From the NCBI GenBank assembly GCA_947449015.1, contig CANFQA010000002.1, forward strand, positions 77,855 through 109,943: a stretch of DNA of 32,089 bases, read 5' to 3'. The position numbers and the translations under genes are program-made. The notes under the pieces were generated by a model. It was given only the letters and a program-made list of their open reading frames with translations. It did no database searches and was not told where the DNA came from. Positions 1-32,089 of this stretch are shown one piece after another; position 1 is the first letter of the stretch, and each line of letters begins with the position of its first letter. This DNA is from Microthrixaceae bacterium. GTDB taxonomy: Bacteria > Actinomycetota > Acidimicrobiia > Acidimicrobiales > Acidimicrobilacustridaceae.

Positions 1-510
1 GAGACAGACCGCATCGGTGCCGGAGTGGGCAACGATGATGATGCGCGGGCCGGGATTGTCCAGTTGCCACAGCGGTGGGAATCCGTTGAACCTGAAGCAG
101 TCGATGCTGCTGAGGAACTCGATGAGTCCGCCTGTGACGCGATCGTGAAAATCGTGGAACGACTCGCCGCCGGGGATGCCGAGCCATTGTTCTTCAAGGG
201 GACGGACGCGGCTCTCGGCAAACACCTTGGCCACGACCTCAGTAGGAGTTCCCTGCCACACCGGCGCGGTGATCTCAGCCAGCCAGTTATGAGTCTCGGG
301 TTCGATGCCGAGCGCCTCGATGATGGGGGCTGCGGTTTGTTGGGCGCGTACCAGCGGGGAGACAAGGATGCGATCAGCGTGCTGGCCGGCAAAGGCACGA
401 CCCAGAAGTTCGGCCTGTTCCAGACCGAGTTCAGTCAGCTGTGGGTTGTCGATGCTGCGGCCGTCGCGTTCCCATTCGGGCTGGCCATGACGGATGAAGA
501 CAAGTTCCAT
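1..510 (-). CDS. histidine phosphatase family protein (partial, C-terminus beyond window)
   Basis: Reading leftward from an ATG at 510, 170 codons stay open to the window edge. The protein starts MELVFIRHGQPEW, which carries the RHG phospho-acceptor signature of the phosphoglycerate mutase/acid phosphatase superfamily. A later segment, IIIVAHSGTD, supplies the second conserved His of the fold. Such enzymes transfer phosphate through a phospho-histidine, but the substrate cannot be told from sequence. A purine-rich AGGGAG abuts the start codon, closer than an ideal Shine-Dalgarno site; no better in-frame start lies just upstream. It is the third gene of a minus-strand run with the two small genes at 558-785 and 791-1000. 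The family call is firm; the specific function is unknown. Confidence 0.88.
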   Translation of the reverse strand, partial: MELVFIRHGQPEWERDGRSIDNPQLTELGLEQAELLGRAFAGQHADRILVSPLVRAQQTAAPIIEALGIEPETHNWLAEITAPVWQGTPTEVVAKVFAESRVRPLEEQWLGIPGGESFHDFHDRVTGGLIEFLSSIDCFRFNGFPPLWQLDNPGPRIIIVAHSGTDAVCL

Positions 511-557
511 CTCCCTATCCTGCTCGCGTCGGGCGACAGCGCGCGTGGTTTGGTGAT

Positions 558-785
558 TCAGCGCAGTCGTCCGGGCCGACGGTTCGCCCGGTTGGACCAG
601 CATCCGCGGTGCCAATGGCGGCGCAGATCGGGCTCGTCGATAGGCACGGCGACGAGGTGTCCCTCACCTGGACGGATATCGCGATTGCAACCAGGGCAGA
701 GGTAGGTCTTGGTGGCTTCATACGGCTGGATGTGACGCACCTCAACCGGAAGGCCCATCGGATCGAGTTCGGGTTCCGGGCTCAT
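558..785 (-). CDS. small Cys/His-rich protein, conserved in actinobacteria
   Basis: This 75-residue protein begins MSPEPELDP. It contains CPGCNRDI near residue 35, then GEGHLV and RRHWHRGCW. The C..C, H and H..C residues could form a small zinc site. I recall actinobacterial proteins of similar size with the same core (CPGC, a PG-H turn, HWH..CW), usually annotated vaguely as ATP/GTP-binding or hypothetical; I see no nucleotide-binding motif here. The start at 785 was chosen because the conserved body begins there and the gene then sits 5 bp after the stop of the upstream small membrane protein. A start at 827 would overlap that gene. Function unknown. Confidence 0.7.
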   Translation of the reverse strand: MSPEPELDPMGLPVEVRHIQPYEATKTYLCPGCNRDIRPGEGHLVAVPIDEPDLRRHWHRGCWSNRANRRPGRLR

Positions 786-790
786 GTGCG

Positions 791-1000
791 TCAGCCGAAC
801 AACGCCCAGATGACCAGACCGACACATGTGGCAAGTGCGGCCGCGACCATCACGTAATCGAGTGGACTGCGGCGGTGTTGGCGATGCGGATTGAATCCCA
901 CCGCTTCAGTATCGCCGGTCTTGCGTGTGTGTGACATTCGACGGATTCGCCGTTGGTCAAACAAGTTGTCGAAGGGGCCACTGGTAGCGTCATCGCTCAT
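791..1000 (-). CDS. small single-pass membrane protein
   Basis: The 69-residue product has a polar, Arg/His-rich N-terminal half (MSDDATSGPFDN...) and one C-terminal hydrophobic segment (YVMVAAALATCVGLVIWALFG). It therefore looks like a tail-anchored small membrane protein. I do not recognise a family. Starting at 1000, its ATG shares bases with the ATG of the divergent cytochrome gene (CATG at 998-1001). An in-frame ATG at 937 would give a 48-residue protein and leave about 60 bp of promoter space, so the start is uncertain. GAGGA lies about 13 nt before the 1000 start, which is rather far. It is likely co-transcribed with the two downstream minus-strand genes. Confidence 0.55.
   Translation of the reverse strand: MSDDATSGPFDNLFDQRRIRRMSHTRKTGDTEAVGFNPHRQHRRSPLDYVMVAAALATCVGLVIWALFG
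985..990 (+). promoter_or_regulatory. -10-like box TAGCGT of a probable leaderless promoter
   Basis: TAGCGT lies 8 nt before the ATG at 999, and no Shine-Dalgarno sequence precedes that ATG. This matches the leaderless arrangement seen at several other genes in the window. No convincing -35 box is visible. Confidence 0.45.
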
Positions 1001-1358
1001 GTCGATGCTGCGGTCCTCACGAGTGCTCCTTGCAAGTTGCGCGCTTATTGGTGCAGCCACGATTTTCTCTGCATGTGCCTCCGGTGGATCCTCCGAAGCG
1101 GTGCCCAGCGATCCGGTTCTTGCCCAAGGGCAGCAGATCTACAAGGCCAATTGTGCGTCCTGCCATGGTCAGGCTGGTGGCGGCGGACTCGGCCCCAAGC
1201 TCGCCGGAATGGTCGCCAAGAAGTACCCGGACATCGCCGATCAGGAAGCGGTGATTGCCAACGGTCGCAGTTCGATGCCCAAATTCGGTCAGCGACTCTC
1301 AGCAGATGAGATCAACGCCGTCGCCCGCTACGAGCGCGAGGCACTCGGCGTCAAGTAA
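999..1358 (+). CDS. lipoprotein c-type cytochrome
   Basis: The 119-residue protein starts MSMLRSSRVLL. It has a basic N-terminus, a hydrophobic stretch and a lipobox (FSAC, lipidated Cys26), so it should be anchored to the outer face of the membrane. The mature part is one class I cytochrome c domain. The heme attachment motif CASCH is at residues 52-56 and a probable axial Met is Met93 (SSMPKFG). It is therefore an electron carrier, but its partner cannot be inferred because no oxidase or dehydrogenase gene is adjacent. The start at 999 was preferred to 1005 because TAGCGT sits 8 nt upstream. The open frame continues upstream to 891 without signal-peptide character, so longer starts were rejected. 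Confidence 0.88.
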   Translation: MSMLRSSRVLLASCALIGAATIFSACASGGSSEAVPSDPVLAQGQQIYKANCASCHGQAGGGGLGPKLAGMVAKKYPDIADQEAVIANGRSSMPKFGQRLSADEINAVARYEREALGVK

Positions 1359-1515
1359 TCGGTCTGGTTTCGTTCGGAGTCGTCGCACTCGGCCCGTTCG
1401 GCTCATGTGCGGCTTCGTTTGACACAGATAGGTTCGCCCGGACTCGGAAGGGTGACTTCCCCCAATGTGTGCGCTGTGCGTTTCGGTAGCAGCGCGACGA
1501 GCGGTCGGAGGTCCG

Positions 1516-3030
1516 ATGCTGGCCACTGTTCCTTCAGCAACGCTGTTTGGTGTCGACGGGATCGCGGTGACTGTCGAGGTCCACGTTGCCCGCGGACTAC
1601 CGGGATTCACTGTTGTCGGTCTGCCCGACGCCTCGTGTCGCGAGTCCCGCGATCGAGTGCGCGCCGCACTGCTCACGTCGGGGTTCTCCTGGCCGGATAA
1701 GCGCACCACCGTGAACCTCGCGCCGACCTCGGTGCGCAAGATCGGCTCATCTCTTGATCTGGCCATCGCCATTGGCGTACTTGTGGCCAGCGAGCAACTC
1801 TCAGCTGCAGCCATCGAGAACCGAGCCTTTCTCGGTGAACTCGGACTCGACGGGACGCTGCGTCATGTCCCGGGGGTGCTGCCCATCATCGAGGCCATCG
1901 ACTCGACAGAAGTCGTCGTCCCGCCGCAATCAGTCCATGAGGCGTCATTGGTGGGCAACCGGGTCGTGCGCTGCGCCACGGGACTGCGTGACCTCATCGA
2001 CTCGCTCACCGGCGATGCCCCGTGGCGACGTCCACCAGAGCCACCGATCGATACGTCCACAGAGGTTGTGCCCGAATTGGCGGAGGTGCGCGGACATCAT
2101 GTGGCCCGCACTGCACTCGAGATAGCTGCCGCTGGAGGCCACAACCTGCTCATGGTGGGGCCGCCGGGGGCGGGCAAAACGATGCTGGCCCATCGTTTGG
2201 TTGGGCTCCTTCCCGATCTCCACGACGACCTTGCCCTCGCTGCCACCCGAGTGCATTCGGCCTCAGGGGTGCTCGCCTCAGGTGGGCTTGTTCGTCGGCC
2301 GCCTTGGCGCGCACCACATCACGGAACCAGTGCGGTCGCCATGGTTGGTGGAGGGAGCCAGCGTGTACGGCCCGGGGAGATCTCGCTCGCGCACGGCGGG
2401 GTCCTCTTCCTTGACGAACTCGGTGAGTTCAGTGCCGTGGTGCTCGATGCTCTGCGGCAGCCGCTCGAGGAGGGCGTCATCCGAATCGCTCGGGCAGAGA
2501 CGCGTGTCGAACTGCCAGCTCGTTTCCTGCTGGTGGCGGCGATGAATCCGTGTCCCTGTGGTGAGGGGGTGACACCGGCTGCATGTCGATGCACTGATCG
2601 CGCGCTGGATCGTTACCGGCGTCGTGTCTCGGGTCCGCTGCTCGACCGATTCGACCTCCGGCTCGATGTCCATCGGCCCGACCCGCACGCGTTACTGCAT
2701 GGAGACTGTTCCGAGACCACCGCACAGGTCGCAGCGCGGGTGCTTGGCGTGCGTGCCCGCGCAGCCCAGCGTGGAGCCACGACGAACGCGGAGCTGTCAG
2801 GTCCCACTCTCGAGCGGGTGGCGCCGCTGTCGACCGAGGCCGATCAATTGCTGGAGCGGGCATTGGAGTCAGGTCGGCTGACGGCCCGCGGCCTGCGACG
2901 CATTTGGCGAGTTGCGCTCACCATCGCGGATCTCGCAGAGCATGAAGGTCCATTGCGCGCTGAGCATGTTGCGTCTGCATTCCATCTCCGGGCTGATCCC
3001 GGATTTCTGCTCGGTCTCGGTGCCCGATGA
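1516..3030 (+). CDS. comM: YifB/ComM-family Mg-chelatase-like AAA+ ATPase
   Basis: The 504-residue protein has the YifB layout. An N-terminal ChlI-like domain (FGVDGIAVTVEV...GLPGFTVVGLPD) is followed by an AAA+ core and a C-terminal Mg-chelatase domain. Walker A is GPPGAGKT (215-222) and Walker B is GVLFLDE (295-301). The Cys-rich NPCPCGE segment typical of the family is present. Characterised ComM is a helicase that promotes branch migration during natural transformation. The ATG at 1516 was chosen because GGAGGT precedes it by about 4 nt; the frame is open further upstream to 1465 without conservation. Its stop overlaps the dprA start (ATGA), so the two are translationally coupled. Confidence 0.93.
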   Translation: MLATVPSATLFGVDGIAVTVEVHVARGLPGFTVVGLPDASCRESRDRVRAALLTSGFSWPDKRTTVNLAPTSVRKIGSSLDLAIAIGVLVASEQLSAAAIENRAFLGELGLDGTLRHVPGVLPIIEAIDSTEVVVPPQSVHEASLVGNRVVRCATGLRDLIDSLTGDAPWRRPPEPPIDTSTEVVPELAEVRGHHVARTALEIAAAGGHNLLMVGPPGAGKTMLAHRLVGLLPDLHDDLALAATRVHSASGVLASGGLVRRPPWRAPHHGTSAVAMVGGGSQRVRPGEISLAHGGVLFLDELGEFSAVVLDALRQPLEEGVIRIARAETRVELPARFLLVAAMNPCPCGEGVTPAACRCTDRALDRYRRRVSGPLLDRFDLRLDVHRPDPHALLHGDCSETTAQVAARVLGVRARAAQRGATTNAELSGPTLERVAPLSTEADQLLERALESGRLTARGLRRIWRVALTIADLAEHEGPLRAEHVASAFHLRADPGFLLGLGAR

Positions 3031-4169
3031 GCATTCCGAGGTTGCCCTCAGCGGCGTATGTGGCGGCGCTGTCGCGCTTGCCGCAGCTGGGGCCGGCCCG
3101 ACTGCGGGTCTTACTCGAAGGTCGCGAGCCCGACGAGGTGTGGAAGGAACTCTGCGCTGGCCGACTGCCTGAGGCAGTGCTCGAGCGCATCGCTGCTCGC
3201 GCACCTCGCGTGCAGTGCAACGCCCTCGTCGAGACCTGGCGACGGGTCGCCGTGGGTCTCGATCCGGCCATCTACTGGCGAGCACATATCGATGCCGGGG
3301 TGGGCGTGACCGTGTTCGGATCCCCGTCATTCCCGGAGGTGTTTGCGGCCGATGACGATCCACCCATGGTGCTGTTCTGGAAGGGTGATCTCGATCATCT
3401 TGCTGGTTTACGTGCTGCCATCGTCGGAACCCGACAGGCATCACGTTACGGACGCGATGTGGCATTCGGTCTTGGACGCGATCTCGCTGCCGCAGGTGTT
3501 GCCGTTGTTTCAGGCCTGGCACTCGGCATCGACGGCGCTGCTCATAGCGGAGTCATCGATGCTGCGACTGCACCGCCGATTGCCGTGGTTGGTAGTGGCC
3601 TCGATCGCGTGTACCCGCGCGCCCATGGCGCGCTCTGGCGACAGGTCATCGAATGCGGAGTTGTTATCAGCGAATATCCGCTCGGTGCGCCAGCAGCGGC
3701 TTGGCAGTTTCCAGCACGCAATCGGCTCATCGCCACGCTCGCTGATGCGGTTGTCGTGGTTGAGTCGCAGCACACCGGTGGCGCTATGGGTACCGCAGTG
3801 GAAGCGGCACGTCGGGGTCGCGTCGTCATGGCCGTGCCCGGCCCAGTCACCTCTGCCGGTTCTGATGGCACCAATCAGTTGCTGGTCGATGGTTGTGCGC
3901 CGGCTCGCGATGCCTCCGATGTGCTTGTTGCCCTCGGACGCGATGCCGTACCTCGACGAAAGTCAATTGAAACTCGTGCCCGGCCCTTGCCGGCTGCAGC
4001 TGTGGTGCTCGAGCAGGTTCCGTGGCAGCCCGCACCCATTGAGCAATTGCTGCTGGCCACTGGACTCGATCTCGGCACGCTCGCAGTGCATCTTGATGAA
4101 CTTGAGGCTGGTGGATGGATTGCGCAACGTGCCGGCTGGGTGGAGCGCATCGGTCGGACCGATGGATGA
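3027..4169 (+). CDS. dprA: DNA-processing protein DprA
   Basis: The 380-residue product has the DprA/Smf Rossmann-like fold. Visible motifs are GTRQASRYG, SGLALGIDGAAHSG, VVGSGLDRVYPR, SEYPLG, FPARNR and GGAMGTAVEAARRG. A short helical domain precedes the fold, and a C-terminal winged-helix-like segment (about 325-380) follows. DprA binds incoming single-stranded DNA and loads RecA. The ATG overlaps the comM stop in ATGA, so the pair is one transcription unit. The gene order comM-dprA-xer matches other actinobacteria. Presence of this pair does not prove natural competence, because no uptake-pilus genes are in the window. Confidence 0.95.
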   Translation: MSIPRLPSAAYVAALSRLPQLGPARLRVLLEGREPDEVWKELCAGRLPEAVLERIAARAPRVQCNALVETWRRVAVGLDPAIYWRAHIDAGVGVTVFGSPSFPEVFAADDDPPMVLFWKGDLDHLAGLRAAIVGTRQASRYGRDVAFGLGRDLAAAGVAVVSGLALGIDGAAHSGVIDAATAPPIAVVGSGLDRVYPRAHGALWRQVIECGVVISEYPLGAPAAAWQFPARNRLIATLADAVVVVESQHTGGAMGTAVEAARRGRVVMAVPGPVTSAGSDGTNQLLVDGCAPARDASDVLVALGRDAVPRRKSIETRARPLPAAAVVLEQVPWQPAPIEQLLLATGLDLGTLAVHLDELEAGGWIAQRAGWVERIGRTDG

Positions 4170-4243
4170 GCCGGCGTGTTTGGAGCAGCACCTGTCGCGC
4201 TGCCTTGTTGGAGCGATGCCGGTTGGTTGCGATCACGCACCGG

Positions 4244-4249
4244 TACAGT
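4244..4249 (+). promoter_or_regulatory. -10-like box TACAGT of a probable leaderless promoter
   Basis: TACAGT is separated by 7 nt from the GTG at 4257, which has no Shine-Dalgarno sequence. The box supports choosing that GTG as the start of the recombinase gene. No good -35 element is seen. Confidence 0.45.
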
Positions 4250-4256
4250 TGATGCG

Positions 4257-5153
4257 GTGCCGTCCGATGATGACCCCTGGTCACTCGATGCGTTCTGTGC
4301 CTCGCTCACTTCGGTGTCGGAGGCAACCGTTCGGGCATATCGCTCGGATCTGCTCTCGTTCGTTGTCTGGTGTGAGCGCGCCGAGCTCGCTGGGCCGGCC
4401 ATGGTCACACGCACCACACTGCGTCGCTACATCGGATCCTTGGCTACCCGCTCCTACGCCCGCCGGTCGATCGCTCGCAAAGCGTCCGCGATTCGCCGCT
4501 ATTTCGGATGGTCAGTTCGCACCGGGGTCATTGCCAACGATCCATCGGTCGGCCTCAGCGCCCCAGGAGGAACAGGGCGCCTTCCCCGGGTCCTTCGCGA
4601 CGATGAGCTCACCGCAGTGCTCGATAACCCACCCGGCACAACCGCCAACGATCCTCCCGCTCTTCGCTCCCGTGACGACGCCGTGCTCGAACTGCTTTAT
4701 GGGAGTGGACTGCGTGTTTCGGAACTGTGTGGGCTTCGACCCGAGGACATTGACATTGACCGCCGTCGGATTGTCGTGTGGGGCAAAGGTTCGAAGCAGC
4801 GGGTCGTTCCGCTCAGTAGTCCTACATGCGATGCCTTGCGACAATGGCTCGGCCACGGCCGTCGCATCCTGGCCACCGCCGACTCACCGTCTGATGCGGT
4901 CTTTCTCAATCAGAAGGGTCGACGTCTCGGTCCACGTGATGTTCGTCGTCTGCTCGATCGTCGGGCACCGTCGCCCACGCATCCCCATGCGTTGCGCCAC
5001 ACCTTCGCCACTCATCTGCTCGACGGCGGCGCGGACCTCCGCGCGGTGCAGGAACTTCTCGGTCATGCCGATCTCTCCACCACACAGCACTACACGCATG
5101 TGAGTAAGCAGCGACTGCGGAGCGTTCTCGACGCCACCCATCCGCGCGCCTGA
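4257..5153 (+). CDS. xerC: Xer-type tyrosine recombinase
   Basis: From the GTG at 4257 the product is 298 residues, the usual Xer length. An N-terminal SAM-like core-binding domain (about 10-95) precedes the catalytic domain. All catalytic residues are present: Arg153 (SGLRVSELCGL), the beta-hairpin Lys in GKGSKQR, the HxxR pair His244/Arg247 (HALRH), His270 (LGHAD) and the nucleophile Tyr279 (HYTHV). XerC/XerD resolve chromosome dimers at dif sites. The locus between dprA and rpsB is the usual actinobacterial place for the gene called xerC. A longer frame begins at 4176, but its extra residues lack family similarity and would skip the TACAGT box. Assignment to XerC rather than XerD rests on synteny. 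Confidence 0.9.
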   Translation: MPSDDDPWSLDAFCASLTSVSEATVRAYRSDLLSFVVWCERAELAGPAMVTRTTLRRYIGSLATRSYARRSIARKASAIRRYFGWSVRTGVIANDPSVGLSAPGGTGRLPRVLRDDELTAVLDNPPGTTANDPPALRSRDDAVLELLYGSGLRVSELCGLRPEDIDIDRRRIVVWGKGSKQRVVPLSSPTCDALRQWLGHGRRILATADSPSDAVFLNQKGRRLGPRDVRRLLDRRAPSPTHPHALRHTFATHLLDGGADLRAVQELLGHADLSTTQHYTHVSKQRLRSVLDATHPRA

Positions 5154-5230
5154 TTCCTGCGCATCGCTTTCACTGCGCTGCTGCACTCCATCTCCTTCCC
5201 CCGGAACCTCCGACATGAAGGGGACCTGTT

Positions 5231-6910
5231 ATGCGAACGCGCCTTCGTCGCGCTGGGGCCATAGCGGTTGCAGTTGTGCTTGCAGTTGCGCTCGTCGTCA
5301 TGGTGCCGATGTCGGCTGCGGCGGTGCCGCTTGCATCACCGGCAACACCCTCAGGGTTCGTTGACTATCGGCCACCAAGCAATGCGCCCATTGTCGATCA
5401 CTTCCGTCCGCCGGCAAACCCATGGGGTGCTGGCAATCGCGGCATCGACTACGGCACCATCGAGGGCGACGAAGTCCGGGCCGCCGCCCCCGGTCGTGTG
5501 GTGTTCGCTGGCGAGGTCGGGGGCACCCTGCATGTCACGGTTGAGCACGCCGATGGCCTACGCACCAGCTATTCGTTTCTCGCTGCAGTATCGGTGGCAC
5601 GCGGCGATCGTGTTCGCAGCGGTGACATCGTTGGCACTGCTGCCGGTTCGTTTCATTTCGGCGTTCGCGCACCCGATGGCACCTATTTCGATCCTGAGGA
5701 GGTTCTTGCCGGCCGTGTGCGTCCCGAAATCGCGCTTGTCCCCGGTGCAGAAGAGGGACTCGACCCGCTCGATGCGGGGGAGCGACGGTCGCTGCTCGAC
5801 ACGTTGCGTGACTCTGGTGTGGCCCTCATGGACTACGTCGAGCGGACTGGTGTTGAGGCTGTGTCGATCGCGGCACATGCTGCACTCAGCGCGAGTAATC
5901 CGGCGCGGATTGCTCGCGCCGCTGTGGCACTGGCCCGCTGGTATCAGCAGAGTGGGTCGTGCACCCCGGCATCGACTGAGGCTCCAACAATCGACAGACG
6001 ACGTGTAGCTGTCGAGGTCAGCGGCCTTGGCACCGCGAGTGAGAGCAACTCGGCCTGGGAGTTCGACACCGCAACGATCGGGTACGCACCCACAGATGTG
6101 ATCAGGTTCTCCTACCGGGGAGGTCGCGCCCCCAACGACGGCGAGGATCAGGGCATCACAGGTGTCGCTTCCGAATCGATTCCGGTGACGACATTTTCGA
6201 GCAGCGACAGTCAGCAGTCACTGGGCGTGTCCGTTGATCGTCTTGTTGAGCTCATTGACGCCACTGCACGCGCCAATCCAGATGTGCCGATCGATGTGCT
6301 CGCTCATTCCCAAGGCGGGGTGGTGGCTCGATTGGCGATCGAGCGCGCTGCGGCAGCTGGTCAACTTCCCGCCACCGTGGCCAACCTCGTCACCGTCGGA
6401 TCCCCCCATGGAGGAGCGCCATTGGCAACTGGGGTGCGGGCGATGCAGCTCAGCCCGGCCGGCCGAATGGTGCTGGCTGAGTTGCGATCCAGCGGCGTGG
6501 CCGGTCCGCTCGATGATCGACTCCCGGCCACCACTGATCTGGCCGCAACCTCGGTGACCATGGGCGAACTGCATGATCGGCCTCTGCCTGACCAGGTCCG
6601 GTTCGTGTCTCTGGGCGGATCGGGCGATCTCATCGTCCCTGGGGTGGCCACAACGGATCCAAGCGCCGCTGACCAGCGGATCCTGCCAACCGCGATCGGC
6701 ACTGATGCCCATGGGGCCCTCACCAGCATGCCCCGCACGACTCGGGAGATTGCTCTGGCCGTTGCCGGGCGGCCACTCACCTGCCAGGGGCTGACCGAGA
6801 CGATCGGCGCGTTTCTTGAGGCGGAGGCAGTGTCCACGCTCGAGTCAGCATCCACCCTCGGTGCAGCAACCATGGCGGCCACCACTGGAGTGCCGCTGGA
6901 ACCGAGATGA
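5231..6910 (+). CDS. secreted fusion: degenerate LytM/M23-like domain plus alpha/beta hydrolase
   Basis: The 559-residue protein has a Sec signal peptide (about 1-32: basic start, long hydrophobic run, AAA before VPLA) and an AAGGGGA Shine-Dalgarno site. Residues about 60-155 follow the LytM/M23 pattern, but metal and catalytic positions are altered. HxxxD reads NRGID (Asn69, Asp73), YxH reads YSF (Phe116) and HxH reads SFH (Ser140, His142). Peptidase activity is therefore unlikely. The second half resembles a lipase/PGAP1-like hydrolase with an intact triad: Ser360 in AHSQGG, Asp466 in GDLIVP and His494 in DAHGALT. A plausible role is an envelope-located esterase with a peptidoglycan-binding or regulatory module. 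An M23 gene beside rpsB is common in actinobacteria; the fusion is the unusual part. Confidence 0.8.
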   Translation: MRTRLRRAGAIAVAVVLAVALVVMVPMSAAAVPLASPATPSGFVDYRPPSNAPIVDHFRPPANPWGAGNRGIDYGTIEGDEVRAAAPGRVVFAGEVGGTLHVTVEHADGLRTSYSFLAAVSVARGDRVRSGDIVGTAAGSFHFGVRAPDGTYFDPEEVLAGRVRPEIALVPGAEEGLDPLDAGERRSLLDTLRDSGVALMDYVERTGVEAVSIAAHAALSASNPARIARAAVALARWYQQSGSCTPASTEAPTIDRRRVAVEVSGLGTASESNSAWEFDTATIGYAPTDVIRFSYRGGRAPNDGEDQGITGVASESIPVTTFSSSDSQQSLGVSVDRLVELIDATARANPDVPIDVLAHSQGGVVARLAIERAAAAGQLPATVANLVTVGSPHGGAPLATGVRAMQLSPAGRMVLAELRSSGVAGPLDDRLPATTDLAATSVTMGELHDRPLPDQVRFVSLGGSGDLIVPGVATTDPSAADQRILPTAIGTDAHGALTSMPRTTREIALAVAGRPLTCQGLTETIGAFLEAEAVSTLESASTLGAATMAATTGVPLEPR

Positions 6911-6939
6911 TCGTTTGGCCCCCATCGCTGGCCTTCCCG

Positions 6940-6945
6940 TACACT
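6940..6945 (+). promoter_or_regulatory. candidate -10 box TACACT for rpsB
   Basis: TACACT is embedded in CGTACACTCGG, the same GTACACT core seen before rimP at 17061. A weak TTGGCC lies 19 bp upstream. If used, transcription would start near 6952 and give a leader of about 147 nt (to 7098). I see only modest pairing in that leader and no clear riboswitch or known ribosomal-protein leader. Confidence 0.45.
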
Positions 6946-7098
6946 CGGCACCCGGTTCAGTGACTGCTGGACTCCTTCCGCAGGTCAGGTCGACCCGCAC
7001 ACACCCCCGGCTCGTGCGCCCCACGGTCGGTCCCGCCATCGGGTCCGCCTGCACAACACCGGATTCTCCAACTTTCAACCGATGGGTAAGGAAAAACC

Positions 7099-8031
7099 AT
7101 GGCTCCAGTCGTAACAATGCGCCAGCTGCTCGAGGCCGGTGTCCACTTCGGACATCAGACCCGTCGCTGGAACCCCAAGATGAAGCGTTTCATTCACGGT
7201 GAGCGCAACGGCATCTACATCATTGATCTCCAGCAGACGCTCGGACGCATCGAGACCTCGTACAGCTTCGTACGCGATCTCGTCGCCGATGGCGGCACCA
7301 TTTTGTTCGTGGGCACCAAGAAGCAGGCCCAGGATCCGGTGCGTAGCTACGCCGAGCGCTGCGGCATGCCCTATGTCAACGAACGTTGGCTCGGCGGCAT
7401 GCTCACGAATTACCAGACCATGTCCAAGCGCGTGGCCAAGATGAAGGAATACCAGCGCATGCGCGACTCAGGTGAGTTCGAGGCCATGCCCAAAAAGGAA
7501 GCACTCCTCATTAGCCGTGAGCTCGAGAAGCTTGAGCGCAATCTTGGGGGCATCCGAAACATGGAACGCACCCCGAGCGCCATCTTCGTGCTTGACACCA
7601 AGAAGGAAGACATCGCGGTGACCGAGGCCAACAAGCTTGGTCTTCCGATCGTGGCCGTGGTCGACACCAATTGCGATCCCGACATCATCCAGTACGTCAT
7701 CCCCGGCAACGACGATGCCATCCGTTCGGCCAACCTCATGTGCCGCGTCATCGCCGATGCCGTCGAGGAGGGTCGCTTCATGGCTTCCCGTCGTCGTGGT
7801 GCCGCAGCCCCTGAGGGCCCGGCAGTTGTCGAGCGTACGGCCGAGGAAATCGCTGAGCATGAGGCCGCCCAGGCCGATGCCCGTCGTCAGGCTGCCGAAG
7901 CCGCCGCCGCTCGTGAGGCCCGCATCGCGGCTGAACGCGCCGCTGCAGCCGATGCCGAGCCGGTCGCTGAGGCCGTTGCCGAAGCTCCCGTTGCCGAAGC
8001 ACCTGCTGCTGAGACCACTGAGGAGGCCTGA
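7099..8031 (+). CDS. rpsB: 30S ribosomal protein S2
   Basis: The 310-residue protein opens [29 protein letters not shown], the S2 hallmark. The body shows [19 protein letters not shown] and [12 protein letters not shown], and runs to about residue 232. After that comes an unusual tail of about 78 residues very rich in Ala and Glu, probably disordered or helical. An AAGGAAA Shine-Dalgarno site precedes the ATG. tsf follows 3 bp after the stop, with its own GAGGAGG site inside the end of rpsB, as in the widespread rpsB-tsf operon. Confidence 0.98.
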
Positions 8032-8034
8032 CCA

Positions 8035-9557
<1,523 letters not shown>

Positions 9558-9603
9558 GACGGTTCCATCGGAGCCGAGTCCAACCACATTTCAGGAGAGC
9601 GCA

Positions 9604-10173
9604 ATGAGTACAGAGATGTCCGACATGCTGCTTGCGGAGTGTGGCGAGAAGATGGCCAAAGCCGTCACCCATGCTCGCAGCGAGTTCGCCTCGATCCGCA
9701 CCGGTCGCGCTGCGCCCGCGCTTGTCGAGAAGATTCCTGTTGAGTACTTCGGCTCGGATGTTCCATTGCAGCAGCTCGCCGGGTTCAGTGTCCCCGAAGC
9801 GCGTCAGTTGCTGATCACGCCCTATGACAAGAGCGCCATCGGACCGATTGAGCGGGCGCTGCAAATGTCTGATCTCGGTCTCAATCCGAGCAATGACGGC
9901 GTCTCTATCCGGCTGACATTCCCGCCGCTCACGCAGGAGCGACGCAAGGAACTCGTCAAGGTTGTCAAGAACATGGCGGAGGAGAATCGCATCGTCCTGC
10001 GCAACCAGCGTCGCGATACGCGTAAGGAACTCGAAGCACTCGAGAAGGACAGCGAGCTCTCGAAAGATGAACTCGAGCGTGCCGAGAAGGAACTCGACAA
10101 GCTGATCCATGCCCAAGAGGCCCAGATCGACGATGCCCTTTCTGCCAAAGAACGCGAACTGCTGGAGGACTGA
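9604..10173 (+). CDS. frr: ribosome recycling factor
   Basis: RRF (189 residues) splits post-termination ribosomes together with EF-G. The signature FASIRTGRAAPALVEKI is followed by TPYDKSAIGPIERAL and by the C-terminal helical domain (ERRKELVKVVKNMAEE, NQRRDTRKEL). The ATG at 9604 was chosen for its AGGAGAG Shine-Dalgarno site and normal protein length; the frame is open upstream into pyrH. The stop overlaps the cdsA start (TGATG). Confidence 0.97.
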   Translation: MSTEMSDMLLAECGEKMAKAVTHARSEFASIRTGRAAPALVEKIPVEYFGSDVPLQQLAGFSVPEARQLLITPYDKSAIGPIERALQMSDLGLNPSNDGVSIRLTFPPLTQERRKELVKVVKNMAEENRIVLRNQRRDTRKELEALEKDSELSKDELERAEKELDKLIHAQEAQIDDALSAKERELLED

Positions 10174-11510
10174 TGTCGAACGATGAACCTCCCGTCAGCA
10201 GTGATGGCGGAAATCGATTCGTCACTGCTGAGGACCTCGCGGGTTCGTCCGCAGAGACCCCGGTTATTGATCTGGGCGCACCTTCAGGAGAGGTGGCCAT
10301 GCCGCACTGGACCGCTCCGGCCACCGGTCAGGTCCCGCGTGTCGTGCTCGGAACCGATGAGGGAGATACCGATTCGGAGAGCAACTCCGATGCCCTCCAC
10401 TGGCGTGATGAACATGACACCTCGGACAACTTGGACTTCATGCGTGATCTCGCCGCCATTGACGCTGATGCGCAGGTGACCGAACGCCTGGGTGCACTCG
10501 ATACCTCAGAGCGCACATCAGATCCCGAGTATCTGAACTTCGACGACGTCGAACTCGACCCTCGTCGCCGAGGCCGTAGCCGCACTCGTCGTGTTCGTAC
10601 TGCGCGCACACCCGACGTCGCGTCAGCAGCGAGTGCGTCCCCCGCTGACACGGTGTCGGCTGGAACTGATGCCGATGAGGCAACCGAGCGCTCCGGTGGC
10701 CGCAATGTGCCGATGGCTGCAGCTGTTGGTGTAGCCATGGCCGCCGTTGCACTCATTGCCTTCGGTCTTGGTCCGGTCGGCGCACTCATCATTGTTGAAC
10801 TCGTCGTGGTCGCTGCTGGCATTGAGTTCTTCAGCGCTTTGCAGCGCAACGGGTTCCGGCCGGCGACTCTGCTCGGCGTTGCCGCAGTCGTGGTGTTCCC
10901 ACTCGCGACCTACTGGAAGGGCGAAGCCGCCTTCCCGCTTGTGCTTGCGCTCACACTGTTGTTCGCCATCATCTGGTATCTCGCCGGACTCGGCGGCAAC
11001 TCGCGACCAGTCGCCAATCTTGGCGTCACCTTTCTCAGTGTCATCTGGATCGGCATGTTCGGAGCCTTCGCCGCGCTCATTGTGAAGATTCCCTCCGAAG
11101 GGGTGAGCATCCTGCTGCTCGCTGTTGTCGGCACGGTGGGCAGCGACGTCGGCGCGTTCTTCGTTGGCCGTGCTGCAGGGCGCACGCCGTTGTCGGCGCT
11201 TTCGCCCAACAAGACTGTTGAAGGACTCGTCGGTGGCGTCGTCGGCTCCATCGTCACGGTGTTCGTCGTGGCCGTGATCGGTGGTGTTGGTCCGTTCAGT
11301 GCAGGTGGCGCGTTGCTGCTCGGCTTCGTCGTTGCCATCGTCGCCCCCATTGGTGATCTGGCCGAATCACTGTTCAAGCGCGATCTCGGGATCAAAGACA
11401 TGGGCACTGTGCTTCCGCAACATGGTGGAATCCTGGATCGGTTCGACGGCATGCTTTTCGTGCTGCCTGCCGCGTATTACGTGGCTCGTCTCTGCGGATT
11501 CACCGGCTGA
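10173..11510 (+). CDS. cdsA: phosphatidate cytidylyltransferase with long N-terminal extension
   Basis: CDP-diacylglycerol synthase makes the activated precursor of membrane phospholipids from phosphatidate and CTP. The membrane domain begins near residue 175 with several hydrophobic segments. The family signature lies near the C-terminus: SPNKTVEGLVGG, then GDLAESLFKRDLGIKDMG and LPQHGGILDRFDG. Before it is about 170 residues of acidic, Ser/Thr-rich and then Arg-rich (RRRGRSRTRRVR) sequence with no visible domain. Many CdsA proteins are around 270-300 residues, so this extension is notable. It is coupled to frr by a TGATG overlap. Confidence 0.93.
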   Translation: MSNDEPPVSSDGGNRFVTAEDLAGSSAETPVIDLGAPSGEVAMPHWTAPATGQVPRVVLGTDEGDTDSESNSDALHWRDEHDTSDNLDFMRDLAAIDADAQVTERLGALDTSERTSDPEYLNFDDVELDPRRRGRSRTRRVRTARTPDVASAASASPADTVSAGTDADEATERSGGRNVPMAAAVGVAMAAVALIAFGLGPVGALIIVELVVVAAGIEFFSALQRNGFRPATLLGVAAVVVFPLATYWKGEAAFPLVLALTLLFAIIWYLAGLGGNSRPVANLGVTFLSVIWIGMFGAFAALIVKIPSEGVSILLLAVVGTVGSDVGAFFVGRAAGRTPLSALSPNKTVEGLVGGVVGSIVTVFVVAVIGGVGPFSAGGALLLGFVVAIVAPIGDLAESLFKRDLGIKDMGTVLPQHGGILDRFDGMLFVLPAAYYVARLCGFTG

Positions 11511-11572
11511 TCAACCTTGCCGCAGGTTTTCACTGAGTTTTCTCCCGCGGCGACGTCAACGCGACTCCTCGG

Positions 11573-11578
11573 TAGGCT
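11573..11578 (+). promoter_or_regulatory. -10-like box TAGGCT of a probable leaderless promoter
   Basis: TAGGCT ends 6 nt before the ATG of dxr at 11585, which lacks a Shine-Dalgarno sequence. The 74-bp gap after cdsA contains no strong hairpin that I can see. Confidence 0.5.
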
Positions 11579-11584
11579 CGGAAC

Positions 11585-12790
11585 ATGTCAGCCATTCGGG
11601 TCGCTATCGCCGGTTCCACGGGATCCATTGGGACCCAGGCGCTCGACGTCCTCGCCGCAGAACCAGGCTCGTTCGAACTCGTTGCCATTGGCGCCACCGG
11701 TCGGCAGCCCGAGGTGCTTATTGAACAAGCGCGAACCTATCGACCGGCCATCGTCGCTGTCTCCGATGAGTCGGCGGCAGCTGCGATCATCGACGCGCTC
11801 CCCGGTGTCGATGTGCGCGTTGGTCCTGAGGCCATGCCGAGTCTCGCCGCCGATGCTGACGTCGTCGTCAACGGCGTCGTTGGGTTTGCTGGCTTGTCGG
11901 TCACGCTTGCCACGCTGGCGGCAGGTCGTCGACTCGCCCTGGCCAATAAGGAGTCGTTGATCGCAGGTGGTCCGGTGGTGCAGCAGGTCCGACGCACACC
12001 GGGTGCGGAGCTCGTACCGGTCGACAGCGAACATGGCGCTATTCATCAGTGTCTTCGTGCCACTGACAACCGTGAGCGAGTGGCCCGATTGGTGCTCACC
12101 GCAAGCGGAGGCCCGTTCCGTGGTCGCAGCTCGGCGGAACTTGCCAACGTCACCGTTGCCGATGCTTTGGCCCATCCCACCTGGAGCATGGGACCCAAGA
12201 TCACCGTCGACTCATCCACCCTGATGAACAAAGGCCTTGAGGTCATCGAAGCCTATGAACTCTTCGGCACTCCGGCGGGTGAAGCCGGGTACGGCATCGG
12301 GTTCGACGAGATCGACGTCGTTGTGCACCCGCAGTCGATCGTTCATTCCATGGTCGAGTTCACCGATGCGTCCACCATCGCCCAGCTTTCGGTGCCGGAT
12401 ATGCGTCTGCCCATTGGGTACGCGCTGGCCTGGCCCGATCGCATCACCACACCGTTTGGTCGCATCGACTGGAGCCAGCTCGGTCGACTCGATTTCGAAG
12501 CGCCCGACCACACCACCTTCCCGTGTCTGGGCCTTGCCTACGAGGCCGGCCGTATCGGCGGAACGGCGCCGGCCTGGCTCAATGCCGCCAACGAGATCGC
12601 GGTTGCTGCATTTCTCGACGGCCGCATCGCTTGGGGCGATATCTCCCGTGTAATTTCCGCCACCCTCGAACTACATGATGGTGCTGGGGCCAACGATGCC
12701 GCTGACATCATCGCTGCCGATACTGAGGCTCGTCGCCTCGCCACCTCCTGTCTCATTGCGTTCGCCCCACCGGTCGGAGCCCCCCTATGA
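11585..12790 (+). CDS. dxr: 1-deoxy-D-xylulose 5-phosphate reductoisomerase
   Basis: The 401-residue enzyme performs the first committed MEP-pathway step, DXP to MEP with NADPH. The nucleotide-binding GSTGSIGTQ starts at residue 10. NKESLIAGG, the metal/substrate segment VDSEHGAIHQ, TASGGPFR, WSMGPKITVDSSTLMNKG and VVHPQSIVHSMVEF all match the family. It starts a probable unit with rseP, whose ATG overlaps the dxr stop (ATGA). ispG, another MEP-pathway gene, lies just beyond. No in-frame upstream start is better, and the TAGGCT box supports this ATG. Confidence 0.97.
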   Translation: MSAIRVAIAGSTGSIGTQALDVLAAEPGSFELVAIGATGRQPEVLIEQARTYRPAIVAVSDESAAAAIIDALPGVDVRVGPEAMPSLAADADVVVNGVVGFAGLSVTLATLAAGRRLALANKESLIAGGPVVQQVRRTPGAELVPVDSEHGAIHQCLRATDNRERVARLVLTASGGPFRGRSSAELANVTVADALAHPTWSMGPKITVDSSTLMNKGLEVIEAYELFGTPAGEAGYGIGFDEIDVVVHPQSIVHSMVEFTDASTIAQLSVPDMRLPIGYALAWPDRITTPFGRIDWSQLGRLDFEAPDHTTFPCLGLAYEAGRIGGTAPAWLNAANEIAVAAFLDGRIAWGDISRVISATLELHDGAGANDAADIIAADTEARRLATSCLIAFAPPVGAPL

Positions 12791-14289
12791 CCGAACTCAC
12801 GCCCCAACCAGCTGCTGAGCATCAAGATTCAGCGTTCCAACGCCTTGCGGCCAACCGCGGTCTGCGCCTCGCGTTATTGCTCGGTGCACTGGCCTATGTG
12901 GCCTCCACCCGGATCTGGTTGTTCGTGCTCATCATCGCCATCGTTTTGTCGGTGTTCCTGCACGAAATGGGTCACTTCCTCATGGCCAAGCGAAACGGCA
13001 TGCGGGTCACCGAGTTCTTCCTTGGCTTCGGACCGCGCATCTGGTCGTTCCGTCGTGGCGAGACCGAGTACGGGCTCAAGCTCATCCCTGCTGGTGCATA
13101 CGTGCGCATTATCGGCATGCACGGGCTCGAAGAGGTACGACCTGAACACGAGCAGCGCACCTATCGCGCGCAGCCCTTTCGCCGTCGCATGCCCGTGGTG
13201 CTCGCCGGCCCGATCGTCAATATCGCACTCGGTTTCGTGTTGCTCGTTGTTGTGTTCGCCGGCTTTGGTCATCCATCGTCTACCAAATGGCAGGTGCGAT
13301 CTGTTGCCGACGGATCCGCAGCAGCGATGGCGGGTATCGAACCTGGTGATCGAATCGTGGCCTTCGACGGACTCCCTGTCGGCAGCTTTGAAGACACGTC
13401 CTCGCTTATTCGGGCGCATGCTGGATCTTCTGTTGACCTCACCGTCGAACGTAACGGGGAGACACTTGAACTTCCCGTAGCGATCGGTTGGACGCTCGAT
13501 TCGCTCGGCGCCGGGCGACTCGCCCCGCTACAGGTCGGCGACAGCGTCATCATCGTTGGCGGTCAGCCAATCACGTTCTATTCGGATCTTGTCGGTGCAT
13601 TGCAGCGCTACATCGGTCCGGTCGAGATTTCTTTCGTGCGCAGTGGCGTGGTGTACACCACTTCGGTCACTGGTCCCATCGCCATGCCCATTGACGGCTT
13701 CCGTGGATTCCTTGGCGTTGGCGCGCAATCGGTCCTTGAACATTCCGACGTGATCGCCGCCACCGGTCAAGCGGCCACTGCGTTCAGCGACACCATCGTC
13801 GGCTCGGTGCAGGGGATGGGTCGAATCTTCTCCCCATCGGGTCTCGGCAACCTCGCCTCACAGGTGGCCAACGGGGGAGCAAGTAACTCGACCAGCAAGT
13901 CCTCGGGCGGTGGCAGCTCCTCGCTCCCCGGTGCCGGTACCGGTTCGGCAGATTCCTCCGCACAGGACCGACCCATGTCGTTGCTCGGCATCGTCAATGT
14001 GGGAACGCAACTTGGCGAGCAGCAGGGGTGGGCGGGAGTTCTGGCTCTTCTCGCCACCGTCAATATCTTCCTGGGTCTCATCAATCTGGTGCCGCTGCTG
14101 CCTTTCGACGGCGGACACATCGCTGTCGCCTGTTATGAGGAGATCCGCACTCGCATCTCCAAGAAGCCCTACCGCGTTGATATGAGCAAACTCATGCCAG
14201 TCACCTATGTCGTGGTGTTCCTGATGATCGGGTTGTTCATGTCCACGCTGTATCTCGATGCCGTCGATCCCGTGAAGCTCACCCCGTAG
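12787..14289 (+). CDS. rseP: site-2 protease, RseP/Rip1 family
   Basis: This 500-residue membrane zinc protease carries HEMGH (His59, Glu60, His63) in its first membrane region and the third ligand in PFDGGH (Asp441). A PDZ domain occupies about 165-235 (VADGSAAAMAGIEPGDRIVAFDG). These enzymes cleave anti-sigma factors or other proteins within the membrane. Between the PDZ-linked region and the last membrane part is a Ser/Gly-rich stretch (about residues 360-400: NGGASNSTSKSSGGGSSS and on). I do not recall that stretch in Mycobacterium Rip1. The dxr-rseP-ispG order is conserved in actinobacteria. Translation is coupled to dxr by ATGA. Confidence 0.94.
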   Translation: MTELTPQPAAEHQDSAFQRLAANRGLRLALLLGALAYVASTRIWLFVLIIAIVLSVFLHEMGHFLMAKRNGMRVTEFFLGFGPRIWSFRRGETEYGLKLIPAGAYVRIIGMHGLEEVRPEHEQRTYRAQPFRRRMPVVLAGPIVNIALGFVLLVVVFAGFGHPSSTKWQVRSVADGSAAAMAGIEPGDRIVAFDGLPVGSFEDTSSLIRAHAGSSVDLTVERNGETLELPVAIGWTLDSLGAGRLAPLQVGDSVIIVGGQPITFYSDLVGALQRYIGPVEISFVRSGVVYTTSVTGPIAMPIDGFRGFLGVGAQSVLEHSDVIAATGQAATAFSDTIVGSVQGMGRIFSPSGLGNLASQVANGGASNSTSKSSGGGSSSLPGAGTGSADSSAQDRPMSLLGIVNVGTQLGEQQGWAGVLALLATVNIFLGLINLVPLLPFDGGHIAVACYEEIRTRISKKPYRVDMSKLMPVTYVVVFLMIGLFMSTLYLDAVDPVKLTP

Positions 14290-14292
14290 CCC

Positions 14293-14298
14293 TAACCT
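14293..14298 (+). promoter_or_regulatory. -10-like box TAACCT of a probable leaderless promoter
   Basis: TAACCT begins 3 bp after the rseP stop and ends 7 nt before the GTG of ispG. There is no Shine-Dalgarno sequence in this 16-bp gap. Confidence 0.5.
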
Positions 14299-14305
14299 CG
14301 GTGCC

Positions 14306-15535
14306 GTGAGCGAACTCGCCCCTCAGACCACCTATCCGCGCCGGGTCACCCGCCGACTTACCGTTGGCAACGTGGCGGTGGGCAACGGCGCGCCAATCAC
14401 GGTGCAGTCGATGACCACCACCAAGACCGCCGATGTCGAAGGAACGCTGCAGCAGATCTATGCGCTCGCCGCTGCCGGTTGCGACATTGTGCGCTGCACC
14501 TGCAATGAACCCGAAGCCGCCGAAGGGCTGGCCCACATCATTCCGCGCTCGCCGGTGCCGATCATCGCCGATATTCATCATCAGTACCTGCGCGCTATGG
14601 AGGCCATGGAAGCCGGCGTTCAGGGATTGCGCCTCAATCCCGGCAATATCCGTCGGCCCGAGCACATCAAGGCCGTTGCCCGCGAAGCCAAGGACCGTGG
14701 CATCCCCATCCGCATCGGCGTGAACGGTGGCTCGCTGGATCCCGATCTTTATGACAAGTACGGCGGTCGCGTCACCGCCGAGGCCATGGTTGAGTCTGCC
14801 AAGCGCGAGCTTGAGTACTTCGAGGAGGTCGGCTTCGACGATGTGAAGATTTCGGTGAAGGCCTCCAATGTGGCGTTGATGATCGACGCGTACCGACTTC
14901 TCGCCGACACCGTCGACTATCCGCTGCATCTGGGTGTGACTGAGGCTGGCCCGCCGCCCGCCGGTTTGGTCAAGGCGACTGCCGGTATGGCCACGTTGCT
15001 GGCCGAGGGCATCGGCGACACCATCCGCTATTCGCTCACTGCTGATCCGGTGGAGGAGGTACGCGCCGGTCGCTGGCTGCTGGAAAGCCTTGGTCTGCGC
15101 GAGCGTCGCGGCCTTGATCTCATTGCCTGCCCATCGTGTGGCCGAGCCGAGGTCGACGTGATTGAAGTTGCCGCCAAGGCTCAAGATGCACTCACTGATC
15201 TGAACATTCCGATCCAGGTTGCCGTCATGGGCTGTGTGGTCAACGGGCCGGGCGAAGCTCGCGAAGCCGACCTCGGTATTGCCGCCGGTCGCAAGCGCGG
15301 CCACCTTTTCGTCAAGGGCCAGGTCGTCAAGGTTGTTCCCGAAGATGGCATGGTCGAAGCGCTTGTGGAATGGGCGCAGATCATCGCTGATGGGGGAGTG
15401 GAGGAGGCGCTGCGTCGCAAAGACGATTCCGCTGCTGCGGAAGCCGAAGCTGATCGGGCCGAACTGCTCGATGAAAAGGGCGACGATGCCAACCACGCCA
15501 CCGAGCGCATTGAGATCATTCGAAAGATGCGCTGA
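14306..15535 (+). CDS. ispG: 4-hydroxy-3-methylbut-2-en-1-yl diphosphate synthase
   Basis: The 409-residue iron-sulfur enzyme converts MEcPP to HMBPP late in the MEP pathway. The three cluster Cys are Cys275 and Cys278 (CPSCGR) and Cys310 (MGCVVNGPGEA), with the probable fourth ligand Glu317. The N-terminal TIM-barrel part shows VQSMTTTKTADVEGT, LRLNPGNI and IRIGVNGGSLD. A charged Ala/Glu/Arg-rich tail of about 40 residues (RRKDDSAAAEAEADRAE...) follows the catalytic domain. The GTG start is supported by the TAACCT box 7 nt upstream. Confidence 0.97.
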   Translation: MSELAPQTTYPRRVTRRLTVGNVAVGNGAPITVQSMTTTKTADVEGTLQQIYALAAAGCDIVRCTCNEPEAAEGLAHIIPRSPVPIIADIHHQYLRAMEAMEAGVQGLRLNPGNIRRPEHIKAVAREAKDRGIPIRIGVNGGSLDPDLYDKYGGRVTAEAMVESAKRELEYFEEVGFDDVKISVKASNVALMIDAYRLLADTVDYPLHLGVTEAGPPPAGLVKATAGMATLLAEGIGDTIRYSLTADPVEEVRAGRWLLESLGLRERRGLDLIACPSCGRAEVDVIEVAAKAQDALTDLNIPIQVAVMGCVVNGPGEAREADLGIAAGRKRGHLFVKGQVVKVVPEDGMVEALVEWAQIIADGGVEEALRRKDDSAAAEAEADRAELLDEKGDDANHATERIEIIRKMR

Positions 15536-15566
15536 TCGGGCCACCGAACCCATGAGCGAGGTCGCC

Positions 15567-15572
15567 TAGCAT
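15567..15572 (+). promoter_or_regulatory. -10-like box TAGCAT of a probable leaderless promoter
   Basis: TAGCAT lies 8 nt before the proS ATG in the 45-bp gap after ispG. No Shine-Dalgarno sequence is present. Confidence 0.45.
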
Positions 15573-15580
15573 CGGCGGAC

Positions 15581-16993
15581 ATGGCCAAGGCTCCCGTTCT
15601 CACTCCGCAGTCCGAAGATTTCCCGCGCTGGTACCAGGACATCGTCGCCAAGGCCGAACTGGCCGATAACGGTCCGGTGCGCGGCACCATGGTCATCCGC
15701 CCCTACGGCTATTCCATCTGGGAACAGATGCAGGCCGATGTCGATCGGCGCATCAAGGCCGCTGGCGCCAAGAACGCGTATTTCCCGCTGTTCATCCCTG
15801 AGAGCTACCTCACCCGCGAAGCCGAGCATGTTGAGGGGTTCAGCCCCGAACTCGCTGTGGTCACCGTGGCCGGTGGCAAGGAGTTGGAGGAGCCGATCGT
15901 TGTTCGCCCGACCTCCGAGACTGTTATCGGTGAGTTCATGGCCAAGTGGGTGCAGAGCTACCGCGATCTCCCGCTTCTGCTCAACCAGTGGGCCAACGTC
16001 GTGCGCTGGGAGCTGCGTCCGCGCGTGTTCCTGCGCACCAGCGAGTTCCTCTGGCAGGAGGGGCACACCGCCCATGTGAGCGAAGCCGACGGTCGGGCCT
16101 ATGCCGTGCGCATCCTCCATGAGGTCTACGAATCGTTTATGCGTGATGTGCTGGCTATGCCAGTGGTCGTGGGTCGAAAGACCGCCAAGGAGCGTTTCGC
16201 TGGCGCCACCAACACCATGACCTGTGAAGCAATGATGGGCGACGGTAAGGCCCTGCAGATGGGCACCAGCCATGAGTTGGGCCAGAACTTCGCCAAGGCC
16301 TTCGACATCGGATTCCAGAGCTCCGAAGGTGTGCAGGAACTGGCGTGGACAACCTCATGGGGCGTGTCCACCCGCATGGTTGGTGGGCTCATCATGTGTC
16401 ACGGTGATGACAACGGTCTGCGCATCCCGCCGCGTCTTGCCCCGGTGCAGGTTGTTGTCATGGCGGTGCGCGAGGACGACGCCGTCATTGACCGTTGCCG
16501 AACCCTCGCCGAAGAACTGCTCGCCGCCGGCGTGCGGGTTGAGTTGGATCTGCGCACGGAAACCTCAGCTGGCCGCCGCGCCACCGACTGGGAACTCAAG
16601 GGTGTGCCCGTTCGCCTTGAGCTTGGTCCGCGAGATCTTGCCGAGGGTGCGGTCACCCTCGTTGACCGCATCGCGGGATCGAAAGACGCCGCCCCGCTCG
16701 ACGGCATCGCCAATCGCATCACCTCAGTACTCGATGCGGCCCAGGCAACGCTGTTTGCTGAGTCGCTCGCCCGGCGCGAGGCCCGCACCGCCGAGGTGAC
16801 CACCATTGCCGAGGCCGTCGAAGCTGCATCGGTCGGCTGGGCCCGCATCCCATGGGCCGATCTCGGAGTGGCCGGCGAGGTCGAACTGGGAACTCAGGGC
16901 ATCACCGTGCGCTGTCTGGTCATGCCCGACGGGTCGCTGCCGGATTCCGATGACACGCCGGGAGCCGTTGCGATTGTGGCTCGCTCCTACTGA
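15581..16993 (+). CDS. proS: prolyl-tRNA synthetase, eukaryote/archaeal-type
   Basis: The 470-residue class II synthetase charges tRNA-Pro. Class II motif 2 is in RWELRPRVFLRTSEFLWQ and motif 3 in STRMVGGLIMCHGDDNGLR. The length, the absence of an inserted editing domain between motifs 2 and 3, and the terminal ...ARSY with a C-terminal Tyr place it with the eukaryote/archaeal type (as in Thermus). It is not the longer bacterial type with the INS editing domain. A free-standing editing protein might exist elsewhere in the genome, but it is not here. The start at 15581 follows the TAGCAT box. Confidence 0.95.
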   Translation: MAKAPVLTPQSEDFPRWYQDIVAKAELADNGPVRGTMVIRPYGYSIWEQMQADVDRRIKAAGAKNAYFPLFIPESYLTREAEHVEGFSPELAVVTVAGGKELEEPIVVRPTSETVIGEFMAKWVQSYRDLPLLLNQWANVVRWELRPRVFLRTSEFLWQEGHTAHVSEADGRAYAVRILHEVYESFMRDVLAMPVVVGRKTAKERFAGATNTMTCEAMMGDGKALQMGTSHELGQNFAKAFDIGFQSSEGVQELAWTTSWGVSTRMVGGLIMCHGDDNGLRIPPRLAPVQVVVMAVREDDAVIDRCRTLAEELLAAGVRVELDLRTETSAGRRATDWELKGVPVRLELGPRDLAEGAVTLVDRIAGSKDAAPLDGIANRITSVLDAAQATLFAESLARREARTAEVTTIAEAVEAASVGWARIPWADLGVAGEVELGTQGITVRCLVMPDGSLPDSDDTPGAVAIVARSY

Positions 16994-16996
16994 ATC

Positions 16997-17022
16997 GGGC
17001 CGCAACCACGGTTCTGCGGCCC
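16997..17022 (+). terminator. strong hairpin after proS
   Basis: GGGCCGCA pairs with TGCGGCCC, starting 3 bp after the proS stop, and the loop can pair further (ACC with GGT). No U-rich tract follows, so it may be a weak or factor-dependent terminator or an mRNA 3'-end stabiliser. Confidence 0.5.
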
Positions 17023-17060
17023 TCTGAGCAGGGGAAATAGGCGAACAAGCCGATCTCGGG

Positions 17061-17066
17061 TACACT
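17061..17066 (+). promoter_or_regulatory. candidate -10 box TACACT for the rimP-nusA-infB unit
   Basis: GGGTACACTTT lies in the proS-rimP gap and shares GTACACT with the proposed rpsB promoter. A transcript from here would start near 17073 and carry the 17101-17125 hairpin in its leader. Confidence 0.4.
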
Positions 17067-17100
17067 TTGGGTCTCGCAATCGTTCGCTGTTCTGACGAAG

Positions 17101-17125
17101 GCGTGGGCTTCCGCCCACGTCTTTT
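17101..17125 (+). terminator. terminator/attenuator-like hairpin in rimP leader
   Basis: CGTGGGC (17102-17108) pairs with GCCCACG (17113-17119) around a TTCC loop. CTTTT follows, so it has the form of an intrinsic terminator. It sits downstream of the TACACT box and 68 bp upstream of the rimP ATG. This position fits attenuation of the rimP-nusA-infB operon as well as termination of read-through from proS. Confidence 0.6.
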
Positions 17126-17192
17126 GTTCATTCAGGAGCGACTGCAGCGTCCCTTGACCACCGCAAACAGCCCGCCATGAGAGGAGGCAACC

Positions 17193-17750
17193 ATGTCCGT
17201 TCCCGACCGAGTCCGCGCACTCGTCGAACCCATCGTTGCCGGACTCGACCTTGAGCTGTTCGATCTCGAACAGGCCGGTGCGGTGCTGCGAGTCACGTTG
17301 GACAAGCCCGGTGGCGTCGACGTCTCCGACCTCACAGCCACCACCCGCGCCTTGTCGCGTGCTTTCGACGAACACGATCCCATCGCCGGTCAGTACACCC
17401 TTGAGGTGTCGAGCCCCGGACTTGAGCGTCAGCTGCGCACTCCCCGACATTGGGAGTGGGCGGCCAACCGGGTCGTCGCCGTCAAGACCGTCGCTGATTT
17501 TCCCGGCGGTCGTCGTTTCAGCGGTGTTGTCACTCAGAGCGACGACACCAGCGTCACCATCGCCCTCGACGAACCCGTCGGTGAGTCCATCACCTTCGAT
17601 TACGTCGATATCGAAAAGGCGCGCACCGTGTTCGTGTGGGCCGCCGCACCCAAGCCCGGCGGTCCCAAGTCAAAACCAGGCCAGTCGTCCGGCCCGGGAA
17701 CCAAGGCAGCCTCAGGGGCTGCCCCCAAGCAGAAGAAGGTCACGTCGTGA
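17193..17750 (+). CDS. rimP: ribosome maturation factor RimP
   Basis: RimP (185 residues) helps 30S subunit assembly. The N-terminal domain begins VPDRVRALVEPIVAGLDLELFDLE, and the characteristic YTLEVSSPGLERQL is in the middle. After about residue 150 comes a Lys/Pro/Gly/Ser-rich tail (GPKSKPGQSSGPGTKAAS...) that is probably disordered. GAGAGGAGG supplies a strong Shine-Dalgarno site. Its stop overlaps the nusA start (TGATG), and the rimP-nusA-infB order is standard. Confidence 0.95.
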   Translation: MSVPDRVRALVEPIVAGLDLELFDLEQAGAVLRVTLDKPGGVDVSDLTATTRALSRAFDEHDPIAGQYTLEVSSPGLERQLRTPRHWEWAANRVVAVKTVADFPGGRRFSGVVTQSDDTSVTIALDEPVGESITFDYVDIEKARTVFVWAAAPKPGGPKSKPGQSSGPGTKAASGAAPKQKKVTS

Positions 17751-19009
17751 TGAACACCCCCGACCTCATCGAAGCCCTGCAGGCGCTCGCCGCCGATAAG
17801 GGCATCTCGATCGACACGCTTTTCGGCGCGCTCGCCGATGCGTTCGAGTCGGCCTATAAGCGCCTTCCCAACTCGCAGGAGTACGCCTGGGTCATCATCG
17901 ACCCTGACTCCGGCGATGTTCGGGTTATGGCTCAGGCTCTCGACGACGATGGCATCCCGATGGGTGAGGAGTTCGACGTCACCCCGCCGCCCGAGGTGTG
18001 GGGACGCGTTGCCGCCCAGACGATGAAGCAGGTCATGAACCAGCGCATCCGTGAGGCCGAGCGCGAGATGAAGTACGAGGAGTACGCCGGCCGCGAAGGC
18101 GACATCGTCACCGGCATCATTCAGCAGACCGATGCCCGGTACACGCTGCTCGACCTTGGTCGGGTCGAAGCGCTCATGCCTCAGGCTGAGCAGGTTCCCT
18201 ACGAGCGTCCCGAGCCCGGTGCGCGCGTGAAGGCCTACATCGTTGAGGTCCGCAAGACCGCCAAGGGCCCCCAGATCGTCACCAGTCGCACCCATCCCGG
18301 TCTCATCAAGCGTCTGTTCGAGCTCGAAGTTCCCGAGATCGCCGATGGCATCGTCGAAATCAAGGCCTGTGCCCGTGAACCAGGGGCTCGCACCAAGATT
18401 GCCGTGCTCTCCAATGATTCCAACGTCGATCCCGTTGGCGCCTGCGTGGGCGCTCGCGGTGCCCGCGTGCGCATGGTGGTCAACGAACTGCGTGGCGAGA
18501 AGATCGATATCGTGCCGTTCTCTGATGAACCGGCGGATTTCGTCATGAAGGCGCTGTCGCCGGCCAAGGTCAAAGAGGTGCGTATCCACGAGGACACCGG
18601 CACCGCCGAGGTCATCGTTCCCGATTACCAGTTGTCTCTGGCCATCGGCAAGGAGGGCCAGAACGCCCGTCTCGCCGCCCGGCTCACCGGTTGGCGCGTC
18701 GACATCAAGAGTGAGACGCAGCTCGCCGAAGAAGAGGCCTACGCCAATCAGGACTGGGCCGAAGGCGAGTGGATTGTCGATGCCGAGACTGGCGAACAGG
18801 TCTGGCAGCCCGCTGAGGGTGGCGAGGCCATGTCAGCAGAGGCCTATGTGCAGGCCGCTGAGGAGGAAGCTGCCGAAGAGGCCGCAACTGACTCCGCTCC
18901 AGCTGCCGATGCCGACCCCAAAGTTGAAGCTGAACCCGAAGCCGAACCTGAGGAGGCTGCGGTCGATACCGATACCGTTGCCACCGAATCGGGCGAGGGC
19001 GACCAGTAG
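17750..19009 (+). CDS. nusA: transcription termination/antitermination factor NusA
   Basis: NusA (419 residues) binds RNA polymerase and nascent RNA to control pausing, termination and antitermination. The RNAP-binding N-terminal domain (about 1-110) starts [20 protein letters not shown]. An S1 domain (about 113-185) and two KH domains (about 190-335; [18 protein letters not shown] and [19 protein letters not shown]) follow. The remaining 75 residues or so are acidic and Ala/Glu-rich. The ATG at 17750 overlaps the rimP stop; a GTG just before it (17747) is also possible. The acidic C-terminal repeats of E. coli NusA are absent as domains, as is usual in actinobacteria. Confidence 0.96.
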
Positions 19010-19031
19010 TACCAGCCAGTACCCGTTCGTG

Positions 19032-19048
19032 CGCGACCGCTGGTCGTG
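19032..19048 (+). other. small hairpin in the nusA-infB gap
   Basis: CGCGACC pairs with GGTCGTG around GCT, with one G-U pair. The 128-bp gap has no reading frame resembling YlxR, the small RNA-binding protein often encoded here. No U-tract follows, so the role is unclear. Confidence 0.3.
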
Positions 19049-19137
19049 CGAGGATTACCACCCATGTCCTGGTTCTCTGGGACAACATCGAAGGCGCCGA
19101 AGGGCGAACCACGATGTCGAGAAGACAGAGGTAGCAG

Positions 19138-22050
19138 TTGCCGTCGAACATCCGTGTCCACGAGCTAGCACGAGAACTTGGGCTCACCAATAAGGAGACC
19201 CTCGACCTCTGTGTCGCGCTCGGGATCGGCGTCAAGACCCACTCGTCGAGTGTGGTCGAGGCGCAGGCCGATCGCGTCCGTCGCAAGGCGGAACGTGAAG
19301 GTCTGATCCGCGATGTCCAGCCCGAGGAGCCCGAGGCCGAGAAGAAGCCGGCCAAGAAGGCCGCCGCCAAGAAGGCTGCAGCCAAGAAGGCCGAGCCTGC
19401 TGCCGACGATGCTGTCGTCGACGCGGCCACCCCAGAGGTTCCGGTGGCGCCCGTCGTTGAAGCGCCCGTCGCCGCCAAGCCTGCAGTTGCCGAGCCTGCA
19501 GTTGCCCCTGAGCCAGCAGTTGCCCCTGAGCCCGCCGCTCCTGCCACCCCTGCTCAGGCCGAGGCGGCACAGACCGAAACTGCACCGGCCGACACCGCTC
19601 CGGCCGAGGCCGCAGCGAGTGCGCCGGCTGCACCCAAACGCGTGATCTCTTCATCCGGAAGCGCTGGACCGGTCCGTCGTGAGGAGCCCGTCGCCCGTCC
19701 GGCCGAGCCTTCTGCCGCCCCGGTCGCTCCTGCGGCTCCGTCGGCTCCTGCCGCTCCAGTCGCTCCGGCAGCGCGCCTCGACGCTCCGGTGCGCCCGCCC
19801 ACTTCAACTTCGGGCAAGCCCATTCCGCCGCCCCCGGGCATGCGTCCTCCCACATCGTCCTCGGGTAAGCCCATTCCGCCGCCGCCCGGAGTTCGTCGCG
19901 ATATGCCTCCCACCGGTCGTCCCGGTGGCCCCGGCGCTCGTCCCGGTGGTGCTGGTGGTCCTGGTGCTCGTCCCGGTGGTCCTGGCGGCCCGCGCCCTGG
20001 TGGAGCACCCAGCGGTCCCGGTGGTCCTGGTGGTCGTCCCGGAGGTGGATTCGGTGGCGGTCCCGGCGGTCCCGGTGGCGGTCCCGGTGGCGGTCCCGGT
20101 GGGCCTGGTGGAGGTCGTCCCGGCGGCGGTGGCCGTCCCGGCGGTGGCCCCGGTGGTCCCCGTCGACCTCAGCGTCGCAAGGGTCGTCGTCGTCGCAGCC
20201 AAGACGAACTGCAGCCCATCGATGCACCGAGTTACACGCCTCGTGAAGCCCCGGTGCCTTTTGGCATGATCGTGGTCGAGCGCGCCACGACTCCGCAGGA
20301 ACTTGGCCCCAAGCTCAATCGCACCGCTGCCGATGTGGTTCGTTTTCTCATGCAGCAGGGCGAGATGGTGACCGCCACGCAGTCGCTAAATGACGACATG
20401 ATCGAGTTGTTCGCCGCCGAAATCGGTGCCGAGATCCGCCTCGTCAATCCCGGCGAGGAGCAGGAGGTCGAACTCCAGAAGCTGCTCATGCTCGACGAGG
20501 ACGTCGATGATGAGACCTACGAGGCTTGGCCGCTGCGCGCGCCGGTCATCACTGTCATGGGTCACGTCGATCACGGCAAGACCAAGTTGCTCGATCAGAT
20601 CCGCAACGCAAACGTCGTTGCCGGTGAAGCCGGTGGCATTACCCAGCACATTGGTGCGTACCAAGCCGAGAAGGATGGCAAGGTCCTCACCTTCCTCGAT
20701 ACACCCGGTCACGAGGCGTTCACCGCCATGCGTGCTCGCGGAGCCGAAGCCACCGACATCGTCATCCTTGTGGTGGCGGCCGACGATGGCGTGATGCCCC
20801 AGACGATCGAGGCGCTGAACCACGCCAAGGCGGCCGAGGTCCCGATCATCGTGGCGGTCAACAAGATCGACCGTGAGAACGCAGACCCCACTCGCGTCAT
20901 GCAGCAACTCTCCGAGTACGGACTCATCCCCGAAGCTTGGGGAGGCGACACCGTGATGGTTGAGGTCTCCGCACTACAGAACCTCGGCATCGATGATCTT
21001 CTCGACAATGTGCTCGTGATCGCCGAGCTCGAGGATCTTCGTGCAACACAGGGCGGTCGCGCCCGCGGAGTCGTGCTCGAATCCAATCTCGATATCGGTC
21101 GTGGCCCAGTTGCCACCATCCTTGTGCAGCACGGCACCCTGCGGGTCGGCGATCCGCTCGTCGCCGGCGCGGCCTGGGGCCGTGTTCGTGCGCTTATTGA
21201 CGACAAGGGCAATCAGATCAAAGAAGCCGGCCCATCAATGCCGGTGCAGGTCCTCGGTCTGTCCGATGTTGCAGTATCCGGTGATCGTTTCGTGGTCGCT
21301 CCTGATGAGAAGACGGCCTCGAAGGTCGCTTCCACCCGTGAGCATTGGCTGCGTGTTGCCTCGATCGGCCGTGAAGCCCACGCCATGAGCGGCGGCGCCA
21401 AGCTTGAGGACATCTTTCAGCAGATCCAAGCTGGTGAGGCGGCAACGCTTAACCTCATCGTCAAAGCCGACGTCACTGGTTCACTTGAGGCACTCACCGA
21501 GAGCCTCAAGAAGCTTGAGCGACCTGAGGTCAAGCTGGCATTTGTGCACCGCGCAGTTGGCGGCATCACGCAGAACGATGTGCAGCTCGCTGCCACCTCG
21601 AACGCCACGATCATTGGTTTCAACGTGCGCCCGGACCGTCAGGCCCGCGAGCTCGCCGATACTGAACGCGTCGAGATCCGCACCTACGAAATCATCTACC
21701 AAGTGCTTGAGGACATCGAGAACGCAATGCTCGGTCTGCTCCAGCCCGTGTACGAAGAGGTCGTCACCGGCGATGCTGAGGTACGCGAGATCTTCCGCGT
21801 TCCCAAGATCGGCGCCATTGCCGGTTGCATGGTCCAGAACGGTCAGATCACCCGCGGCTCCAAGGTCCGGTTCCTGCGTGACGGCACCATCATCTGGAAG
21901 GGCGCTATTTCTTCGCTTCGGCGCTTCAAGGACGATGTCCGCGAAGTGGCCTCCGGCTACGAGTGCGGTATCGGCCTCACGGATTTCCAGGATCTCAAGC
22001 CCGGCGACATCATCGAGACCTACGAGGATCGCGAGATCCCCCGCGTCTGA
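19138..22050 (+). CDS. infB: translation initiation factor IF-2
   Basis: IF-2 (970 residues) places initiator tRNA on the 30S subunit. An N-terminal IF2_N domain (about 2-55, IRVHELARELGLTNKETLDL) is followed by a long Ala/Pro-rich linker, a duplicated 17-residue unit and a Gly/Pro/Arg-rich stretch (about 261-341). A second IF2_N domain is near 378-442. The GTPase domain has G1 GHVDHGKT (475-482), G3 DTPGHE (from 521) and G4 NKID (from 575). Domains II, III and IV complete the C-terminus. The start is a TTG, chosen because AGAGGT precedes it by about 6 nt and the conserved N-terminus begins there. It follows nusA without ylxR between them. Confidence 0.96.
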   Translation: MPSNIRVHELARELGLTNKETLDLCVALGIGVKTHSSSVVEAQADRVRRKAEREGLIRDVQPEEPEAEKKPAKKAAAKKAAAKKAEPAADDAVVDAATPEVPVAPVVEAPVAAKPAVAEPAVAPEPAVAPEPAAPATPAQAEAAQTETAPADTAPAEAAASAPAAPKRVISSSGSAGPVRREEPVARPAEPSAAPVAPAAPSAPAAPVAPAARLDAPVRPPTSTSGKPIPPPPGMRPPTSSSGKPIPPPPGVRRDMPPTGRPGGPGARPGGAGGPGARPGGPGGPRPGGAPSGPGGPGGRPGGGFGGGPGGPGGGPGGGPGGPGGGRPGGGGRPGGGPGGPRRPQRRKGRRRRSQDELQPIDAPSYTPREAPVPFGMIVVERATTPQELGPKLNRTAADVVRFLMQQGEMVTATQSLNDDMIELFAAEIGAEIRLVNPGEEQEVELQKLLMLDEDVDDETYEAWPLRAPVITVMGHVDHGKTKLLDQIRNANVVAGEAGGITQHIGAYQAEKDGKVLTFLDTPGHEAFTAMRARGAEATDIVILVVAADDGVMPQTIEALNHAKAAEVPIIVAVNKIDRENADPTRVMQQLSEYGLIPEAWGGDTVMVEVSALQNLGIDDLLDNVLVIAELEDLRATQGGRARGVVLESNLDIGRGPVATILVQHGTLRVGDPLVAGAAWGRVRALIDDKGNQIKEAGPSMPVQVLGLSDVAVSGDRFVVAPDEKTASKVASTREHWLRVASIGREAHAMSGGAKLEDIFQQIQAGEAATLNLIVKADVTGSLEALTESLKKLERPEVKLAFVHRAVGGITQNDVQLAATSNATIIGFNVRPDRQARELADTERVEIRTYEIIYQVLEDIENAMLGLLQPVYEEVVTGDAEVREIFRVPKIGAIAGCMVQNGQITRGSKVRFLRDGTIIWKGAISSLRRFKDDVREVASGYECGIGLTDFQDLKPGDIIETYEDREIPRV
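19795..19896 (+). repeat. 51-bp tandem duplication inside infB
   Basis: Two adjacent 51-bp units encode PPTSTSGKPIPPPPGMR and PPTSSSGKPIPPPPGVR (IF-2 residues 220-253). They sit in the disordered linker, and copy number may vary between strains. Confidence 0.85.
19918..20160 (+). repeat. Gly/Pro/Arg low-complexity repeat inside infB
   Basis: About 240 bp of degenerate repeats of the kind CCCGGTGGT encode GGP, RPGG and GPGG runs. Gly-rich linkers of this sort are common in actinobacterial IF-2. Confidence 0.85.
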
Positions 22051-22081
22051 GTGCCTCCGGTGGCGCTCTGCCACCGGGCAC
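22051..22081 (+). terminator. strong hairpin between infB and rbfA
   Basis: CCGGTGGC (22057-22064) pairs perfectly with GCCACCGG (22070-22077) around GCTCT. GTGC/GCAC adds a lower stem across a two-base bulge. It begins immediately after the infB stop. No U-tract follows, so it may be an RNA-processing or 3'-end element rather than a full terminator. Confidence 0.5.
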
Positions 22082-22112
22082 CCGACGCAGGCTCTTCGAT
22101 CGGAGGCCATCT

Positions 22113-22499
22113 ATGGCTCGACAACGAAACCACGGCTCACCGCGCCAGTATCCGCGCACGGCTCGCATTAACGAGCTGCTGCGCGAAATCCTCGCCGATG
22201 AACTCGACCATCTCGACGACGACCGTCTGCAACTGCTGACAATCACCTCGGTGTCCATTGAGGGCGATCTTCGTCATGCGGTTGTGTTCTTCGACTCCAT
22301 CCGTGGAGAGGAAGGCGACCCCGAGATCCTTGAGGCTCTTGGCGAACTGCGTTGGCGCCTTCAAGGGGCCATCGGTCGTCAGGCCCGCATGAAGCACACT
22401 CCTGAACTCAGCTTCGAACCTGACCCCGCTATTCGCGCCGGCGCTCGTATCGATTCCCTGCTCGCCGAGTTGCCGCATGCGAGCGACGAAGAGTTGTGA
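22113..22499 (+). CDS. rbfA: ribosome-binding factor A
   Basis: RbfA (128 residues) aids late 30S maturation. The basic N-terminus (MARQRNHGSPRQYPRTARINELLREILADEL) leads into the KH-like core with LTITSVSIEGDLRHAVVFF and the ending LGELRWRLQGAIGRQARMKHTPELSFEPD. CGGAGG lies 6 nt before the ATG at 22113. The frame is open upstream into infB, but that part lacks similarity. The stop overlaps the truB start (GTGA). Confidence 0.95.
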   Translation: MARQRNHGSPRQYPRTARINELLREILADELDHLDDDRLQLLTITSVSIEGDLRHAVVFFDSIRGEEGDPEILEALGELRWRLQGAIGRQARMKHTPELSFEPDPAIRAGARIDSLLAELPHASDEEL

Positions 22500-23419
22500 G
22501 TCGAAAGCGTAACGACGGCCCCGATGGGCTTGTGGTCGTCGATAAAGAGGCTGGGTGGACCTCGCATGATGTCGTCGCGAAATCCCGCGGGTTGTTAGGT
22601 ACGCGCAAGGTCGGACATTCCGGGACACTCGATCCCGATGCCACAGGCATCCTGCTGCTTGGGGTCGGTCGCGTCACCCGCCTGCTGCGCTTCCTTACCG
22701 CGCTGCCCAAGACCTACACCTGCGACATCGTGCTCGGAACTGAGACGAACACGCTTGATGATTCGGGTGAGGTTCTGGCCACCTACGACATGTCGGGGGT
22801 CAGGTTCGAACAGATCGAGTCCGCCGCGAAGAATCTGACCGGCGACATCATGCAGATCCCACCCATGGTGTCGGCCGTCAAGATCGATGGTCGCCGACTT
22901 CATGAACTGGCGCGAGAAGGGATCGAGGTCGAACGGGAGCCACGACCGGTCACGATCCATCGATTCACGGTGACGACCACTGATGATCCACTCGTGGTGC
23001 GGGCCGAGGTCGAATGCTCCTCGGGTACCTATGTCCGCACGCTGGCTGCTGATCTCGGCTCTGCACTGGGCGGGGGAGCGCATCTGCGTGGTCTCCGGCG
23101 CACTGCCATTGGATCATTCCGTTTGAGCGACGCTCGCCCGCTCGCCCAGGTCTCACCCGAGTGCCTGCTCAGCCCGGCCGAAGCGCTGCGCGACTACAGC
23201 TCGATCCTCGTCACCGAGTCCGAACGAATCGACATTGGTCACGGCAAGGTGCTGCCTCGCGACGATCGCTTCTCCGGCAGTGGCCCCTGGGCGATGCTCA
23301 ACGAGTCCGGTGCGCTCCTTGCGGTTTATGCCAGCCATCGCAATGACACCGTGAAACCCGATGTTGTGGTGGCCCCGGTCGAGGGCTCGCCTTCGTCGGT
23401 GGCCTCCAACGAGGGCTAG
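22496..23419 (+). CDS. truB: tRNA pseudouridine(55) synthase
   Basis: TruB (307 residues) makes pseudouridine at position 55 in the T-loop of tRNAs. DGLVVVDKEAGWTSHDVV opens the catalytic domain. The catalytic Asp46 lies in GHSGTLDPDATGILLLG, and the conserved IPPMVSAVKIDGRRLHELAREG follows. The C-terminal part is shorter and less conserved, as expected for actinobacterial TruB. The GTG start overlaps the rbfA stop, which implies coupling. In other actinobacteria a DHH phosphoesterase gene often lies between rbfA and truB; here the two are directly joined. Confidence 0.95.
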   Translation: MSRKRNDGPDGLVVVDKEAGWTSHDVVAKSRGLLGTRKVGHSGTLDPDATGILLLGVGRVTRLLRFLTALPKTYTCDIVLGTETNTLDDSGEVLATYDMSGVRFEQIESAAKNLTGDIMQIPPMVSAVKIDGRRLHELAREGIEVEREPRPVTIHRFTVTTTDDPLVVRAEVECSSGTYVRTLAADLGSALGGGAHLRGLRRTAIGSFRLSDARPLAQVSPECLLSPAEALRDYSSILVTESERIDIGHGKVLPRDDRFSGSGPWAMLNESGALLAVYASHRNDTVKPDVVVAPVEGSPSSVASNEG

Positions 23420-23422
23420 CGT
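23417..23422 (+). promoter_or_regulatory. possible -10 box TAGCGT before ribF
   Basis: TAGCGT includes the TAG stop of truB and lies 11 nt before the ribF ATG. That is a little farther than at the other candidate leaderless genes, and there is no Shine-Dalgarno sequence. Weak support. Confidence 0.25.
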
Positions 23423-23433
23423 TCGCGCTTGTT

Positions 23434-24387
23434 ATGAAGGTGCTCCACGACGACGCGTCGTTTGCCCGCCCCCCTGCGGGAACCGCTGTGACGATCGGAG
23501 CCTTCGACGGCGTTCATCGCGGTCATCGCGCAGTCATCGCCGCTATCGGCGAGGTTGCGAACGCGCAAGGCCTGCAGACCGCGGTGGTTACCTTCGATCG
23601 TCATCCGGCCTCAGTTGTTCGACCCGAGTCCGCACCATTGCTGCTCACCGACCTTGAGCAGAAACTCGAACTACTCGAGGATTGCGAAGTCGACATCGTC
23701 TATGTCGTTCACTTCGATGCCGAGCGGTCCCAGGAACCGGCTGCGGAATTTGTCACCGAAGTACTAAGCGGCCGTCTCGATGCCCGACTGGTCTGCGTTG
23801 GCGAGGACTTCCATTTCGGACGTCATCGCTCAGGCAATGTCGCACTGTTGCGAACCATGGGCGCGGAACTTGGTTTCGATGTCATTGGCCATGAACTCAT
23901 CGGTCTTGATACTTCGGCAACTGACGCCGAGCCGGTGTCATCCACTCGGATTCGACGGGCGCTCGCCGATGGCGATCTCGCTGCAGCCAACGACATGCTC
24001 GGTCGCCCCCATGAGGTGCGCGGTGTGGTTGGTCATGGCGACGCCCGCGCCCGTGAGCTCGGATTCCGCACGGCCAATGTGGCTATTCCCGAGACCATCT
24101 GTCTGCCCTCTGATGGGATCTACGCCGGTTGGTACTTCACTCCCGACGGCGTTCGTCACCCCACTGCTCTTTCGCTGGGTCGACGACCCACGTTCTATGA
24201 GTTCGCCGACACCTCGTTACTCGAGGCGCATCTCATGGATTTCGATGGCGATCTCTACGACCAGCCAGCACGGGTGCAGTTCGTCGAGCATCTGCGCGAT
24301 GAACTGAAGTTCGATTCTGTCGAGGCGCTCATTGCGCAGATGGCGCGTGATGTCGAACGTGCTGCCAGCGTGCTGGCATCGCTCTGA
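23434..24387 (+). CDS. ribF: bifunctional riboflavin kinase/FAD synthetase
   Basis: The 317-residue enzyme turns riboflavin into FMN and then FAD. The N-terminal nucleotidyltransferase domain has VTIGAFDGVHRGHRAVI and the later SSTRIRRALADGDL. The C-terminal riboflavin kinase domain shows GFRTANV (usually PTAN in this motif), DGIYAGW and LGRRPTFYE. The gene ends in TGA directly abutting the TCA of the convergent sulfotransferase gene. The truB-ribF order is conserved in actinobacteria. Confidence 0.95.
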   Translation: MKVLHDDASFARPPAGTAVTIGAFDGVHRGHRAVIAAIGEVANAQGLQTAVVTFDRHPASVVRPESAPLLLTDLEQKLELLEDCEVDIVYVVHFDAERSQEPAAEFVTEVLSGRLDARLVCVGEDFHFGRHRSGNVALLRTMGAELGFDVIGHELIGLDTSATDAEPVSSTRIRRALADGDLAAANDMLGRPHEVRGVVGHGDARARELGFRTANVAIPETICLPSDGIYAGWYFTPDGVRHPTALSLGRRPTFYEFADTSLLEAHLMDFDGDLYDQPARVQFVEHLRDELKFDSVEALIAQMARDVERAASVLASL

Positions 24388-25668
24388 TCACCAAGGTTCG
24401 TCGGGGATTTCAAAGAACTCGCTGTAGGCCCGCATCTGTTCGCGTCGGGCCCTCACGTCGATGCCGAGCTGGTCGACGTCATAGATGACCTTGCCGAACC
24501 GGTCACGCTCATGGGTGGTGCCGTACCCAATGAGCGCAGCCTCTGCAGCGGCATCCATGGATTGACCGGCAAGTTCATAGATGCGACGGATGGTTCCGAT
24601 GTCGTCGGCCATGAACTGATCGAAGCGAACATCGAGTGACTGTTCCGGGCCACCCAGCAGCGCCCGATCGCGCATCGCTGCGTTGAGCATGTCGTCGAGG
24701 CGGTCGGCCCAGTAATTGGAAATGGCAACGGGGTCGACTGGAGCAAGTGATGATCGAGCGGTATAGGACACCATGGTTCCCATCGAGACCATCACGGAGA
24801 TGGGGTCGCGATGGGTGACCAAGAACGTGGCATCGGGGAAGGTAGATGCCAAGGGTCCGAACTGCTCAAGATGCTGCGGCGACTTGAGGATCCAACGGGT
24901 GCCGCCGCGCAGGAACTGGCAGGCCTTGAGCACGGTCTTCATGTACTCATAGTGCGGAGTCTGATCGGTGGACTTGTAGAAGTCCCGCCATGTGGGCATC
25001 GGGGCCATTGTCTCGAACAGCATCGTGGAGAAGTCAATGGCGAGGAGTTGGATCTCCTCATGCACATGTGTGGTGGTCATCTCATGCATCCGCTTGAACT
25101 CGGGTGCGATGGAGTTGATCATCGTGACGCCCATTTCGCAGCGGGCGAGACGCGGGTCGTCTCCAGTACCGGCCAGCGCCGCTTCGGCTGGAACTGGGAT
25201 CGGCTCGATGCTCTCCCAATAAGGCAGCGATCGCAGGGCAGGGTCGCTCGAGATCAGGTTGTGTAGATGGGTAGTGCCGGTGCGGGGGAGCCCAGCAATG
25301 ATGATCGGCGCTTCGATCTCGATGTCGTGGATCTCGGGATGGCGGGCCAGTAGATCGGCAAGCAGAAGGCGGTTCTTCAGTAGCCCCGTGCACAGCCCGG
25401 CAGCTGAGAGCCGGCCGAGCGGGGACAGCGGCGCTTCGGTGTCCAAGCAGCGTAGGAGCAGCTCGAGTCGGCCGATGAAGTCGGAGGGTCCGAAATCCTC
25501 GAGTCCTAGCTCGGCGGAGGCTTGGGTCATCAGGGCGTCGGCGTTGAGCTCGACCATGGCCCCCATGGGTTCCACCGCCGCCAGCATTTCGTTGATTTCC
25601 GGGGTGTACCGGGGCTCCGCGAGGTCATCGAGACGGATTGGTGCTGGTCGCGAGCTGGTTTCGGACAT
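24388..25668 (-). CDS. PAPS-dependent sulfotransferase family protein
   Basis: The 426-residue protein has the sulfotransferase PAPS-binding loop [13 protein letters not shown] (PRTGTT at 128-133) and the 3'-phosphate-binding THRDP (285-289) followed by [18 protein letters not shown] between them is typical of the Sulfotransferase_3-like group. It probably transfers sulfate from PAPS to a small hydroxylated or lipid acceptor, which cannot be named. AGGGGGAA precedes the ATG at 25668; the frame continues upstream to 25773 but lacks similarity. No signal peptide is seen, so it should be cytoplasmic. It lies opposite to its neighbours and interrupts the usual ribF-rpsO neighbourhood, suggesting insertion of an accessory gene. 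Confidence 0.9.
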
Positions 25669-25696
25669 GGTTCCCCCTGCTATGCAGCCGATCCCC

Positions 25697-25723
25697 CGAT
25701 CGGCCCGTGGTCTGGGCCGATCG
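25697..25723. promoter_or_regulatory. 10-bp perfect inverted repeat, candidate operator
   Basis: CGATCGGCCC and GGGCCGATCG are perfect inverted copies separated by 7 bp, starting 29 bp upstream of the sulfotransferase ATG. The distal arm overlaps the candidate minus-strand -10 box, which is the classic place for a repressor dyad. In RNA the same arms would form a leader hairpin. Confidence 0.5.
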
Positions 25724-25725
25724 TA
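25720..25725 (-). promoter_or_regulatory. candidate -10 box TACGAT for the sulfotransferase gene
   Basis: On the minus strand TACGAT lies about 50 nt before the ATG and overlaps the distal arm of the inverted repeat. No clear -35 element. Confidence 0.3.
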
Positions 25726-25823
25726 GGTCCATACTGGGAACCAGGTTCGCGACGGCGGTGGGTCGCCACCCAAGGCTCGCTGCTTGCTGAGGTCGGGAAT
25801 GGGGGATTTCGAGACCCCCCTGC

Positions 25824-25829
25824 TACCGT
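25824..25829 (+). promoter_or_regulatory. candidate -10 box TACCGT for rpsO
   Basis: TACCGT lies 118 bp before the rpsO ATG. Just upstream a GGGGG/CCCCC dyad (25801-25819) could be a binding site or chance GC. The rest of the 279-bp divergent region shows no other feature. Confidence 0.3.
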
Positions 25830-25947
25830 GTCGGGGTCGGTCGGCCGTCCCGGTCCACCGTCATCCGCCCCCGATCCCGCCAGACCGACACCGTCGGTGC
25901 AGCGGATCATGGAGCCGGGTCCGATACCCAGCACAAAGGAAACACCA

Positions 25948-26226
25948 ATGTCCCCAGAACCCGCAAACCTCCCCCCCAAGGCCGGCACCATCGCCGAGCA
26001 TCGTCTGCATGAGACCGACACCGGTTCTCCTGAGGTGCAGATCGCGTTGCTCACCGATCGGATCAACCACCTGACCGAACACCTCAAGTCGCACAAGAAG
26101 GACCACCACAGCCGTCGTGGCCTTCTTATGCTCGTCGGCCGCCGCCGCCGTCTTCTTGATTACGTCAAGAAGAACGACGTCGAGCGCTACCGCACGATCA
26201 TCGCCAAGCTCGGCCTTCGCCGATAG
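25948..26226 (+). CDS. rpsO: 30S ribosomal protein S15
   Basis: The 92-residue protein contains the S15 signature [22 protein letters not shown], then [27 protein letters not shown]. It binds the central domain of 16S rRNA. AAAGGAAA precedes the ATG at 25948; the open frame further upstream is noncoding leader. A hairpin follows 9 bp after the stop. The rpsO-pnp pairing is widely conserved. Confidence 0.97.
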
Positions 26227-26235
26227 CTCAGCACC

Positions 26236-26258
26236 GGGGCGACCAGTTCGGTCGCCCC
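26236..26258 (+). terminator. first hairpin of the rpsO-pnp spacer
   Basis: GGGGCGACC pairs perfectly with GGTCGCCCC around AGTTC, 9 bp after the rpsO stop. No U-tract follows. Confidence 0.55.
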
Positions 26259-26263
26259 ACATC

Positions 26264-26292
26264 GTTCGGGGTCGGAACCGCCGACCCTGAAC
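26264..26292 (+). other. second hairpin of the rpsO-pnp spacer
   Basis: GTTCGGGGTCGG pairs with CCGACCCTGAAC over 12 bp (one G-U pair) around AACCG, only 5 bp after the first hairpin. A stem of this length could be a double-strand-specific RNase site. Confidence 0.5.
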
Positions 26293-26420
26293 ACCACACC
26301 CGGCGACGAGATGTCCTCAGTTGCCGGTGGTGAGTTCCACAGCGCGAGTTGTGTGATTCACCACTGGGAACTGGGTCACCGTCACCGGACGACCGGACCA
26401 CGAGGGTCCGCTCGCACGAT

Positions 26421-26437
26421 CAGGCTCGTCGAGCCTG
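26421..26437 (+). other. third hairpin just upstream of the pnp ribosome binding site
   Basis: CAGGCTC pairs perfectly with GAGCCTG around GTC, ending a few bases before the AGAAGGAGA Shine-Dalgarno site of pnp. It could modulate ribosome access. Confidence 0.45.
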
Positions 26438-26456
26438 CTTCAGAAGGAGACATCCC

Positions 26457-28847
26457 ATGGCTGATGCCATTTCCATTGACGCCGTAATTCCCGGCGATCC
26501 CGATAAGACCATCAAGTTCTCGGCCGGCAAACTCGCCGGTCAGGCCGATGGCGCCGTCACCGTTCAGATCGGTGACACTGTCATGCTCGTCACCGCCACC
26601 GCGGCCAAGTCCGCTCGTGAAGGCGCTGATTTCTTCCCGCTCACCGTCGACATTGAAGAGCGTATGTACGCCGCTGGGCGTATCCCCGGTTCGTTCTTCC
26701 GTCGTGAGGGCAAGGCCTCCGATCAGGCCATCTTGACCTGTCGTCTGATGGACCGCCCGCTGCGCCCCTGCTTCCCTGACGGGTTCCGCAACGAGGTCCA
26801 TGTCGTGGGCACCGTGCTTGCCGCCGATCTCATCAACCCGCATGACGTCGTGGCCATCAACGGTGCTTCGGCGGCCCTGGTGCTTTCCGGTATCCCGTTC
26901 GACGGTCCCATTGGCGCTGTGCGCATCGCCTTCAGCACCGAAGGCACCTGGATTCCGCACCCCACCTACGAAGAGGGTCAGGAATCCACCTTCGAAATGG
27001 TCGTGGCCGGTCGTGCACTTGGTGACAACGATGTCGCCATCTCCATGGTTGAGGCCGGTGGCACCGAAGCCTCATGGCCCGCTTTCCAGGACGGCGCTCC
27101 CAAGGTCGACGAGGATGTTCTCGCCGGTGGCCTCGAGGCTGCCAAGCAGTACATCCTCCAGTCGATCAACGCTCAGCGTCAGCTCATGGCTGCGGTTGGC
27201 GTGAAGCCGCCGATGGCTTACTCGGTCAGCTCGGACTACACCCCCGAGATACTGACCGCCATGCAGGCCAAGCGTGAGCAGATCCTTGCCACCCAGGTCA
27301 TCTCCGACAAGACCGCTCGTCTTGAGGCTGAAGCGGCACTGCGCGATGCGCTGGTGGCCGAACTTGCCCCGGGCTTCGCGGATGTCGATGGTGCCGAGCG
27401 TCAGCTCAAGGCTGCGTTCCGGTCGGTCACCAAGGCTGTCGTGCGCTCCCGCATCGTCAACGAAGGTGCTCGTATCGATGGTCGTGGTCCCAAGGACATC
27501 CGCCCGCTCTCCTCTGAGGTTGGAATCCTGCCGTCGGTGCATGGCTCCGGTTTGTTCCAGCGCGGTGAGACCCAGGTCCTTAACGTCACCACGCTCGGTA
27601 TGCCTCGTATGGAGCAGATGATCGACGCCCTTGGCGACGTCACCCGCAAGCGCTACATGCATCACTACAACTTCCCGCCGTACTCCACTGGTGAGACTGG
27701 CTTCATGCGCGGCCCGAAGCGTCGCGAGATCGGTCACGGCATGCTCGCTGAGCGCGCACTCGTGCCCGTGCTGCCCAGCCCCGAGGAATTCGCCTACACG
27801 ATCCGCACCGTCTCCGACGTTTTGTCGTCCAACGGCTCCACGTCAATGGGTTCGGTCTGCGGCTCCACACTGTCGATGATGGACGCTGGTGTTCCGCTGC
27901 GAGCACCAGTGGCCGGTATCGCCATGGGCCTCGTCTACGCCGATGGCAAGTACACCACCCTTACCGACATCCTCGGTGCCGAGGATGCATTCGGTGACAT
28001 GGACTTCAAGGTGGCCGGAACTTCCGAGTTCGTCACTGCCCTGCAGCTCGACACCAAGATCGACGGCATTCCCGCCGACGTTCTCGCTCAGGCGCTCCAG
28101 CAGGCCAAGGAAGCCCGTCTTGCCATCCTTGAGGTCATGGCCGGGGCCATCGCTACTCCTCGTGATGAGGTTGGCGAGACCGCACCGAAGATCATCAGCT
28201 TCGAGATCCCGATGGACAAGATCGGCGAGGTCATCGGTCCGAAGGGCAAGGTCATCAACGCCATCCAGCAGGAGACCGGCGCCGACATCAGTGTCGACGA
28301 CGATGGTTCCATGGGCCGCGTCAGCATCGGCTCCACCGATGGTGGTGCAGTGCGCGAGGCCGAGCGTCAGATCCGTCTGATTCTCAACCCGCCCACTGCT
28401 GAGGTTGGCCAGACCTACATGGGTCGCGTTGTCAACGTCACCAAGTTCGGTGCGTTCGTCAACATCCTCCCGGGTCGCGATGGCCTGCTGCACATCTCCA
28501 AGATCGGTGGCGGCAAGCGCATCGATCGCGTCGAGGACGTCCTTGACCTTGGCGATGCTGTTGAAGTTCGCGTCGACGACGTGGATCCCAACGGCAAGGT
28601 GTCACTCTCGATGGCCAATGCGCCGGTGGCTGAGGCCTCCGACGACTCCGCTGCTCCGGCTCGCGCTGCTGCAGCTGAGGCCCCGGCTGAGTCCGGCAAC
28701 CGCGAGTACGTCTCCTTCGAGGACGCGTTCGACACTGAGATCAGCGCGGAGCTCGGCGATCTCGGTCCGGCCAGCGCCCCGCTCAAGGACGACAACGGTG
28801 GCGGCCGTGGCCGTCGCAGCGGTGGGGGTGGCGGCCGTCGCCGCTGA
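26457..28847 (+). CDS. pnp: polyribonucleotide nucleotidyltransferase (PNPase)
   Basis: PNPase (796 residues) degrades RNA 3' to 5' with phosphate. Two RNase PH domains flank a helical linker; the second contains SSNGSTSMGSVCGSTLSMMD. A KH domain starts near 580 (IPMDKIGEVIGPKGKVINAI) and an S1 domain near 651 (GQTYMGRVVNVTKFGAFVN). A long acidic/Ala linker and an Arg/Gly-rich tail (about 780-796) end the protein. AGAAGGAGA supports the ATG at 26457. The M16 peptidase gene begins 10 bp after the stop. The spacer hairpins upstream suggest post-transcriptional control, as known for E. coli pnp. Confidence 0.97.
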   Translation: MADAISIDAVIPGDPDKTIKFSAGKLAGQADGAVTVQIGDTVMLVTATAAKSAREGADFFPLTVDIEERMYAAGRIPGSFFRREGKASDQAILTCRLMDRPLRPCFPDGFRNEVHVVGTVLAADLINPHDVVAINGASAALVLSGIPFDGPIGAVRIAFSTEGTWIPHPTYEEGQESTFEMVVAGRALGDNDVAISMVEAGGTEASWPAFQDGAPKVDEDVLAGGLEAAKQYILQSINAQRQLMAAVGVKPPMAYSVSSDYTPEILTAMQAKREQILATQVISDKTARLEAEAALRDALVAELAPGFADVDGAERQLKAAFRSVTKAVVRSRIVNEGARIDGRGPKDIRPLSSEVGILPSVHGSGLFQRGETQVLNVTTLGMPRMEQMIDALGDVTRKRYMHHYNFPPYSTGETGFMRGPKRREIGHGMLAERALVPVLPSPEEFAYTIRTVSDVLSSNGSTSMGSVCGSTLSMMDAGVPLRAPVAGIAMGLVYADGKYTTLTDILGAEDAFGDMDFKVAGTSEFVTALQLDTKIDGIPADVLAQALQQAKEARLAILEVMAGAIATPRDEVGETAPKIISFEIPMDKIGEVIGPKGKVINAIQQETGADISVDDDGSMGRVSIGSTDGGAVREAERQIRLILNPPTAEVGQTYMGRVVNVTKFGAFVNILPGRDGLLHISKIGGGKRIDRVEDVLDLGDAVEVRVDDVDPNGKVSLSMANAPVAEASDDSAAPARAAAAEAPAESGNREYVSFEDAFDTEISAELGDLGPASAPLKDDNGGGRGRRSGGGGGRRR

Positions 28848-28857
28848 CCCGCAGGTC

Positions 28858-30135
28858 GTGAGCTCACTGGCTGAGCCCGACATCGAACGATCAGAACTCA
28901 CCTCGGGTGTGCGCGTCATTACTGAGCGCATGCCCGAGGCGCGTTCGGTCAGCATCGGCATGTGGTTCGCCGTTGGGTCGCGTGACGAACCCGGCGAGAT
29001 TGCCGGTGCATCGCATTTCCTCGAACATCTCCTGTTCAAAGGAACTGAGCAGCGTTCCGCACGGTCCATCGCGTTGGCTATTGATGCAGTGGGCGGGGAG
29101 ATGAACGCGTACACGACGCGTGAACACACGGCGTATTACTTGCGGCTGCCAGTGGCGGAGTTGCACAACGGTCTTGAACTGCTCGCCGATGTCGTGAGTT
29201 CACCGGCGTTTCGTGAGCATGAGCTCGACGCCGAGCGCGATGTCATCATTGAGGAACTCCTCATGAGCGAGGACACCCCTGATGATCTCGTCATCACCGC
29301 GCTCTACGAAAGCCTCTATCCCGATCATCCGCTTGGTCGCGAAACACTCGGGTCGCGTGACACTGTCGAAGCGATGACCCGCGACGAAGTCGCAGCATTC
29401 CATGAGCACTGGTACCGCCCGCGCACCGCCGTGGTGGCTGCTGCTGGTGCGCTTGATCACCACCAGGTTCTCGATGCCATCGGTGGACTGTTCGAGGGTG
29501 GCGAAGCCGGTGTTGCTCCGGTGCGTACCGCGCCTGACTGCGAAATCCGTCCCTTGGTTGTCATCGATCGACCCATCGAGCAGGTGCATGTTGCCGTGGG
29601 TTGGCCTGCGCTCTCGCTCGGAGACGACGATCGCTACGCGATGTGGGTGGCCAATCATGTGCTTGGCGGCGGTATGTCCAGCCGTCTGTTCCAGAAGATT
29701 CGCGAGGAACGGGGACTGGCCTACACCGTGTTCACCACACCCTCCTCCTACAGCGATGTTGGCTCGCTCATCATGTACGCCGGCACTGCGGTCAACCGAT
29801 TGGGCGAACTGCTCGATGTCACCGGTGACGTGCTCGCCGGCTTCCTTGCTGAGGGCATTACTGATGAAGAACATCAGGTTGCTTTGGGATATCTCGAGGG
29901 TTCCATGCTGCTCGGTCTCGAAGACAGCGGCTCACGAATGTCTCGACTCGGAACCGGTATCGCCAACCGAAATGACATCACCTCGGTGGATGAACACATC
30001 CGCCGGATCCGCGCCGTCACCACCGGCGATGTCGCCAATGTCATCGGACGCATTTTCGGTGGTCCGAGGGCAGTCTCAGCGGTGGGTCCGTTGGGTGCGG
30101 GAAACCCCGCACTCGAACGGTTCGTGCAGGGCTAA
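28858..30135 (+). CDS. M16-family zinc peptidase
   Basis: The 425-residue protein has the inverted zinc motif HFLEH (His53, Glu56, His57) and a downstream Glu132/133 (DVIIEEL) as probable third ligand, as in processing-peptidase-like M16 enzymes. The second-half motif GMSSRLFQKIREERGLAYTV is also present, so both M16 halves are there. It has no signal peptide. The GTG at 28858 was chosen because it lies just after the pnp stop with a short AGG upstream and the conserved body starts soon after; further upstream the frame only overlaps pnp. A peptidase gene after pnp is typical of actinobacteria (called pepR in Mycobacterium). Substrate unknown. Confidence 0.92.
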   Translation: MSSLAEPDIERSELTSGVRVITERMPEARSVSIGMWFAVGSRDEPGEIAGASHFLEHLLFKGTEQRSARSIALAIDAVGGEMNAYTTREHTAYYLRLPVAELHNGLELLADVVSSPAFREHELDAERDVIIEELLMSEDTPDDLVITALYESLYPDHPLGRETLGSRDTVEAMTRDEVAAFHEHWYRPRTAVVAAAGALDHHQVLDAIGGLFEGGEAGVAPVRTAPDCEIRPLVVIDRPIEQVHVAVGWPALSLGDDDRYAMWVANHVLGGGMSSRLFQKIREERGLAYTVFTTPSSYSDVGSLIMYAGTAVNRLGELLDVTGDVLAGFLAEGITDEEHQVALGYLEGSMLLGLEDSGSRMSRLGTGIANRNDITSVDEHIRRIRAVTTGDVANVIGRIFGGPRAVSAVGPLGAGNPALERFVQG

Positions 30136-30138
30136 GTT
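30133..30138 (+). promoter_or_regulatory. -10-like box TAAGTT of a probable leaderless promoter
   Basis: TAAGTT includes the TAA stop of the peptidase gene and ends 6 nt before the dapB ATG, which lacks a Shine-Dalgarno sequence. Confidence 0.45.
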
Positions 30139-30144
30139 CACGAT

Positions 30145-30933
30145 ATGACCGTTCGCGTGGGTGTCTTCGGAGCTGGGGGCCGCATGGGCTCAACGGTGTG
30201 TCGGGCAGTCGATGCCGATCCGGCTCTTGAGTTGGTTGCCGCTGTCGATCCTCATCATGCAGGTCTCGATATGCGACAGGTCACCGGGACCGACCACAGT
30301 TGGCAGGTTGCTTCCAGCGGTCAGGCATTCATTGATGCGGGCGCTGAAGTGGTGGTCGACTTCACCCATCTCGAGGCAGCCCGAACCAATCTGCTTTTCC
30401 TCGCCGAGCACGGCATCCATGCGGTTACGGGAACGACCGGCTTCAGCGATGCCGACTACAACTCGTTCATTGCTGCATTCAGTTCATCGAACTGTGTGAT
30501 CGCCCCGAACTTCGCCATTGGCGCGGTGCTCATGATGCGTTTCGCCGAACTCGCCGCTCCGTACTTCGAGACCGCCGAGATCGTTGAGTTGCATCACGAC
30601 GCCAAGCTCGATGCGCCTTCAGGTACCGCAATGCTGACCGCCGAGCGTATGGCGGCAGCCTCTTCGCAGTGGGCGGAAGATCCCACTCGCACGGAGATTC
30701 TCGCTGGTGCACGGGGCGGCGAAGGTCCCGCCGGGATCCGTGTTCACGCGCTGCGCCTTCGTGGCATGGTGGCCCATCAAGAGGTCATCCTCGGCACTAC
30801 CGGGCAGACATTGTCGATCCGCCACGACTCCTATGACCGTGACTCCTTCATGCCGGGCGTGGTGCTCGCGGTGAAGGCAGTTGGCGATCGCCCCGGTGTC
30901 ACCGTGGGACTCGACCCACTGCTTGAGCTCTAG
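30145..30933 (+). CDS. dapB: 4-hydroxy-tetrahydrodipicolinate reductase
   Basis: DapB (262 residues) reduces HTPA with NAD(P)H on the way to meso-diaminopimelate and lysine. The nucleotide-binding loop GVFGAGGRMGS is at the N-terminus. TGTTGFSD, the catalytic block HHDAKLDAPSGTA (His150, Lys154) and ARGGEGPAGIRVHALRLRGMVAHQEVILG are complete. M16-peptidase then dapB is the order seen in other actinobacteria. The start is fixed by the TAAGTT box and the family N-terminus. Confidence 0.97.
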   Translation: MTVRVGVFGAGGRMGSTVCRAVDADPALELVAAVDPHHAGLDMRQVTGTDHSWQVASSGQAFIDAGAEVVVDFTHLEAARTNLLFLAEHGIHAVTGTTGFSDADYNSFIAAFSSSNCVIAPNFAIGAVLMMRFAELAAPYFETAEIVELHHDAKLDAPSGTAMLTAERMAAASSQWAEDPTRTEILAGARGGEGPAGIRVHALRLRGMVAHQEVILGTTGQTLSIRHDSYDRDSFMPGVVLAVKAVGDRPGVTVGLDPLLEL

Positions 30934-30946
30934 GGGCACCGAAGGC

Positions 30947-30966
30947 CCAACCCGTCAGTGGGTTGG
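30947..30966. terminator. bidirectional terminator-like hairpin between convergent genes
   Basis: CCAACCC and GGGTTGG form a perfect 7-bp stem around GTCAGT. It spans the 3' ends of dapB and the convergent DedA-like gene and could end transcription from both sides, although neither side has a U-tract. Confidence 0.5.
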
Positions 30967-31608
30967 TTCGCCCTCGTCGTTGTGTAATCCCGGGACCTCA
31001 TGGCCGAGGGCGACCTCATCGGCGACCTCTTCGAGTTCATGGAGCGCGTCCATCTCCCGATTCCCGCGTCTGAACTCGCCGAATGCACTGAATGCCACAA
31101 GCGCGATTGTCACCACAAGAATGGGGATCCGCCAGGTAGACACGAACCCGAGAAACGAGTTGACCGGGCCGGCAAAGACGTCACCAATGACCTGCAGCAT
31201 GAGCAGGCGGCCCAGCGTTCCGACGATGTCCAAGGTGATGAATACGGCCGGGGACATACGCGCTACCCCGGCGATAAGACACACGTAATTGTTCGGGAAC
31301 ATGATCACCAGTGGCCAGCTGAAACGTTCGAACCAGTGCTCGAGTCGGGCCATGAATGAGCCAATGGTTGGCGTGCGACGCTCCATCCAGCGAAGTGCGG
31401 CGCGACCGTAAAACCAGCCGATCAAAAAGAAGAATGGATCGGGCAGGAGAAGTCGCAGTGTGCCGATGAGGTAGTACCAAACCAGCGAGACGTTGTTGAC
31501 CACGAGCACCAGGTAGCGGTTCTTGGCGCTCAGACTGATGAGCAGGAGCGGTCGTGATTCGACCAGCGTGGGCCACAACGCGTCAGCGACGTACCCGCAG
31601 ATCACCAT
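30955..31608 (-). CDS. DedA-like membrane protein (start uncertain)
   Basis: The 217-residue product is hydrophobic. It contains RLLLPDPFFFLIGWFYGRAALRW, a PNN turn (MFPNNYVCLIAGVARM) and a terminal membrane helix before an acidic tail, consistent with a DedA/VTT-type membrane protein. DedA proteins are implicated in lipid handling and membrane homeostasis. The only ATG is at 31608, without a Shine-Dalgarno sequence. The in-frame sequence upstream stays open and reads like protein (EELAPPPDHPGRRPLTALLTP), so the true N-terminus may be longer through a rare start. It is divergent from the acyl-CoA ligase gene. Confidence 0.75.
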   Translation of the reverse strand: MVICGYVADALWPTLVESRPLLLISLSAKNRYLVLVVNNVSLVWYYLIGTLRLLLPDPFFFLIGWFYGRAALRWMERRTPTIGSFMARLEHWFERFSWPLVIMFPNNYVCLIAGVARMSPAVFITLDIVGTLGRLLMLQVIGDVFAGPVNSFLGFVSTWRIPILVVTIALVAFSAFGEFRRGNREMDALHELEEVADEVALGHEVPGLHNDEGEPTH

Positions 31609-31766
31609 GATGATGATCGGGGTGAGTAGCGCCGTAAGTGGCCGGCGGCCCGGATGGTCGGGCGGGGGAGCGAGTTCTTCTGACAGAGAGGTGAGTGTCT
31701 CACGTACGCTGTCGGCCGTACAGATCTGCGGACGTGATTCGGTTGCACCGGCGAAAGGAAGTTTCG

Positions 31767-32089
31767 ATGAAGGGCCTTATGCAGGAGGGACCGCTGGTCC
31801 TCACCCATTTCTTCGATCGTGCAGAGAAGCTCTTTCCGAACAAGGAAATCATCACCGCGACAGCCACGGGGATCGAGCGCGAGACCTACGGCGAATGGGC
31901 GCATCGGGTGCGACTCCTTGGTGGAGTCTTCGATGATCTCGGACTTTCCGCTGATGCCCGAATCGGTACGTTCGCGTGGAACTCCGCTCGTCACCTCGAG
32001 CTCTATTTCGCCGCTCCATGCAGCGGCCGAGTTCTGCACACTCTCAACATCCGCCTGTTCCCTGAGCAGCTCACCTATGTGGTCAACCA
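31767..32089 (+). CDS. fatty acyl-CoA ligase, AMP-binding family (partial, 3' end beyond window)
   Basis: The first 107 codons encode MKGLMQEGPLVLTHFFDRAEKLFPNKEI, TYGEWAHRVRLLGGVFDDLG and FAAPCSGRVLHTLNIRLFPEQL. This matches the N-terminal region of long- or medium-chain fatty acyl-CoA ligases of the AMP-binding superfamily. The nucleotide-binding motifs lie beyond the window, so chain length and substrate are open. GAAAGGAAG precedes the ATG by about 5 nt. A 158-bp gap separates it from the divergent DedA-like gene as annotated. Confidence 0.88.
   Translation, partial: MKGLMQEGPLVLTHFFDRAEKLFPNKEIITATATGIERETYGEWAHRVRLLGGVFDDLGLSADARIGTFAWNSARHLELYFAAPCSGRVLHTLNIRLFPEQLTYVVN

Follow-up and report, generated by a model that had tools for sequence, protein, structure and literature searches.

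The open reading frame at positions 5231-6910 of the window (the whole 32,089-nucleotide stretch of DNA analysed here) has an ATG start and, according to the ORF list and the translation of the window, encodes a 559 aa-long protein in which a degenerate M23/LytM domain is fused to a lipase-like α/β-hydrolase. The fusion recurs among relatives, and purifying selection acts on both of its halves. On balance, we think it probable that the protein is an envelope esterase, lipase or phospholipase furnished with a non-catalytic M23/LytM module, which would hold the enzyme at the wall or tune it. Judging from its hydrophobic N-terminus, the protein would be exported and then seated at the wall by the LytM-like module, which has presumably lost peptidoglycan cleavage while keeping the fold and may act as a wall tether or a regulator. 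The α/β-hydrolase half would be the enzyme proper; it would act on a nearby surface acyl ester and most probably be an esterase, a lipase or a phospholipase. The features of the locus are as follows:

4176..5153, plus strand: xerC-type recombinase gene, conserved upstream neighbour (Pfam, ncbifam, relatives' loci)
5231..6910, plus strand: whole gene, with hydrophobic N-terminus, M23/LytM domain, linker and α/β-hydrolase (ORF, Pfam, model)
5231..5320, plus strand: hydrophobic N-terminal segment, likely export signal (aa 1-30; Kyte-Doolittle, model helix 2-28; cleavage not predicted)
5360..5725, plus strand: degenerate M23/LytM domain (aa 44-165; Pfam 69-138, model and fold matches over about 39-167)
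5435..5437, plus strand: Asn69, replacing the first metal His (Asn in 62/62 Acidimicrobiales rows; His in 23/24 rows outside)
5447..5449, plus strand: Asp73, second metal ligand position (in the order Asp 31, Glu 27, other 4, n = 62; outside Asp 24/24)
5576..5578, plus strand: Phe116, replacing the YxH His (His in 0/62 order rows and 0/24 rows outside)
5648..5650, plus strand: Ser140, replacing the first His of HxH (His in 3/62 order rows and 5/24 rows outside)
5654..5656, plus strand: His142, third metal ligand position, retained (59/62 order rows; 24/24 outside)
5726..5995, plus strand: variable, mostly helical linker (aa 166-255; model helices 182-221 and 223-241; residues 169-180 with pLDDT < 50)
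5960..5962, plus strand: Cys244, possible disulfide partner (invariant in the window protein and 59 fused loci; absent from L149, L161, L166 and L173)
5996..6802, plus strand: α/β-hydrolase domain (aa 256-524; Pfam, structure matches over 256-524)
6308..6310, plus strand: Ser360, nucleophile in AHSQGG, after strand 354-359 (61/61 rows including the query; model)
6626..6628, plus strand: Asp466, after strand 457-463 (61/61 rows; model)
6710..6712, plus strand: His494, after strand 481-485 (60/61 rows; model)
6782..6784, plus strand: Cys518, possible disulfide partner (same occurrence as Cys244)
7099..8031, plus strand: rpsB, conserved downstream neighbour (Pfam Ribosomal_S2 8.3e-99, relatives' loci)

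The first half of the protein is matched by the Pfam family Peptidase_M23 (PF01551) at aa 69-138 (E-value of 3.1e-14; 53.4 bits against a cut-off of 28.7), and the same family matches all 60 members of an alignment of the window protein with 59 of the 60 fused loci, L100 excluded. An AlphaFold2 model computed from 60 sequences (the window protein and 59 homologues) has a mean pLDDT of 86.0 and a pTM of 0.69, with both domains at about 92-93 by 10-residue blocks; the mean pLDDT of the single-sequence model is 34.7. Superposition of the M23 half on known structures yielded close matches to Csd3 (4rnz; Z 18.8, rmsd 2.0 over 116 residues), to the LytM domain of DipM (7qrl; Z 18.6, rmsd 2.0 over 117 residues) and to that of EnvC (4bh5; Z 17.2, rmsd 2.8 over 116 residues; Foldseek E-value of 2.2e-09). 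The M23-like character of this half, proposed in the preliminary description from the letters of the DNA, is thus borne out by both the Pfam and the fold matches. At its very N-terminus, the AlphaFold2 model places a helix at residues 2-28, and the best 15-mer of aa 1-30 has a mean Kyte-Doolittle value of 3.37; such a hydrophobic N-terminal stretch is found ahead of the M23 motif in each of the 80 rows compared.

For the second half, several related Pfam families of α/β-hydrolases score above their own cut-offs at once, each over a partial stretch only, within about aa 311-408: DUF7379 (4.9e-11), Palm_thioest (1.3e-07), PGAP1 (3.2e-06), DUF676 (3.6e-05) and Abhydrolase_8 (0.00013). Its fold matches lipase-type structures with Z scores of 16.4-18.8 and 13-20% identity over the aligned residues, among them a lipase (5h6b; Z 18.8, rmsd 3.5 over 215 residues), the phospholipase PlaB (6zti; Z 18.5, rmsd 3.1 over 222 residues) and palmitoyl thioesterase-2 (1pja; Z 16.4, rmsd 3.5 over 202 residues). 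A catalytic Ser, Asp and His located after strands 5, 7 and 8, respectively, is the usual order in the α/β-hydrolase fold, and in the model Ser360, Asp466 and His494 follow the strands expected of a lipase-like enzyme. That these three residues are kept, as had been noted beforehand, holds in the relatives as well: among 61 rows (the window protein and 60 fused loci from the best 80 of 193 relatives), a single one is devoid of the His, and the Ser and Asp are found in every row. When L160 and L172, two M23 rows lacking a detected hydrolase, were aligned alongside, they displayed no triad. Cys244 and Cys518 lie at either end of the hydrolase domain and may form a disulfide.

At the metal site of the M23 half, where the positions of residues 69, 73 and 142 provide the zinc ligands of LytM (His, Asp and His, respectively), the window protein has N69, D73, F116, S140 and H142. 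In the phmmer alignment to 3slu, N69 is opposite the His of HTGIDY and F116 opposite that of YAHL, and in those relatives that keep an HLH motif its first His is aligned with S140. Given N69, F116 and S140, the set of residues characteristic of an active M23 peptidase (HxxxD and HxH ligands together with the YxH His) is incomplete, which is what the preliminary description had read from the sequence. Restoring a full zinc site by realignment was considered and rejected, as the alignments offer no other His at the metal positions.

How these substitutions are distributed was surveyed in 87 distinct rows (63 from the order, 2 from the class and 22 from the phylum), identical M23 segments being counted once; one row of the order (L021) is cut by a contig end, hence the 62 in the list above. 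The 24 rows from outside the order are mostly best-scoring loci and hand-picked regions rather than a random draw of the 204 matching genomes, and the column tallies give the commonest letters only (8 per column for the 80-locus set, 10 per column for the 87-row set). Within the order, Asn occupies position 69 throughout, and we prefer this figure, which comes from protein- and profile-driven searches, to the 80/80 obtained among the best 80 of 193 relatives; the latter is partly selected, because the search patterns contained GNRG or YSFL-like motifs. Of the 24 rows from beyond the order, 23 combine an intact zinc triad (His69, Asp73, His142) with the absence of the YxH His; the remaining one (L157) has Asn in place of His69. 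A His at position 140 is seen in three rows of the order (L033, L192 and L195). The alignments therefore mark His69 to Asn as the signature of the order, while loss of the YxH His, and mostly also of the first HxH His, appears common to the phylum rows sampled. The losses are conserved at the rpsB locus, one of the questions raised at the outset, and so is the fusion. Separately, His142 is replaced and Asn69 kept in three members of the order, L146 (Tyr), L152 (Tyr) and L185/G332 (Phe); L146 and L152 (family f7) are stand-alone, and L185 comes from a full-length fused match.

The preliminary description had also placed the gene next to rpsB, and rpsB indeed begins 188 bases downstream on the same strand, with a xerC-type gene ending 77 bases upstream. 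The latter matches Pfam Phage_integrase (7.5e-45) and ncbifam XerC (1.3e-88, below that model's own cut-off). A promoter and terminator scan of positions 4900-7200 found no promoter-like site and one terminator-like site, located within the gene and equal to the level in shuffled sequence, and an Rfam search of the whole window gave no match. The arrangement is widely shared: among the best 80 of 193 relatives, rpsB lies downstream on the same strand in 70 and xerC or dprA upstream in 75, the loci without the expected neighbour being mostly at contig edges. At one of them (L097), about 6 kb of sequence downstream of the family M23 gene holds no match to rpsB or tsf. In the gap between xerC and the M23 gene, checked in L052-L131 (17 of 80 loci were not testable), a sigma-factor-like gene, which we take to be of the FliA/WhiG type, is found in 37 of the 63 testable loci (e.g., L128:5043-5807); the gap of the window (5154-5230) has no match to it. 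Elsewhere in the window, a sulfotransferase-family gene (PF13469, 4e-37) at 24388-25773 on the minus strand runs opposite to the surrounding housekeeping genes, which include nusA, infB, truB and pnp (names from Pfam matches).

A pattern search with the single window protein gave 24 pattern matches and no relative. Scanning named genomes with the M23 alignment yielded 193 relatives, and the 80 best loci among these were retained. Matches at E ≤ 0.001 are present in 38 of 41 genomes, that of the window included, a few of them (G025, G034) being weak M23-only matches. All of the best 80 loci carry the M23 domain, 60 of them have M23 and hydrolase in one frame, and the remaining 20 encode stand-alone M23 proteins, 3 of them truncated at the edge of a contig. 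Among 118 genomes drawn evenly from the order and tallied at E < 1e-30, 30 have a fused version (one match through both halves in 28, and both halves in one frame but in two pieces in G331 and G390) and 36 the M23 half only; neither half was detected in 50, one genome (G340) has a hydrolase fragment only, and in another (G035) the hydrolase is broken across frames. In the latter case (L043, about 4510-6094), the two frames meet near residue 116 of the hydrolase half, a frameshift that is either real or due to sequencing.

On a tree of rpsB and tsf with 89 rows (61 fused, 28 single), the fused/single label requires 9 changes, versus a mean of 24.0 for shuffled labels, and none of 500 shuffles was as low as 9. 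Loci in which rpsB was missing or matched over a short length are left off the tree, which is a quick one in which the long branches of the outgroup may meet. The label is clustered on this tree, with a change count that cannot separate gains from losses. Beyond the order, M23 and hydrolase Pfam matches (E ≤ 0.001) occur together in all 8 fused proteins tested (L156, L158, L159, L161, L163, L165, L166 and L173), three of which (L161, L166 and L173) are encoded at the rpsB locus. The 8-14 kb of sequence surrounding the fused genes L156-L159 and L162-L165 showed no rpsB, and these genes have His at position 69 in all but L157. The triad residues Ser, Asp and His line up in the two groups alike. 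The Cys pair is shared by the L156 group, so that a common origin with the fusion of the order is likely there, as far as sequence can tell; it is no more than possible for the L161/L166/L173 group, which is devoid of the pair and has fewer residues ahead of the His.

The 20 loci without a hydrolase in frame, among the best 80 of 193 relatives, also encode Asn69, suggesting that the role of this residue is independent of the fused hydrolase. Since such stand-alone versions exist (20 of 80 loci; 36 versus 30 genomes in the even draw), the M23 half would have a role without the hydrolase, a point against the preferred reading. It speaks for a possible but rather unlikely alternative, in which the M23 half would bind some other hydrolase of the wall and activate it in the manner of EnvC, NlpD or DipM, the fused hydrolase being accessory. 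Its fold is close to the LytM domains of EnvC and DipM, yet the genome of the window, 96.9% complete, has no match to Amidase_3 or Amidase_2, the two amidase families searched, at E ≤ 0.001. Amidase_3 is present in 18 of 41 relatives, fused ones included, but was not found in five fusion-bearing genomes that are 96-100% complete (G002, G018, G019, G023 and G024), and an Amidase_3 client is therefore not required. An amidase activator in the literal EnvC/NlpD sense, the analogy first drawn for this protein, was accordingly abandoned. The client would have to be something other than Amidase_2 or Amidase_3, for example an NlpC/P60 protein, of which the genome has four matches besides one further M23 match under the cut-off. 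The LytM domain of Caulobacter DipM is reported to interact with lytic transglycosylases and a putative carboxypeptidase in addition to an amidase (PMC10336132); as it serves several kinds of autolysin, a non-amidase client is conceivable here too.

The strength of selection on the two halves was estimated as NG86 dN/dS in 19 pairs picked by identity (0.56-0.95), each row being used once. Values range from 0.03 to 0.45 for the M23 part and from 0.08 to 0.39 for the hydrolase part, the M23 value being the lower one in 14 of 19 pairs; the weakest constraint on M23 (0.45) is that of the L107/L114 pair. In the comparison of the window protein with its nearest aligned fused row (L062), the values are 0.12 for M23 and 0.23 for the hydrolase; synonymous change is close to saturated there, as in the other distant pairs. 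Purifying selection thus acts on both parts, and the degenerate M23 half is constrained about as much as the enzyme half. In most pairs, constraint is weakest on the linker.

Such constraint on the M23 half, together with a fusion that persists across much of the order and has similar counterparts outside, would suit a latency domain in cis, with the M23 half covering the active site of the fused hydrolase until a wall peptide is bound; but the lax linker and the occurrence of the M23 half alone speak against it, and we consider this mechanism unlikely. A more far-reaching proposal, which we advance only tentatively, is that the LytM pseudo-peptidase is a wall-reading control domain acting in cis, which would couple the state of the peptidoglycan to the remodelling of membrane lipids or acylated wall polymers, with Asn69 in a new ligand pocket throughout the order. 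If true, the reach of LytM regulators would go beyond peptidoglycan hydrolases and include an enzyme of the lipase type. That the M23 half instead remains an active metallopeptidase, its metal site having the atypical composition Asn69, Asp73 and His142, is very doubtful: the invariance of Asn69 in the order, the retention of His142 in 59 of 62 rows and the presence of HLH again in three rows could be read in this way, but the YxH His is found in no row, and, of the 62 rows of the order, 27 have Glu at position 73 and 4 have neither Asp nor Glu there. Finally, the probability that the gene is decaying, or that it stems from an error of assembly or annotation, is negligible, for although G035 has its hydrolase half divided between two frames and the matched stretch holds one stop in G033, G355 and G407 (3 of the 28 full-length matches), dN/dS is well below 1 and the same fusion recurs in dozens of separately assembled genomes, on which ground assembly error was rejected. 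We thus retain the envelope esterase, lipase or phospholipase with a non-catalytic M23/LytM module as the preferred reading.

The conserved M23-hydrolase architecture has apparently been undescribed so far, in line with what was supposed at the outset: a literature search of titles and abstract beginnings in open-licence papers retrieved no description of it. A review of the M23 family counts over 1,000 domain architectures, and a term search of its main text gave 0 occurrences of 'lipase' (PMC9662197). Other members of the Actinomycetota outside the order (e.g., L174 and L175) also have an M23 gene adjoining rpsB, but, unlike the gene of the window, theirs are stand-alone and on the strand opposite to rpsB. 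Rv2891 of M. tuberculosis is another M23 gene that adjoins rpsB. One paper names Rv2891 among three M23 genes, the one studied being Rv0950c (PMC8594824).

Like EnvC, NlpD and DipM, the window protein bears a degenerate M23/LytM fold on what is probably an exported protein; unlike them, it has an α/β-hydrolase in the same chain, and, in contrast to the amidase regulators of the EnvC/NlpD type, its genome shows no Amidase_3 or Amidase_2 client. SpoIIQ, Csd1/Csd2 and Csd3, M23 proteins whether active or not, have the M23 fold in common with it, and to our knowledge none of them carries a lipase fold. Conversely, the hydrolase fold is shared with the marine Streptomyces lipase 5h6b, Candida antarctica lipase B, PlaB and palmitoyl-protein thioesterase 2, in none of which we know of an M23 domain. 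Stand-alone and fused versions at one locus, along with zinc-triad relatives outside the order, provide a ready comparison for the passage from a peptidase to a binding or regulatory module. The degenerate LytM domains described so far regulate hydrolases of peptidoglycan, in many cases amidases; that of the window protein is joined to an enzyme of the lipase type, in an organism in which no Amidase_3 or Amidase_2 gene was found and in whose order the change of His69 to Asn is fixed.
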